64,000 bases of DNA from assembly GCF_900105115.1 (NCBI RefSeq), contig NZ_FNRV01000001.1, forward strand, positions 2,713,501 to 2,777,500, in the 5' to 3' direction. The position numbers and the translations under genes are program-made. Positions 1 to 64,000 of this stretch are shown here, piece after piece (positions within the stretch are counted from its first letter, which is position 1; each line of letters begins with the position of its first letter). This DNA is from Pseudomonas mohnii (GTDB lineage Bacteria > Pseudomonadota > Gammaproteobacteria > Pseudomonadales > Pseudomonadaceae). The notes beneath the pieces were generated by a model. The model did no database searches. It saw only the letters and a list, made by a program, of their open reading frames with translations, and was not told the DNA's origin.

Positions 1-1906
1 GCAATACCGGGCAATGCAGCTCTTCAGCGGTGGCTTCAATCGCAGCGACCAGTTCGAGGTAGTCCTCAACCCGCTCCAGCGGCGGCATGAACAGGTACAA
101 CCGACCTTCCCGCGCCTCGGCGCAGAAGGCGGTGCGGGTCAGCCAGTCGGCGGATTCGTCGATTTTCGGCGCACGATCGGCCACAACGGCAGGGCCCTGG
201 CTTTGCAATTGAGCGGTGTCAGGCAATGCCGGGAAATCCTGGTTCGGGTCCTGCGGATGAATGAACGGGTATTCCGCGGCTTTCACCCAGGGCTGCGAGC
301 CGAGGGGCAAGCGATAGCCCAGCGGTGAATCCCCTGGCACCAGGCGACAGTGCTCGTCGCGCAGGTACCAGCGTCCGCTCTGCCACTGATCGCCCTTGGC
401 GGTCCGCGCCAGCGGCAAGACCTGGCCAATCACCTTATCCAGGCCCTGGCTGAAGACTTTACGCAGTCGCGCACGCTCCAGCGGTTCCTCGAGACGTGAA
501 TCTTCGGCGCTGACGTTCTGCGGCAATGTGCCTTCGCGCCAGAGGTAATAGAAATTGTCTTCGTAGGCGGGGAACACAAAACGTGTCGGAATTTTCAGGC
601 GTTCGGCGACACTTGCCAGGAATCGCCCGGCCAGTTCGCCATCGGCGCCATAGTCTTGCTGCTCGTCGGCGATCAGCGCGGGGTTGTGCCAGATCGGCAC
701 CCCATCGCGGCGCCAGTAGCCATTGAGCGACCAGCGCGGCAATTGCTCGCCGGGGTACCACTTGCCCTGGCCGAAGTGCACCAGACCTTTGGGCGCGTAG
801 TGCTGACGCATGCGCTGGAACAGTTCGGCAGACAGGCGACGTTTGTCCGGCCCCAGCGCCGCGGTGTTCCACTCGGCACCGTCCGGGTCATCGATGGAGA
901 CGAACGTCGGCTCGCCGCCCATGGTCAGGCGGACATCGCCTTCCAGCAGGTCGGCATCGATCTGCCGGCCCAGGCTCTGAATCGCCAGCCACTGCTCTTC
1001 GGTGTAGGGCTTTGTGACCCGAGGCGCCTCCCAAATCCGCTCCACGGACATTTCGTGGCTGAATTGACACTCGCACGGTTCCACCAGGCCACTGATCGGT
1101 GCCGCGGAGGACGGATCGGGACTACAAGCCAACGGAATATGGCCTTCACCGGCAAACAGCCCCGAGGTCGCATCCAGGCCGATCCAGCCGGCGCCAGGCA
1201 GATACACCTCGCACCAGGCGTGCAGGTCTGTGAAATCCACATCCGTGCCCGAGGGACCGTCCAGGCTTTTGACGTCGGCCGTCAGCTGGATCAGGTAGCC
1301 GGAGACAAAACGCGCGGCCAGTCCGAGGTTACGCAGCAGTTGCACCAGCAACCACGCGGAATCGCGGCAAGACCCGGAGGCGTGTTCAAGGGTGTGCTCG
1401 GGCGTTTGCACGCCCGGTTCCATGCGGATCAGGTAGCCGATGTCTTCGCTCAGTCGCTGATTGAGCGCGACGAGGAAATCCACAGCGGGTAACGGTGTGC
1501 GGTCGATGCCCTCCAGGTACGCCTTGAACTTCGGCGTCAGCGGCAAGGTTTCCAGGTAGGGAGCCAGCTCCTTGCGCTCATCGGCGGCATAGGTGAACGG
1601 AATTTTTTCCGCGTAGGGCTCAAGGAAGAAATCGAACGGATTGAACACCGCCATTTCCGCCACCAGGTCGACTTCGATCCGCAGCTCATCGGTTTTTTCC
1701 GGAAACACCAACCGCGCCAGGTAATTGCCCTGGGGGTCCTGCTGCCAGTTGATGAAGTGTTGCTCGGGCGAAACCTTCAGCGCATAGGACAGAATCCGCG
1801 TGCGACTGTGGGCGGCCGGACGCAGGCGAACGATCTGCGGACCGAGCTCAACGGCACGGTCGTAGCGGTAATGCGTAATGTGATGCAATGCGACATGAAT
1901 CGACAC
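1..1906 (-). CDS. Transglutaminase-like protein with DUF2126 (partial, C-terminus off window)
   Basis: About 635 codons are visible and the gene runs off the left edge. I chose the GTG at 1904-1906 because a GGAGG ribosome site lies just upstream on the minus strand and the protein then starts VSIHVALHHITHYRYDR, as in this family. An N-terminal transglutaminase-type domain carries the expected triad: Cys180 in GSCRDSAW, His229 in DLHAWCEVYL and Asp245 in GLDATSG. After it comes the DUF2126 part, with TMGGEPTFVSIDDPDGAEWN and GYWRRDGVPIWHNPALIADE. Such large proteins are common in Pseudomonas, often next to circularly permuted ATP-grasp genes; whether they cross-link or hydrolyse peptides is not settled. 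No in-frame stop is seen in the visible part. Confidence 0.88.
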   Translation of the reverse strand, partial: MSIHVALHHITHYRYDRAVELGPQIVRLRPAAHSRTRILSYALKVSPEQHFINWQQDPQGNYLARLVFPEKTDELRIEVDLVAEMAVFNPFDFFLEPYAEKIPFTYAADERKELAPYLETLPLTPKFKAYLEGIDRTPLPAVDFLVALNQRLSEDIGYLIRMEPGVQTPEHTLEHASGSCRDSAWLLVQLLRNLGLAARFVSGYLIQLTADVKSLDGPSGTDVDFTDLHAWCEVYLPGAGWIGLDATSGLFAGEGHIPLACSPDPSSAAPISGLVEPCECQFSHEMSVERIWEAPRVTKPYTEEQWLAIQSLGRQIDADLLEGDVRLTMGGEPTFVSIDDPDGAEWNTAALGPDKRRLSAELFQRMRQHYAPKGLVHFGQGKWYPGEQLPRWSLNGYWRRDGVPIWHNPALIADEQQDYGADGELAGRFLASVAERLKIPTRFVFPAYEDNFYYLWREGTLPQNVSAEDSRLEEPLERARLRKVFSQGLDKVIGQVLPLARTAKGDQWQSGRWYLRDEHCRLVPGDSPLGYRLPLGSQPWVKAAEYPFIHPQDPNQDFPALPDTAQLQSQGPAVVADRAPKIDESADWLTRTAFCAEAREGRLYLFMPPLERVEDYLELVAAIEATAEELHCPVL

Positions 1907-2080
1907 GGCGTGCCTCCTGCGAGCCCTAAGCGTATGTGAAAGCGCGCAAGACTTATGCCACCCAGCAGTGCTGGCGCTTTCTCCGGTTACTGGAGGCAGT
2001 ACAGCACCAAAATCGGGCGAGGCGGGGAATTGGTTTGGCGACGCTGCACATATTTGTGGCGTTACGCGGCCCGGAAATGC

Positions 2081-2108
2081 AAAACGCCAACCCGAAGGTT
2101 GGCGTTTT
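2081..2108 (-). terminator. Rho-independent terminator downstream of ygiQ
   Basis: A 12-bp perfect stem, AAAACGCCAACC paired with GGTTGGCGTTTT, with a CGAA loop. It lies 19 bases past the ygiQ stop. The minus strand shows the T-rich side after the stem, and the structure is nearly symmetric, so it could also act on the plus strand. Confidence 0.8.
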
Positions 2109-2126
2109 GTTCAGCCCAAGCGCGGT

Positions 2127-4427
<2,301 letters not shown>

Positions 4428-4526
4428 GTCGATAACCGGTGTTGGCTTTCATTGAATTTCGCGGGCGCGGAATATAGCACAAATTTTGACCAATTCCGAC
4501 GGCTATGGTCGGAAATTGCGGCGACC

Positions 4527-4592
4527 CTATCGCGAGCAAGCTCGCTCCCACAGCTTCGACCTGCCCTGCGGGAGCGAGCGTGCTCGCGATGG
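4527..4592. repeat. REP palindrome pair (Pseudomonas type)
   Basis: Two inverted copies: 'ATCGCGAGCAAGCTCGCTCCCACAG' and 'GGGAGCGAGCGTGCTCGCGATGG' (each unit itself imperfectly palindromic), separated by about 20 bases. They lie between the ygiQ start and the dnaB stop. Related pairs occur at 8434, 12593, 51934, and a variant at 55006. Confidence 0.85.
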
Positions 4593-4613
4593 CGTCAGCT
4601 CAGACGCTATAAA

Positions 4614-6011
4614 TCATTCGTCATCATCGAAGTTATAGCTACCCGGTGCCAGGTTCTCGAACCGGGTGTACTTGCCGATGAATGCCAGGCGGATAAAGCC
4701 GATCGGCCCGTTCCGCTGCTTGCCGATGATGATTTCGGCGATGCCTTTGTGCTCGGTTTCCGGGTGGTACACCTCGTCGCGATACACGAACATGATGACG
4801 TCGGCGTCCTGCTCGATCGCTCCGGATTCCCGCAAGTCGGAGTTCACCGGGCGCTTGTTCGGCCGCTGTTCCAGGGAACGGTTGAGCTGGGACAACGCCA
4901 CCACCGGGCAGTTGAATTCCTTGGCCAGCGCCTTCAGGGACCGGGAGATCTCGGAAATCTCGTTGGTCCGGTTGTCGCCGCTGGAACCGGGGATCTGCAT
5001 CAGTTGCAGGTAGTCGATCATGATCAGGCCGACTTCACCGTGCTCACGCACCAGACGCCGGGTCCGGGCGCGCATTTCAGACGGGCTGATGCCGGCGGTA
5101 TCGTCGATGAACAGCTTGCGGTCGTTGAGCAGGTTGACCGCCGAGGTCAGGCGCGGCCAATCGTCGTCTTCCAGCTGGCCGGAACGGACCTTGGTCTGGT
5201 CGATGCGTCCCAGGGACGACAACATACGCATGATCAGCGATTCACCTGGCATCTCCAGCGAGTAAACCAGAACCGCTTTCTCGCTGCGCAGCACGGCGTT
5301 TTCCACCAGGTTCATCGCAAAGGTGGTTTTACCCATGGATGGACGGCCGGCAACGATGATCAGGTCGGCCGGTTGCAGACCGCTGGTTTTCTCGTCGAGG
5401 TCGGTGTAGCCGGTGGACAGGCCGGTGATGGCGTTGTCGGTGTTGAACAGGGTGTCGATGCGGTCGATGGCCTTGGTCAGCAGGTCATTCACGCCCACCG
5501 GGCCACCGGTTTTCGGCCGGGCCTCGGCAATCTGGAAGATCTGCCGCTCGGCTTCGTCGAGAATCTCGGCGGCGGTACGGCCTTCCGGGTTGAACGCGCT
5601 GTCGGCGATTTCGGTGCTGATGCCGATCAATTGGCGCAAGGTGGCCCGCTCACGAACGATCTGCGCATAGGCCTTGATGTTGGCGACGGACGGCGTGTTT
5701 TTCGCCAGTTCGCCGAGATACCCAAGGCCGCCGACTTGCGAAGTCTGACCTTCCTTGTCCAATTGCTCGGCCAGGGTCACGACGTCGATCGGCGAGTTCT
5801 GATCGGCCAGTTTGGCGATCGCACGGAAGATCAGGCGGTGGTCATGTCGATAGAAATCACCGTCGGAGACTTGATCGAGGACGCGTTCCCAGGCGTTGTT
5901 GTCCAGCATCAGACCACCGAGTACAGCCTGTTCGGCTTCGATGGAATGCGGCGGCACTTTCAGCGCGGCGGTTTGCAGATCGTATTGCTCGGGAGCGGAA
6001 ATTTCGTTCAT
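4614..6011 (-). CDS. dnaB: Replicative DNA helicase DnaB
   Basis: 465 residues from the ATG at 6011 (MNEISAPEQYDLQ). An upstream in-frame extension of 22 residues is hydrophobic and not family-like, so I excluded it. The N-terminal domain (about 20-125) binds DnaG and starts with PPHSIEAEQAVLGGLMLD. The RecA-like motor follows, with Walker A AGRPSMGKTTF, the Walker B region IMIDYLQLM and the DnaB motif DLRESGAIEQDADV. The hexamer unwinds DNA ahead of the replisome. It is the last gene of the rpsF-rpsR-orf-rplI-dnaB cluster, after a 134-base gap holding hairpins that may separate its expression from rplI. Confidence 0.97.
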   Translation of the reverse strand: MNEISAPEQYDLQTAALKVPPHSIEAEQAVLGGLMLDNNAWERVLDQVSDGDFYRHDHRLIFRAIAKLADQNSPIDVVTLAEQLDKEGQTSQVGGLGYLGELAKNTPSVANIKAYAQIVRERATLRQLIGISTEIADSAFNPEGRTAAEILDEAERQIFQIAEARPKTGGPVGVNDLLTKAIDRIDTLFNTDNAITGLSTGYTDLDEKTSGLQPADLIIVAGRPSMGKTTFAMNLVENAVLRSEKAVLVYSLEMPGESLIMRMLSSLGRIDQTKVRSGQLEDDDWPRLTSAVNLLNDRKLFIDDTAGISPSEMRARTRRLVREHGEVGLIMIDYLQLMQIPGSSGDNRTNEISEISRSLKALAKEFNCPVVALSQLNRSLEQRPNKRPVNSDLRESGAIEQDADVIMFVYRDEVYHPETEHKGIAEIIIGKQRNGPIGFIRLAFIGKYTRFENLAPGSYNFDDDE

Positions 6012-6071
6012 GGCCACTTGGTATTTTTTGGAGAAGCAGGGGTTAAAAAACGGAACTGCCAGAAAGACAAA

Positions 6072-6100
6072 GGGCACGACCTGTAAACAGGATCGTGCCC
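6072..6100 (-). terminator. Strong hairpin between rplI and dnaB (terminator or attenuator)
   Basis: GGGCACGA pairs with TCGTGCCC around an inner CCTGT/ACAGG stem. On the minus strand it is followed by CTTTGTCTTTC, a broken T-rich tract. It lies 45 bases past the rplI stop and could partly uncouple dnaB from the ribosomal-protein genes. The T-run is imperfect, so full termination is uncertain. Confidence 0.55.
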
Positions 6101-6145
6101 GATGTTACCGGCAAGCACCCGAGGGTGCCAGCCGACAAGTGCTGC

Positions 6146-6592
6146 TTAAGCTGCTACCACGACAACGCGTACGGTGGCTTCAACTTCGGCGTGCAGGTGC
6201 ACGGCTACGTCGAATTCACCTACGTTGCGGATGGTGCCGTTCGGCAGACGAACTTCGCTTTTTGCAACTTCAACGCCAGAGGCGGTCAGTGCATCAGCGA
6301 TGTCGTGAGTACCGATCGAACCGAACAGCTTGCCTTCGTCACCAGCGGTGGCAGTGATAGTCACTTCCAGCTCAGCCAGTTGGGCAGCGCGGCTTTCAGC
6401 CGATGCTTTACGGTCTGCTGCAGCTTTTTCCAGCTCAGCGCGACGCTCTTCGAACGCAGCCAGGTTGGCTGGGGTCGCAGCGGTAGCTTTGCCGTAAGGC
6501 AGCAGGTAGTTACGACCGTAACCAGCCTTAACGTTCACTTTGTCACCCAGGTTGCCCAGGTTGGTGACTTTTTCCAGAAGGATCAGTTGCAT
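6146..6592 (-). CDS. rplI: 50S ribosomal protein L9
   Basis: 148 residues, the usual length. The N-terminal domain [19 protein letters not shown] with [15 protein letters not shown] is the rRNA-binding signature. A long helix rich in Ala/Glu/Lys (about 45-80) links to the C-terminal domain ending in [20 protein letters not shown]. It is a structural protein of the large subunit near the L1 stalk. It sits downstream of the membrane-protein gene (19-base gap) in the rpsF operon. Confidence 0.98.
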
Positions 6593-6611
6593 GTGAAAAT
6601 CCTCTTAACTT

Positions 6612-7505
6612 TTAACCTTCACCGTTCGCGTTATCGGCGTCTTTCGGCGCCAGACGACCGCGAAAATCAATCAGGCTGTCGACGATGGCCAGGACCACCA
6701 GCAACGGATAGATCAGCTGCATGAACAGCAACAGCGTGACGTACAACCCCACCAGCCAGAATCTGGCCAGTCGCTTTTGCGCCACCAGCCCGTGAATCAG
6801 GGCCAGCCCGGCGAAAACCAGCGGTACGCTGCACAACGGCACGAGCATGGACATCTGGACACCGAAGTTCGGTGTCACAACCATGCCGGCCAGCAGCAAC
6901 ATCGCGGGACCCAGCGGGATTCGAATGGCGCGAAACTCGCGACCGAAACCACCCGGGTTGTACAACAACGCCTGCCAGTAGCGCCCGACAATCAGGCTCA
7001 GCACACTGACGATTTGCAACAAAGCCGCAATCAGGCCGGTCAGGATTGGTGCAATCAGGGACGCGAAACGCGCTTGCTCGTCTACCGACATCTTCTGGTA
7101 GACCTCACCGAGTAGCGACGGCATGACTTTTATCAAAGCCTGCGCCAGCATCTCGATCTGAGGACCAAAAGCCGTCCCCAGCACCACTGAAAACACCACT
7201 CCCATCGCTATGCTGACCAGCAGCACGCGGTTCCAGGACTCGCTTGCGCGCAAAACCAACGCAAGGCTCGCAGACCCCAGCAGCACCAGAAGTGCCCGTG
7301 GATCGTCGAATTTCAGCCACCAGATCAACGCCGGCAGCAGCCCCAGAGCAAGAACGCCCAAGGCGTCCCTCAATCCGCGCCGCAGGAGCACAAGGCATCC
7401 GGCGGCAGCACCCAACCAATACAACAACGGCAATGCCGCGCATCCGGCCACTACCAGAGTGGCCTGCATACGGCCCCGCATGATGAACTCAGCTAAGGCA
7501 CGCAT
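6612..7505 (-). CDS. Polytopic inner-membrane protein, DUF2232/YybS-like
   Basis: 297 residues, strongly hydrophobic, with about seven or eight predicted membrane segments (for example around 15-40, 45-65, 70-85, 95-115, 150-175, 200-220 and 245-275). A gene of this type sits between rpsR and rplI in Pseudomonas generally, and it resembles the YybS/DUF2232 family. The function is unknown; its place inside a ribosomal-protein operon implies growth-linked expression. The start MRALAEFIMRGRMQ gives the first hydrophobic segment a short basic N-terminal stretch. The gap to rpsR is 36 bases. Confidence 0.8.
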   Translation of the reverse strand: MRALAEFIMRGRMQATLVVAGCAALPLLYWLGAAAGCLVLLRRGLRDALGVLALGLLPALIWWLKFDDPRALLVLLGSASLALVLRASESWNRVLLVSIAMGVVFSVVLGTAFGPQIEMLAQALIKVMPSLLGEVYQKMSVDEQARFASLIAPILTGLIAALLQIVSVLSLIVGRYWQALLYNPGGFGREFRAIRIPLGPAMLLLAGMVVTPNFGVQMSMLVPLCSVPLVFAGLALIHGLVAQKRLARFWLVGLYVTLLLFMQLIYPLLVVLAIVDSLIDFRGRLAPKDADNANGEG

Positions 7506-7541
7506 ACATTCAATCCTTTGCTACGTGTCGACTGCCCGGTC

Positions 7542-7772
7542 TCAGCGGCCGTGGCTGTCGGTGTAGGCCAGCAGGGCCAGGAAGCGGGCGCGCTTGATAG
7601 CGGTGGCCAGCTGACGCTGATAACGAGCTTTGGTACCGGTGATGCGGCTTGGAACGATTTTGCCGGTCTCGGATACATAAGCTTTCAGAGTGTTGAGATC
7701 TTTGTAATCGATCTCTTTCACGTCTTCAGCGGTGAAGCGGCAGAATTTACGACGACGGAAGAAACGTGCCAT
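7542..7772 (-). CDS. rpsR: 30S ribosomal protein S18
   Basis: 76 residues, the standard length. [13 protein letters not shown] is the Pseudomonas N-terminus and [20 protein letters not shown] is the family core. S18 pairs with S6 on the platform of the small subunit. The gene lies 28 bases after rpsF, which suits stoichiometric production of the S6:S18 pair. Confidence 0.98.
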
Positions 7773-7800
7773 GTAATTGGCTCCTCAAAAGGTCCGTGGA

Positions 7801-8223
7801 TTACTCGTCAGCGTTATCGCTGTTGTCGCTGTCATCACCATCAACGCCTTCAGCGTCGGAGTGCTCAGGACGGTCGCGACGCTCACGGCGCTCACTGCGG
7901 TTTTCTTCAGCCTTGAGCATCTCGGATTGGCCGGTAACGGCTTCTTCGCGACGGATGACCAGGTTACGGATCACTGCATCGTTGTAGCGGAAGTTGTCTT
8001 CCAGCTCGGCCAGGGCCTTGCCAGTGCACTCAACGTTCAGCATCACGTAGTGAGCCTTGTGAACATTGTTGATTGCGTAGGCCAGTTGACGACGGCCCCA
8101 ATCTTCCAGACGGTGGATTTTGCCGCCGTCTTCTTCGATCAGCTTGGTGTAACGCTCAACCATGCCGCCGACTTGCTCGCTTTGATCCGGGTGGACCAAA
8201 AAGATGATTTCGTAATGACGCAT
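7801..8223 (-). CDS. rpsF: 30S ribosomal protein S6
   Basis: 140 residues. The ferredoxin-like domain (1-100) begins [18 protein letters not shown] and includes [14 protein letters not shown]. The C-terminal tail (about 105-140) is highly charged, with repeated Asp/Glu, Ser and Asn, as in other gamma-proteobacterial S6 proteins that are polyglutamylated. First gene of the rpsF-rpsR-orf-rplI-dnaB operon. The start is set by AAGGAG seven bases upstream of the ATG at 8223. Confidence 0.98.
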
Positions 8224-8228
8224 GAATG

Positions 8229-8263
8229 CTCCTTACGGGTTGTAGCCTGCCGCTCAAAAGCGG
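8229..8263 (-). promoter_or_regulatory. Candidate S6:S18 autoregulatory leader of rpsF
   Basis: The mRNA leader holds a small stem-loop, CCGCT-TTTG-AGCGG (8249-8262), followed by ACAACCCGTAAGGAG, so a CCG sits next to the ribosome site. Leaders with a CCG bulge that bind the S6:S18 complex are known upstream of rpsF in many bacteria. I have not folded it, so the assignment is tentative. Confidence 0.35.
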
Positions 8264-8341
8264 TCAGACAAGGAGTGAATGACACTTATGGACTTGTGGA
8301 CGCTAGACACATGCGTGCCTGCCATCGCAGCAAGGGGCGCA

Positions 8342-8370
8342 ATTGTAGAGAAGGGGCGAGAGAGGCGCAA
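8342..8370 (-). promoter_or_regulatory. Sigma-70 promoter for the rpsF operon
   Basis: On the minus strand: -35 TTGCGC (8365-8370), 17-base spacer, -10 TACAAT (8342-8347). This gives a leader of roughly 110 bases before rpsF. The rest of the 8224-8537 gap (314 bases) contains the leader and a REP pair; no gene was seen in it. Confidence 0.6.
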
Positions 8371-8433
8371 GGTAATTGGTGATTATTTGAACAGTTCGTT
8401 TGCCCGCCATTTTTTGGCTGGCCAGAAACCATT

Positions 8434-8525
8434 GTGGGAGCGAGCGTGCTCGCGATGAGGACACAACATTCAACATTGATGCCGAATGTTACACCGCTAT
8501 CGCGAGCAGGCTCGCCCCCACAGGG
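8434..8525. repeat. REP palindrome pair
   Basis: Inverted copies 'GTGGGAGCGAGCGTGCTCGCG' (near 8434-8454) and 'CGCGAGCAGGCTCGCCCCCAC' (near 8501-8521). They lie just past the rlmB stop, between rlmB and the rpsF promoter. Same family as the pair at 4527. Confidence 0.85.
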
Positions 8526-8537
8526 ATTGCAGCCGGA

Positions 8538-9305
8538 TCAGGCCTTCTTGGCGGCAACCGCAGCCTTGACGCGGCGCTGACGCTGCGCCTCGAACAGACA
8601 TACGCCCGTCGCCACGGAAACGTTGAGACTGCTGACGCTACCGGCCATCGGCAAATTGACCAGGTAGTCGCAATGCTCGCGGGTCAGGCGGCGCATGCCT
8701 TTGCCTTCGGCACCCATGATCAGGATGGTGGGACCGGTCAGGTCCTGGTCATACAGACTGACTTCGGCCTCCCCCGCCGTACCGACAACCCACAAGCCAC
8801 GCTGCTGGAGTTTCTCCAGGGTGCGCGCCAGGTTAGTCACGGCGACCAGCGGAATCACTTCCGCAGCACCGCAGGCGATTTTTCGCACAACCGGCGTCAG
8901 GGTCGCCGACTTGTCCTTCGGAACAATCACCGCCAGCGCGCCCGCCGCATCGGCGGAACGCAGGCAGGCACCCAGGTTGTGCGGATCGGTTACACCGTCG
9001 AGGACCAACAGCAACGGCGCACCTTCGGTACGGTCGAGCAGTTCGTCGAGCATCGCTTCGCCCCAGACCTGGCTCGGGCTCACGTCCGCGACTACACCCT
9101 GGTGCACACCTTCGACCCAAGCGTCCATTTCACGGCGCTCAGCCTGGCCGACCTGGACACGATTCTCGTTGGCCAGCTCGATCAACGTCTGTACGCGCGG
9201 ATCACTGCGACCTTCGGCCAGCCAGATCTGCTTGACGCGTTTCGGGTGATGACGCAGCAATGCTTCTACAGCATGCACGCCGTAGATTTTTTCCAACTGA
9301 CTCAT
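8538..9305 (-). CDS. rlmB: 23S rRNA (guanosine-2'-O-)-methyltransferase RlmB
   Basis: 255 residues. The N-terminal substrate-binding domain (MSQLEKIYGVHAVEALLRHH) is followed by a SpoU/TrmH knotted methyltransferase domain with DGVTDPHNLGACLRSADAAG, IMGAEGKGMRRL and the C-terminal MAGSVSSLNVSVATGVCLFE, which forms the trefoil knot and binds S-adenosylmethionine. It methylates the ribose of G2251 in the peptidyl-transferase region (E. coli numbering). Its start overlaps the rnr stop by four bases, so the two RNA-processing genes are translationally coupled. Confidence 0.95.
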   Translation of the reverse strand: MSQLEKIYGVHAVEALLRHHPKRVKQIWLAEGRSDPRVQTLIELANENRVQVGQAERREMDAWVEGVHQGVVADVSPSQVWGEAMLDELLDRTEGAPLLLVLDGVTDPHNLGACLRSADAAGALAVIVPKDKSATLTPVVRKIACGAAEVIPLVAVTNLARTLEKLQQRGLWVVGTAGEAEVSLYDQDLTGPTILIMGAEGKGMRRLTREHCDYLVNLPMAGSVSSLNVSVATGVCLFEAQRQRRVKAAVAAKKA

Positions 9306-11938
9306 GGCTTGGCCTTAGGTTTACGCGCCCCGCCACTTTTGGCTGGGGCCGAGCCCGCTTTTGGCGGGCCTTTACGATGTTTGCTCGGTTTGGCAGGCTT
9401 GCCGCCGACGGCCTTTTCAGGCGTCGACCTTCCGGTCTTTCCCGCAGACGCCGCTTTACCGCCGCTTTTCGCATCGGCCAGCAAGGCCTGCTTCATTTCA
9501 CGGCTTTTGCGTACTTCGGCGTTTTTCGCCGCCGCATCGCTTGGGCGATAGGCCTCTACAACCTTTTCTCTGGCAGGACGACGACCGGTTTTCTCCGGCA
9601 CCGGCTCTGCGGCTGTTTTTGCAGCAGATGCCGCTGGCGCCGCAGTTTCAGTACCGCGTTTTTTACGACCGATCGGCGCGCTGATGGTTTTTTCGGCCAT
9701 CTCGAAGTCGATCTTGCGTTCGTCGAGATCGACGCGCATGACCCGCACTTCAACAGTGTCGCCCAAACGGAAGCTGCGACCGGTACGCTCACCGGCGAGG
9801 CGGTGATGCACAGGGTCGAAGTGGTAGTAATCGCCCGGCAACGCGGTGACGTGCACCAGGCCTTCGACGTAGATATCGGTCAGTTCGACGAACAGACCAA
9901 AGCCGGTTACGGCGGTGATCACACCCGGGAACGATTCGCCCACACGGTCTTTCATGAACTCGCACTTGAGCCAGTTGACCACGTCGCGGGTCGCTTCGTC
10001 GGCACGGCGCTCGCTCATCGAGCACTGCTCGCCGAGTTGCTCCAGGGCCGCTTCGTCGTACGGATAGATACGCGCCTTCGGAATGGTCATCGCGCCAGCA
10101 CGGCGAACGTGCGGGGTGTCCTGCTTCGAATGGATGACGCTGCGGATTGCCCGGTGAGTCAGCAAGTCCGGGTAGCGGCGGATCGGCGAGGTGAAGTGGG
10201 TGTAAGCCTCGTAATTCAGACCGAAGTGGCCCTGGTTATCAGCGCTATACACCGCCTGGCTCAACGACCGCAGCATGACGGTCTGGATCAGGTGGAAATC
10301 CGGACGATCCTTGATACCGGCCAGCAGTGCCTGGTAATCCTTCGGCGACGGGCCGTCCTTGCCTTTGTGCAGGGACAGGCCGAGCTCACCCAGGAAGGCG
10401 CGCAGTTTTTCCAGGCGCTCCGGTGGCGGACCATCGTGGACGCGATACAGCGCCGGGATTTCGTGTTTTTTCAGGAATTCGGCAGTGGCCACGTTGGCCG
10501 CCAGCATACATTCCTCGATCAGCTTGTGGGCATCGTTGCGCACGGTCGGGCGAATTTCCGCGATCTTGCGCTCGGAGCCGAAGATGATCCGGGTTTCCTG
10601 GGTTTCAAAATCGATCGCGCCACGCACATGACGGGCCGCCAGCAACACCTTGTACAGCGAGTACAGCTGCTTGAGGTGCGGCACGACATCGGTGTACTCG
10701 CCACGCAGCTTGCGCGCTTCGGTGGCTTTCGGCGTTTCGAGCATGGCGCTGACTTTGTTGTAAGTCAGGCGTGCATGGGAGTGGATCACCGCTTCGTAGA
10801 AGCAGTAGTCGGTCATTTCGCCGGTTTTGGAGATGGTCATCTCGCAAACCATGGCCAGACGATCGACCTGCGGGTTCAGCGAGCACAGACCGTTGGACAG
10901 CTGCTCAGGCAGCATCGGGATCACGCGCTCGGGGAAGTACACCGAGTTGCCGCGCACCTGGGCTTCAGCGTCCAGCGCCGAACCGAGCTTCACGTAGCTG
11001 GATACGTCGGCAATCGCCACGTACAACTTCCAGCCACCCGAGAACAGGCGCAACTTGCCCTTACGGGCTTCGCAATAGACCGCGTCATCGAAGTCACGGG
11101 CATCTTCGCCGTCGATGGTGACGAACGGCAGATGACGCAGATCGATGCGCTTCTCTTTGTCTTTCTCTTCGACTTCGGGCTTGAGCTTGGCCGCTTCCTT
11201 GAGCACCGCCTCAGGCCAGACGTGAGGAATGTCGTATGTGCGCAGGGCGACGTCGATTTCCATGCCCGGCGCCATGTAGTTACCCACGACTTCAACCACA
11301 TCGCCCTGAGGCTGGAAGCGTGGCGTCGGCCAGTGAGTGATCTTCACTTCGACGAACTGACCGATCTGGGCGTTGGCGTTGCGACCCGGCGTCACCAGCA
11401 CTTCTTGCTGGATCTTCGGATTGTCGGCAACCACGAAACCGATACCGCCCTCTTCGAAATAGCGCCCGACGATAGTCTCGTGAGCACGGGAGACCACTTC
11501 GACGATCATGCCTTCGCGGCGACCGCGACGGTCGAGGCCGGACACCCGCGCCAGGGCACGGTCGCCATCGAACACCAGACGCATTTGCGCCGGGCTCATG
11601 AACAGGTCGTCACTGCCATCGTCCGGTACCAGGAAACCGAAGCCGTCACGGTGACCGCTGATGCGGCCCAGGATCAGGTCGAGCTTGTCTACCGGTGCAT
11701 AAGTGCCACGACGGGTATAGATGAGTTGAGCATCGCGCTCCATCGCGCGCAGACGGCGGCGCAGGGCTTCGATCTGGTCCTCTGTGGTCAGACCAAACTC
11801 TTCGACCAACTGCTCGCGGTTAGCAGGCGAACCTCGATCAGCAAGGTGCTGAAGGATCAGTTCGCGGCTAGGAATAGGGTTTTCATATTTTTCCGCTTCA
11901 CGAGCGGCCTCGGGATCGAGGGACTGCCAATCGGCCAT
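9302..11938 (-). CDS. rnr: Ribonuclease R
   Basis: 878 residues. In order: an N-terminal helix-turn-helix/winged region (about 20-85), two cold-shock domains (about 90-240), the RNB catalytic domain with IDGEDARDFDDAVYCEA (metal-binding aspartates), an S1 domain (about 650-735, FPGVITAVTGFGLFVEL), and a basic Lys/Ala-rich tail of about 130 residues. It is a processive 3'-5' exoribonuclease that degrades structured RNA and works in rRNA quality control and cold adaptation. First gene of the rnr-rlmB pair. Upstream, 11939-12099 shows no gene. Confidence 0.96.
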   Translation of the reverse strand: MADWQSLDPEAAREAEKYENPIPSRELILQHLADRGSPANREQLVEEFGLTTEDQIEALRRRLRAMERDAQLIYTRRGTYAPVDKLDLILGRISGHRDGFGFLVPDDGSDDLFMSPAQMRLVFDGDRALARVSGLDRRGRREGMIVEVVSRAHETIVGRYFEEGGIGFVVADNPKIQQEVLVTPGRNANAQIGQFVEVKITHWPTPRFQPQGDVVEVVGNYMAPGMEIDVALRTYDIPHVWPEAVLKEAAKLKPEVEEKDKEKRIDLRHLPFVTIDGEDARDFDDAVYCEARKGKLRLFSGGWKLYVAIADVSSYVKLGSALDAEAQVRGNSVYFPERVIPMLPEQLSNGLCSLNPQVDRLAMVCEMTISKTGEMTDYCFYEAVIHSHARLTYNKVSAMLETPKATEARKLRGEYTDVVPHLKQLYSLYKVLLAARHVRGAIDFETQETRIIFGSERKIAEIRPTVRNDAHKLIEECMLAANVATAEFLKKHEIPALYRVHDGPPPERLEKLRAFLGELGLSLHKGKDGPSPKDYQALLAGIKDRPDFHLIQTVMLRSLSQAVYSADNQGHFGLNYEAYTHFTSPIRRYPDLLTHRAIRSVIHSKQDTPHVRRAGAMTIPKARIYPYDEAALEQLGEQCSMSERRADEATRDVVNWLKCEFMKDRVGESFPGVITAVTGFGLFVELTDIYVEGLVHVTALPGDYYHFDPVHHRLAGERTGRSFRLGDTVEVRVMRVDLDERKIDFEMAEKTISAPIGRKKRGTETAAPAASAAKTAAEPVPEKTGRRPAREKVVEAYRPSDAAAKNAEVRKSREMKQALLADAKSGGKAASAGKTGRSTPEKAVGGKPAKPSKHRKGPPKAGSAPAKSGGARKPKAKP

Positions 11939-12099
11939 TAGAGAGTTTTCACCTTGTCTATATACGGGTTAGTTTGGCATAGGCGTAATGAAACGGGAAA
12001 TTTCAAGCTATGACGGCCCTTCTAAAGCCTTTTATCGACGTCACAAAGCTGATTTGAAGACCGCTGGTGAAATTTTTCAGGTTTTTTTGATGTCGGGGG

Positions 12100-12128
12100 T
12101 TTACAGTTAAAAAGACGCTCCGTATAGT
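12100..12128 (+). promoter_or_regulatory. Promoter of tRNA-Leu copy 1
   Basis: -35 TTTACA (12100-12105), exactly 17 bases, -10 TATAGT (12123-12128), followed by a GC-rich GCGCGCC discriminator typical of stringently controlled stable-RNA promoters. Confidence 0.8.
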
Positions 12129-12163
12129 GCGCGCCATCGACGACGGACAACGTTGCCGATACT

Positions 12164-12250
12164 GCCCAGATGGTGAAATTGGTAGACACGCCAGCTTCAG
12201 GTGCTGGTGGCCTTACGGCCGTGGAAGTTCGAGTCTTCTTCTGGGCACCA
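12164..12250 (+). tRNA. tRNA-Leu (anticodon CAG), copy 1
   Basis: 87 bases including the encoded CCA. Acceptor GCCCAGA pairs with TCTGGGC; the anticodon arm is CCAGC-TTCAGGT-GCTGG, giving anticodon CAG for CUG codons; there is a class II long variable arm (TGGCCTTACGGCCG) and a T-arm with GTTCGAGTC. Preceded by its own promoter and followed by its own terminator. Confidence 0.97.
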
Positions 12251-12290
12251 AATTCGAGTTTGAGATTAGTTCAATTTCAAGACTCACACA

Positions 12291-12312
12291 AAAACCCGCG
12301 AAAGCGGGTTTT
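12291..12312 (+). terminator. Terminator of tRNA-Leu copy 1
   Basis: AAAACCCGC-GAAA-GCGGGTTTTT: a GAAA tetraloop hairpin ending in a T-run, 40 bases past the tRNA. Confidence 0.85.
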
Positions 12313-12352
12313 TGCATTTCAGACCGTTGATTTATTTATTTTAAATCAGGGG

Positions 12353-12381
12353 TTTACAGATCAAATCGCGCTCCGTATAGT
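12353..12381 (+). promoter_or_regulatory. Promoter of tRNA-Leu copy 2
   Basis: -35 TTTACA (12353-12358), 17-base spacer, -10 TATAGT (12376-12381). It lies exactly 253 bases from the copy-1 promoter, and the CGCTCCGTATAGTGCG context is repeated. Confidence 0.8.
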
Positions 12382-12416
12382 GCGCCACATCAACAGCGGC
12401 AACGCTGAAGATGAAT

Positions 12417-12503
12417 GCCCAGATGGTGAAATTGGTAGACACGCCAGCTTCAGGTGCTGGTGGCCTTACGGCCGTGGAAGTTCGAGTCTTCTTCTGGGCA
12501 CCA
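12417..12503 (+). tRNA. tRNA-Leu (anticodon CAG), copy 2
   Basis: 87 bases, identical to copy 1 by direct reading, with encoded CCA. Offset from copy 1 is 253 bases, the same as for the promoters, indicating tandem duplication of a whole transcription unit. Confidence 0.97.
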
Positions 12504-12538
12504 ATTCAAATTCAAGGTTACGGCCTTGGATTTCACAG

Positions 12539-12560
12539 AAACCCGCGAAAGCGGGTTTTT
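12539..12560 (+). terminator. Terminator of tRNA-Leu copy 2
   Basis: AAACCCGC-GAAA-GCGGGTTTTT, the same hairpin as the copy-1 terminator, with a T-run. Confidence 0.85.
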
Positions 12561-12592
12561 GCGTTTCTGGCTTTCAAAAAATCAACACTCCC

Positions 12593-12696
12593 TCGTAGGA
12601 GCGAGCCTGCTCGAGATGGATGTTAACGAAAACGCGGGGCAACTGAAGCACCGCGTTGTCCTGTCGTTTTTCGCGAGCAAGCACGCCCCGCCACAA
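12593..12696. repeat. Degenerate REP pair
   Basis: 'TCGTAGGAGCGAGCCTGCTCGAG' (from about 12594) and 'TCGCGAGCAAGCACGCCCCGC' (from about 12671) form an imperfect inverted pair of the same family as the copies at 4527 and 51934. Lies between the tRNA genes and the iron transporter. Confidence 0.65.
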
Positions 12697-12722
12697 GAAT
12701 CAGCAGTGCGCATTTGAGAAAC

Positions 12723-12741
12723 AATATCGTTTATCATTGTT
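12723..12741 (+). promoter_or_regulatory. Candidate Fur box upstream of the iron transporter
   Basis: The reverse complement, AACAATGATAAACGATATT, matches 13 of 19 positions of the classical Fur box GATAATGATAATCATTATC. It ends 37 bases before the substrate-binding-protein start, where repression by iron-loaded Fur would be expected. No clear promoter was defined. Confidence 0.5.
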
Positions 12742-12778
12742 GCAAGTTTTTGCAATGCGACAGTGAGGAACCCTGCGA

Positions 12779-13789
12779 ATGATGTTTCGAAATACCCTGC
12801 GCCGCGGCCTGACCCTCAGCCTGCTCGGCCTGGCGCTCGCCACGCCCCTCACCCAAGCCGCCAACCCGGTTTCCCTGACCCTCTATAACGGGCAACACAA
12901 GGAAGTCGGCGATGCCCTCGCCAAAGCCTTCGAAACCCGGACCGGCATTCACGTCAACGTGCGCAAAGGCAGCAGCAACCAGCTCGCCAGCCAGGTCGTC
13001 GAAGAAGGTGATCGCTCCCCCGCCGACGTGATCTACACCGAAGAATCACCGCCACTGAACAAACTCGGCGAACAAGGCCTGCTGGCTCAGACCGACCCAG
13101 CCACGCTCGCCGTGCTGCCCAAAGAGTATGTCGCCGGCAATGGCACCTGGATCGGCATCACCGCCCGGGTCCGGGTCGTCGCGTACAACCCGAAACTGAT
13201 TGATGAAAAAGACCTGCCCAAGTCAGTGATGGGCTTCTCCGACCCGAAATGGCAAGGCAAGGTCGGCTTCGTGCCCTCCAGCGGCGCGTTTCAGGAGCAA
13301 GCGGTTGCGATCATCAAGGTTCACGGCATGGACGCCGCCGAAGAGTGGCTGACTGGCCTGCGCGCATTCGGCAAGACTTACAGCAACAACATGGTCGCGC
13401 TTAAAGCAGTAGAAAACGGCGAAGTCGCCACGGTACTGGTCAACAATTACTACTGGTTCGCCTTGCAGCGCGAAAAAGGCCAGCTCGACTCGAAACTGCA
13501 CTACTTCACCGGAGGCGACGTCGGTGGGTTGATCACGGTGTCCAGCGCCGCTGTACTGAAATCCAGCAAGCATCCAAAAGAAGCCCAGCAATTGCTCGCC
13601 TACATGGCCAGCGAAGAAGGGCAGCGCGTGATCACCCAGACCACCGCCGAATACCCGCTGCACAAAGGCATGGAGTCCGATCGCGGCCTCAAGCCATTCA
13701 GCGAACTGGAGGCACCGAAAGTCACTCCGGCCGATCTCGGTAACGCCGAAGAAGCCCTGGACCTGGAACGCGACGTTGGCCTGAACTGA
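12779..13789 (+). CDS. Ferric-iron ABC transporter, periplasmic substrate-binding protein
   Basis: 336 residues (FbpA/AfuA-like, extracellular solute-binding family 1). A Sec signal peptide, MMFRNTLRRGLTLSLLGLAL.., ends near TQAA. The mature domain begins PVSLTLYNGQHKEVGDALAK and has the family phrases RTGIHVNVRKGSSNQLASQV, DVIYTEESPPLNKL, NNYYWFALQREKGQLDS and FTGGDVGGLITVSSAAVL; the paired tyrosines in NNYYW fit ferric-iron ligands. ATG occurs at 12779 and 12782; both fit. The gene overlaps the permease by one base (TGATG). The candidate Fur box upstream supports iron regulation. Fe(III) specificity is inferred from family resemblance. Confidence 0.88.
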   Translation: MMFRNTLRRGLTLSLLGLALATPLTQAANPVSLTLYNGQHKEVGDALAKAFETRTGIHVNVRKGSSNQLASQVVEEGDRSPADVIYTEESPPLNKLGEQGLLAQTDPATLAVLPKEYVAGNGTWIGITARVRVVAYNPKLIDEKDLPKSVMGFSDPKWQGKVGFVPSSGAFQEQAVAIIKVHGMDAAEEWLTGLRAFGKTYSNNMVALKAVENGEVATVLVNNYYWFALQREKGQLDSKLHYFTGGDVGGLITVSSAAVLKSSKHPKEAQQLLAYMASEEGQRVITQTTAEYPLHKGMESDRGLKPFSELEAPKVTPADLGNAEEALDLERDVGLN

Positions 13790-15354
13790 TGAGCGCATCG
13801 CTTTCCGCTTGCGCCATGCGCAGTGCTTACAGACCTCGACGCAAGTGGCCTTCAATCTGGTTGCTGCTACCGGTCATGGTGCTGGTTGTGCTCAGCCTGT
13901 TGCCGCTGGCCTATGTCGGGCTAAAGGCCTGGCAAGCAGGATGGGCCGAAGCAGTGCATTTGCTGTGGCGGCCCTACGTGTTCGGCCTGCTGCGCAACAC
14001 CCTCGCGCTGATGCTCGGCGTGACGCTGGCCTGTTGCGTGATCGGCCTGTCGCTGGCCTGGCTGCTGGAGCGCAGCAATCTGCCGGGGCGGCGACTGTGG
14101 GGCGTGATTCTGTGTTTGCCCTTCGCCGTTCCGGCGTTTGTCAGCAGCTTCACCTGGGTTTCGCTGAGCGCCCATTTCGAAGGGCTGGGCGGGGCGATCC
14201 TGGTGATGACACTGTCCAAATACCCGCTGATATTTCTGCCCGTGGCGGCGACTCTGCGCAACCTCGATCCCTGCCTGGAAGAGTCCGCCCGCACCCTGGG
14301 GCAAAATCGCTGGGGCGTGTTCCTCAAGATTACCCTCCCCCTGCTCTGGCCATCGCTGCTGGCCGGCTCATTGCTGATCGCCCTGCACATGCTGGTGGAA
14401 TTTGGCGCACTGTCGATCATTGGCCTGCAAACCTTCACCACCGCGATCTATCAACAGTTCGAGCTGGAATTCAGCAACGCCAATGCAGCGATGCTCTCGG
14501 CGATATTGCTGGCGTTGTGCCTCGCACTGCTATGGCTGGAGCTGCGCGTGCGCGGCAAGGGCCGGCATGTGCGTACCGGCCAAGGCGCGGCACGACAGGC
14601 GGCACAGGTTCTTCTCGGTCCTTGGACGATGGCCGGGCAACTTTACTGCGCGTTGCTCGCGATCATTGGCAGCGGCATTCCATTGGGCATGCTCGGGTAC
14701 TGGCTGGCCGTGGGCTCCTCGGCGGCATTCCCGGCGGCGGCCATTGGCGAGGCATTGTTTTCATCCCTGGCGCTGTCGTTGGGTGGCGCAGCGCTGTGCC
14801 TGGTGCTGGCGGTGCCAGTGGGCTTGCTGGTGGTGCGCTATAAAGGCCAATTGGCTATCTGGGCCGAACGCCTGCCCTATCTGCTGCATGCATTGCCTGG
14901 CTTGGTGATCGCGCTGGCCCTGGTGTATTTCGCCCTGCACTATGTGCCGATGCTGTATCAGACTTCGGCGCTGTTGCTGATCGCTTATGCGCTGCTGTTT
15001 CTGCCCTTGGCTCAGGCGCCGATTCGTACGGCACTGAACAAGGCAGCTCCACAACTGGAAGAGGCGGCACGCACGCTGGGATCGTCGTCATTCAGTGCGT
15101 TTTGCCGGGTGACCCTGCCGATCATCTTTCCAGCGCTGGGCGCGGCTTTTGCGCTGGTATTCCTTGATGCGATGAAGGAGCTGACGGCGACGTTGTTATT
15201 GAGTCCAACCGGGCTCAACACACTGGCAACGGAAGTCTGGGCGCATACCGCGAACGTGGAATTTGCGGCGGCGGCGCCTTATGCGGCGTTATTGATATTG
15301 GTGTCGGGGCTACCCGTTTATTTATTAACAACCCGGATGTACTTGACCCGCTGA
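13789..15354 (+). CDS. Ferric-iron ABC transporter permease (FbpB-like)
   Basis: 521 residues, a fused duplicated permease. Each half has about six membrane segments and one EAA loop that contacts the ATPase: LEESARTLGQNRWGVFLKITLPL near 165 and LEEAARTLGSSSFSAFCRVTLPI near 425. It moves iron delivered by the upstream binding protein across the inner membrane. The start at 13789 overlaps the upstream stop; an ATG at 13816 is an alternative. No ATP-binding (FbpC) gene follows; after a bidirectional terminator comes a convergent chemoreceptor gene, so an ATPase must come from elsewhere. Confidence 0.9.
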   Translation: MSASLSACAMRSAYRPRRKWPSIWLLLPVMVLVVLSLLPLAYVGLKAWQAGWAEAVHLLWRPYVFGLLRNTLALMLGVTLACCVIGLSLAWLLERSNLPGRRLWGVILCLPFAVPAFVSSFTWVSLSAHFEGLGGAILVMTLSKYPLIFLPVAATLRNLDPCLEESARTLGQNRWGVFLKITLPLLWPSLLAGSLLIALHMLVEFGALSIIGLQTFTTAIYQQFELEFSNANAAMLSAILLALCLALLWLELRVRGKGRHVRTGQGAARQAAQVLLGPWTMAGQLYCALLAIIGSGIPLGMLGYWLAVGSSAAFPAAAIGEALFSSLALSLGGAALCLVLAVPVGLLVVRYKGQLAIWAERLPYLLHALPGLVIALALVYFALHYVPMLYQTSALLLIAYALLFLPLAQAPIRTALNKAAPQLEEAARTLGSSSFSAFCRVTLPIIFPALGAAFALVFLDAMKELTATLLLSPTGLNTLATEVWAHTANVEFAAAAPYAALLILVSGLPVYLLTTRMYLTR

Positions 15355-15360
15355 TCAAGC

Positions 15361-15394
15361 AAAAGATCGCAGCCGCCCAAGGCTGCGATCTTTT
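15361..15394. terminator. Bidirectional terminator
   Basis: A 14-bp stem AAAAGATCGCAGCC / GGCTGCGATCTTTT with loop GCCCAA, with A/T runs on both sides. It sits between the convergent permease and chemoreceptor genes. Confidence 0.85.
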
Positions 15395-15400
15395 GATCAT

Positions 15401-17335
15401 TCAAGCCCTGAACTGCCCCAGACTCGCCTTCAACTGCGCTGCCAAGCCGTCCAGCACCTTGCCACTGGCCGTGGTTTCCACCACTGCCTGAGCCGCTTTC
15501 TCGGCCTGCGCATGAATGGTCTCGACCCGACCACGCACCGCTTGCGCACCCTGAGCCTGTTGCGCGGCGGCCTGGGTCGCCAGACCGATCGCCGCATGCA
15601 CTTGCTCCACCGAGGCCTGCACTGATTGCTGAAGACGCGCACTGTCCCGCAGCACCAACAAGCCTTCGTCCGCCTGGCGCCCAGCCTGGCCAATCGCCGC
15701 CACCGCCTCACGTGCACCCTGCTGCAACGCCACAATGTGCGCCTGAATATCGCCGGTGGAACTCTGGGTCTTGCTCGCCAGCGCCCGCACTTCGTCCGCC
15801 ACCACCGCGAACCCGCGCCCGGTCTCACCCGCGCGCGCCGCTTCAATGGCCGCGTTCAGTGCCAGCAGGTTGGTCTGCTCGGCAATCCCGTGAATGACCG
15901 TCAGCACCACCTCAATCTGCTCGCTTTGCTGCGCAAGTCGCTCGATCACCTGCGCTCCGGTTTCGACTTGACCCGCCAGCGCCTCGATCAGGCTGCCGAC
16001 TTTCGCCGAAGTCCGGGTGTTTTCGTCAGTGGCCTGACGGATATCCACGACCTGTTTCAAAGCCGCCTGCATGGCCTGGCTTTCAGATTGGGCTTCGTCT
16101 GCCATTTGCGACAAAGCACGCAGACTCTCGGCCACTTCATCGCGCTGCATACCCGCTGCCGCATCGGCTCCGGCATTGCGCAGGGTCATGGCGCCGATTT
16201 CCACGCCAGTCCGCTGGGCTACGTCGCCTGCTTCGCGCACGATCGGCTGCAACTTATCCACAAACCGATTGACCGCCGACGCCATGTCGCCGATCTCGTC
16301 CTTGCTGTTGATTTGCACGCGCTTGGTCAGATCACCCTCGCCCGCCGCCAGGTCATCCATGGCGATGATCAGCATTCTCAGGCGATTGACCACTCGACGC
16401 CCAAGCACCACCGCCAGCAACAGCAGGACACCAAAGCCCACGACCGCCAGGCATATACCGATACGCCAGCGCAGGGTGGCCGCGGCTTCTTGCACGGTAC
16501 TGGTGGTATTGGCTTTCATTTCAGCCGCCGTGGACTGGGCCGATTGCAGTCGCGAACGCATGGCGGTCGCACTATCGGCCGCCGCCCCCTTCAGACTGTC
16601 ACCCACCAATTGATCGCTGCTGGCGATCAAGGCGGAGAAGCGTTTGTCCAACGCCGCCAGATCGGCTTCCACCGACGCGGTCGAGACACCCATCAAGACC
16701 TTGCCGATTTCCACGCCATTGGGGTTGATCGAGGCTTCGATATAGAAGACCGAAGGATCGTTCTTCGCCGCATCCAGCACTTTGTCCAGCGCCCGCTCGC
16801 CCTGGCCTTTCTCCAGAAGCGCCTTGTTGATCGGATTCTCCCGGTTGAGGTAGCGCGTCAGGTGCTGACCCGTGGCGTCGTCATACACCACGAACAGTAC
16901 ATTGGGGTTGCGCTGGGCCCTGCGCGCGAACTCGGACAAGGTTGGAATGTCGTTGTCCCACATGGCGCGCGGCGCAACCGATGCCAGGAGTTGCGCCATG
17001 TCGCCGGCGGAATCCTTCAGGTCCTTTTCCAACGTCTCGCGCAGTTGTGCCTGCTCCTCCTCCAAACGCGAGGACAACCCGGCCGTGAGGCGCTGACGCG
17101 TGCTGGTGGAGAGGCTATCGAGGCTTGACGTGACTTCACGCCCCGCCTGCTCGAGTTCGCCAGAGAGCTTCTGACTGTCCGCGCCCAGGCGCATGCCCAG
17201 ATCGGCTTCCAAAGCAGTCACCGTGCTCCGCGTCAGAGCGACCGCCACCACCACTTGCACCAATAGGGCGATACCAAGCGTAACGAACACAGGCCTCAAC
17301 AAACGGCTTTGTAACAATGAGAGAACGGCCGACAC
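15401..17335 (-). CDS. Methyl-accepting chemotaxis protein
   Basis: 644 residues from the GTG at 17335 ([15 protein letters not shown]), chosen because AGAGGG lies at proper spacing upstream. The 21-residue upstream extension is not typical. Membrane segment 1 is at about 10-35. A roughly 260-residue periplasmic sensor with predicted helices contains [22 protein letters not shown]2 is near 310-330, then HAMP ([20 protein letters not shown]) and a cytoplasmic signalling domain whose hairpin tip region reads [20 protein letters not shown]. It would control CheA-dependent motility. The ligand is unknown. It is an accessory gene relative to the conserved rnr-purA neighbourhood. Confidence 0.93.
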
Positions 17336-17438
17336 TAGAAATCCCTCTGCTTTGGCGCCATTAAATTGATAGCACACCTGAAAGGAGGCTCTTTTCAATG
17401 TTCACAGCAAAGGTCATGCCGTTCAGCAGGCAAAAACG

Positions 17439-17466
17439 ACAAAGGGCCCGATTATGGGCCCTTTGT
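17439..17466 (-). terminator. Terminator downstream of purA
   Basis: ACAAAGGGCCC-GATTAT-GGGCCCTTTGT, an 11-bp perfect stem, 20 bases past the purA stop. Confidence 0.8.
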
Positions 17467-17485
17467 GTTTCACATCAATGTGTTA

Positions 17486-18832
<1,347 letters not shown>

Positions 18833-20020
18833 TCAAGAAGCCAGTGGCGATACTTGCCAAAGCCCGTTCTGCTGAATCAATTGCCGGTCGCAGTCCGCTT
18901 CACGGGCGGCGGCCAAAGGTTGTCCAGGCAAGGCCTGAACGACACGCTGACCCTCACTGCGCAACTGGCAAACCTGCTGCCAGAGTGCCGCATCCGTACT
19001 GTCAGGCATCCAGATACCGCCAGACGGTAGCTCGATTTCAGCACGCCCCAGGGTCACCAGGGTTTTCAAATCGGTGGAGAAGCCGGTTGCCGGACGGGCG
19101 CGACCGAAATCGGCGCCGATGTCGTCGTAACGACCGCCCTGGGCAATTGACTGGCCAACGCCCGGCACGAACACGGCGAACACCACACCCGTGTGGTAGT
19201 GATAGCCGCGCAATTCGCCCAGATCGAAGTACAGCGGCAAATCCGGGAAACGCACGGACAAACGCTCGGCAATCGCCAGCAAATCGTTCAGCGCCGCCAG
19301 AACCGGGGCCGGCGCCCCGGCCAGACGCTCACGCGCAGCGGCCAGTACTTCGCGACCGCCGCACAGGTCGACCAACGCCCGCAGCATGCCCGACAAATCG
19401 GCAGGCAAACCTTCGGTCAAGGTAATGACCTCGTCGATGGCCTTGCGTTGCAACGCATCGAACAACTGCTGCTCGACTTCACCGGACAAACCGGCGGCGC
19501 GAGCCAGGCCGCGATAGATGCCGACATGACCGAGGTCCATGTGCACGTCCGGCACATCGGCCAGTTGCAGCATCGCCAGCATCAGGCTGATGACTTCGAC
19601 ATCGCTGCCGGGGCTGCCATCGCCGTACAACTCGGCGCCCAGCTGGATCGGGCTGCGCGAGGACGACAAGGCGCGTGGCTGAGCATGCAGCACGCTGCCG
19701 GCATAGCACAGACGACTCGGGCCTTCGCGACGCAGGGTGTGCGCATCGATACGTGCCACCTGCGGCGTGATGTCCGCGCGGAAACCCATCTGCCGGCCCG
19801 ACTGCGGGTCGATAACCTTGAAGGTACGCAGATCCAGGTCCTGGCCCGCGCCGGTCAGCAGGGATTCCAGGTACTCGATATGGGGAGTCACGACAAACTC
19901 GTAACCCCAGCTCTGGAACAGATCCAACACCTGGCGACGCGCAACTTCAATGCGCGCCGCTTCCGGTGGCAGTACTTCTTCGATGCCATCTGGCAGCAGC
20001 CAGCGGTCTACCGTTGCCAT
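18833..20020 (-). CDS. hisZ: ATP phosphoribosyltransferase regulatory subunit HisZ
   Basis: 395 residues. A class II aminoacyl-tRNA-synthetase-like fold related to His[22 protein letters not shown] at the N-terminus, motif 2-like [20 protein letters not shown], and [20 protein letters not shown], the HisRS-like GGRYD loop. It lacks the anticodon domain and ends with a short beta-rich tail. HisZ assembles with short-form HisG to make the first enzyme of histidine synthesis responsive to histidine. Co-oriented with purA. Confidence 0.95.
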
Positions 20021-20324
20021 TACGCCATTCCCCTATATCCGGGCGGCCAGCCAGCCCTCGGCCGAGCCTTGAGTGAAGCAGAAAATGATTGTTCCGCGCA
20101 TGAACAACGGAGCGAAAAGCCTTCAACCGGCTTCGCCAACCACTTTCCTCGAAAAACCTGTCGAGCCTTTCGACTCGTACGCGTGCACCAAAAACAGCAA
20201 TCAAACGTGCAGACGCAAAAAAGCCGGGAATTTCCCGGCTGCCGCATCATACACACGTTTTGCCAAAGGATCACCCCGCCAGAGGCGTTAGCCGCCCGGC
20301 GGAATGATTCGGGTCAACGCCGTA
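20021..20324. other. Intergenic gap hflC-hisZ, no gene seen
   Basis: 304 bases. It contains the hflC terminator (20217-20240) and presumably the hisZ promoter, which I could not define. As I recall, many Pseudomonas genomes have a small DUF2065 membrane-protein gene here; reading both strands I see no hydrophobic small frame of that type. Confidence 0.6.
20217..20240 (-). terminator. Terminator downstream of hflC
   Basis: AGCCGGGAA / TTTCCCGGCT hairpin, with the minus strand running into TTTTTT after the stem (AAAAAA at 20217-20222 on plus). About 85 bases past the hflC stop; it closes the nnr-to-hflC transcription run. Confidence 0.85.
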
Positions 20325-21194
20325 TCAAGGCTTGGCTTTTTCCAGGTAGTGGAAGAAGTCACTGCTTGGGTCCAGGACCATGACGTCGGATTTATTCGCA
20401 AAGCTTTCACGGTAGGCGCGCAGGCTACGGTAGAACGCGTAGAACTCCTGGTCCTGACCATAGGCCTTGGAATAGATCGAAGCGGCCTGGGCATCACCGT
20501 CACCGCGAATCTCTTCAGATTCACGATAGGCTTCAGCCAGCAACACGCGGCGTTGACGATCGGCATCGGCACGGATGCCTTCAGCCAGCTCGTTACCCTT
20601 GGCGCGGTGCTCGCGAGCTTCACGCTCACGCTCGGTGCTCATACGCTCGAACACGCTACGGTTCACTTCCTTCGGCAGATCGATGGTCTTGACCCGAACA
20701 TCGACAACTTCAATGCCCAGCTCTTTTTCAGCCATCTTGTTCAGCGAAGCCGTGATATCCGCCATCAGCGCATCACGCTCACCCGACACCACTTCGTGCA
20801 AGGTGCGCTTACCGAACTGGTCACGCAGACCAGACTCCAGGCGACGGGACAGGCGCTCGTCGGCAATTTGCTTGAGACCGGACGTCGCGGTGTAGAAACG
20901 CTCTGCGTCCTTCACCCGCCACTTGGCGTAGGCATCGACCATCACGGCTTTCTTTTCCAGCGTCAGGAAGCGTTGTGTCGGTGCATCCAGTGTCATCAGG
21001 CGTGCGTCAAATTTACGCACCTGGTTAACGTAGGGCACTTTCACATGCAGGCCAGGTTGTACATCGGCCTGAACCACGCGACCGAACTGCAGCAACACCG
21101 CACGCTCGGTCTGAGCCACGATGTAGAAGCAGTTCCAGGCAGCGATCGCCACGACGACGCCGACAATAAGGGCGATCAGCGATTTATTGCTCAT
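20325..21194 (-). CDS. hflC: HflC, FtsH protease modulator (SPFH family)
   Basis: 289 residues. One N-terminal membrane anchor (SLIALIVGVVVAIAAWNCFY) is followed by an SPFH/prohibitin domain with VQTERAVLLQFGRVVQ and a coiled-coil-rich C-terminal half containing REREAREHRAKGNELAEGIR and ADRQRRVLLAEAYRESEEIR. With HflK it forms the large periplasmic cage around FtsH that controls proteolysis of membrane proteins. Its start overlaps the hflK stop by one base (TGATG), so translation is coupled. Confidence 0.96.
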   Translation of the reverse strand: MSNKSLIALIVGVVVAIAAWNCFYIVAQTERAVLLQFGRVVQADVQPGLHVKVPYVNQVRKFDARLMTLDAPTQRFLTLEKKAVMVDAYAKWRVKDAERFYTATSGLKQIADERLSRRLESGLRDQFGKRTLHEVVSGERDALMADITASLNKMAEKELGIEVVDVRVKTIDLPKEVNRSVFERMSTEREREAREHRAKGNELAEGIRADADRQRRVLLAEAYRESEEIRGDGDAQAASIYSKAYGQDQEFYAFYRSLRAYRESFANKSDVMVLDPSSDFFHYLEKAKP

Positions 21195-22366
21195 CAGCGA
21201 CTCTCCCTGGTACGTGCTTGCTGTTGCTGCAGATCAGCTGCCGCACGCGTATTCGCTTCATTGCTGGCGGCTGCCGCACCGGTCACCGGAGTGCTGGTGT
21301 TGCGACCACTTTCGACCATTTTGTCCAGCGGCAAGTACAGCAGATTGCTCTGGCCATTCTTGTTGCCGGTCACGAGCACCTTGCTGGTGTTGCTGAAGAC
21401 TTCCTGCATGGTGTCCAGGTACAGACGCTGACGGGTCACTTCAGGAGCCTTGCGGTACTCGGCAACGAGTTTGGTGAAGCGATCAGCCTCACCCTTGGCG
21501 CGCGAGACGGTTTCGTCACGGTAGCCATTGGCGTCTTCGAGAATGCGCTGGGCCTGACCACGAGCTTCCGGCACGACGCCGTTGGCATAGGTTTCAGCCT
21601 GGTTGCGCGAACGCTGCTCGTCTTCACGGGCCCGAATCACGTCATCGAAGGCTTCCTGGACTTCGCGCGGTGCTGCTGCGCTCTGTACGTTGACCTGAGT
21701 GACGGTGATACCGGTGCGATAGGTATCCATGAAGCGTTGCAGACGCTCCTTGATTTCGCTGGCCATCAATTCACGACCTTCAGTCAGCACCTGGTCCATG
21801 GCGGTGGAACCCACCACATGGCGCAAGGCGCTGTCGGTCGCGTGCTGCAGACTGATTTCCGGCTGATCGACGCTCAGCACGAAATCCTGCAGGTTGCTGA
21901 TCTTGTACTGCACGGTCAGCGGCACTTCGACGATGTTTTCGTCTTCGGTCAGCATTTGACCCTGCTTGGTGTACGCACGCTCACGCGTGACGTTTTCCAT
22001 GTACTTCTTGTCGATCGGCGGGAAATAGATATTCAAGCCCGGGCCCACGGTTTCGTAGTACTTGCCGAAGCGCAGCACGACAGCCTGCTCCTGCTCGTCC
22101 ACGACATAGACCGCGCTGTACAGCCACATGGCCGCCAGCACGACCAAGCCGATACCGAGCAGGCCGCCAAAGCCGCCACTCTTGCCCGGACCACTGCCGT
22201 CATCACCACGTTTCTTACCACCACCGAACAACCCGTTCAGGCTTTCCTGCAGCTTTCGGAAGGCCTCGTCGAGATCCGGTGGTCCCTTGCGGTCGCCATT
22301 ATTGCGACGCTTGCCACCCCAAGGATCCTGATTATTCGAGTTGCCACCCGGCTCATTCCAAGCCAT
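21194..22366 (-). CDS. hflK: HflK, FtsH protease modulator (SPFH family)
   Basis: 390 residues from MAWNEPGGNSNNQDPWGGKR, the conserved HflK start; a longer frame adds 12 unsupported residues. A Gly/Asn-rich cytoplasmic tail (1-75) precedes a membrane segment (LLGIGLVVLAAMWLYSAVYV), an SPFH domain (DEQEQAVVLRFGKYYETVGP), a charged coiled coil (EARGQAQRILEDANGYRDET) and a low-complexity Ala/Arg/Gln end. It pairs with HflC. Located 96 bases after hflX in the hfq-hflX-hflK-hflC run. Confidence 0.96.
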   Translation of the reverse strand: MAWNEPGGNSNNQDPWGGKRRNNGDRKGPPDLDEAFRKLQESLNGLFGGGKKRGDDGSGPGKSGGFGGLLGIGLVVLAAMWLYSAVYVVDEQEQAVVLRFGKYYETVGPGLNIYFPPIDKKYMENVTRERAYTKQGQMLTEDENIVEVPLTVQYKISNLQDFVLSVDQPEISLQHATDSALRHVVGSTAMDQVLTEGRELMASEIKERLQRFMDTYRTGITVTQVNVQSAAAPREVQEAFDDVIRAREDEQRSRNQAETYANGVVPEARGQAQRILEDANGYRDETVSRAKGEADRFTKLVAEYRKAPEVTRQRLYLDTMQEVFSNTSKVLVTGNKNGQSNLLYLPLDKMVESGRNTSTPVTGAAAASNEANTRAAADLQQQQARTRESR

Positions 22367-22462
22367 AGCGCTCTCCATCTGATAAAGCAAAGACGCACCC
22401 ACGGCGCGCCGACCAATGCTACAGAATGCCTGTCACCACGGCACAACCGCTTTCTCAGGCTT

Positions 22463-23764
22463 TTATTGCAAAGTGTGTTGCTCGATGAATTCCATCGGCT
22501 GCAATCCTTCGCGGCTTACCAGTCGATTCAACTCGACCCGGGGCAAACGAACGGCCAGCAAACTGATGCCTTCTTCGTCGTGTTCTTCTTTTTGCACCGC
22601 GCCGAGTTCGAAAAACTGCGCACGCAGTCGAGCGAATCGTTGCGGCAAGCGCAGGGTACCGATAAACAAATCACTGCCAAGTAATTCGGCAATGGCTTGC
22701 TCAAGCAATTCCAGGCCAGTGCCATCACGCGCCGACAGCCAGACCCGCTGGGGCTTGCCGTTTTCGTCGCGCTGGATTTGTGGCTCAACACCTTCAAGCA
22801 AATCGAGTTTGTTATAGACCTCGAGGATCGGCAAGTCCTGGGCACCAATCTCGCCCAGCACCACCATCACCTGCTCGATCTGCAACATGCGATCGGGTTC
22901 GGCCGCATCGATCACGTGCAACAACAGGTCGGAGTTGCTTGACTCTTCGAGGGTGGACCGAAATGCCTCGACCAGCTTGTGGGGCAAGTGGCGAATGAAA
23001 CCTACAGTGTCCGCCAGGACAATCGGCCCCAGATCGTCCAGATCCAGACGACGCAGGGTAGGGTCCAGCGTGGCAAACAATTGGTCAGCCGCGTAGACGT
23101 CGGATTTCGTCACGTTATTGAACAGCGTGGACTTACCGGCGTTGGTATACCCCACCAGCGACACGGTAGGGATATCCGCACGCGAACGACCACGCCGCGA
23201 CTGTTCGCGCTGGCTGCGCACTTTCTCCAGCCTGCCCTTGATCTGTCGCAGCCGTACCCGCAGCAAACGGCGGTCTGTTTCCAGTTGCGTTTCACCCGGG
23301 CCACGCATGCCGATACCGCCACCCTGGCGTTCAAGGTGAGTCCAGCCACGAACCAGCCGGGTGCTCATGTGATCAAGCTGGGCCAGTTCTACCTGGAGCT
23401 TGCCTTCATGGGTACGGGCGCGTTGGGCGAAAATATCGAGAATCAGACCGGTACGGTCGATCACGCGACACTCGAAAACACGTTCGAGGTTGCGTTCCTG
23501 GCTGGGCGTGAGGACGTGATTGAAAATCACCAGATCGGCCTCTTCAGCTTTGACCAGGTCGCGCAGTTCCTCGACCTTGCCGCTGCCAATCAGGAATTTG
23601 GCGGTTGGCCGATGACGCGGCACGTTAAAAAACGCAACGGTCTCGGCGCCGGCCGAATTAGCCAACTCCTGAAACTCCTGCGGGTCTTCGCGCGCCTCAG
23701 GGTCCTGTCCATCCAAGTGAACGAGGATGACTCGCTCACCACCACCGTGGCGCTCAAAGAACAA
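22463..23764 (-). CDS. hflX: GTPase HflX
   Basis: 433 residues starting with TTG at 23764, preceded by AGGAG at good spacing; the reading MFFERHGGGERVILVHLDGQ suits the Pseudomonas protein. The N-terminal HflX domain (about 20-190) is Arg-rich, with GETQLETDRRLLR. The G domain has SLVGYTNAGKSTLFN (P-loop), ATLDPTLRRL (switch I), LADTVGFIRHLP and YNKLDLLEG. It is a ribosome-splitting GTPase that rescues stalled 70S ribosomes, especially after heat. Just 12 bases downstream of hfq. Confidence 0.96.
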   Translation of the reverse strand: MFFERHGGGERVILVHLDGQDPEAREDPQEFQELANSAGAETVAFFNVPRHRPTAKFLIGSGKVEELRDLVKAEEADLVIFNHVLTPSQERNLERVFECRVIDRTGLILDIFAQRARTHEGKLQVELAQLDHMSTRLVRGWTHLERQGGGIGMRGPGETQLETDRRLLRVRLRQIKGRLEKVRSQREQSRRGRSRADIPTVSLVGYTNAGKSTLFNNVTKSDVYAADQLFATLDPTLRRLDLDDLGPIVLADTVGFIRHLPHKLVEAFRSTLEESSNSDLLLHVIDAAEPDRMLQIEQVMVVLGEIGAQDLPILEVYNKLDLLEGVEPQIQRDENGKPQRVWLSARDGTGLELLEQAIAELLGSDLFIGTLRLPQRFARLRAQFFELGAVQKEEHDEEGISLLAVRLPRVELNRLVSREGLQPMEFIEQHTLQ

Positions 23765-23776
23765 AGGAGACTCCTA

Positions 23777-24037
23777 TCAGGCGTTACCTGGCTCAGCATC
23801 ACCTGCTTCGGATTCGGTTGCGCTAGGCAGACGAATTGGACGAACCGGCACTACTGTAGAAATAGCATGTTTGTAGACCATCTGGCTGACGGTGTTTTTC
23901 AGCAGGATGACGAACTGGTCGAAAGACTCGATCGTGCCTTGCAGCTTGATACCGTTGACCAGGTAGATGGAGACCCCAACTTTTTCTTTACGTAAAGTAT
24001 TCAAGTAAGGGTCTTGTAGCGAATGCCCTTTTGACAT
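23777..24037 (-). CDS. hfq: RNA chaperone Hfq
   Basis: 86 residues from [20 protein letters not shown], the universal Hfq start; an extension of three codons is ignored. Sm1 and Sm2 motifs are seen ([20 protein letters not shown] and the [10 protein letters not shown] motif near residues 55-64). The C-terminal tail is short, as in Pseudomonas Hfq. The hexamer pairs small RNAs with mRNAs and, with Crc, represses catabolic genes. Gene order miaA-hfq-hflX is the classical one; the 94-base gap from miaA may carry its own promoter. Confidence 0.98.
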
Positions 24038-24131
24038 GTGCCGCACTCCTTTAAGGATTCAATATAAAAAAATAGGTAAACAGATGACTTTGGCCGTCAC
24101 ACCCCCAAGGATAGACGGCAATTGCAAGGAC

Positions 24132-25103
24132 TCAGCTCAATATGGAGATGGTCCCCAAGTATTTCAAGGCGCGCGGCAGATTGTCGCAATCGAGGCTGTC
24201 CAGCCAATGTAAATCAGCCCAACTGCGCAGCCAGGTGAACTGGCGCTTCGCCAATTGGCGCGTGGCGATGATTCCACGCTCCTGCATCTCGGCTGACGTC
24301 AGCTTGCCATCCAGGTAGTCCCAGACTTGTCGATAACCTACCGCACGTATAGACGGCAACCCGGCATGCAGGTCACTTCGCTTACGCAGGGCTACGACCT
24401 CGTCTATGAATCCCTGTTCCAACATTAAAGTGAATCTTTGTTTAATTCGCTCGTGCAATACCTGACGATTTGCCGGAGCAATGGCCAAGTTCGCGACAGT
24501 ATAGGGCAATTGTTGCCGTCCCGAAGCGGCTGCGTCAGTACTTTGCGCAGATTGTTGCAAGCGCAGCTCGGTCATGCTTCGACCGCTGACGCGATAAACT
24601 TCCAGCGCTCGACTGAGTCGCTGTGGATCGTTCGGATGAATCCGCGCCGCAGAAACCGGATCAATGACTGCCAATTGTTCGTGCAAGGCTTGCCAGCCAA
24701 GGCGTGCAGCTTCTTCTTCGATCTGCGCGCGAACCTCTGGATCGGCGGCTGGCATGTCTGCCAGCCCTTCGAGCAAGGCCTTGTAGTAGAGCATTGTGCC
24801 GCCGACCAGCAGCGGAATTTTTCCGCGCGCGGTGATATCGGCCATGGCCTCGAGGGCGTCCCGGCGAAAATCCGCGGCGGAATAGCTCTCGGCGGGGTCG
24901 AGAATATCGATCAAACGGTGGGGAAATTGCGCCAGAAGTTCTTTCGACGGCTTCGCAGTACCGATGTCCATGCCACGGTAAACCAGTGCCGAATCGACAC
25001 TGATCAGTTCGCAAGGCAGGACTTTGGTGAGTTCGATGGCCAGGTCGGTCTTGCCGGCGGCAGTCGGGCCCATCAGGAAAATCGCAGGTGGGAGCTGGCT
25101 CAT
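24132..25103 (-). CDS. miaA: tRNA dimethylallyltransferase MiaA
   Basis: 323 residues from the ATG at 25103 ([20 protein letters not shown]), which overlaps the mutL stop by one base. A longer frame inside mutL is rejected. P-loop GPTAAGKT, the [17 protein letters not shown] motif, and [20 protein letters not shown] are family signatures, with [13 protein letters not shown] near the end. It adds a dimethylallyl group to A37 of tRNAs reading UNN codons, the first step to ms2i6A. Confidence 0.97.
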
Positions 25104-27013
25104 CAACGACCGCGCAAGAACAGTTTGTCCAGATCGTCCAGGCCCAACTGGGTCCAGGTCGGTCGGCCATGGTTGCATTGACCGCTGCGCTCAGTGTTTT
25201 CCATATCGCGCAACAGACCGTTCATTTCCGCCAGGGCCAGACGTCGGTTCGCCCGGATGGCGCCGTGGCAGGCCATGGTCCCAAGCAATTCGTTCAGGTG
25301 CGCCTGAATCCGGTCACTGGTGCCGTACTCCATCAGGTCGGCCAACACGTCGCCGACCAGTCGATTGGCTTCAGCCTGCTTGAGCAAGGCCGGAATCTGC
25401 CGGATGGCCAGTGTTTCCGGGCCAAGCCGCTGCAGTTCGAAGCCCAGACGCTGGAACCAGGCGACGTGCTCTTCGGCGCAATCGGCCTCGCGCTGGCTGA
25501 CCGCCAGGGACTCCGGCACCAGCAGCGGCTGCCCGCTCAAGCCTTCGCTGGCCATGGCGACTTTCAGGCGCTCGTACATGATCCGCTCGTGAGCGGCGTG
25601 CATGTCCACCAACACCAACCCTTGGGCGTTTTCCGAAAGGATGTAGATGCCTTTGAGCTGCGCCAGCGCGTAACCCAGCGGCGGGATATCGTCCTGACCG
25701 GCCGGCAGCGCTACAGCATTGGCCTCCGGCAACGGCGCGAAGAATTCACGATAGGCAGCCTGGGCCTCAGCGGCGGGAACCGCGGACTGAGGTCGCGGGG
25801 TGTATTGATACTGATAGCCCGAACCAGATCCCGAGCCGGCCGGCGCATTGAACGACGGTTGCGCTTGAGGCTGCTCCAGCAGCGCATTGGCGGCCAGGCG
25901 CATTTCGCCCTGGGGACCGAACTCACCTGCCTCGAGTCCCGTGGGACGGACAAGGGCCGTCGCTACCGGCGCAGCCAGTTGATCTTCCGGACGCACATCA
26001 CCCAAGGCGCGGTGCAACGTACCGTAGAGGAAATCGTGGACCATGCGCCCGTCACGGAAGCGTACTTCGTGTTTGGTCGGGTGCACGTTGACGTCGACGC
26101 CCGCCGGATCGACTTCGAAGAACAGCACAAAGGTCGGATGCCGGCCATTGAACAGTACGTCGCGATAAGCCTGGCGCACCGCGTGGGCCACCAGTTTGTC
26201 GCGTACCGCACGGCCATTGACGAAAAAATACTGCAAATCCGCCTGGCTACGGTTGAAGGTCGGCAACCCGACCCAGCCCCACAGATGCAGACCGTTGCGC
26301 TCGATTTCAATCGGCAGTGCCTGTTCCAGGAAGCCCGGACCGCAGATCGCGGCCACTCGCCGGGCGCGGGCCGCATCATCGTGGGCCTCGTGCAGGCTGA
26401 GAATGGTCTTGCCGTTGTGGCGCAAATGGAACGCCACGTCGAAACGCGCCAGGGCCAGACGCTTGATCACTTCCTGCAGATGATCGAATTCGGTTTTTTC
26501 GGTCTTGAGAAATTTGCGCCGCGCCGGTGTGTTGAAAAACAGGTCGCGGACCTCCACCGAGGTCCCCACCGGATGGGCGGCTGGCTGCACGCGGGGCGCC
26601 ATGTCACGGCCTTCGGTTTCCACCTGCCAGGCCTGATCGGCATCGCGAGTGCGCGACGTCAGGGTCAAACGCGCCACGGAACTGATCGACGCCAAGGCTT
26701 CACCACGGAACCCCAGGCTCATGACCTGCTCAAGGTCTTCCAGATTACGGATCTTGCTGGTGGCATGACGGGCCAGCGCCAGCGGCAGGTCATCGGCGGA
26801 AATGCCGCTGCCATCATCACGCACCCGCAGCAGTTTGACGCCGCCCTGCTCCACATCGACATCGATGCGTTTGGCGCCGGAGTCGAGGCTGTTTTCCAGC
26901 AATTCCTTGATCACCGACGCCGGGCGCTCAACCACCTCACCGGCGGCGATCTGGTTCGCCAGTCGCGGGCTGAGCAGCTCGATACGGGCAGCGTTGGTCA
27001 GCACCTGATTCAT
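25103..27013 (-). CDS. mutL: DNA mismatch repair protein MutL
   Basis: 636 residues. The N-terminal GHKL ATPase (about 1-330) has the motifs [20 protein letters not shown] (catalytic Glu/Asn), VRDDGSGI and [13 protein letters not shown] variable Pro/Ala-rich linker (about 335-440) leads to the C-terminal dimerisation domain, which contains [20 protein letters not shown] and ends near [18 protein letters not shown] do not see the DQHA(X)2E(X)4E endonuclease motif; the corresponding stretch reads [15 protein letters not shown]. Links MutS mismatch recognition to downstream repair. Its start overlaps amiB by four bases (ATGA). Confidence 0.96.
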
Positions 27014-28440
27014 TCTTTGGCCGCCAGTTCAGTGCCGGGAATGGTCAGGTGCTGACCAATCTTGAGTTCGTCGCTCGACAGGTTATTGGCACTGCGCAGC
27101 GTGGCCGGCGACACCTGGTAACGCACGGCGATCATCGCCAGCGTCTCGCCCGGGCTCACCCGGTGGTCACGCGGGCCCTGGGCGATTTTGCCCGAGTCAC
27201 GCAACCAGGCGATGTAGGTGCCAGGTGGCGGGTTTTGCTGGAAGAACTGACGCACGCCACTGCTGATAGAGCGCGCCAACGCCTGCTGATGGCTCGACGC
27301 CGCGAGTTTCGAGGCTTCATTGGCGTTGGAGATGAACCCGGTTTCCACCAGAATCGACGGAATATCCGGCGACTTCAGCACCATGAACCCGGCCTGCTCC
27401 ACCCGCTGTTTGTGCAACGGCGTGACCCGGCCGATGTTGGTCAGGACTTTCTGACCGACGTTCAGGCTGGAGGTCAGCGACGCCGTCATCGACAAGTCGA
27501 GCAACACGCCTGCGAGCATGCGGTCCTTGTCGTCGAGGCTGACGTTGCCGGCACCACCGATCAAGTCGGAACGGTTTTCACTGTCGGCCAGCCAGCGCGC
27601 AGTCTCCGACGTGGCGCCGCGATCAGACAGGGCGAACACCGAGGCCCCGAATGCGGCAGCTGAAGGCGCGGCATCGGCGTGGATCGAAACGAACAGGTCG
27701 GCGCCCTTCTTGCGGGCGATTTCGGTACGGCCGCGCAAGGGAATGAAGTAGTCACCGGTACGGGTCAGTTCGGCACGGAAGCCTTTCATGCCGCTCACCT
27801 GGCGTTGCAGTTCGCGGGCGATGGCCAGCACCACGTCTTTTTCGCGCTGACCGCGAGAGCCCGAAGCACCCGGGTCTTCGCCGCCGTGGCCGGCGTCGAT
27901 CACGACAATGATGTCGCGCTTGCCGGCCGGCGCTGGCGGCAGCTTGATTGCAGGTTCCGCAGGAGTAACCGGCACTGCCGGCACGGTCGCGACCGAAGGC
28001 GTCGGCGCTGGAGGTGGCGCGGCGTCGGACGGATTGTCGAACAGATCGACCACCAACCGATTGCCATACTGCGCGCTCGGTGCCAGGGAGAAACTTTTCG
28101 GGGTGACAGCCTTTTTCAGGTCGATGACCACCCGCAGGTCGGTCGGCGTGCGTTGGGCCGAGCGCATGGCGGTGATCGGGGTATTCGAGGTGTTGACGCT
28201 CAACGGCGAACCCAGGGTCGCGCCATTGATGTCGATGACCAGGCGATCCGGGGATGTCAGGGTAAAGACACTGTGCTGCACCGGGCCCGTCAGATCAAAC
28301 ACCAGTCGCGTGTTGTCCGGCGCCCGCCACAGGCGAACACTGTTGACCTTCGTGTCGGCCACAGCGTCGACGGTTACCGCCAAAAACAACACCCCAACGG
28401 CAGCAACCAACGCGCGAAAGCGCATACCTAACCCCATCAT
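27010..28440 (-). CDS. amiB: N-acetylmuramoyl-L-alanine amidase (AMIN, Amidase_3, LysM)
   Basis: 476 residues. A signal peptide ([23 protein letters not shown]) is followed by an AMIN domain (about 30-130) that targets peptidoglycan and the septum, a Pro/Ala linker, the Amidase_3 zinc domain (about 175-400) with [20 protein letters not shown] and [15 protein letters not shown], and a C-terminal LysM ([20 protein letters not shown]). It cleaves the amide between MurNAc and the stem peptide during daughter-cell separation. Three Met codons (residues 1, 2 and 6) could serve as start. It follows tsaE directly. Confidence 0.94.
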
Positions 28441-28911
28441 TTATTTGGATTCCAATGCCAAAGCGGCACACCAGGACTCGCCACGCGAGCCTTGAGGCAA
28501 AATTTTCAGCGAACGCCCGCTGTCATGCGGGCTAATGGTAATGGTCAGGTCGGGCTTTGGCAAAAAGCCTGCACCCTTGTCAGGCCATTCGATCAGGCAC
28601 AGCGCGTCATCTTCGAAATAGTCGCGGATGCCGAGGTACTCCAGCTCTTCCGGATCGACCAGGCGATACAGATCGAAATGAAAGGCACGAATATCGCCGA
28701 TCTCGTAGGGCTCAACCAAAGTGAAGGTCGGACTTTTTACCGCCCCGACATGCCCCAGGCCACGGATGATGCCCCGGGACAGCGTGGTTTTCCCCGCCCC
28801 CAGATCTCCCTCGAGAAAGATCAGACCGTGCCCTTTCGTGGTTTGGGCGATGCGTGTACCCAATTCAGTCATCGCCGCTTCATCAGCCAGGTACAGGGTT
28901 ACTTCAGACAC
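28441..28911 (-). CDS. tsaE: tRNA threonylcarbamoyladenosine biosynthesis ATPase TsaE
   Basis: 156 residues. Walker A LEGDLGAGKTTLSRGIIRGL, the family phrase KSPTFTLVEPYEIG, Walker B-like HFDLYRLVDPEELEYLGI and LIEWPDKG are all present. It works with TsaB, TsaC and TsaD to make t6A at A37 of ANN-reading tRNAs. It overlaps the nnr stop by 13 bases and abuts amiB, so the three are translated as one unit. Confidence 0.96.
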   Translation of the reverse strand: MSEVTLYLADEAAMTELGTRIAQTTKGHGLIFLEGDLGAGKTTLSRGIIRGLGHVGAVKSPTFTLVEPYEIGDIRAFHFDLYRLVDPEELEYLGIRDYFEDDALCLIEWPDKGAGFLPKPDLTITISPHDSGRSLKILPQGSRGESWCAALALESK

Positions 28912-30398
28912 GGTGCTTGCTCCTCCAACAACTGACGAATGGCTGGAATCAGATCACTGGCCGCCAGCCCACGGCCGAATTTACCTTGTTGCTCACCGGC
29001 ATTGGCATGCAGCCAGACCGCCAGGCACGCGGCGTCGAATGCCTCCATGCCTTGGGCCAGCAACGCGCCGACCAAACCCGCCAGCACATCACCCAACCCG
29101 GCGGTGGCCATCGCCGGATGCCCCTGGTGACACACTGCCAGCCGCCCGTCCGGACTGGCGATCAAACTGCCGGCGCCTTTGAGCACCACGACCGCTGTAT
29201 ATTTTTTGCTCAGCGCATGGGCCGCGGCGGGCCGATCCGCCTGAACTTGCGCCGTGCTGATGCCTAACAAGCGAGCCGCTTCGCCCGGATGCGGGGTAAT
29301 CACACAATCCCTGGGCAACCTCACCCGCTCCTCAGCCAGCATGTTCAGCGCGTCGGCGTCCCAGACTTGCGGCAACGGCGCGTTGGCGGCAGCCGACAAT
29401 AGACTGCGCCCCCAAGCCGCCTGGCCCAAGCCTGGGCCAACCACCAACACGGAAACCTTTTGAAGCAATCCCATCAGTTGATTGGCTGACGAAGCGCCCA
29501 CCACCATCGCCTCGGGGATCCTGGCCAATGCGGCAGGCACGTGTTCGCTGCGAGTGGCCACCGACACCATGCCGGCACCGCTGCGCAGCGCACTTTGCGC
29601 ACTCAGCAGGATCGCACCACCGAAACCGCGATCGCCGCCGATCAGCAGCACATGGCCGAATTTGCCTTTATGGGAAGCAGGCTGACGCGCAGCCAGACAC
29701 GGCAGCTTGCCAGCCGTCAGACGACGGGCGCTGACCGGCGCGCTTTCAAGTAACTGCGGATCGGCGTGCAAGTCGTTGAACACCAGTTCGCCCACCACAT
29801 CCGCCGCGTCACCGGTGAACAAACCCACTTTCAAACCGATGAACGTCACGGTCAGGTCCGCCCGGACCGCGTGAGCGAGGATGCGCCCGGTATCGGCGCT
29901 CAGACCGGAAGGGATATCCACCGCCGCCACCGGCAGACCGCTGGCATTGATCGCAGCAATGGCACTGGCATACGGGTCGCGCACGTCACCGCTCAGACCC
30001 GTGCCGAGCAAGGCGTCGAGCACGACACCGCGCAATTGCGACTGCTCGCGCCACGCCTCAATAGAGACCTTTTCAGACACGGCCTCGGCATGTGCCAGGC
30101 CAGCATCGCCTTGCAACCTTTGCGGATCGCCTACCGCCAATACCCGCACCGTCCATCCGGCGCGCCGGGCCAGCACCGCCACCAGATAGCCATCACCGGC
30201 ATTGTTGCCTTGCCCTGCCAACACGCTCAATTCGGTCGCCGATGGCCACTGACGAACCAGCGCTCGCCAGGTTGCCCGAGCCGCACGCTGCATCAATTCG
30301 AAGCCCTTTGTTCCGGCCGCGATCAGGCTCGCATCAAGTCCCCGGACCTGTGCGGCGCTGTACAGCGCGTCGGGTAAATCATCTTTAGTGTGCGGCAT
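28899..30398 (-). CDS. nnr: Bifunctional NAD(P)H-hydrate epimerase / ADP-dependent dehydratase
   Basis: 499 residues. The N-terminal YjeF_N epimerase domain (about 1-215) includes VLAGQGNNAGDGYLVAVLAR and DALLGTGLSGDVRDPYASAI. The C-terminal ribokinase-like dehydratase (about 225-495) includes GHVLLIGGDRGFGGAILLSA, DADALNMLAEER, ITPHPGEAARLLG and the ADP-site GLGDVLAGLVGALLAQG. Together they repair hydrated NADH and NADPH. First gene of the long nnr-tsaE-amiB-mutL-miaA-hfq-hflX-hflK-hflC run, divergent from queG. Confidence 0.95.
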   Translation of the reverse strand: MPHTKDDLPDALYSAAQVRGLDASLIAAGTKGFELMQRAARATWRALVRQWPSATELSVLAGQGNNAGDGYLVAVLARRAGWTVRVLAVGDPQRLQGDAGLAHAEAVSEKVSIEAWREQSQLRGVVLDALLGTGLSGDVRDPYASAIAAINASGLPVAAVDIPSGLSADTGRILAHAVRADLTVTFIGLKVGLFTGDAADVVGELVFNDLHADPQLLESAPVSARRLTAGKLPCLAARQPASHKGKFGHVLLIGGDRGFGGAILLSAQSALRSGAGMVSVATRSEHVPAALARIPEAMVVGASSANQLMGLLQKVSVLVVGPGLGQAAWGRSLLSAAANAPLPQVWDADALNMLAEERVRLPRDCVITPHPGEAARLLGISTAQVQADRPAAAHALSKKYTAVVVLKGAGSLIASPDGRLAVCHQGHPAMATAGLGDVLAGLVGALLAQGMEAFDAACLAVWLHANAGEQQGKFGRGLAASDLIPAIRQLLEEQAPCLK

Positions 30399-30461
30399 GC
30401 GTCTTCAGGCTCCGATGTCTGGCAGAATTATACGCACCTCAGCTCCGGTTTCTCTCGCCTC

Positions 30462-31532
30462 ATGCCCGCTATTACTCCAGACCTGCCCACTCTCGCCCAA
30501 TCCATCAAGGACTGGGGCCGCGAGCTGGGCTTTCAGCAAGTCGGCATCAGCGGTCTCGACCTGGGCGAGCATGAGCAGCACCTGGAGCGCTGGCTCGACG
30601 CCGGCTACCACGGCGAAATGGACTACATGGGCGCCCACGGCAGCAAACGCTCGCACCCGGAAGAACTGGTGCCGGGCACATTGAGAGTCGTTTCCCTGCG
30701 CATGGACTACCTGGCGGGCGACACGCAAATGGCGCAAATGCTCGCCCAGCCGGAAAAAGCCTACGTCTCACGTTATGCCTTGGGCCGCGATTACCACAAA
30801 TTGATCCGTAAACGCGTGCAACAACTGGCGGAAAAGATTCAAGCTGAAATCGGCCCGTTCGGCTATCGCGCCTTTGTCGACAGTGCGCCTGTCCTGGAAA
30901 AAGCCATCGCCGAACAGGCCGGCCTGGGCTGGATCGGCAAGAACACGCTGGTTTTGAATCGCAAGGCCGGCAGTTATTTCTTCCTGGCCGAGCTGTTTGT
31001 CGATTTGCCGTTGCCGGTGGACCCGCCCCACGCCACCGAGCACTGTGGCCGATGCAGTGCCTGCCTCGATATTTGTCCAACCAACGCCTTCGTCGGCCCC
31101 TATGTGCTGGACGCCCGGCGCTGCATTTCCTACCTGACCATTGAACTCAAAGGCGCGATCCCCGAAGACTTGCGACCACTGATCGGCAATCGAGTGTTCG
31201 GTTGCGATGACTGCCAGATCGTCTGTCCGTGGAACCGCTTCGCCCGGCCGTCCGGTGAAAGCGACTTCAAGCCTAGGCACAATCTGGACAACGCCGAGCT
31301 GGCCAACCTGTTTATGTGGGACGAGGATAAATTCCTCAACAGCACCGAAGGCTCGCCGTTGCGCCGCACGGGTTATGAAAACTGGTTGCGTAACCTGGCG
31401 GTGGGCCTGGGCAATGCGCCTTCAACGATTCCGGTGCTGGAAGCGTTGAAGGCGCGGCGGGAATACCCGTCGGAACTGGTCAGAGAGCATGTGGAGTGGG
31501 CACTGCGTCAACACTCGGCCCGACAGGCTTAG
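30462..31532 (+). CDS. queG: Epoxyqueuosine reductase QueG
   Basis: 356 residues from the ATG at 30462 (MPAITPDLPTLAQSIKDWGR); a 24-residue upstream extension overlaps nnr and looks non-coding. Two ferredoxin-like 4Fe-4S motifs are present: CGRCSACLDICPTNAF near residue 190 and GCDDCQIVCPWN near 250. The N-terminal half binds cobalamin in this family. It reduces epoxyqueuosine to queuosine, the last step of the wobble-base modification. It is the last core gene before the first accessory insert. Confidence 0.96.
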   Translation: MPAITPDLPTLAQSIKDWGRELGFQQVGISGLDLGEHEQHLERWLDAGYHGEMDYMGAHGSKRSHPEELVPGTLRVVSLRMDYLAGDTQMAQMLAQPEKAYVSRYALGRDYHKLIRKRVQQLAEKIQAEIGPFGYRAFVDSAPVLEKAIAEQAGLGWIGKNTLVLNRKAGSYFFLAELFVDLPLPVDPPHATEHCGRCSACLDICPTNAFVGPYVLDARRCISYLTIELKGAIPEDLRPLIGNRVFGCDDCQIVCPWNRFARPSGESDFKPRHNLDNAELANLFMWDEDKFLNSTEGSPLRRTGYENWLRNLAVGLGNAPSTIPVLEALKARREYPSELVREHVEWALRQHSARQA

Positions 31533-31545
31533 CCGGAGTGCCGGG

Positions 31546-34500
31546 TCAGGTATGCCCTCCCACTTCCAGAATGGTGACTAACCGATCAGTATCATCCACC
31601 AGATACGTGACACGATCTTTCCCTCCGATCCGCACCTCCCACATGTTGACTTTGTTGGTTGCGTTGCCTTGGGCGTCTCGACCAGCCTTGGAGACGCTTT
31701 GCAGCATTTTTGGATAAGGGTTATCCATGTTTCGCGCGGCCTCGGAAGGGTCGACTCCCCCGTGATAAATGGCGTTCTTGAACTTGTCGTACTCGCCCTG
31801 TTGGGATTTGCCCAGTTGCTTGATGATCTTGTCGGGCTTGGCCAGCTTGATTTTCCAGGGGCCGTTCCCTCTGAAAGCGTCATCCATACCGGCTGTCGCG
31901 GCCCGAGCCGACCTTGAAGTTCCCTGTCCCATTCCCCTGGCCATGGCCCTCGCTGCATCCGCGGGTTTTCCACTCAACCCGGGCTTGAAGGCATTAGCCA
32001 ATTTACCCCCCCATTGCGTGGCACTTTTGCCCAAGGCGCCCAAACCGGCCCCTGCCGACAGCACACCAGTGGCTAGGCTGGCCCAGCCCAAAATCTCTCC
32101 GATGCCTGACTGCGGCGCCACTTCGTCGACAATGATGCCGGCAATCCCCAACGTTGTAGATGCCGCCGCCAGCGTCAGGCCAATAACCGCCAGTGGCGTG
32201 GCTGCGCCCATTGTCACGACACTCAGGGCAAGGCCGGCAATAGACATTGCTATCCCCAATAAGGCTTTCCAGAAATGCCCTGTCGGGTCCACCCGATTGA
32301 TGGGGTCGCCGCCGCAGTAGGCGTAGGGGTTCAATCCGCCGGCGCCGAACGGGCTCATGCTGTCCGGGCTGACAAAGCGCATAAGCACAGGGCTATAGGC
32401 ACGGTAGCCATTGCCCAGCAAGTACAAGCCTGTCGAAGGATCGAGCGCTTCGCCACTGAAACCCAGCACGCTGAACAGGCCGCCCTCTGCCAGACGATGT
32501 CCATATGGGCTGTAGGCAAAATCCTGGCGCCGCGACCCAGTGACTTCGCTCAACACACTCTGCTGCTGGTCGGCACCCAACAACCTGGTGCCGGCGCCCT
32601 GCCCTTGCCGGTTCTGCCCCAATAAAATGCCGGCATTGCGCAAGCAGGTGCTCTGGTCCCGGCCGCACACTTCGTTCAGCACGCGGCCTTCGCGGTAATA
32701 TCGCTGGGTCGGCGGGTCGACCGGCTGCGACAGTTCGACCAACCGATCCTGCGCGTCGTAGTGATAGCCGCGCACCACGTCCCCGACGGCGCTGGCCACT
32801 TGAGTCAGGCGCCCTAGCGCATCGTAAGTCAGCCTGCGGGCCTGTTCGTCCCTGATCAACTGACCGTTGGCGTCATACTCCAGCACGACCGGCGCCGGAT
32901 AATCCTTGTGGCTGTGCCGGATGCCGATCAATTGAGTAGGATCGCTGGCACTGTAATCGAAGGAAGCCAGGTTTTTACCGCCGGGAAATTCGGTTTCCAG
33001 GGAGACGATGTTGTCCATCGCATCAAACACGTAGGTTTGCTTGATGATCTCTTTGCCATATGGGTCGCGCGGTCGGTGCGTGCCACGACTGCTGTAATGG
33101 TTCAGGCGCCCCCGCGAGTCGTACGTGAAGCGCTCGTCACGTATGACGTCATCGCCGCTTTTCAATGTGCGCTGCGCCAACTTGCTGGTCGGTGTGTAAC
33201 TTGAAGTCAGGGTTTGGCTGCCTGATCCGCTGGCCTCGAAACGGCGTGAGATTTCGCGCCCCAGATCATCGTAAGCCAGTCGGGTGACCAGCGAACTTTC
33301 CCCCTTCATGTCTTGGGCGTCGACCTCAGTCAATTGGCCCAACGCGTTGTAGGCAAATGCGGCTTTGAGTGCATGTTGTTCAAACGATTTTGGACGCCCC
33401 CATTCATCGTAATCCGTCGTGTGTCGGTGACCGAGCACATCGGTGCACGTGAGGGGACGCCCCCCCAAGGAATAGCTATAGAGAGCCTTGTCCTGCTTTT
33501 CTCCCACGATGGACAGCTCACGCTTGAGTCGCCCGGAAGGGTAATACTCGAAACGGGTCTCGCGTCCTTGTTCCATACACATCGTCGGCAGGCCGAGCGT
33601 CGGATGGTAGGCATACCTGGCCACTGATCCATTGGCACTGCGTTGAATCACTTGCCCGCCCAGGTTGCGTTCGTACTGGTATTCGATCCTTTCACCGCCT
33701 GGTGCCTGCTCCCAGGCGGGCTTGCTGAAGCCCGACTCGAACCCCACCCTGGTCACTCGACCGCCGACGTTGCTCTGGATCAGCCGTCCGACCCCATCAA
33801 AGGCCTGCTGACCCAGACTACGGCCCGCGACTTTGACCTCGACGGGCATTTGTCCGGGACTATGGAGTGCATACTCGGTTTCCACAGCATGGCCATCGGG
33901 CAATACACTGCGCCGGAGTCGATTGAATACGTCGTACTGATAACGCGTTGTATTCCCCACCGGATCGGTTCGACTGACAGCCCTTCCCAGGCCATCATAT
34001 TCGTGAAGGGTCTTGCCCAGACTCCTTCCCTTCAGGTCGAACACCTCGACACTTTCGGGTTTGCCGAAACCCTGGTAGAGCGTGACGGTCTTGCCCATGC
34101 CTTCCTGCCACTGCTCTTTGCGAAGGGTCACTGGATCGAATTCCACGTGCTCTTTTCGACCGTCACCATGGAGTGTGGTTTTTACCTGCCCCCAATCATC
34201 AAAGATGAAGGCGGTTTTTATCGCCAGGGGAGCGCCCTGCAACCAGTCAGTGCCGGTTTCTTCGATGAGCTGGCCCGCCGCGTCGTATTGCGCCGAGTAA
34301 ACCAGGCGTAGCGGCCCATCGGCCTGGTGGTCGCTGTCTTGCTCCTCGATACGAATCGTACGCCCGAGACCGTCAAAAGTGACGCGCTGCTGCTGGCCGT
34401 TTACGTCAGTGCTGACAATCGTCGCCGGCGTGCTATTGCCAACCGCAGGCTGATAGATATTGCGGCGCCTGGCGGTATATGCGGTGTCAGGCGCCACGGT

Positions 34501-36294
34501 CTCCGTCACCACTCGGCCAAGAGCGTCGTACTCGAAGACAACGGTCCCTTCATCCTCGTTGCGCTCGGATGATTTCACCCCATTGAGGGCCGAATAGGCG
34601 GTGGTGACCGTTTTGCGGGTGCCATCAAATCCTATCAGCGTGGTTTGCAGCGTGCGGGTCGTGCCACCATGGCTGTACTGGAATTCAGATTGGGTCGATT
34701 GGCCATTACAGGTGATGGTTTGCTTTTCCAGCAGACCGTGAACCAGGGGATCGGTGGGGCGATCGATGTAAACCAGGTCAGTTTGAGAGCAGAGCGTCTC
34801 GCTGCCCTGTACCCGTTCAAGAAATTGCTCGTGCACGCGGACGATGTTCTGCACTGATGCGCCGTTCACCCCACGCTGTAGCTGATAACGATAACGTGTG
34901 GTGGTGGTCTCGGCCGCAGCGAATCCAGGTGCTGGAAAGACTGTTCGCTGTTTCTCGAACCGCACGAAACCCAAAGGGTCCGCCGGACAGCCATCGGCGC
35001 CCGCCGCCGGGTAGAACTCACAAACCGTGGTCACGCCACTCGGTTCGACCTGTTTGAGCAAGTTGCCAAAAGCATCGAATTCGGTACGCAGAACCTCGTC
35101 CCGCGATGTGTTCGTCTCGCGGTCGTGGTAACGCAGGGTCTGAATTCTTGGCAACCTGAACTGTGCTGGTTGCTCTGAAAAATCTCTGCGCGGATCAAGG
35201 TGATACTCAATCCGTTGCGAGGTAGCCACCTTCTTGCAATTCGCCACCTCCGAGACCTGCAGATGATATTTGTTGTAGGTACGGACAGTAGAGCGATGAA
35301 CCTTCCCATCCAGCATCAAGCGCTCGGTCGAAGTATAGGAATAGTCGTCTGAAGCCTGATAAAGATTATCTCCTTCCTCCGTCCACTTGATGCCCTCGGC
35401 GTCGAAGCCCAGAAAATTGTTGTCGGAAAACTCGTAATTGGTGGTTATCGCCGGCTGATTATGCCGAGGGAACACCGTATGCGAGTTGACATAGGGAATG
35501 GATCGCAGGGGAGCTCCGCGCGGAAACCGATGCCCCTGCTGCTGATAACCAATGAACTCGCGTGCACCCAGCGGCGAGTCGACTTGCTTCAGATAACTTC
35601 GACCTTCGATATCCTCGTACGTCAGGATCCACGCATCACCGGTCGGCAAATCAATGGATACAACCCGGTCATTGACGAGCGACAGAACAAAGCGCGCCTC
35701 ACAGGGGGTGCCGGGGTATTGAACAAGGCGAACTGCACCAGGGGTGCGCGAAACACTCAGCAAAATACGCTGATCGTCCCTCGCCTCCCTGAGTATTGGC
35801 TGATCGTTTATAGCGGTGTAATCGAGCGTGATGCTGCCGCCATTTGGCGCGACAATCCGCTTTGGAACCGCTATGTCACTCGCACCGTAGACTTCGAGTT
35901 CTTCACGCAGGCCGTTCTTATGCACAATGTCGTAGCGATTGGGTGCGGGACGACTGGCCTTGATGGTTTCCAGCTTCAGTTCATCGAAGGCCAAGCGTGT
36001 GGCCAATGTCCTGGCCTTATAACTTTCGCCACTGGACAGCGTTAGCGTCTGCGCCGCCGAGTCATAGCGGGTCAATGCCAGCGACCATCCCACCCCCAAA
36101 CCGATATCAGCGCCATTGAGCGGATTGAAATACAGGTTGATCGGCAAGGAGGGGCCATTTAACCCACCGGACTTGATTTCACCCATCGTTATGGAGCAGG
36201 TATAAATTCCCGTACGTGGGTCGACCCCCCCGGAAATAAAATCATGAAAATTAAAAGCATTCGAATAAATATTTCTTGAATTACTTGTAGTCAT
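31546..36294 (-). CDS. RHS/YD-repeat polymorphic toxin with RelE/ParE-like C-terminus
   Basis: 1582 residues. The N-terminal 300 residues form a beta-rich region starting near SGGVDPRTGIYTCSITMGEI, without signal peptide, PAAR or VgrG-like part. YD repeats fill about 550-1250 (EYDALGRVVTET, QYDVFNRLRRSVLPDG, YDANGQLIRDEQARRLTYD). The RHS core ends at YAYCGGDPINRVDPTGH (residue 1340). A hydrophobic helical stretch (1341-1420) follows, then a variable C-terminus. The last 105 residues (1478-1582, from GPWKIKLAKPDKIIKQLGKS) match the RelE/ParE pattern: an early Lys-rich helix, then WEVRIGGKDRVTYLVDD and LVTILEVGGH. This implies a ribonuclease or gyrase-type toxin released from the RHS shell (inference). 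No immunity gene follows; the stop is 14 bases from the convergent queG stop. The route of export is not evident. Confidence 0.88.
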   Translation of the reverse strand: MTTSNSRNIYSNAFNFHDFISGGVDPRTGIYTCSITMGEIKSGGLNGPSLPINLYFNPLNGADIGLGVGWSLALTRYDSAAQTLTLSSGESYKARTLATRLAFDELKLETIKASRPAPNRYDIVHKNGLREELEVYGASDIAVPKRIVAPNGGSITLDYTAINDQPILREARDDQRILLSVSRTPGAVRLVQYPGTPCEARFVLSLVNDRVVSIDLPTGDAWILTYEDIEGRSYLKQVDSPLGAREFIGYQQQGHRFPRGAPLRSIPYVNSHTVFPRHNQPAITTNYEFSDNNFLGFDAEGIKWTEEGDNLYQASDDYSYTSTERLMLDGKVHRSTVRTYNKYHLQVSEVANCKKVATSQRIEYHLDPRRDFSEQPAQFRLPRIQTLRYHDRETNTSRDEVLRTEFDAFGNLLKQVEPSGVTTVCEFYPAAGADGCPADPLGFVRFEKQRTVFPAPGFAAAETTTTRYRYQLQRGVNGASVQNIVRVHEQFLERVQGSETLCSQTDLVYIDRPTDPLVHGLLEKQTITCNGQSTQSEFQYSHGGTTRTLQTTLIGFDGTRKTVTTAYSALNGVKSSERNEDEGTVVFEYDALGRVVTETVAPDTAYTARRRNIYQPAVGNSTPATIVSTDVNGQQQRVTFDGLGRTIRIEEQDSDHQADGPLRLVYSAQYDAAGQLIEETGTDWLQGAPLAIKTAFIFDDWGQVKTTLHGDGRKEHVEFDPVTLRKEQWQEGMGKTVTLYQGFGKPESVEVFDLKGRSLGKTLHEYDGLGRAVSRTDPVGNTTRYQYDVFNRLRRSVLPDGHAVETEYALHSPGQMPVEVKVAGRSLGQQAFDGVGRLIQSNVGGRVTRVGFESGFSKPAWEQAPGGERIEYQYERNLGGQVIQRSANGSVARYAYHPTLGLPTMCMEQGRETRFEYYPSGRLKRELSIVGEKQDKALYSYSLGGRPLTCTDVLGHRHTTDYDEWGRPKSFEQHALKAAFAYNALGQLTEVDAQDMKGESSLVTRLAYDDLGREISRRFEASGSGSQTLTSSYTPTSKLAQRTLKSGDDVIRDERFTYDSRGRLNHYSSRGTHRPRDPYGKEIIKQTYVFDAMDNIVSLETEFPGGKNLASFDYSASDPTQLIGIRHSHKDYPAPVVLEYDANGQLIRDEQARRLTYDALGRLTQVASAVGDVVRGYHYDAQDRLVELSQPVDPPTQRYYREGRVLNEVCGRDQSTCLRNAGILLGQNRQGQGAGTRLLGADQQQSVLSEVTGSRRQDFAYSPYGHRLAEGGLFSVLGFSGEALDPSTGLYLLGNGYRAYSPVLMRFVSPDSMSPFGAGGLNPYAYCGGDPINRVDPTGHFWKALLGIAMSIAGLALSVVTMGAATPLAVIGLTLAAASTTLGIAGIIVDEVAPQSGIGEILGWASLATGVLSAGAGLGALGKSATQWGGKLANAFKPGLSGKPADAARAMARGMGQGTSRSARAATAGMDDAFRGNGPWKIKLAKPDKIIKQLGKSQQGEYDKFKNAIYHGGVDPSEAARNMDNPYPKMLQSVSKAGRDAQGNATNKVNMWEVRIGGKDRVTYLVDDTDRLVTILEVGGHT

Positions 36295-36318
36295 TTGACG
36301 TTCCCATCAGCATGAATC

Positions 36319-36346
36319 CCAGTCTCTTTCATAGAGACGAGACTGG
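36319..36346 (-). other. Hairpin between the 350-residue gene and the RHS gene
   Basis: CCAGTCTC (36319-36326) pairs perfectly with GAGACTGG (36339-36346), with an alternative inner GTCTC/GAGAC pairing. It lies in the 90-base gap just upstream of the RHS start. No T-run is seen, so it may be an attenuator, an mRNA-stability element or chance. Confidence 0.4.
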
Positions 36347-36384
36347 CGCCAAACTTCCGAAAAAATTCAGGCGCCAAGCGAGTA

Positions 36385-37437
36385 TCAACCCCTGCGCAGA
36401 TTAAACTTGAGATTATGCTCGTCTATTTCGATCGACAGGGCATGATCATTACCGTATTCATCAATAACGGTAAACGGAAACACCTCATTTCGAGTCTGAA
36501 AATTACCGCCAAGTCTTGACGAAAAACCATTAACCAACGAGAGCTCCCCAGAACGTTTATGCACTTCGATATCGTATTGCCCGCCGGGCAAATTGACTCG
36601 AACACTTTTCTGAGTAGCAGAAGGTAAAACACCAGTGAAATACTTGATCGCCCACGCGAGACTATTCGGGCGCACCCGACAAAACTCTATTGGGTATCTG
36701 TCATCCGGGTTGTACCTGGTACTTTCCCAAGAGAACAGTTCAACCTGTCTCGAACCAAGATAGAGCCCCAGATGGTATAAGCTAAAACTGTTAAATGCAT
36801 CACCAACCTTGAGCTGCTCCGACTCCCAGCGAAATTGTTCAACGGCATAAGTCGCCTTTTTCTCAGCATGAAGAACGACACTATTGTTTATTTTTGTGCC
36901 ACCTGGGTTAGTTGTATTGTTACTTCTGTAAACTTTCCCTTGCAGCGTCACCTCTACCGCGACTTGTGTCTGTCCGACCACAGAGGACGACACCCAAAAC
37001 ACCAGAGGTGCCTGTCGAAATGCGGAAAGACGATCGCTGACCAAGGACGACAGCCCCCATCCCGGCACCTCGTGGGAATACTTGTTCTCGACATGGCTGG
37101 AGTTCCAGCCCTGCAACGGTCTGCCGGTATAGACATCCTGCTGCAAGGGCTTGCCAGTGTGATATTCAATCAGCCTTGCCGAAACCAGGTCAGGAAAATA
37201 TGGCAGCGAAACAGCATTGCCATCTGCATCCTGGGCTTCTACAAAGACCCATACCCTCACTTGCATTCTGCCATTGGCATATAACCGTTTCGACTCAACG
37301 CCAGGCGCTTCGAATCTGACTTCAAGCCGGGTAACTTTATCGATCTGCACGGATGCCTGGGCTTGCAAAGCATTTGCAACAGAACCCACTTCGACACCAA
37401 CTTCTTTCGAATCACTCATATCCATATTCCTTGCCAT
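36385..37437 (-). CDS. Unrecognised 350-residue protein upstream of the RHS gene
   Basis: I do not recognise a family. No signal peptide or membrane segment. The sequence is rich in Ser, Val, Tyr and Asn with alternating hydrophobic residues (VSIDKVTRLEVRFEAPGVES-like strands at about 30-50, QVAVEVTLQGKVYRSNNTTN near 170), suggesting beta-sandwich domains. The middle contains FSLYHLGLYLGSRQVELFSW, and the last 60 residues look like another beta domain ending in EIDEHNLKFNLRRG. It is co-oriented with the RHS gene 90 bases downstream, so an accessory, carrier or delivery role for the RHS protein is possible, but this is only inference. The base composition is visibly more AT-rich than the flanking core genes. 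Confidence 0.7.
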   Translation of the reverse strand: MARNMDMSDSKEVGVEVGSVANALQAQASVQIDKVTRLEVRFEAPGVESKRLYANGRMQVRVWVFVEAQDADGNAVSLPYFPDLVSARLIEYHTGKPLQQDVYTGRPLQGWNSSHVENKYSHEVPGWGLSSLVSDRLSAFRQAPLVFWVSSSVVGQTQVAVEVTLQGKVYRSNNTTNPGGTKINNSVVLHAEKKATYAVEQFRWESEQLKVGDAFNSFSLYHLGLYLGSRQVELFSWESTRYNPDDRYPIEFCRVRPNSLAWAIKYFTGVLPSATQKSVRVNLPGGQYDIEVHKRSGELSLVNGFSSRLGGNFQTRNEVFPFTVIDEYGNDHALSIEIDEHNLKFNLRRG

Positions 37438-37776
37438 TTTTTAGTAGCAACCTTTTGGCTGCATTGGATGCTGCACCCAACAACTGGCAACTTCACCAAC
37501 TGCCTGACTACACGCGCTTACCAAAAACAAATAACAAGAAAGATAGATCGCGACCATTCATAAGATTAACAGACTATTTCCACTCCCCCCTATAACCACC
37601 GAGAACACTCAGCACTCGAAGAAACGGAAGAGCTGAAGACCGCACGCCCTCTAACTTAAGCACTTGGCGCGTGACCATCTCAGCTCTTCTTGACTTGATA
37701 TTTCTAAAACCAGACCGGCTACAGCCCTCAGAAAAACACGCAGCAATCGCAACAACAATCAATACATCGATTGTGT
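37438..37776. other. AT-rich intergenic gap in the toxin island, no gene supported
   Basis: 339 bases between two minus-strand genes. I see no convincing terminator, tRNA or repeat. A 62-codon frame on the minus strand (37574-37762) lacks family likeness and a good ribosome site. The gap probably carries the promoter for the 350-residue gene. Confidence 0.5.
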
Positions 37777-40700
37777 TCAGTCGTCATCCACACTACTTTC
37801 ATCACCCGTTTCCAGCCCACTTTCATCGGATTCCGTTTCGATACCCAGATCATGAAATTCGTCTACCAACTCGTCATCCACCTGAATCAGGATCTGCTTA
37901 TCAATGCTGAAATTGTTTTTATATTCGGCAACACGTTGTTGACTCGCAGCACTCAGGGGGTTATCCGTAAAGTTGTAATTCACAGGGCGGGTATCAGGCA
38001 CATCGAATAACTCATCAGGCATTTCTACAATGTCATTGAACGTCAAGTCGGCAAACGCCAATTTTTCCAACCCAAACAGTCCATCGGGCACTTCCCTCAA
38101 TCCGGTGGACTTCAAGTGGAGCCGCTCAAGCTTCTTCATGTGGACCACCTGAGGGCTGAGACCCAACGGATTATTGTCCAGGTCCAACTCTTCAAGGTTC
38201 TCCATATGAGCCAACCCTTCTGCAGTAGCCTGCGTCAAACGAAGGTTGCAATTCTCGAGCGTCAGGCAGATGAGTGATCGCATCTGAAAGGTCTCGACAG
38301 GGAAGGCTTCCAGGCGAACGCCCCTCATCGTCAGGAACTGAAGATTGGGGAAGCGTTCAAGAAAGCGGCCCGCCCTTAGACAACCACTGCTGTTGACCAG
38401 CAAAAACTCGGACACATGACTGAAATCCGCCGACAGTTCAGGCAAGTCGCCAATGACGTCCAGTTTTGAAAAGAACCGGCTAGTGTCAAAGCGGTTTTCC
38501 GGGGTCAGTTGCCGGCGCCAACAGGCCTTCACCACCTCAATGAAAGCGGCGCGGTTACGCCTTTGCGCGGCGCTCACTTCGGCAGACAGTGCAACATCCG
38601 TCAGAGGGTGACGGGCGGGCACATCGTCGGCCCAGATCTGCAGGTCATTGAGCAGTGTCAGGTGTTCATTTTCCAGGTGGGCCAGGGCTGGCAACGGATC
38701 GGCACCCAGGCGGGTCTCTCGCAAGGTCTGTAAATCTTCTTCCGCCAACGTGGGAAACAGCCTGCGCAAGCGCGGCTCAATCGCGCCGGATGCCGCGGGC
38801 AGGCTGTCACCACCGCCCAGCAAATAACCAGAACGACCAACCGCCAGCCCCATGGGAGAGCGCGTACCGGGTTCCAGAGGCGGTTGCCCGAACAACGCTC
38901 GCAATTCGGACCGCGGCAGCAATGGCCGACGCCTGATGGCCTGCTCCAACTCCCCCCCCTGCCCGACGTGAGGCAAACCAATGGCTTCGCGCTGCGCCTG
39001 GGGCAACGCATGCTGGACAGCACCGAACAGATTATCCAGGCCATGGAGCGCCTCGCCATGCTCATCAAAGGCCTCGTATCGCCCCTGTTGCCTGACCAGA
39101 ACCTTGCGTATCGGCGCATCGGGGCGGCCGATGCTGTCATGCAGAGCGCCCGCCACATCGACGTCACGCACTTCGATGCGAATGTCCGCCGACCAGCCGT
39201 CGAGCGTTTCGAGCATATGCAGGGCCAGCATGTCCGTATCCGTGCTTGATTGCGCCTCCAGGTAGAGTCCCTCATAGGCGCGGTTCAGGCGCAATTCACG
39301 CAGGTAGTACAGCGCTTCGTGAGCCATTCGCCGCGGCATGCCATGCCTGTTGTGCAGGTGCAGGCGTTCGGCGGCTCCGGACTCGGCCCACAACTCCTGC
39401 GCGATCGTGCGCGGCAACCGTGGAAAAATCCGGCGCATCTGCCGGGTGTGGCTGTCCGCACCTGACTCGAAAGCCTCCTCAAGGGCCTCGAACAACTGTT
39501 CGCGACGGGTTTGTGCCCATTGCGCCATGCGGCTGCGCAGCAGCGAGGCACGAACCGTCACTGACGGCAGCGCGTCACCTGGCGCGGTGCTTAACCCAAG
39601 GAGTCTTTTCAGGGCCCCCTCTTCCAGTGTGGTCACAACGGTTTGAATCACGTTGCCGTCAAGCAACTGCCCCTCGGACAACACCACCTCCTGCGTCTTC
39701 AGCAGCTCCAATTGCAGAGACACGTCAGCCTTGGCGTAAATGCCAGGGTCCGGGCTCGCGACGTATTCACGGAATGCCCGAACCCGCTCATCGACCTTGA
39801 AACGTCGAATCGTATCCTCCAGCAAGGCCGGTGGACGCCGCGCGTGAACGTGCAGGTGCCGCAGCATCGCTTCATCGATCCCGCTGACCGCCAATATGCG
39901 TTGCGCGGTCTCGTCGGAAAATTCTGCAACCGAGTGCCCCAGCCGCCGGAACAGTTGCGCACCCTGCCATTGCATCGGTCGCTCGACCTCGTGGGCCCAG
40001 GCGCCGGCGCCGTTGTGGGCGAGTCGCGGTCGGTAGGCGTCGGCCCGCTGCGGGTGGCGAATGGAATATGTACCGCCTTCAGCCTCGGCGCCCACTGCAT
40101 AAGTGCGCCCCTCAAGCGTCAGAAAGGTTTTGCCAGCGTGATGCTGTAGCCCCTGCTCGTCCGGTATGCCGCCGGTCGGCAGCGCGGCGGTTTGTTCGTA
40201 GGGTTGCAGGTCGGGATTCCATAAACGCATGCGACCGTCGGACAGTGCTACCGGTTTAAGCCCCTTGATAAACGCCGACGGCTTGAGGGGAAGCACCTTT
40301 CCGGCCACAGCCCCCACCACCCCGAAAGCGCCGAGTTGCGCGAGGTTCTCGGCGATGACCAGCAGATGATCAGCCGCTTCGGACACTTGCCCTTCAGCCC
40401 AATCGAGAACACCGGTAAAGGCTTCATCGAGCAATTGATAAGCGGTATACGCCAGCATCACTTCACCCAGAAACGGCACGAAGGGCATTGCCACCAGGGT
40501 TGCGACCTGCACGACGATCGAAGCCACGTTTTCCAGGCTGTCCCACAGCGCCCAGCGCGACTGGCGATCCTCATCGGCCGTGGGCACGGCGATGATGCGC
40601 GCGTCATTGAGGATTTTGTCGAGCTTGTCCTGATACAGCCATTGCCATGGATCACCCTGAACCGGGTGCGCGTGGAATCGCAACTTGGGGTTGTCAACGG

Positions 40701-41790
40701 GCGTGCGTCGCCAGGCCGGCCGTGGGTCACCCGGCTGTACTGCGTGCCAGGTCTCGGCATTCAAGTGCTGGTCGAGCGCGGCAAAAAAATAACCGCGCTG
40801 CTCATGGGCGATAAACCGGGCAAAAAACCGTTGATAGGCCGGTGAACGCAGTTGCTCCGTCAATGCCGTCTTGAACGCCAGGGCCGACGGGTACTCTTTG
40901 ATCGGATGCTGCGGATCGTCAGGCACGTACACGATCAACGGTTCCACGCGCGATGAGCCTTCCAGATCACCCGCCAGCACCATGATCCCGGTCAGCCGGG
41001 CCGTCATGATCTGCAATTGGTAGCAGCGCAACGCCAGACTCGCCACGCCATCCAGCAGCCGCAGCAGCGACGCCAGGGAATCGGTGCCGATGTCACCTTT
41101 CATCCGCGCCAGGAGCACAGCCGCCCTGAACGCATCTTTTTGACTGGTCTTGACCCTGAACGCCAGTCCGACCCGGGCCACTGAATCCCTGGGTAACAGA
41201 ATCGCCTCCAATTGTGATGCGTACTGACCGCCGATATCCAGTTCGCGGCACATTGAAGCAAAGGCGCCGATCGTTATTCGTTCGTTAATGGGCAATACAT
41301 GAAAATGGCCATGGCTATCAGGTTCGCTGATAAAACAGGATGCATTATCAAAGTACTGGTCAGCGGTTTCCTTCTTCTCAAAGTTATGCAGGGCCGCGTC
41401 TAACAGGGAAAGGGTTTTAACTTGATACCCCGGCAAAATGCCTTTGGGCAAATAGAGCCGCACGTATGAGTGGGTAACATCGAGTTCGACGCCAAAACGA
41501 TTCTTCAGCGCCTGGCGCAGCAAGGGCTCGGCAAACCGACGGGCATCGGCCAACGACTCAAACACCCGGTCCAGCTTGGCCTGGGATATCCAGCTGGCTT
41601 TGACAGCCTGCGCCAACTCTGCGTGTGAAGCCGCTGATACCATTCGGTACCATTCAGGAACGATGACAGGCGCTTGCCGCAAAGCCAAGCGTCTGTCGGG
41701 TGATGCCTGGGTTAGCCAATCCGGAATTTTTTCTTCAATGAATCGCTTATGACCATCATCAGTGCAATGTTCTAAACATAGATCAACCAT
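37777..41790 (-). CDS. Giant DUF6543/leucine-rich-repeat effector-like protein, no NEL domain
   Basis: 1337 residues. The N-terminus HKRFIEEKIPDWLTQASPDR and the following 1000 residues look like the 'dermonecrotic toxin' DUF6543 region found in many large Pseudomonas proteins. There are hydrophobic segments near 425-470 (VASIVVQVATLVAMPFVPFL) and 485-505 (GAFGVVGAVAGKVLPL), perhaps for membrane insertion. Leucine-rich repeats span about 1116-1287 (NLQFLTMRGVRLEAFPVETF, NLEELDLDNNPLGLSPQV, KLERLHLKSTGLREVPDGLF). In related proteins an NEL E3 ubiquitin ligase domain with a catalytic Cys follows; here the protein ends after 50 residues with an acidic tail (ETESDESGLETGDESSVDDD). It is either a natural short form or a truncated effector. 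No signal peptide is seen. Targets are unknown. Confidence 0.82.
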   Translation of the reverse strand: MVDLCLEHCTDDGHKRFIEEKIPDWLTQASPDRRLALRQAPVIVPEWYRMVSAASHAELAQAVKASWISQAKLDRVFESLADARRFAEPLLRQALKNRFGVELDVTHSYVRLYLPKGILPGYQVKTLSLLDAALHNFEKKETADQYFDNASCFISEPDSHGHFHVLPINERITIGAFASMCRELDIGGQYASQLEAILLPRDSVARVGLAFRVKTSQKDAFRAAVLLARMKGDIGTDSLASLLRLLDGVASLALRCYQLQIMTARLTGIMVLAGDLEGSSRVEPLIVYVPDDPQHPIKEYPSALAFKTALTEQLRSPAYQRFFARFIAHEQRGYFFAALDQHLNAETWHAVQPGDPRPAWRRTPVDNPKLRFHAHPVQGDPWQWLYQDKLDKILNDARIIAVPTADEDRQSRWALWDSLENVASIVVQVATLVAMPFVPFLGEVMLAYTAYQLLDEAFTGVLDWAEGQVSEAADHLLVIAENLAQLGAFGVVGAVAGKVLPLKPSAFIKGLKPVALSDGRMRLWNPDLQPYEQTAALPTGGIPDEQGLQHHAGKTFLTLEGRTYAVGAEAEGGTYSIRHPQRADAYRPRLAHNGAGAWAHEVERPMQWQGAQLFRRLGHSVAEFSDETAQRILAVSGIDEAMLRHLHVHARRPPALLEDTIRRFKVDERVRAFREYVASPDPGIYAKADVSLQLELLKTQEVVLSEGQLLDGNVIQTVVTTLEEGALKRLLGLSTAPGDALPSVTVRASLLRSRMAQWAQTRREQLFEALEEAFESGADSHTRQMRRIFPRLPRTIAQELWAESGAAERLHLHNRHGMPRRMAHEALYYLRELRLNRAYEGLYLEAQSSTDTDMLALHMLETLDGWSADIRIEVRDVDVAGALHDSIGRPDAPIRKVLVRQQGRYEAFDEHGEALHGLDNLFGAVQHALPQAQREAIGLPHVGQGGELEQAIRRRPLLPRSELRALFGQPPLEPGTRSPMGLAVGRSGYLLGGGDSLPAASGAIEPRLRRLFPTLAEEDLQTLRETRLGADPLPALAHLENEHLTLLNDLQIWADDVPARHPLTDVALSAEVSAAQRRNRAAFIEVVKACWRRQLTPENRFDTSRFFSKLDVIGDLPELSADFSHVSEFLLVNSSGCLRAGRFLERFPNLQFLTMRGVRLEAFPVETFQMRSLICLTLENCNLRLTQATAEGLAHMENLEELDLDNNPLGLSPQVVHMKKLERLHLKSTGLREVPDGLFGLEKLAFADLTFNDIVEMPDELFDVPDTRPVNYNFTDNPLSAASQQRVAEYKNNFSIDKQILIQVDDELVDEFHDLGIETESDESGLETGDESSVDDD

Positions 41791-41894
41791 ACAAGCAGCC
41801 TATAAACCGAAGTTGAACTTCAGCTTATAAAAACCAACCACCCAGCCTGCGTTAAATAATTACCGCATCTTCGCTTGCACGTTATGCAGATCCT

Positions 41895-42506
41895 TCACTG
41901 CTCATCGTTATAGACAAACTTTGGCATTTCCCAGTGAAAACGAATCGCCAACAAGCGCAACAGGAAACCGCCGAACAGGGTGATCAGGATGGCCTGTTCG
42001 CCGGGCAAATTCAGGTACAGACAAAGCATGTAGCACCACGCCGCGGCGAACGAGACGCTGGCGTAGAGCTCACGACGGAAGATCAGTGGAATATCGTTGC
42101 AGAAGATATCCCGCAGGATGCCGCCGAACACCCCGGTGATGACCCCGCTGACCGATGCGACCAGCATGCCATGGCCCATTTCCAGGGCGGTCATGCAGCC
42201 GATCAGGGTAAACGCCACCAGACCGACGGCATCGAGCACCAGAAACAGCGAACGCAGGTGACGCATCCAGCGTGCCGTGAACACCGTCACCATGGCCGCG
42301 ACAGAGGTCAACACCAGGTATTCCGGGTGTTTGACCCACGTCAGGGGGTAATGCCCCAGCAGCACATCACGCACCGATCCCCCGCCCAGCGCCGTGACGC
42401 ACGCAATCAAGACCACGCCAAACCAGTCCATGCCGCGACGGCCCGCAGACAGGGCGCCGGTCATGGCTTCGGCTGTGATGGCGATCAGGTAGAGCATCAG
42501 CAACAT
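41895..42506 (-). CDS. TRIC/UPF0126 family membrane protein (YicG-like)
   Basis: 203 residues, about seven membrane segments. The duplicated glycine-rich motifs GGGSVRDVLLGHYPLTWVKH (about 40-60) and GGILRDIFCNDIPLIFRREL (about 125-145) are diagnostic of the UPF0126 repeat, now classed with trimeric intracellular cation channels. Probably a cation or small-solute channel of the inner membrane; the substrate is unknown. It starts MLLMLYLIAITAEAMTGALS. It lies between the LRR gene and orn and may be a normal chromosomal resident rather than island cargo. Confidence 0.9.
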   Translation of the reverse strand: MLLMLYLIAITAEAMTGALSAGRRGMDWFGVVLIACVTALGGGSVRDVLLGHYPLTWVKHPEYLVLTSVAAMVTVFTARWMRHLRSLFLVLDAVGLVAFTLIGCMTALEMGHGMLVASVSGVITGVFGGILRDIFCNDIPLIFRRELYASVSFAAAWCYMLCLYLNLPGEQAILITLFGGFLLRLLAIRFHWEMPKFVYNDEQ

Positions 42507-42583
42507 GGTGGCGGTCCTTGCAGAAAGGCGCGCAGTCTACTCACTTCACCCAAGCACCAAAAGAGGGCAATCGGAAAACCTTT

Positions 42584-42727
42584 GGCGAGGGGCTAGCCGG
42601 GACGCCGCACCGCCCTGTTGGCGTGCTAAGCGCTCCCTTGCAGCCTTCCAGTCAGACCGCGTTTACAGGTTTACGACTGCTGCGCAGCCGAGCGGGGCGG
42701 TGCGGCGTCCCGACAAGCTGCCTCGCC
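42584..42727. repeat. Long inverted repeat with perfect 17-bp arms
   Basis: GGGACGCCGCACCGCCC (42599-42615) is repeated in inverted form as GGGCGGTGCGGCGTCCC (42695-42711). Flanking arms GGCGAGG..GCT / AGC..CCTCGCC extend the pairing to about 33 bases. The inner segment includes 'GTTTACAGGTTTACGACTGC'. It resembles an intergenic palindromic element I have seen in P. fluorescens genomes, distinct from the REP family elsewhere in the window. It sits between the TRIC gene and orn, and no gene is seen in this gap. Confidence 0.75.
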
Positions 42728-42750
42728 ACAATGGCCCTCGCGATGCATGA

Positions 42751-43293
42751 TCAGAACTTGATGAAATGCTTGCGGTAGTGCTGCAACTCGGCGATGGACT
42801 CGCGGATGTCGTCCAGGGCCAGGTGGGTACTGCCTTTCTTGAAGCTGTCACGCACATCCGGCGCCCAGCGCGCCGCCAGTTCCTTAAGCGTGGACACATC
42901 GAGGTTGCGGTAGTGGAAATAGCTTTCCAGGGATTTCATGTGGGTATAAAGGAAGCGACGATCCTGGCAGATGCTGTTGCCACAGATCGGCGACTTGCCC
43001 TTCGGCACCCACTTTTCGAGGAACGCGATGGTTTCGGCTTCGGCCTCGGCCATGCTGATGCGGCTCTCGCGCACGCGCTGGGTCAGCCCCGAACCGCCGT
43101 GTTGACGGGTGTTCCACTCGTCCATGCCGGCGAGGACTTCGTCGCTGTGATGGATGGCGATCACCGGGCCTTCGGCCAAAGTGTTCAGGTCACTGTCGGT
43201 GACGATGGTGGCCATTTCGATGATGACGTCGGTATCCGGGTTCAGACCGGTCATTTCCAGGTCAATCCAGATCAGATTCTGCGGGTTTTGCAT
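42751..43293 (-). CDS. orn: Oligoribonuclease
   Basis: 180 residues from [20 protein letters not shown]; a start six codons upstream is possible but atypical. DEDDh exonuclease motifs: IDLEMTG (Asp/Glu pair), [15 protein letters not shown] with its Asp, and [18 protein letters not shown] with the catalytic His/Asp. It degrades 2-5-mer RNAs and, in Pseudomonas, the c-di-GMP product pGpG. Divergent from rsgA. Confidence 0.97.
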
Positions 43294-43400
43294 GTGTCGG
43301 CTCCTAGGCAATGCTGCGCAGTTTAGCCTAGGCCGGTGGCCGGGCGTGCTAAACTCGCGGCCGTTTTACCTAATCGCTGCATTCTTTATACGGAACACCC

Positions 43401-44432
43401 ATGGCCAAACGCCAACTCAATCGTCGTCAAAACTGGCGCATCGAAAAGATTCAGGGCGAACGCGCTGCCCGCGCCGCCAAACGCGAGTCCTCGGCTGTCG
43501 AGGCACTTGAGGGCGGCGACCTCGGCCCGGAACAGCACGGTCTGGTGATCGCGCACTTCGGCGTGCAAGTCGAAGTCGAGGCCGTAGATGGCGAACAGGC
43601 CGGTGAGGTTTTCCGTTGCCACCTGCGCGCCAACCTGCCGGCGCTGGTGACCGGCGACCGAGTGGTCTGGCGTGCCGGCAACCAGGGCATCGGCGTGATC
43701 GTGGCCCAATTGCCACGCAACACCGAACTCTGTCGTCCGGACAGCCGTGGCCAGCTCAAGCCAGTTGCGGCCAACGTCGACATGATCGTGATTGTCTTCG
43801 CCCCGCTGCCCGAACCCCATGCCAATCTGATCGACCGTTATCTGGTGGCGGCCGAACATGCGGGCATCAAGCCGTTGCTGTTGCTGAACAAATTCGACCT
43901 GATCGACGAAAACAACGCGCCGGCCCTGAACGCTCTGCTCGCGGTTTACCGCACGCTGGGTTACCCGGTGCTGGAAGTGTCGGCGCACCATGGCAACGGC
44001 ATGGAGCAACTTCAACAGCAGCTGGACGGACGCATCAGCGTGTTCGTCGGCCAGTCCGGTGTCGGCAAGTCATCGCTGGTCAACAGCCTGCTGCCCAACG
44101 TCGAAACCCGCGTCGGCCCGCTGTCCGAACTGTCCGGCCAGGGCACGCACACCACCACCACCGCGCGACTGTTCCACTTCCCCGGTGGCGGTGAGTTGAT
44201 CGACTCCCCGGGCATCCGCGAATTCGGCCTGGGCCACGTCAGCCGTGCCGACGTCGAAGCCGGTTTCATCGAGTTCAACGACCTGCTCGGCACCTGCCGC
44301 TTCCGCGACTGCAAGCACGACCGCGAGCCTGGTTGCGCCCTGCTCAAGGCCCTGGAAGATGGCCGCGTGCAACAGCAACGAATGAACAGCTACCGCTCGA
44401 TCATCGCCAGCCTGCCGGAAAACGGCTACTAA
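43401..44432 (+). CDS. rsgA: Ribosome small-subunit biogenesis GTPase RsgA
   Basis: 343 residues. A Lys/Arg-rich N-terminus ([20 protein letters not shown]) is followed by an OB-fold, then a circularly permuted G domain with the motif order NKFDL (G4), [16 protein letters not shown] (G1) and [10 protein letters not shown] (G3). A zinc-knuckle [11 protein letters not shown] lies near the C-terminus. It checks maturation of the 30S decoding centre. A GC-rich hairpin follows, and the second accessory insert begins 212 bases downstream. Confidence 0.97.
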
Positions 44433-44440
44433 ACAGACGC

Positions 44441-44473
44441 ATCGCCCGCCCTGCCCCCAGTGGGGCGGGCGAT
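44441..44473 (+). terminator. GC-rich hairpin after rsgA
   Basis: ATCGCCCGCCC pairs with GGGCGGGCGAT around TGCCCCCAGTG. It lies eight bases past the rsgA stop. No T-run follows, so it may be a weak or Rho-assisted terminator. Confidence 0.5.
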
Positions 44474-44577
44474 CGCTCGTTCCTGCCTACAAATACCCTC
44501 TCGCCTTAAACGTCAGACGCCTCTGTAAGACACCTGCCCACGCACTTGCAGGGCATTTCTGATTCACCGCGCAAGCC

Positions 44578-44605
44578 TTGTTAGCGCCACTCAATTGCAT
44601 ACATT
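44578..44605 (+). promoter_or_regulatory. Possible promoter of the TIR-caspase operon
   Basis: TTGTTA (44578-44583), 16-base spacer, TACATT (44600-44605), 38 bases before the first TIR gene. The hexamers are moderate matches only. Upstream sequence from 44474 shows no other gene. Confidence 0.35.
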
Positions 44606-44643
44606 CGAACCCTCTTCGCATTCAGGCGACACCGAGGGCACCC

Positions 44644-45051
44644 ATGCAAACCTATCACCTGTTCATCAGCCATTCGTGGAACTACTCCGATGCCCACGAC
44701 AGACTGGTAAAACTGCTCACCGCGCACCCGACCTTCACCTTCAAGAACTTTTCAGTCCCCCCACACAATCCAATCGTTGGCGCACAAACCGACAAGCAAC
44801 TTGAGCTGGCCATTGAAAACAAAATCCGCCCTTGTTCGGCGGTGCTGATCATGGCCGGGATGTATTCGGCCTACAGCAAATGGATCAACAAAGAGATCGA
44901 AATCGCCAAGCGCATGGGCAAGGTGATCATTGCGATCAAACCATTCGGCGCCGAGCGTATTTCCACGGTGGTGCGGGACGCCGCACATGCCGAATGTGCG
45001 TGGAACACCAACAGCATTGTCAGTGCCATTCGTCAGCATACGGCGGTGTAA
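44644..45051 (+). CDS. ThsB-like TIR protein (DUF1863/MTH538 type), first gene of TIR-caspase operon
   Basis: 135 residues from MQTYHLFISHSWNYSDAHDR; GAGGG lies upstream. The fold signature is TIR-like: a first strand YHLFISHSW, a D-rich box, PCSAVLIMAGMYSAYS, then WINKEIEIAKRMGKVIIAIK. Glu84 in W80-INKE is at the position of the catalytic NADase glutamate of TIR enzymes. Proteins of this DUF1863 type act as ThsB in Thoeris defence, sensing infection and making a cyclic ADP-ribose-type signal from NAD (family knowledge). The gene is separated from the caspase-like gene by two bases. Whether this TIR or the one downstream makes the signal cannot be told from sequence. Confidence 0.9.
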   Translation: MQTYHLFISHSWNYSDAHDRLVKLLTAHPTFTFKNFSVPPHNPIVGAQTDKQLELAIENKIRPCSAVLIMAGMYSAYSKWINKEIEIAKRMGKVIIAIKPFGAERISTVVRDAAHAECAWNTNSIVSAIRQHTAV

Positions 45052-45053
45052 CC

Positions 45054-46013
45054 ATGCGCAAGGGATTGTTTATCGGCATTAACAACTACACCCATGTTTC
45101 CCAGTTGATTGGCTGCAACAACGACGCGATGGCCATGGCCTCGGTATTGAAGACCGACGCCAATGGAGATCCGAACTTCAAGAACATCGTGCTCACCTCC
45201 GCCGAAGACTACTTGAGTCGCGAAAAGCTCGAAGACCAGATCCGCGAACTGTTCTCCGGTGACTGCAACGTCGCGCTGCTGTATTTCGCCGGCCACGGCA
45301 GTTTCGACCTCGATACCGACGAAGGCATGCTGATCCCTCAGGATTACAAGTCCGCAAAGGACGGCATCCGGATCAGCGATATCCTGAACTGGGCGAGCAA
45401 AGCCACGAAAATCAAAAACAAGGTCATCATTCTCGACTGCTGCCAGGGCGGGTCGGCCGGCGAAATACGCGCATTGCGCAGCGAGAGCAGCGTGATTGGC
45501 GAGGGCATGACCATTCTGACGGCGTGCAAAAAAGAACAGCCGGCGATGGAAGGCGCCGGCCACGGAGTCTTCACCGGTTTGCTGCTTCAGGCATTGCATG
45601 GCGGTGCCGCGAACATTCTCGGCAAAATTACGCCCGGCAGCCTCTATTCATTCGTCGACAACGCCCTCGACGCCTGGGAGCAGCGGCCGGTGTTCAAGAC
45701 CAATGTGTCGCAGTTCATTTCCCTGCGCGAGGTCTCGCCGCTGATCCCCAAGGAAATCCTGCGCAAGCTGCCCGAGTGGTTTGCCGAAGCGGAGTCGGTC
45801 TACCCCCTCGCCCCCAGCTTTGAGCCCACCGAACCTGAATTCAACCCGGAGCACGGCGAAGTCTTCGCCCAACTGCAAAAGTGCAACCGCCACAGCCTGG
45901 TCGAACCAGTGGATGCCGAACATATGTATTACGCGGCCATTCACTCCACCGGATGCCGCCTCACCGCCCTCGGCGCCTATTACCGCGAACTGGCCATCAA
46001 GGGACATTTCTGA
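45054..46013 (+). CDS. Caspase-like protease (peptidase C14), TIR-caspase operon
   Basis: 319 residues. The caspase/metacaspase p20-like domain covers about 1-200: MRKGLFIGINNYTHVSQLIG at the start, catalytic His81 in LLYFAGHGSFD, and the catalytic cysteine (Cys130, next to Cys129) in IILDCCQGGSAGE; also MTILTACKKEQPAMEGAGHG. No membrane segment or signal peptide, so it acts in the cytoplasm. The C-terminal 120 residues (from about 200) match nothing I know and could bind the TIR-made nucleotide. Flanked by TIR genes with two-base and overlapping junctions, it is the probable effector: once switched on it would cleave cell proteins and stop phage growth, as reported for type IV Thoeris. The activating molecule here is inferred. 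Confidence 0.92.
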   Translation: MRKGLFIGINNYTHVSQLIGCNNDAMAMASVLKTDANGDPNFKNIVLTSAEDYLSREKLEDQIRELFSGDCNVALLYFAGHGSFDLDTDEGMLIPQDYKSAKDGIRISDILNWASKATKIKNKVIILDCCQGGSAGEIRALRSESSVIGEGMTILTACKKEQPAMEGAGHGVFTGLLLQALHGGAANILGKITPGSLYSFVDNALDAWEQRPVFKTNVSQFISLREVSPLIPKEILRKLPEWFAEAESVYPLAPSFEPTEPEFNPEHGEVFAQLQKCNRHSLVEPVDAEHMYYAAIHSTGCRLTALGAYYRELAIKGHF

Positions 46014-46504
46014 TGCCTGTGTTTATCAGCTACCGCCACATGGATCGCGCCTATGCGATGAACATCAACAGCCGCCTGATGCAGGCCAACATCAGAACTT
46101 ATCTGGATGTGATGGACCCAGAGTCCCAGACCACCGACGACATCACCGGCGTAATCACCCGCAATATCAGTGAGTGCACGCATTTGCTGGCGGTGGTATC
46201 GGAAAAAACCGCGCTGTCCTGGTGGGTGCCGTTCGAAATTGGCGAGGCGACCATTACCAACCGGCGCATCTGCTCGTTCAAGACCGGACCGACAGAATTG
46301 CCGCTGTACCTCGATAAATGGCCGAAACTGACGCGTGAAAAGGACATCGATTTTTTCATCGAGGCCTATCGCGATGAAGCGACACTCAAACGCTCGATGT
46401 CACTGGAATCGCTCACCGGCAGCGAATCTGTACGAAGCGTCAACAGGACTAACGCCGATCGCTTTCATACTGACCTCAAATCCAGAATCTCTCGCGGTTT
46501 CTGA
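46013..46504 (+). CDS. TIR-domain protein, third gene of TIR-caspase operon
   Basis: 163 residues; the ATG overlaps the caspase stop (TGATG), so the two are translationally coupled. The TIR core is clear: MPVFISYRHMDRAYAMNINS (box 1), LDVMDPES, ECTHLLAVVSEKTALSWWVP, and WVPFEIGEA with Glu75 at the catalytic position. The C-terminal 50 residues are polar, with a helix-rich ending, and are not assigned. It is clearly different in sequence from the first TIR protein of the operon. It may be the NADase that signals, or a partner that senses phage; a bidirectional terminator follows 13 bases after the stop. Confidence 0.92.
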   Translation: MPVFISYRHMDRAYAMNINSRLMQANIRTYLDVMDPESQTTDDITGVITRNISECTHLLAVVSEKTALSWWVPFEIGEATITNRRICSFKTGPTELPLYLDKWPKLTREKDIDFFIEAYRDEATLKRSMSLESLTGSESVRSVNRTNADRFHTDLKSRISRGF

Positions 46505-46516
46505 AATCGCGCCCAC

Positions 46517-46548
46517 AAAAAAGGCCGACAGCGATGTCGGCCTTTTTT
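46517..46548. terminator. Bidirectional terminator between TIR operon and motB
   Basis: AAAAAAGGCCGACA-GCGA-TGTCGGCCTTTTTT, a 14-bp perfect stem with A/T runs on both sides, serving the convergent TIR operon and motAB. Confidence 0.9.
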
Positions 46549-46553
46549 GTGGA

Positions 46554-47624
46554 TCACTGCTTCGGCGCTGGGGCCGGTGCAGTGGCGGGGGCTGGTGCCG
46601 CACTCCCGGGTGCTGACGGTTTCGGCGCCGGATCTTCGAACAAATTCAGACGCTCACGAAGCTCGTGGGCCGGCAGCGGTTCCTTGTCCGCCGGCAACGC
46701 ATTTGGATCGGCGGGGGTAGCCGGCGCTGCTCCGGGCGTCTCGCTTCCTTTCGTGGCATCAGGGGCAGGTTCGGCCCCTTGCGAGCCTTCGATGGCGCGT
46801 TGGGCTTTCTTGGTCAGCACGATGATGTCGATACGACGGTTGATCGGATTGAACGGATGTTCACGATCAAACAGCGCCGATGAGGCATACCCCACGACAC
46901 GCGCCACCTGCTGATCCGGATAGCTTCCCGCGACCAGCGCACGGCGGGCGGCGTTGGCACGGTTGGCCGAAAGTTCCCAGTTGCCGAAATCACCGGTGCC
47001 GGTGTACGGCTTGGCATCGGTATGGCCGCTGATGCTGATCTTGTTCGGCACCGCTTTGATGGTGTCGGCCATGGCCAGCAGGATGTCTTCGAAATACGGC
47101 TTCAAGCGAGCACTGCCGGAGTCGAACATCGGCCGGTTTTCGGCGTCCACGATCTGGATGCGCAAACCGTCCGGAGTGATCTCGAACATGATCTGGTCTT
47201 TGAATTTCTGCAGCTGCGGATTCTCTTCGACCTTGTTCTGCAACTCTTGCAGCAACAGTTCGAGACGCTCCTTCTCGACCATCTCGGCCATGCCTTCGAC
47301 CTGTTCGGCGTCGACGGTTACCTTGTCCGGTTGTGGCTGGGACTTCACCTCGGGGTTGAGGGTGTTTTCCGGCGCCAGGGTCGGCGTGCCGCCCAGATCG
47401 ATGATGTACGGCGTGCCGCTTTCCGAGAAGCCGATCGGGTCCTTGAAGTAACCGGCGATGGCGATCTTCTGCTCCGGCGTCGCCGTGGACAACAGCCACA
47501 ACACCAGGAAGAACGCCATCATCGCCGTGGCGAAGTCGGCGAAGGCGATTTTCCAGGCGCCCCCGTGATGCCCACCGGCGTAGCGCTTGACGCGCTTGAT
47601 GATTATCGGCTGATTGTTCTCCAT
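46554..47624 (-). CDS. motB: Flagellar motor stator protein MotB
   Basis: 356 residues. The N-terminus MENNQPIIIKRVKRYAGGHH is cytoplasmic; one membrane segment (KIAFADFATAMMAFFLVLWL) holds the proton-accepting Asp; a plug/linker region follows. The OmpA-like peptidoglycan-binding domain is at about 170-290 (KISISGHTDAKPYTGTGDFG, NWELSANRANAARRAL). The C-terminal 80 residues are Pro/Ala-rich. With MotA it makes the proton-driven stator. Located two bases after motA. Confidence 0.96.
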   Translation of the reverse strand: MENNQPIIIKRVKRYAGGHHGGAWKIAFADFATAMMAFFLVLWLLSTATPEQKIAIAGYFKDPIGFSESGTPYIIDLGGTPTLAPENTLNPEVKSQPQPDKVTVDAEQVEGMAEMVEKERLELLLQELQNKVEENPQLQKFKDQIMFEITPDGLRIQIVDAENRPMFDSGSARLKPYFEDILLAMADTIKAVPNKISISGHTDAKPYTGTGDFGNWELSANRANAARRALVAGSYPDQQVARVVGYASSALFDREHPFNPINRRIDIIVLTKKAQRAIEGSQGAEPAPDATKGSETPGAAPATPADPNALPADKEPLPAHELRERLNLFEDPAPKPSAPGSAAPAPATAPAPAPKQ

Positions 47625-47626
47625 GC

Positions 47627-48478
47627 TTAACGACCGCGGACCGCTTGTTCCAGCTCGGCGAAGCTAGGACGGTGCGCCGGGTACAGAACCTTGCGTCCGA
47701 ACTCCACGGCCAGCGATGGCGGCATGCCGGAAGCCGAGGCGACCAGCGAGGCCTTGATGGCTTCGTAGACGTTCAGTTCTTCCTTGGAATCGTGGGCCAG
47801 GGAAGTGGCCAGCGGACCGAAGAAGCCGTAGGCGGCGAGAATACCGAAGAACGTACCGACCAGTGCCGCACCCACGTGCAGGCCGATGGACTTCTGGTCA
47901 CCTTCGCCCAGGGACGCCATGGTCACCACGATACCCAGTACCGCCGCGACGATACCGAAACCGGGCATGGCGTCGGCGACGCCGTTCACGGCGTGGGATG
48001 GATGCTCCAGGTCTTCCTTGAGGCTGAAGAGTTCCATGTCAAACAGCCCTTCAAGCTCATGAGGTGCCATGTTGCCGGAAGACATGATGCGCAGGTAATC
48101 GCAGATGAACGCCGTCATGCGCTCATCCTTCAGGACCGCCGGGTACTTGGCGAAGATCGGGCTCGCGGCGGCATCTTCGATGTCACCTTCGATCGCCATC
48201 ATGCCTTCACGGCGGCTCTTGTTGAGAATTTCGTAGATCAGGCCCAGGACTTCAAGGTAGAAGCCGTGGCTGAAACGCGAGCTGAACATGCTCAGGGACT
48301 TCTTGAGCACGTGCATCGTCATGTAGCCGGGGTTGGCCTGCAAGAATGCGCCGAGGGCCGCGCCGCCGATGATCATCACCTCGAAAGGCTGGATCAGGGC
48401 TGCAATTTTGCCGTGGGAGAGCACGTATCCGCCGAGCACGCTCGCGAATACGACGATGATGCCGATAATTTTAGCCAT
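47627..48478 (-). CDS. motA: Flagellar motor stator protein MotA
   Basis: 283 residues from MAKIIGIIVVFASVLGGYVL, the usual start; the 26-residue longer frame is not family-like. Four membrane segments are present, with the cytoplasmic loop in between carrying the charged rotor-contact residues (around 85-165), and the last two helices include PGFGIVAAVLGIVVTMASLG. The five MotA and two MotB subunits form the ion-driven stator. First of the motAB pair. Confidence 0.97.
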   Translation of the reverse strand: MAKIIGIIVVFASVLGGYVLSHGKIAALIQPFEVMIIGGAALGAFLQANPGYMTMHVLKKSLSMFSSRFSHGFYLEVLGLIYEILNKSRREGMMAIEGDIEDAAASPIFAKYPAVLKDERMTAFICDYLRIMSSGNMAPHELEGLFDMELFSLKEDLEHPSHAVNGVADAMPGFGIVAAVLGIVVTMASLGEGDQKSIGLHVGAALVGTFFGILAAYGFFGPLATSLAHDSKEELNVYEAIKASLVASASGMPPSLAVEFGRKVLYPAHRPSFAELEQAVRGR

Positions 48479-48628
48479 AGGTAGGAGAGCACTTACTGAG
48501 TCGGGTTCAAGGTCATATTCGGAAGTTAAAAAATCTCTTCTTCTACTTATCGGCAAAACTGCGCCAGACTATAGCCAGTTCAGGCGAAAAGCCAATTTGA
48601 CCCACTCCGGGCACAGTTAACGCTGACG

Positions 48629-50182
48629 ATGATCGCCTCCACCATGGTTAACGAAACGAACGTTCCAATTCCAAAACCGACCACACTCGAAGGCTGGGTC
48701 AAGCTTCTGGATGATGTGCGCCTGCCGGTTCCCAAGGCCATCCATGACCGTGTCTGGCTGGCCATTCGCGACCATCGCAGCTCGTTGCGCGACATCGCCG
48801 AATTGATGCAGGAAAGCCCGCCCCTGGCCTTGAGCGTGATCCGCGAAGCCAACCGGCATACCCATGGCAGCATGACCGAGCCGGCGGAAAACCTTGAGGT
48901 CGCCATCAATCGCCTTGGCCTCAAACGCACTGAAGAATTGCTCGACCGGATGCCCGTACTGCCGCAAACCGACATCCCCAAAGCCCTGCGTCAGTTGCAG
49001 ATGATCAGCCAGCACGCCACGCAACAGGCCAATGGTTTTTTTGCCAGTCGCCTGGCGCGCCTGTGGCAGGACATCTACTGGGGCAGCCTGTTGTTTCTGT
49101 CGCCGCTATGGCCACTGGCCCTGACTCACCCGCAATTGCTGGAGGACTGGGAACTAAGGGTCATTCATAAAGGCGAGTCGGCGCGCAGGGTCGAAAAGCA
49201 ATTGTTTGGCGTACGCCTGCTGGACATCGGCCAGGCCCTGGCGGACATATGGCGCCTGCCGATCTGGGTGCAGCAGGGCTACCGTCTGCTGCTCACCGAG
49301 CAACGGGAACTGGTGAAGGTTCTGCGCATTGCCCGCGACAGCGAGCATCCATTGCGCCAGCAGAACCGCCTCGATGACGATCCGACCCTGCGCCGCTGGC
49401 TCAATCAACCGGCCAATACCGTGTTGCTGGCCAACGGTCTGGCATTGTCGGCGCACCAGGCCTGGGACAGTCCGCACAGCCAGCGGTGGCAGTATCTGAC
49501 CAGCCTATACCTGCAAGTACCGATGGAAGACGTGCAACAGCAATTGCACCAGCAGGCCGCCAACAGTGCGCGCCATCACGCCATGCCTGACCTTTGGCAC
49601 CCCGCCGAAGCGTTGATCTGGCCGTGGGGCATGAATCGCGTCCATGCCGCTTTGCTGCCGGCACCCGCGCCCACCGCCGAGGACCTGGCGAAATGGCGCA
49701 AGCAATGCGCCGAGCTGTTGGTCGAACCGAGTCACTTCACCAATGCCATGCACTTGACCATCGCTGCCCGGGACGCCCTCGTCGCCTGCGGCATGCGCCG
49801 CGTGATGATCCTGATGGCCGACCGCACCCACGCCAACCTGCGAGTGCACCAAACGGCGGGACTGCCCAAAGAAGTGGCGGCGATGAACTTTGCGGTCAGC
49901 CAAAGCACCGTGCTGCAACGCTTGCTTTCGCAACAGGCCCAGGTACGGATTAACCCGACCAACAACGCACAATTTTCAGCCCTGCTGCCCAACGGCCTGC
50001 GCGCGCAGTTCAGCGGCGAACACCTGCTGCTGCGCTCACTGGTCAACAATGGCCGGGTGATCATGATTGTCGTGGCGGATCAGGGCGGCGGGCCGTTTTC
50101 GGAAATCACCGTGCAAGCCTTCGGCAAAACGGCACAGTGCATCGAGAAAGCGCTGCATAACTTTAGCCGCCGCGGCCAATAG
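48629..50182 (+). CDS. HDOD-domain signalling protein
   Basis: 517 residues. The HDOD domain (about 25-235) has LPVPKAIHDRVWLAIRDHRS, IAELMQESPPLALSVIREAN and INRLGLKRTEELLDRMPVLP near its N-terminal half. The C-terminal half (about 340-515), with ARDALVACGMRRVMILMADR, resembles a GAF-like or similar sensory fold and is not firmly assigned. HDOD proteins act in bacterial signalling without known catalysis. Start ATG at 48629 or 48644. This gene sits between motA and rhdA in Pseudomonas generally, divergent from motAB. Confidence 0.85.
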   Translation: MIASTMVNETNVPIPKPTTLEGWVKLLDDVRLPVPKAIHDRVWLAIRDHRSSLRDIAELMQESPPLALSVIREANRHTHGSMTEPAENLEVAINRLGLKRTEELLDRMPVLPQTDIPKALRQLQMISQHATQQANGFFASRLARLWQDIYWGSLLFLSPLWPLALTHPQLLEDWELRVIHKGESARRVEKQLFGVRLLDIGQALADIWRLPIWVQQGYRLLLTEQRELVKVLRIARDSEHPLRQQNRLDDDPTLRRWLNQPANTVLLANGLALSAHQAWDSPHSQRWQYLTSLYLQVPMEDVQQQLHQQAANSARHHAMPDLWHPAEALIWPWGMNRVHAALLPAPAPTAEDLAKWRKQCAELLVEPSHFTNAMHLTIAARDALVACGMRRVMILMADRTHANLRVHQTAGLPKEVAAMNFAVSQSTVLQRLLSQQAQVRINPTNNAQFSALLPNGLRAQFSGEHLLLRSLVNNGRVIMIVVADQGGGPFSEITVQAFGKTAQCIEKALHNFSRRGQ

Positions 50183-50224
50183 CGCTGCGCTACAATCCTC
50201 CCTTTTGTGCTCTGGAGACCTCAC

Positions 50225-51040
50225 ATGTCTGACTTCTCTGGCTTGCCGCTGGTGATCGAACCGAGCGACTTGCTCCCTCGCCTCGATGCCCGTGATCTGA
50301 TTCTGGTGGACCTGACCAGCAGCGCCCGCTACACCGAAGGGCATATTCCCGGTGCGCGGTTTGTCGATCCGAAACGCACACAGCTCGGCCAGGCGCCCGC
50401 CCCAGGCCTGATGCCGTCGCAAGCCGCACTCGAAGCGTTGTTCGGTGAGCTGGGGCACAATCCCGATGCGGTCTACGTGGTTTATGACGACGAGGGCGGC
50501 GGTTGGGCCGGGCGTTTTATCTGGCTTCTGGACGTCATTGGTCACCGCAACTATCACTATGTCGACGGCGGCCTGACGGCCTGGCTGGCAGAAGGCTTGC
50601 CCATGTCGATCCAGGTCCCCGCTGCTGTGGGTGGCCCGGTTGCATTGACCCTGCACGACGAACCCACCGCGACCCGCGAATACCTGCAAAGCCGTCTCGG
50701 CGCCGCCGACCTGGCGATCTGGGACGCGCGCGGGCCGCTGGAGTACTCCGGTGAGAAAGTCCTGGCGGCCAAGGGCGGACACATTCCTGGCGCGGTCAAT
50801 TTCGAATGGACCGCCGGCATGGACAAGGCCCGGAACCTGCGTATCCGCACCGACATGCCGCAGATCCTCGAACAACTCGGGATCAGCAAAGACAAAGAAG
50901 TGATTACCCACTGCCAGACTCACCACCGTTCTGGCTTCACCTATCTGGTGGCCAAGTCCCTCGGTTATCCGCGGGTCAAAGGCTACGCCGGCTCCTGGGG
51001 CGAATGGGGCAACCACCCCGATACCCCTGTAGAGATTTAA
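50225..51040 (+). CDS. rhdA: Thiosulfate:cyanide sulfurtransferase (rhodanese RhdA)
   Basis: 271 residues from MSDFSGLPLVIEPSDLLPRL; a longer frame starting at 50207 is less likely. Two rhodanese repeats: the inactive N-terminal one (ILVDLTSSARYTEGHIPGAR) and the catalytic C-terminal one (LAIWDARGPLEYSGEKVLAA, then the active loop CQTHHRSG with the persulfide Cys). It moves sulfur from thiosulfate to cyanide or other acceptors; in cyanide-producing pseudomonads it can detoxify cyanide. It is 18 bases from psd. Confidence 0.95.
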   Translation: MSDFSGLPLVIEPSDLLPRLDARDLILVDLTSSARYTEGHIPGARFVDPKRTQLGQAPAPGLMPSQAALEALFGELGHNPDAVYVVYDDEGGGWAGRFIWLLDVIGHRNYHYVDGGLTAWLAEGLPMSIQVPAAVGGPVALTLHDEPTATREYLQSRLGAADLAIWDARGPLEYSGEKVLAAKGGHIPGAVNFEWTAGMDKARNLRIRTDMPQILEQLGISKDKEVITHCQTHHRSGFTYLVAKSLGYPRVKGYAGSWGEWGNHPDTPVEI

Positions 51041-51058
51041 GGTTTTTAAGGACAGTTA

Positions 51059-51919
51059 ATGAATAAGCGTCTGTTTATCCTCAGCCAGTACCTGCTGCCA
51101 CACCATTTGCTCTCGCGACTGGCCGGCTGCATCGCCGAATGCCGCGTGCGCTGGTTCAAGAATGCATTCACCGCGTGGTTCGCCAAACGTTATCAGGTGG
51201 ACATGTCCCAGGCACTGGTCGAAGACCTGACGGCCTACGAGCACTTCAACGCCTTCTTCACCCGCGCCCTGAAGGACGGCGCGCGTCCTCTGGACCAGAC
51301 ACCGGGCGCGATCCTCAGCCCGGCCGACGGCGCGGTCAGCCAACTCGGGCCGATCGAACACGGCCGCGTGTTCCAGGCCAAGGGCCACAGCTTCAGCGTG
51401 CTGGAATTGCTGGGCGGCGATGCGGCGAACGCCGCGCCGTTCATGGGTGGCGATTTCGCGACCATTTACCTGTCGCCGAAGGACTACCACCGTGTGCACA
51501 TGCCGCTGGCCGGCACCCTGCGCGAAATGGTCTACATCCCGGGCCGGATTTTCTCGGTGAATCAGACCACCGCCGAAAACGTGCCGGAACTGTTCGCCCG
51601 CAACGAGCGTGTGGCGTGCATCTTTGACACCGAACGCGGGCCGATGGCCGTCGTGCTGGTCGGCGCGATGATCGTGGCATCGATCGAAACCGTGTGGGCC
51701 GGGCTGGTGACGCCGCCGAAACGCGAGCTGAAAACCTTCCGTTACGACGAGGCCGCTCGTGCGCCGATCCATCTGGAAAAGGGTGCGGAACTGGGCCGCT
51801 TCAAACTGGGTTCGACCGCTATCGTGCTGTTCGGGCCGGATCAAGTGAAGTGGGCTGAAGAATTGGCGGCAGGTTCGCCGGTGCAGATGGGCCAGGGAAT
51901 GGGCTCACCGAAAGCCTGA
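51059..51919 (+). CDS. psd: Phosphatidylserine decarboxylase proenzyme
   Basis: 286 residues. Family signatures are [31 protein letters not shown] (catalytic Asp/His) and the self-cleavage motif LGST near residue 255 in [15 protein letters not shown], where the pyruvoyl group forms. It decarboxylates phosphatidylserine to phosphatidylethanolamine at the inner membrane. Likely co-transcribed with rhdA. A REP pair follows. Confidence 0.97.
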
Positions 51920-51933
51920 TAGAGACACACAAA

Positions 51934-52034
51934 TGTAGGAGCGAGCCTGCTCGCGAAAAACGTGACGGCGCCGCGGACATTCAGAATGCCGGCGTCATCG
52001 TTAACGTCCATCGCGAGCAGGCTCGCTCCTACAG
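51934..52034. repeat. REP palindrome pair
   Basis: 'TGTAGGAGCGAGCCTGCTCGCG' and, inverted, 'CGCGAGCAGGCTCGCTCCTACA' with about 54 bases between. The arms are exact inverted complements over 22 bases. They lie between the convergent psd and serB stops. Confidence 0.88.
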
Positions 52035-52047
52035 GTGATTTGCGGCG

Positions 52048-53262
52048 TTACAGTTGTCCGTCGCGATCGCGGAAGCCCAGCAGATACAACACGCCATCGA
52101 GCCCCAGGGTTGAAATTGCCTGCTTCGCCGACTGTTTAACCAGCGGCTTGGCGCGAAACGCCACGCCCAACCCGGCAATTGCCAGCATCGGCAAGTCATT
52201 GGCGCCGTCGCCGACCGCAATGGTCTGCTCCAGACGCAAACCTTCCTTGTGCGCCAACTCTTTGAGCAGATCAGCCTTGCGCTGCGCATCGACAATCGGC
52301 TCGATCGCCACGCCTGTCACCTTGCCATCCACCACTTCCAGCTCGTTGGCGAACACGTAGTCAATACCCAGCTTGGCCTGCAATTGCTTGGCGAAGTAGG
52401 TGAACCCGCCCGACAGAATGGCGGTTTTGTAACCCAGTCGCTTGAGTTCGGCGAACAGGGTTTCAGCGCCTTCGGTCAGGCGCAGGGATGCACCGATGGA
52501 ATCGAGTACGCCAACATCCAGCCCCTTGAGCAAGGCAAGACGCTCTTTGAAGCTGGCGCGGAAGTCCAGCTCACCCGCCATCGCCCGCTCGGTAATTTCC
52601 GAGACCTGGTCACCCACACCGGCGGCCTTGGCCAGTTCGTCGATCACTTCGGCTTCGATCAGGGTCGAGTCCATGTCGAACACCGCCAGGCGACGGTTAC
52701 GACGGAACAGCGAGTCTTCCTGGAAGGCGATGTCGACGTTCAATTCCTGGGCGACGCTGAGGAATTCGGCACGCAGCGCCTGCGGATCGGCCGCTTCGCC
52801 ACGTACGGAAAACTCGATGCAGCCCTTGCCTTTATCCGCCGGCGTATCCAGCGGCATGCGCCCTGACAACCGATCAATGTGGTCGATGTTCAGGCCATAT
52901 TTGGCGGTGATTGAACTCACGGCCTGCAATTGCCCGGCCGTCACTTTGCGGGTCAGCAGGGTCACGATGTGGCGTTTTTTGCCCTGGTTGCCGACCCACT
53001 GCTGGTAATCCTCTTCGGACACTGGCGTGAAACGGACCTGTTGATCGAGCTCGTAGCCCTTGAACAGGATGTCCTTGAGCACCGACTTGCCTTGCTCGGT
53101 ACCAGGAATTTCAACCAGGATGCCGAACGACAGGGTGTCGTGGATCACCGCCTGACCGATGTCGAGAATGTTCACACCACCCTGGGCCAGAACGCCGGTA
53201 ATGGCCGCAGTCAGACCGGGACGGTCGACTCCCGTGATGTTTATCAGGACGATTTCGCGCAA
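52048..53262 (-). CDS. serB: Phosphoserine phosphatase SerB
   Basis: 404 residues. Two N-terminal ACT-type domains (MREIVLINITGVDRPGLTAA, about 1-170) are followed by the HAD phosphatase (about 180-404), with FDMDSTLIEAEVIDELA (nucleophile Asp), ILSGGFTYFAKQLQAKL and IAVGDGANDLPMLAIAGLGV. It performs the last step of serine synthesis. Divergent from the AhpA-like gene; the psd gene is convergent. Confidence 0.96.
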   Translation of the reverse strand: MREIVLINITGVDRPGLTAAITGVLAQGGVNILDIGQAVIHDTLSFGILVEIPGTEQGKSVLKDILFKGYELDQQVRFTPVSEEDYQQWVGNQGKKRHIVTLLTRKVTAGQLQAVSSITAKYGLNIDHIDRLSGRMPLDTPADKGKGCIEFSVRGEAADPQALRAEFLSVAQELNVDIAFQEDSLFRRNRRLAVFDMDSTLIEAEVIDELAKAAGVGDQVSEITERAMAGELDFRASFKERLALLKGLDVGVLDSIGASLRLTEGAETLFAELKRLGYKTAILSGGFTYFAKQLQAKLGIDYVFANELEVVDGKVTGVAIEPIVDAQRKADLLKELAHKEGLRLEQTIAVGDGANDLPMLAIAGLGVAFRAKPLVKQSAKQAISTLGLDGVLYLLGFRDRDGQL

Positions 53263-53397
53263 GGCGCACCCCCGCAGGTGGAAAAAAACCGCATTCTACC
53301 CACTTTCAGTGACCATCGGGCACCGTGAGCGCTTTGCCGGTCTAGACCCTGTCGCTATACTGCGCGTCAACTTCACAGATAAAAGAGCCGAGCTCAA

Positions 53398-54912
53398 GTG
53401 AACCGGCCCACGCCAGTAAAAACCGACAACTTCTTCCTGCTAATCTTCCGGGCACTGCGCCACCGCCGTGTACCGATTGCATTGCGCATCGCCAGCCATA
53501 ACGTGATCCTGGTCGCTCTGGCCCTGGTCATCTACGCCTGCGTGATGGGTTTGCAGTTCAAGCAGGCCATGCACGAACAAGCGGATGCGCTGGGCGAAAG
53601 CCTGACCACGCAGACGGCCACCTCGGCCACCGAGCTGCTGGTGTCCAACGACATCCTCAGCCTCAACGTACTGCTCAACAACCTGACCAAGAACAAGCTG
53701 GTGGCCCACGCCGCCATCTATAGCGTGGATAACCGCATCCTCGCCGAAGCCGGACAGCGTCCCAAGCATGGCCTGCTGGGTGAAGCCGAGGGCATGTACC
53801 AGAGCAAGATCACCTTCCAGGACGTGACCGCCGGTCAACTGCGCATCAGCCTCGACATGGACCAGTTCCAGCAACCGATGACCATCAGCCTGCAAAGCAT
53901 GGGCATCCTGAGCGCGATTCTGCTGGCCCTGTCCCTGGCCTTGAGCCTGCGCCTGGGCCGACACATCTCCACGCCGCTCCTGCAATTGCGGGTGTGGCTG
54001 CGCAATATCGACGAATACACCCCGGCCACCGAGCGTCAGGACGAAATTGGTGACCTGGCTCGCCAGTTGCACGCCAACTTCGCGCCGGAACCTGCCGAGC
54101 CGGAGCCCGTGCCAGAGCCGGAATTCGATGACATCGACGACGCAGAGCCGGGTTTCGAAGTACGCAATCTGCGCGACCCAAGCTTTGACGAAAGCCGTCC
54201 AATGGCGGCGATGAAAGCTGCACCACGGCGTACCATCAGCACCGTCGAAGACGATGACGAAGATGCCTTCGCCGATTTGCTCGATGATTCGACAGACAGC
54301 GCACCGATTCCGGCCGCTCGACCTGTCGTTTCGAACGTGCCGCAGCACAGCGCCATACTGGCCGTGCAACTGGGCTCTCAGGAGCAACTGCGTCGCCTGC
54401 CTCGCACACGCCTGGAAGAACTGCTCGAGCGCTACCGCGACTGCCTAGACCAGGCCGCCTCGCTCTATCAGAGCGAATTGCACACCCTGAACGACGGCAG
54501 CACGCTGATGCTGTTCCATACCGAAGACAGCGGCGACGATTACCTGACCAATGCTATCTGCTGCGGCGAGTTGCTGCGGGCGCTGGGCCATCAGCTGCAG
54601 ATCGAAGTCGCCGACAGTGGCATCACCCTGCAATTGCAACTGGGCCTGACCCTGGGCGACGACCTGTTCGGCCTGAGCCAGATCGACCTGCTGCTGACCG
54701 ACACCGCCCAGGATGCCCTGGCCTTGTCGCAACACAGCCGCAACCTGCTGCTGGTAGAGCGCAAGATCAGCGACGACGCACTGATCCGCCAGCGCGCGCG
54801 GATCCGCCCGATTGCCAGCCCTGAAGGTGCTTGCTGTGTGGAGCGTTTGATGGAGCCTTATCCGTCGATGCTTGAACGACAGCTGGCGCGGATGCATGAG
54901 CGCCGGGCGTAA
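53398..54912 (+). CDS. AhpA/YtjB-like membrane protein with HAMP and degenerate cyclase-like domain
   Basis: 504 residues starting with GTG. TM1 at about 30-50 (ASHNVILVALALVIYACVMG), a roughly 115-residue periplasmic part, TM2 at about 165-185, then a HAMP-like stretch (RHISTPLLQLRVWLRNIDEY and DEIGDLARQLH). An acidic, Pro-rich linker (about 225-315) leads to residues 319-465, which follow the class III nucleotide cyclase pattern: AILAVQLGSQEQLRRL, LEELLERYRDCLDQAA, LNDGSTLMLFH, LQLQLGLTLGDDLFG and ALALSQHSRNLLLVE. The first metal-binding Asp is replaced (AVQLGS), so it is probably a non-catalytic relic. The gene next to serB is conserved in Pseudomonas. Function unknown. Confidence 0.8.
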   Translation: MNRPTPVKTDNFFLLIFRALRHRRVPIALRIASHNVILVALALVIYACVMGLQFKQAMHEQADALGESLTTQTATSATELLVSNDILSLNVLLNNLTKNKLVAHAAIYSVDNRILAEAGQRPKHGLLGEAEGMYQSKITFQDVTAGQLRISLDMDQFQQPMTISLQSMGILSAILLALSLALSLRLGRHISTPLLQLRVWLRNIDEYTPATERQDEIGDLARQLHANFAPEPAEPEPVPEPEFDDIDDAEPGFEVRNLRDPSFDESRPMAAMKAAPRRTISTVEDDDEDAFADLLDDSTDSAPIPAARPVVSNVPQHSAILAVQLGSQEQLRRLPRTRLEELLERYRDCLDQAASLYQSELHTLNDGSTLMLFHTEDSGDDYLTNAICCGELLRALGHQLQIEVADSGITLQLQLGLTLGDDLFGLSQIDLLLTDTAQDALALSQHSRNLLLVERKISDDALIRQRARIRPIASPEGACCVERLMEPYPSMLERQLARMHERRA

Positions 54913-54958
54913 GCCTTAGCTGCCGAAGGCTGCGATCTTTCAGCCTTACATATTGAAG

Positions 54959-54990
54959 CCCGCAGATGATCACTCGTCTGCGGGTTTTTT
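54959..54990 (+). terminator. Terminator after the AhpA-like gene
   Basis: CCCGCAGA / TCTGCGGG with a 9-base loop, followed by TTTTTT; 47 bases past the stop. Confidence 0.85.
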
Positions 54991-55005
54991 ATTGCCTGTA
55001 CAGTC

Positions 55006-55104
55006 GCTATCGCTGGCAAGCCAGCTGCCACAGCGGTTGATGTCGTACACACAATCTGCGCTCAACAGATACCCTTGTGGGAGCTGGCTTGCCAGCGATG
55101 AGGC
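55006..55104. repeat. Inverted palindrome pair, 'GCTGGCTTGCCAGC' subtype
   Basis: 'ATCGCTGGCAAGCCAGCTGCCACAG' and the inverted 'GTGGGAGCTGGCTTGCCAGCGAT'. A REP variant in which the core is GCTGGCTTGCCAGC instead of GCGAGCAAGCTCGC. Found between the AhpA-like and PqiC-like genes. Confidence 0.8.
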
Positions 55105-55143
55105 CATCCGCCGCACTGGAAGTCTCCAATCAGCAGAAACAAC

Positions 55144-55166
55144 AAAGCCCGCACAAGGCGGGCTTT
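55144..55166 (-). terminator. Terminator of the PqiC-like gene
   Basis: AAAGCCCGC-ACAAG-GCGGGCTTT hairpin 20 bases beyond the stop of the minus-strand gene. Confidence 0.65.
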
Positions 55167-55185
55167 GGTTTGACTCGATCCAGAC

Positions 55186-55899
55186 TTAGAAGCGGAACAC
55201 TTCCATATCCGTGCGAATCGGTGCAGCCATCGGGATCTTCGGCTGTTTTTCCTGTTCTACCGCCGGTGCCGCAGGTTTGGCGGCCGGTTTACGTGGCGCT
55301 TCGGCAATCGGTGGCTGGTTGGCCAACGGCTTGAGCGCGACAGACAACTGTTCCGCCAGTCGCTGCAGCAACACACCCTGAGCCTGAACCTGGGCCGCCG
55401 TGTTACCGGCATGTTGTTCCTGCAGATGAATGATGCGGTTATCGCGCACCTGACCACGGCGGTCGATCAAACGCCATTGCGCATCGAGGATCGCCGGTTG
55501 CTTTTCACCCGAGTCCAGTCGCGTGATGGTCAGCAGCACCTGCACATCCGGCGTGAAGCCCAGGTTGGCGGGCGCCAGAACGACACGCTGGCTGTCCAGA
55601 TGACCGGCGACCTGACGCAGTAACAACTGGTCGATATCGGAAGACAAGCTACCGGCCCAGCGACCATCGAGCGAAGCTTGCAGGCTGCCATCGGGTTGAC
55701 GCTGCAACAGGGTTTCGCGTTGCAGGTAGTCAGCGACGGTCACCGGACCCAACAAAACCGCCATGCCCGCGCTTTGCGCAGGCTGAACCGGACTTCCGCT
55801 GTCCAGTTGATACAGCGACACCGGCTGGTGAACACTGCAACCCGCCAGGCCAAGAACGCCAGCGAGCATCAAGATAAAAGGAAGGCGCAGAGCAGTCAT
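55186..55899 (-). CDS. PqiC-like ABC-transport auxiliary lipoprotein (DUF330)
   Basis: 237 residues from MTALRLPFILMLAGVLGLAG. The lipobox LAGC follows a 22-residue signal peptide, so the mature protein is an outer-membrane or periplasmic lipoprotein. The body matches the DUF330/PqiC pattern: YQLDSGSPVQPAQ, VTVADYLQRETLLQRQPDGS, RWAGSLSSDIDQLLLRQVAG. The C-terminal 40 residues are Pro/Ala/Lys-rich. PqiC partners MCE-type PqiB in lipid transport, but no MCE gene is nearby. A longer frame starting at 55998 is rejected because it would place the lipobox too far in. Confidence 0.82.
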   Translation of the reverse strand: MTALRLPFILMLAGVLGLAGCSVHQPVSLYQLDSGSPVQPAQSAGMAVLLGPVTVADYLQRETLLQRQPDGSLQASLDGRWAGSLSSDIDQLLLRQVAGHLDSQRVVLAPANLGFTPDVQVLLTITRLDSGEKQPAILDAQWRLIDRRGQVRDNRIIHLQEQHAGNTAAQVQAQGVLLQRLAEQLSVALKPLANQPPIAEAPRKPAAKPAAPAVEQEKQPKIPMAAPIRTDMEVFRF

Positions 55900-56033
55900 C
55901 GTCCCATCCAGGTGATCGCCACAAGGCTGACCACAGTGAAAATACTCAATAAATATGAAGAACGCTCGGCCACGCCGGCGCTTGAAAGGCCATATCATCC
56001 GTGAATATGCGTTCCGACTCCAGCGCGAAAGCG

Positions 56034-56061
56034 CCGATCTACGGGTTAAATCGTAGATCGG
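56034..56061 (-). other. Hairpin after parC
   Basis: CCGATCTAC (56034-56042) and GTAGATCGG (56053-56061), a 9-bp stem, 15 bases past the parC stop. No T-run on the minus strand, so its role as a terminator is doubtful. Confidence 0.4.
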
Positions 56062-56075
56062 AGCCTCTAGTACGC

Positions 56076-58343
56076 CTAATTGAGGTTTTCGACGAGCAGC
56101 GCATCTACCCTCTGGAAGCCACGTGGCAATTTGTTACCACGACGCCCACGCTCACCTTTGTAGTGCTCGAGGTCGTCCGCTTTCAATGACAAGGTGCGTT
56201 TTCCGGCCTGCAGCACCAAGGTGGCGCCCTCCGGTAAAACGGCGATGTCCGTCACATACTCTTCACGACTGGCCACTCGCTCACCGGAAATACCGATGAT
56301 CTTATTGCCTTTGCCCTTACCTAATTGTGGCAGATCGCTGATTTTGAAGATCAGCAGGCGACCTTCGGTGGTCACCGAAGCCAGCCAGTTCTGCTCACGA
56401 TCAGCCACAGGACGCGGCAGGATCACCTTGGCGTTGTTCGGCAGGCTCAACAGCGCCTTGCCGGCCTTGTTCTTGGCCTGCAGGTCTTCACCCTTGACCA
56501 CGAAACCGTAACCGGCGTCGGAAGCAATGACGTACAGCGCGTCGTCCTCGGGCATCAGCACGCATTCAAAACTGGCCCCCGGCGGTGGCGTCAGACGGCC
56601 GGTCAGCGGCTCGCCCTGTCCACGGGCCGATGGCAAGGTGTGCGCCGCCACCGAATAGCTGCGACCCGTGGAGTCTATAAACACCGCAAACTGGTTGGAG
56701 CGCCCCGCCGCCAGGGCTTTGAAGCCATCCCCGGCCTTGTAGGAGAGCCCGGTGGCGTCGATTTCGTGCCCCTTGGCGGAACGAACCCAGCCTTTTTCCG
56801 ACAGCACGACGGTAACTTTCTCGTTCGGCAGCAGATCGTGCTCGGTCAGGGCCTTGGCTTCGGCGCGCTCGACGATTGGCGAGCGACGGTCGTCGCCGTA
56901 GGTTTCGGCGTCTTTGATCAACTCGGTGCGCACCAGCTTTTTCAGCTTGGCTTCACTGCTCAGCAAGGCTTGCAGCTTGGCTTGTTCCTTGAGCAGTTCA
57001 TCCTGCTCGGCACGCAACTTCATCTCTTCCAGTCGCGCCAACTGACGCAAACGGGTGTCGAGGATGTAGTCGGCCTGGATCTCGCTCAGGGCAAAGCGCT
57101 CGATCAGTGCGGCTTTCGGATGCTCCTCGGTACGGATGATATGAATCACTTCATCCAGGTTGAGGTAGGCAATCAGCAAACCGTCCAACAGGTGCAGGCG
57201 ACGCTCGACCTTGTCGAGGCGGAATTGCAGGCGACGACGAACGGTCTGCACCCGGAACTCCAGCCATTCGACTAGCAGGGCCCGCAGGTTTTTCAGTTGC
57301 GGCTTGCCGTCCAGCCCGATGATGTTGATGTTGACCCGGTAGCTCGACTCCAGCTCGGTGCTGGCGAACAGGTGTTGCATCAATGCATCGTGGTCAAAGT
57401 TTTTGCGTGCGCCCGGAATGATCACGATCCGGCATGGGTTCTCGTGATCGGATTCGTCGCGCAGGTCGGCAATCTGCGGGGCCTTGGACGGCTTGGCCTG
57501 CATCATCGCGGCGATCTGTTCCAGCACCTTGGCGCCGGAAACCTGATGCGGCAACGCGGTGACGATGATGTCGCCGTCTTCGACGTGGTACACGGCGCGC
57601 ATGCGCACGGAACCGCGACCGGTTTCGTAGATTTTCAGCAGATCGGCGCGCGGTGTGATGATTTCCGCTTCGGTCGGGTAATCCGGGCCCTGAATGTGTT
57701 CGCAGAGCTGTTCGACCGTGGCCTTGGGCTCATCGAGCAAACGTACGCAGGCGCTGGCGACTTCGCGCAGGTTGTGCGGCGGAACGTCGGTGGCCATGCC
57801 CACCGCGATACCGGTGGTGCCGTTGAGCAGGATGTTCGGCAAACGTGCCGGCAACACCAGCGGCTCGTCGAGGGTACCGTCGAAGTTCGGCCCCCAGTCC
57901 GCAGTGCCCTGGCCCAGTTCGCTGAGCAGCACTTCGGAGTAACGCGACAACCGCGCCTCGGTGTAACGCATGGCGGCGAAGGACTTGGGATCGTCCGGCG
58001 CACCCCAGTTACCCTGGCCGTCCACCAGCGTGTAGCGATAGCTGAACGGCTGGGCCATCAGGACCATGGCTTCGTAGCAAGCCGAGTCGCCGTGGGGGTG
58101 GAATTTACCGAGCACGTCACCGACGGTACGCGCCGACTTCTTGTGCTTGGAGTCGGCGTCCAGCCCCAACTCGCTCATGGCGTAGATGATGCGCCGCTGG
58201 ACCGGTTTCAGGCCATCGCCGATATGCGGCAAGGCACGGTCCATGATCACGTACATGGAGTAGTTGAGGTAGGCATTTTCGGTGAAGTCAGCCAGCGAAC
58301 GGCGTTCTACGCCGTCCAAGCTGTCTGCAAGGATATCGCTCAT
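56076..58343 (-). CDS. parC: Topoisomerase IV subunit A
   Basis: 755 residues from [20 protein letters not shown]; the upstream 21-residue extension (with CCCARQ) overlaps the neighbouring gene and is rejected. The quinolone-determining region carries [20 protein letters not shown] with the usual Ser; the active-site Tyr lies in [12 protein letters not shown]-terminal beta-pinwheel blades carry repeated GRxxxF-like strands. With ParE it decatenates sister chromosomes. The quinolone-region residues read as wild type. Confidence 0.97.
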
Positions 58344-58353
58344 GCGGGCCTCA

Positions 58354-58875
58354 TCAATTCGTTGTCTGGCGCAGCAGCATGGTGCCACCGCGCTGGGTAA
58401 ATTCAAGTTTGTTCAGTGCGCTCATGCCGAGCAGCACTTGATCGCCATGCAAACCGGGTGCGACCAGTGCGCGTACATCACGCAACACGATGTCGCCCAG
58501 TTGCAGCCGGTCGATGCGGGTTCGATACCCCTCGCTCAAACCGTTGGCCGTGCTCAGGGTCACCCCGAAGCCTTTCTCCAGCTTCAGCCGCTCGGCCAGG
58601 CTGGCCGGGATCGACACATCGGTCGCCCCGGTATCGAGCATGAAATCCACCGGCTGACCGTTGATATGGCCGCTGGCGACGAAATGCCCCTGGCCATTGC
58701 TGACCAGTTTCACTTCGATAAAACCTTCGCCCTGCTCCGAGCTCACCGCCACATTCGGGTTTTGCTGGCGCTCTTCCCACTGGCCAAAAAACCGCGTCGC
58801 CAGGAACAGCGCGGCGCACCAGGCCAGCACCATCAACACCCGGCCGGCGCGCTTGCCCGGTAGTTGCTGACTCAT
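58354..58875 (-). CDS. Retropepsin-like aspartic protease (TIGR02281 type)
   Basis: 173 residues. A basic start and one membrane anchor ([20 protein letters not shown]) are followed by a single aspartic-protease domain with [20 protein letters not shown] (catalytic Asp in DTGA) and the later [10 protein letters not shown]. Clan AA, homodimeric in its family. The substrate is unknown; the domain should face the periplasm. Lies between parC and parE, overlapping the next gene upstream by four bases; this arrangement is seen across Pseudomonas. Confidence 0.88.
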
Positions 58876-59861
58876 GGCTTGGCACTCCAGCCACCTTCAG
58901 GCGCGGCAAAGCGCCAGACGATCGGCCGTAACTCGCCATCGGCGCGGGCACCGAAATTGTTGTCGACACCCATCCACGCGCCGTCAGCGTCCACGATCAA
59001 TGCCTCTTCGAGGCCATAGTTCTGTGGATAGCGACGGCTTTCCTTCAACAACTCGTCAGCATAAGACCAGCAGCGCTCCACTTTGGCCGTTTGCGGGTCC
59101 CGGCGACAGATCTGATAGGCATTGCGCTCCAGGGTGAACAGCTTGCCGTTGAACAATGACAGATCGGAAAAATCCCGTGAAACCGCCTTGGCCTTGGGAA
59201 ACTGCGGCGGCTGCATTTCCATGCCCGATTCGCTCAACAGCACACAGCCACCGTCGCAATCCCACACGGTCTGCTTGCGCTTGATGAGTACCAATCCGCG
59301 GCTTTGGCGCTCGGCGGCGAGCCACAACTGGTCCCCGGTCGAATTGATCGCTAACCCTTCGAACAATGCATTGAATTGCAACAGCATGCCGCTGGCCCGC
59401 GCTTCGCGCACCATCATCGGCGAGATTTTCAGCCAGGACGCTGGCCCCGTTAGCGGCACTTGCAGGACGGCCGCATGGCCTTCGCTGACGATGTAGCGAT
59501 TGCCGGCGCTGTCGCAGGTGATGCCTTCGAAATCCAGATCACCGCCGCGCACGAACGAAGCCACCCAGGTCCGTGAACGCAATCCCCAGGGCAAACCGCT
59601 GTCAGGCACCGGCGGAACGCCGATGCCCACGGCTTGCGCGTGCCAGACGCCAGCCTGGGTATCGAGTCGGTAGATCTGATCGTCGTCGCGATCGGAGACC
59701 GCCCACAAGTCCTTGCCGCACAGGGCCAGCCCGGACAGGTTGCCCCCGCGCATGCCTTCGATGGCATGCTCGGACACCAGACGCAACGACGGTGCCGGCT
59801 CGGCAGACACCGTGATCGAGGTCAGCAGCAATGCACACGCCAGGGCAAAGCCCAGACGCAT
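58872..59861 (-). CDS. Secreted phytase-like esterase domain protein
   Basis: 329 residues. Signal peptide MRLGFALACALLLTSITVSA ending at A/E. The rest is beta-propeller-like with phrases of the 'esterase-like activity of phytase' family: LSGLALCGKDLWAVSDRDDD, FEGITCDSAGNRYIVSEG, LFEGLAINSTGDQLWLAAER, LEEALIVDADGAWMGVDNNF. Substrate unknown; expected in the periplasm. Its start overlaps parE by one base and its end overlaps the aspartic protease gene, so parE, this gene and the protease form one translation unit. Confidence 0.85.
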   Translation of the reverse strand: MRLGFALACALLLTSITVSAEPAPSLRLVSEHAIEGMRGGNLSGLALCGKDLWAVSDRDDDQIYRLDTQAGVWHAQAVGIGVPPVPDSGLPWGLRSRTWVASFVRGGDLDFEGITCDSAGNRYIVSEGHAAVLQVPLTGPASWLKISPMMVREARASGMLLQFNALFEGLAINSTGDQLWLAAERQSRGLVLIKRKQTVWDCDGGCVLLSESGMEMQPPQFPKAKAVSRDFSDLSLFNGKLFTLERNAYQICRRDPQTAKVERCWSYADELLKESRRYPQNYGLEEALIVDADGAWMGVDNNFGARADGELRPIVWRFAAPEGGWSAKP

Positions 59862-61765
59862 CAGCCCAGAACCTCGGCCAGGTTGCCTTTGGATTCCAGC
59901 CAGGTCTTGCGGTCGCCGGCGCGTTTTTTCGCCAGCAGCATGTCCATCATTTCCGACGTCGCTTCGAAATCATCCAGCGTCAGTTGCACCAGGCGCCGGG
60001 TGTTCGGATCCATGGTGGTTTCGCGCAGCTGCGGCGGGTTCATTTCACCCAGGCCTTTGAATCGGGTGACCTGCGGCTTGCCACGTTTCTTCTCCGCCAC
60101 CAGGCGATCGAGAATGCCATCGCGCTCGGCTTCGTCCAGGGCGTAGTAAATCTCTTTGCCCAGGTCGATCCGGTACAGCGGCGGCATGGCGACATAGACA
60201 TGGCCGGCATCGACCAGCGCACGGAAGTGCTGGACGAACAATGCACAGAGCAGGGTCGCGATGTGCAGACCGTCGGAGTCGGCGTCGGCGAGGATGCAGA
60301 TCTTGCCGTAGCGCAGCTGGCTCATGTCCGCCGCGCCAGGGTCGACGCCGATGGCCACGGCAATGTTGTGCACTTCCTGGCTGGCGAGTACTTCGCTGCC
60401 GTCCACTTCCCAGGTGTTGAGGATCTTGCCGCGCAACGGCAGGATCGCCTGGAACTCTTTGTCCCGCGCCTGCTTGGCCGAACCGCCGGCGGAATCACCT
60501 TCCACCAGGAACAGCTCGGAACGCATCGGGTCCTGCCCGGCGCAGTCGGCGAGCTTGCCCGGCAGGGCCGGCCCCTGGGTGATGCGCTTGCGCTCGACTT
60601 TCTTGCTGGCTTTCAGGCGGCGGCCGGCGTTGTTGATCGCCAGTTCCGCCAGGAGCATGCCGGTTTCCGGGTTGGCGTTGAGCCACAGGCTGAACGCATC
60701 CTTGACCACTCCGGAAACGAACGCCGCCGCTTCACGGGACGACAGACGCTCCTTGGTCTGACCGGAGAATTGCGGCTCTTGCATCTTCATCGACAGCACG
60801 AACGCAATGCGTTCCCAGACGTCTTCCGGCGCCAGCTTTACGCCACGCGGCAACAGGCTGCGGAATTCGCAGAACTCGCGCATCGCGTCGAGCAGGCCCT
60901 GGCGCAGGCCGTTGACGTGGGTACCGCCCTGGGCGGTCGGGATCAGGTTGACGTAGCTTTCCTGCACCGCGTCGCCACCTTCCGGCAGCCACAGCAACGC
61001 CCAGTCCACGGCCTCTTTGTTACCGGCCAGGCTGCCGCAGAACGGCTCGTCCGGCAGGCGTTCGAACTCGCTGACCGCGTCGACTAGGTAGGAGCGCAGG
61101 CCATCTTCGTAATGCCATTCGACTTTCTCGCCGCTGGCCTTGTCTTCAAAACTGACCAGCAGCCCCGGGCACAGGACGGCCTTGGCCTTGAGCACGTGCT
61201 TGAGGCGACTGATGGAAAATTTCGGTGAATCGAAGTATTTCGGGTCCGGGGCGAAGAACACGCTGGTGCCGGTGTTGCGCTTGCCAACGGTGCCGATCAC
61301 TTCCAGCTCGGTTTTCTTGTAACCGTCGGCGAAGGTCATCTGGTATTCGTTGCCGTCACGCTTTACGCGGACCCGGACTTCGGTCGACAAGGCGTTGACC
61401 ACCGAAATACCGACCCCGTGCAGACCGCCGGAGAACTGGTAGTTCTTGTTGGAAAACTTGCCGCCCGCATGGAGCTTGGTGAGGATCAGCTCGACGCCGG
61501 AAACGCCTTCTTCCGGGTGAATGTCCACCGGCATGCCGCGACCGTCATCACTGACTTCCAGCGAGTGATCGGCGTGCAGGATGACCTGCACCGATTTGGC
61601 ATGCCCGGCCAAGGCTTCGTCGACGCTGTTGTCGATGACTTCCTGGGCGAGGTGGTTTGGCCGAGTGGTGTCGGTGTACATGCCGGGGCGCTTGCGCACC
61701 GGGTCGAGGCCCGAGAGGACTTCGATGGCGTCTGCGTTATAAGAGCTAGCGCTGGGAGTGGCCAT
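59861..61765 (-). CDS. parE: Topoisomerase IV subunit B
   Basis: 634 residues. GHKL ATPase motifs: EVIDNSVDEALAGHAK (catalytic Glu/Asn), VSDDGRGMPV, and GGLHGVGISVVNALS. The TOPRIM domain has LFLVEGDSAGGSAKQARDKE and ILADADSDGLHIATLL. The C-terminal part includes QVTRFKGLGEMNPPQLRETT. It supplies ATP hydrolysis for ParC. The 42-base gap to yqiA suggests co-transcription of cpdA-yqiA-parE and the next two genes. Confidence 0.97.
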   Translation of the reverse strand: MATPSASSYNADAIEVLSGLDPVRKRPGMYTDTTRPNHLAQEVIDNSVDEALAGHAKSVQVILHADHSLEVSDDGRGMPVDIHPEEGVSGVELILTKLHAGGKFSNKNYQFSGGLHGVGISVVNALSTEVRVRVKRDGNEYQMTFADGYKKTELEVIGTVGKRNTGTSVFFAPDPKYFDSPKFSISRLKHVLKAKAVLCPGLLVSFEDKASGEKVEWHYEDGLRSYLVDAVSEFERLPDEPFCGSLAGNKEAVDWALLWLPEGGDAVQESYVNLIPTAQGGTHVNGLRQGLLDAMREFCEFRSLLPRGVKLAPEDVWERIAFVLSMKMQEPQFSGQTKERLSSREAAAFVSGVVKDAFSLWLNANPETGMLLAELAINNAGRRLKASKKVERKRITQGPALPGKLADCAGQDPMRSELFLVEGDSAGGSAKQARDKEFQAILPLRGKILNTWEVDGSEVLASQEVHNIAVAIGVDPGAADMSQLRYGKICILADADSDGLHIATLLCALFVQHFRALVDAGHVYVAMPPLYRIDLGKEIYYALDEAERDGILDRLVAEKKRGKPQVTRFKGLGEMNPPQLRETTMDPNTRRLVQLTLDDFEATSEMMDMLLAKKRAGDRKTWLESKGNLAEVLG

Positions 61766-61807
61766 AGGGTCTCGTCGTCAGTGATTCAATGAAAAAGGGG
61801 CAACGGT

Positions 61808-62416
61808 TCACAGTGCGCTGAAATCAATCGCCTGATACAAATCTGCGCCTATGCCGGCAAAACTCAGCATGGCCGGAAGACGCTCGGCAAACCCTTGGAA
61901 ACCGTGGTCGCCGCCGGCCTGAATACGCAAGGCACAAGCCCGGTAATACTGCTGGGCGAGGCGATAGTCCAGCGTTTCGTCGCCGGTCTGCAACCACACC
62001 TGATAGCGCTGCGGGTCCTGCGGCGCCGGCACTTCCAGTTCGGCCAGGGCCGTCACATGGTCATGGGTCAGTTCCCAGGTCTCATCGGTATACAGGTTTT
62101 TCTGCGTCCCCAGAAACCCGTCGAACATCCGGTGCGGACTGACGGCAGGGTTGATCAACAGGGCTTTGAGGCCATGGCGTTCGGCCAAGTGAGTCGCATA
62201 GTAGCCGCCGAGTGAGCTGCCGACCAGCAGTGGCCGTCCGAGCGCCTCAATCGCTTGCTCCAGCTGACCGATGGCTTCGCGGGGATGGTGATGCAAGGCC
62301 GGCACGCGCAATCGATCGCTCAAGCCCAGACGCTCCATCACTTCGCTCAACTGAGTGGCCTTTTTCGACGCAGGCGCGCTGTTGAACCCGTGGATATAAA
62401 GGATCGAGCCGGACAT
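61808..62416 (-). CDS. yqiA: Esterase YqiA-like (alpha/beta hydrolase)
   Basis: 202 residues from MSGSILYIHGFNSAPASKKA; the 54-residue longer frame is discarded because it reads through a REP-like sequence. Nucleophile motif LLVGSSLGGYYATHLAE, and a later GGDHGFQGFAERLP carrying the catalytic His. Small esterase family. In Pseudomonas it sits between cpdA and parE. Confidence 0.92.
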   Translation of the reverse strand: MSGSILYIHGFNSAPASKKATQLSEVMERLGLSDRLRVPALHHHPREAIGQLEQAIEALGRPLLVGSSLGGYYATHLAERHGLKALLINPAVSPHRMFDGFLGTQKNLYTDETWELTHDHVTALAELEVPAPQDPQRYQVWLQTGDETLDYRLAQQYYRACALRIQAGGDHGFQGFAERLPAMLSFAGIGADLYQAIDFSAL

Positions 62417-62508
62417 TTGAACTCCCTGTGCGTCGGATAAAGAGGCGGAGTTTACAGGGTGTCGGGGGAATCGGGGATACCCGTGAAATCGGGTCGCCCG
62501 GGCGGACG

Positions 62509-62574
62509 CCTTCGCGAGCGAGCTCGCTTGCACAATGGATCTGCACCGCTCACGAAGCCCTGCTCGCGAAGGCC
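62509..62574. repeat. REP-like inverted pair, degenerate
   Basis: 'CCTTCGCGAGCGAGCTCGCTT' and 'CCTGCTCGCGAAGGCC' form an imperfect inverted pair near the cpdA stop. It relates to the REP family by the CGCGAGCnnGCTCGC core. It fills most of the yqiA-cpdA gap. Confidence 0.6.
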
Positions 62575-62596
62575 GCAATGTGATCTTGGGGAATGA

Positions 62597-63412
62597 TTAA
62601 TAGCCGTTGGAGCTGTAATCGATCTGGAAGTCGAAACCGGTGACGCGCTCCACTCCGGTTTCGAGCTGGCCATCCGGCAACAGCCGCAGCCAGCGATACC
62701 CCGGCGCTTGCTCCCCGACCATGAAATCATCGCTGCCCGGTTCGAACTGAATGCAGGTCGAAGGCGAAGCGATCAAACGCACATCATTACGCCATTGATC
62801 GACTTCCTGATGCACGTGCCCCCAAAGTACGGCGCGCACCTGTGGAAAACGGTCCAGCACAGCAAACAACGCCTCGGGATTACGCAGCCCGATCGGCTCC
62901 ATCCAGGCACAATCGATCGACACTGGATGGTGGTGGAAGCACACCAGGTGATGACGCTCCGGCGTTTCACTCAACGAGCTCGCCAGCAGTTGCAACTGTT
63001 CGTCCTGCAAATACCCCGGCACCGAGCCCGGCACGGCCGAATCAAGCAGCGTGATCCGCCAATTGCCGATGTCGACCACCGATTCCAGCAACGCGCTCTG
63101 CACCGCCGCCTCGGCCATGATCAACGGCTCGTCGTGGTTACCGGGAATCCAGCGGGCTGGCGCACCGAGTTGCCCGGTCAGGTCGCGAAACCGCTGGTAA
63201 GACTCCAGCGTGCCGTCCTGCGACAGATCACCCGTGGCCAGGATCAGGTCGATCTGCGGCTGTTGCTGGCGTACCAGCTCGATGACTCTTTGCAGGCTGT
63301 CGCAGGTATTCATGCCCAGCAGCGTGCCATCCGCCTCGGCGAACAGATGGCTGTCGGAAATTTGCACCAGAAACGCCGGATCGGCGGCACTCAATGTGGA
63401 TACGCTCGGCAA
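62597..63412 (-). CDS. cpdA: 3',5'-cyclic AMP phosphodiesterase CpdA
   Basis: 271 residues from a TTG at 63412 (PSVSTLSAADPAFLVQISDS), chosen because GGGAG sits six bases upstream; a longer frame from a TTG at 63457 lacks a ribosome site. Metallophosphoesterase motifs: QISDSHLF, ATGDLSQDGT, IPGNHDEPL, CFHHHPVSI and VLWGHVHQE. It lowers cAMP and so affects Vfr-type regulation in Pseudomonas. Confidence 0.93.
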   Translation of the reverse strand: MPSVSTLSAADPAFLVQISDSHLFAEADGTLLGMNTCDSLQRVIELVRQQQPQIDLILATGDLSQDGTLESYQRFRDLTGQLGAPARWIPGNHDEPLIMAEAAVQSALLESVVDIGNWRITLLDSAVPGSVPGYLQDEQLQLLASSLSETPERHHLVCFHHHPVSIDCAWMEPIGLRNPEALFAVLDRFPQVRAVLWGHVHQEVDQWRNDVRLIASPSTCIQFEPGSDDFMVGEQAPGYRWLRLLPDGQLETGVERVTGFDFQIDYSSNGY

Positions 63413-63524
63413 GGTGTTCTCCCAGGGCGTGATCACGGGAATGGATGAATGGCGCAATTATGCTGGGGGACGACCTAAAGGGGAAACCTGTGAACCTGAC
63501 GCAGTTCACAACTGCGGCTCACAA

Positions 63525-63977
63525 TTAACGTACGACTTCGTACTCGTGCCCCAACGCCAGGCAATGGCTCAACCATTCGCCCAGAAACATGTTCAGTTGG
63601 GCTTTTTCATCCGGCTGGTGCATCGAGGCGTTCGGGTAAGGATAGATGCCACGAAAGCGCCGCGCATGTTCGGCGCTGACCACTTCGGCCATGCAGGCGT
63701 CGTGGTAGACCTGTACTTCCAGTTGCGGCACCGGCAGCCACGGCAGGCTGTGTTCCTGGCGCACTTGCAGGGTCGTGGTGTACGGACAGACTTGCAGCAC
63801 TTCCAGCGCCAGCACCCCGAGCATCTGATCGCCATGGGTCACGGCGATGCGCCGCGCGGCCGGCTCGTTGCGCATGTCCGGCAGCAGTCGCATCAGTCGC
63901 GCGTAGTTCGCCTCGCAGGACGCTTGCAGCCCCACCAGATCTACCCGATAGCGATCGCGCAGCTTGTTTACGACCAT
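63525..63977 (-). CDS. DUF1249 family protein
   Basis: 150 residues. MVVNKLRDRYRVDLVGLQAS at the start, CEANYARLMRLLPDMRNEPA, then YTTTLQVRQEHSLPWLPVPQ and YPNASMHQPDEKAQLNMFLG, all typical of DUF1249. No signal peptide or membrane segment. It is near cpdA in Pseudomonas generally. Function unknown. The start is 23 bases from the window edge, so a longer form cannot be wholly excluded. Confidence 0.88.
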   Translation of the reverse strand: MVVNKLRDRYRVDLVGLQASCEANYARLMRLLPDMRNEPAARRIAVTHGDQMLGVLALEVLQVCPYTTTLQVRQEHSLPWLPVPQLEVQVYHDACMAEVVSAEHARRFRGIYPYPNASMHQPDEKAQLNMFLGEWLSHCLALGHEYEVVR

Positions 63978-64000
63978 AACCCCCTCACTTCAACGCGATT

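Follow-up and report, generated by a model that had tools for sequence, protein, structure and literature searches.

The window, by which we mean the whole 64,000-nt stretch of Pseudomonas mohnii DNA that was analysed, carries between the genes rsgA and motB a three-gene operon encoding a TIR protein (TIR1), a caspase-like protease and a second TIR protein (TIR2), and this operon, which stays at a single chromosomal site, is likely to be a TIR-caspase immune operon of a two-TIR kind. We consider it probable that it is a chromosomal, type IV Thoeris-like system that acts by abortive infection and has two TIR enzymes. The model is based on the protein families, the folds, the active sites, the operon structure, the fixed site, and the pattern in which the catalytic Glu of TIR2 goes with the caspase.

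The sequence of the window was re-read, and the three plus-strand genes (TIR, caspase-like and TIR) were found where an earlier note on this DNA had placed them, at 44578..46548. The genes of this span stood and its start did not: position 44578 is an upstream TTG in the TIR1 frame, and because the Glu84 numbering used in the note itself fits the ATG at 44644, we assigned the start of TIR1 to that ATG. TIR1 (44644..45051, +) encodes 135 aa, a ThsB-type TIR predicted to make a signal from NAD+, with the catalytic residue Glu84. The caspase-like protease gene (45054..46013, +) encodes 319 aa, with a caspase domain at about residues 1-228 and a conserved C-terminal domain at about residues 235-319. 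TIR2 (46013..46504, +) encodes 163 aa, a second TIR with catalytic Glu75, which is an accessory of TIR-caspase systems. The 2-base gap between TIR1 and the caspase gene (45052-45053) and the TGATG overlap between the caspase gene and TIR2 (46011-46015) are as had been described. The left flank of the site is rsgA (43401..44432, +; Pfam RsgA_GTPase, 2.2e-57) and the right flank is a gene identified from its translation (46554..47624, -), which, from its own sequence and its motA-like neighbour, we take to be motB. The GC contents of TIR1, the caspase gene and TIR2 are 0.53, 0.58 and 0.54, respectively, against 0.64 for rsgA and 0.62 for motB.

It was ruled out that the three genes are chance open reading frames, as a caspase gene lies beside rsgA/orn in 76 further Pseudomonas loci (L002-L077), in three of which (L043, L071 and L077) it is partial or in two pieces. 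P. moorei and a P. fluorescens strain carry the closest relatives of the caspase of the window (98% and 97%). A possible candidate for a terminator shared by TIR2 (+) and motB (-) is an inverted repeat, seen by eye only, which has runs of A and T, lies at 46517..46548 (46523-46548 with the T run) and ends where the span given in the note ends; the pattern scan did not list a repeat at this place, the terminator scan gave no excess over shuffled sequence, and the promoter scan found none. Elsewhere in the window, a minus-strand gene at 37777-41790 encodes a 1337-residue protein with leucine-rich repeats recognised by eye and adjoins a low-GC stretch (0.48 at 36-38 kb), and two tRNA-Leu (cag) genes are located close by one another at 12164-12250 and 12417-12503.

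Profile searches placed each protein in the family that had been proposed from reading the translations. TIR1 matches Pfam ThsB_TIR (PF08937; E 2.1e-14, 54.1 bits, cut-off 21.2), the middle protein matches Peptidase_C14 (PF00656; E 6.5e-19, 69 bits, cut-off 21.4), and TIR2 matches TIR_2 (PF13676; E 1.3e-12, 48.7 bits, cut-off 28) and, more weakly, ThsB_TIR (E 4.5e-5, 24.2 bits, cut-off 21.2). With the PADLOC models, ThsB was the best match for both TIRs (PDLC00418 at 6.3e-12 for TIR1) and 'caspase' for the middle protein. The active-site residues were located as well, His81 of the caspase in AGHG, its Cys130 in LDCCQGG, and Glu75 of TIR2 in WWVPFE. In TIR1, F7, S37, E84 and W120 are invariant among 19 aligned relatives, and F7 and E84 are kept in all 42 full-length TIR1 copies of a survey of 398 Pseudomonas genomes; E84 is present in 80 of 82 sequences of an overlapping set, and the two that lack it come from loci in which TIR1 is partly deleted.

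In the predicted structure, the middle protein adopts a caspase fold with the His/Cys dyad in the expected place, the catalytic-domain residues being His81, Asp128 and Cys130. The structural matches listed span residues 1 to about 230, and the C-terminal domain may be the sensor of a messenger. The TIR2 model used was the best of five (mean pLDDT 84.5, 64.6, 62.6, 62.0 and 59.9). When the PDB was searched with single sequences, the caspase gave weak matches only (best E 0.046), and those of the TIRs were short or weak. One caspase relative, P0115 of Pseudomonas sp. LS1212, has Asn at the position of the catalytic His and is perhaps another dead caspase.

Type IV Thoeris was reportedly described by Rousset et al. 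(Science 2025), with N7-cADPR said to be its signal. The assignment of the operon to this type by the earlier note holds as far as the families, the active-site residues, the operon structure, the caspase fold and the recurring TIR1-caspase pair are concerned; the likeness was judged from architecture and residues, and no model named type IV was among the NCBIfam matches of the operon proteins. As in type IV Thoeris, a TIR gene directly precedes a C14 caspase-like gene in one operon, and the TIR Glu and the caspase His/Cys are conserved. The operon studied here differs in having a second TIR gene and a fixed chromosomal site between rsgA and motB. The fold and the His/Cys dyad are shared with metacaspases and the MALT1 paracaspase, and yeast metacaspase 1 has the same Asp two residues before the Cys, a position which plays a role in the S1 pocket; unlike these proteins, the TIR-linked family has an extra C-terminal domain and lies in an operon with TIRs. 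The caspase domain also matches the EACC1-associated caspase model of NCBIfam (NF047832; E 2.5e-26), but its partners here are TIR proteins, and a plain EACC1 caspase system was rejected, the score of 92.5 bits being below the curated cut-off of 140.

Two papers describe type IV Thoeris as a TIR plus a caspase-like protease (PMC12847820, PMC13373217). Two TIRs with one effector also occur in the type I Thoeris ThsB1/ThsB2/ThsA of S. aureus (PMC12578639), and TIR1 is of the ThsB type (PF08937) found in type I systems; in contrast, the effector here is a caspase-like protease and not a SIR2-SLOG ThsA, and both Glu residues are conserved. Type I Thoeris was rejected, since no ThsA is present, the interval from rsgA to motB being taken up by TIR1, the caspase gene and TIR2. 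In the open-licence papers that were searched, neither a two-TIR form of the TIR-caspase operon nor an operon at the rsgA-motB site was described.

In Pseudomonas the operon is found at one chromosomal site, rsgA-motB, in the 76 loci and the window; at 85% coverage or more, the flanking genes rsgA, orn and motB were detected in 76, 77 and 68 of the 77 loci, respectively, and in some of the loci without motB the contig ends first. A caspase of the family, pieces included, was detected in 29 of 249 Pseudomonas genomes, 28 of which also have TIR2 (the exception is G203). Even in L328, which stands on a deep branch of the tree, the operon is at the same rsgA-motB site, with the caspase gene in two frames. 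A stable site in the core genome is unusual for a phage-defence module, and this counts against our best explanation. In two loci, L226 and L227, an aminotransferase-like gene (argD-like by eye) is inserted between rsgA and TIR2. P. baetica 25P2F9 (L078) has a second, broken caspase gene with TIR2 away from rsgA, and L306 looks like the same copy.

A protein search with the caspase gave 4748 homologues at E <= 0.001, 120 of them listed, and full-length members of the family scored 325-525 bits against at most 76 for other caspases, fragments aside. Of 72,556 plasmid records 67 match the caspase, 42 with a query coverage of at least 80%, and 2 of 50,697 phage records match it. We collected 26 plasmid or phage-collection neighbourhoods and, with added loci, obtained a set of 55 from outside the Pseudomonas site, which was reduced to 48 non-redundant loci by collapsing those with more than 90% identity. 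A TIR1 gene was found within 500 bases upstream of the caspase gene in 43 of the 48 loci; it is on the opposite strand in L210 and L175 and downstream in L176, and no TIR1 was found in L171 and L190 at the threshold used. TIR2 was found in 11 of the 48, a small RyR-like gene in 16, both in 8 and neither in 29, these accessory counts being lower bounds because some loci have short flanks. TIR2 is placed either upstream or downstream of the TIR1-caspase core, and its catalytic Glu is kept in all eight of the eleven copies that were examined.

From the occurrence of TIR1 and of TIR2 in these loci we concluded that TIR1 plus caspase is a mobile core, present in at least three phyla, and that TIR2 is an accessory. 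TIR2 was not seen in 37 of the 48 loci, where TIR1 alone seems to serve, thus TIR2 is dispensable in general. The earlier note had overlooked this accessory nature of TIR2, and likewise the single core-genome site of the operon in Pseudomonas. The pair occurs on chromosomes of several phyla as well as on plasmids and viral contigs, a spread which suggests a mobile defence module, and its plasmid relatives adjoin toxin-antitoxin and recombinase genes. Other genes were seen at individual loci. On the viral contigs L166-L169 the third gene encodes 174-176 aa with hydrophobic stretches and is SLATT-like by eye only; in B. subtilis pBS72 (L103:4960-5445) the third gene is SLOG-like by eye (GITGHQEL), with no Pfam match; and in L095 (5007-7391) subtilase and CHAT-domain genes lie between the caspase gene and TIR2, as seemingly also in L108, judged from the start of its third gene.

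To relate the TIR2 active site to the caspase, we fetched and classed all 83 places, the window included, at which the TIR2 profile matched in 81 of the 398 Pseudomonas genomes; L332, which has no TIR2, was added separately. Of the loci with a caspase gene alongside, 47 of 47 retain a Glu that aligns with Glu75; these comprise 45 with a full-length caspase and two (L306 and L328) with a broken one. Where the caspase gene is absent, this Glu is lost in 35 of 35 loci and replaced by Leu (18), Gln (8), Ser (4), Gly (3) or Ala (2). All 35 of these TIR2 genes adjoin rsgA, with motB visible in 34, and no caspase of the family was found elsewhere in their genomes in two surveys (22 and 13 genomes). 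The contig of L295 breaks off within the caspase gene, so that only the final 24 residues are on it and the remainder is on another contig; the TIR2 of this locus has kept the Glu.

Presence of TIR1 does not explain this pattern, because TIR1 has been lost from four loci (L300, L301, L304 and L326) in which the caspase dyad and the TIR2 Glu are both still present. No TIR1 of the window type was found in the genomes of these four; since another TIR-caspase system, L330, is present in the genome of L326 (G1236), the TIR1 function may there be supplied in trans. TIR1-like end pieces in L301, L304 and L326 scored 39-41 with no shuffle control and may be due to chance, and L300 has no such piece. 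L329 presents the reverse case, with TIR1 and its Glu kept, the caspase lost and Gly in TIR2; a possible short caspase-like scar was seen there by eye and was not flagged by the remnant scan. L332 has a full-length caspase with Phe in place of Cys130 and neither TIR1 nor TIR2, and no TIR1 match was found in its genome. A quick tree based on rsgA and orn, built from 80 of the 84 rows after leaving out four rows without rsgA, shows 3 changes of the caspase and 2 of the Glu. The counts of 47 and 35 are not replicates, because the tree holds only two to three independent changes, and a sign test on independent pairs found two pairs, both agreeing with expectation (p 0.5); thus we do not claim the association between Glu and caspase as statistically replicated. 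If the Glu was never regained, rooting the tree at its midpoint implies three losses, one in L329, one in the L226/L227 pair and one in a clade of 32 rows.

The caspase gene itself has been exchanged. By identity to the caspase of the window, 75 of 77 loci were used and fall into class A (48 loci, mean identity within the class 91%) and class B (27 loci, 87%), with a mean of 74% between classes; the ranges overlap, the lowest values within A and B being 83% and 72% and the highest between them 81%. The two classes form a single split on the caspase tree (support 100), whereas on quick trees of the neighbours the class changes at least 7 times (rsgA and orn) and 9 times (TIR2) across well-supported branches, and at least 3 times on the poorly resolved TIR1 tree. 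Therefore, we concluded that the caspase gene has been replaced in place while its neighbours stayed. Such exchange of an effector between lineages points to selection on the protease.

In the proposed mechanism, TIR1 and/or TIR2 would use NAD+ on infection to make an ADP-ribose-type messenger, which would be N7-cADPR if the operon is a true type IV system. Going by their anatomy, both TIRs should be active, and the protease should stay inactive until the messenger binds to a putative ligand site in its C-terminal domain, which would free the protease domain; the freed protease would then cleave cell proteins, probably after basic residues by analogy with metacaspases and MALT1, and so stop phage growth, phage being the presumed trigger and the signal presumably running from TIR to protease. 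TIR2 would be a second active TIR feeding the same protease, as a second sensor or signal branch and no bystander. Two TIR enzymes feeding one protease is the simplest reading, because catalysis by TIR2 is kept only with the protease and because the protease and TIR2 persist without TIR1. L329, in which TIR1 keeps its Glu without a caspase, counts against it, as do the general dispensability of TIR2, the small number of independent changes behind the Glu-caspase pattern and the possible supply of TIR1 function in trans in the genome of L326. The main rival is a division of labour in which one TIR serves as receptor for the phage trigger and enlists its partner, the sole maker of the messenger. 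In the staphylococcal system (PMC12578639), ThsB1 recognises the major head protein and brings in ThsB2; Glu81 of ThsB2 is required, whereas the active-site residue of ThsB1 is not. However, beside the caspase both Glu residues are conserved, in 41 of 41 full-length TIR1 copies (the 42nd is that of L329) and in all 47 TIR2, which weakens such a division, and the loci that have lost TIR1 keep an intact caspase and TIR2; we regard it as unlikely.

TIR2 could instead act as a regulator or off-switch, using up the messenger or NAD+ after the alarm, in a slot which elsewhere holds an RyR-like gene. The third gene is often RyR-like (16 of 48 loci), and phage RyR-domain proteins are described in PMC13232231 as degrading 2' and 3' cADPR in one case and sequestering them in others. 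Genes of this kind, of about 90 residues with a motif near EHERWAHWQ, follow the TIR1-caspase core in L098, L102, L105, L106, L209, L211-L213, L215-L217 and L219, mostly on plasmids. Of the 12 proteins, 10 match Pfam RyR (PF02026) at E <= 0.05, the best at 1.1e-4, three of the scores (18.4, 20.1 and 20.8 bits) lying under the cut-off of 27.4, and 15 of 16 matches to a profile made from them are ryanodine-receptor chains, spanning only about 27 profile positions. By analogy, it is conceivable that the RyR-like gene encodes a host handler of ADP-ribose signals. Nevertheless, TIR2 and the RyR-like gene are found together in 8 of 48 loci, so that TIR2 as a simple substitute for RyR was rejected, and TIR2 sits upstream as well as downstream of the core; an off-switch role thus appears quite improbable. 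It seems equally doubtful, and to a like degree, that Pseudomonas uses the operon as a cell-death circuit, under stress or at the level of the population, and not as a phage defence. The fixed core-genome site and the persistence across many species would agree with such a circuit, and no defence gene was recognised by eye among the neighbouring translations. On the other side, the core has relatives on viral contigs and also on plasmids, where toxin-antitoxin and recombinase genes adjoin them, the caspase alleles were swapped at least 7 times, as under conflict, and the operon was lost in several lineages. If the two-enzyme reading is true, there is a version of TIR-caspase immunity with two TIRs, the second of them dependent on the caspase, and the Pseudomonas lineages, with the operon complete or lacking TIR1, the caspase or both TIRs, form a natural series for working out the roles of the parts.

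The solo TIR2, that is, those without a caspase, are full-length (152-160 aa) in 34 of 34 loci, L329 aside. Among pairs whose dS lay between 0.05 and 1, TIR2 had a median dN/dS of 0.24 (0.02-1.06; 162 pairs) for solo genes and 0.15 (0-0.33; 433 pairs) for caspase-linked ones, the corresponding values for rsgA and orn being 0.075 and 0.037. The eight closest solo pairs have dN/dS of 0.04-0.15, and many positions of solo TIR2, including the C terminus, are identical in at least 90% of the sequences; these genes are mostly under purifying selection. We tentatively propose, with somewhat less than even confidence, that the caspase-less lineages keep a dead TIR2, and one genome a dead caspase, at rsgA-motB as non-enzymatic parts; with the same reserve, such kept proteins might be, for example, decoys, sponges or dominant-negative partners against the TIR systems of plasmids and phages. 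Plain decay with no functional meaning after one or a few old caspase losses is also a possibility, albeit one we are inclined to doubt. It would fit the few independent events on the tree, the faster evolution of solo TIR2 and the five different residues in place of the Glu, but not the intact length, the low dN/dS of the closest pairs or the conserved positions. The kept dead TIRs raise a testable question, namely what becomes of immune enzymes once their effector is gone. When the regions upstream of the 34 solo TIR2 were scanned for remnants of the caspase and TIR1, with 30 shuffles each, the scan was mostly empty and four loci exceeded their shuffles, only L220 doing so clearly, with a TIR1 match scoring 54 against a shuffled maximum of 39; the caspase matches of L221, L232 and L315 scored 45, 40 and 34 against 39, 38 and 30, respectively.
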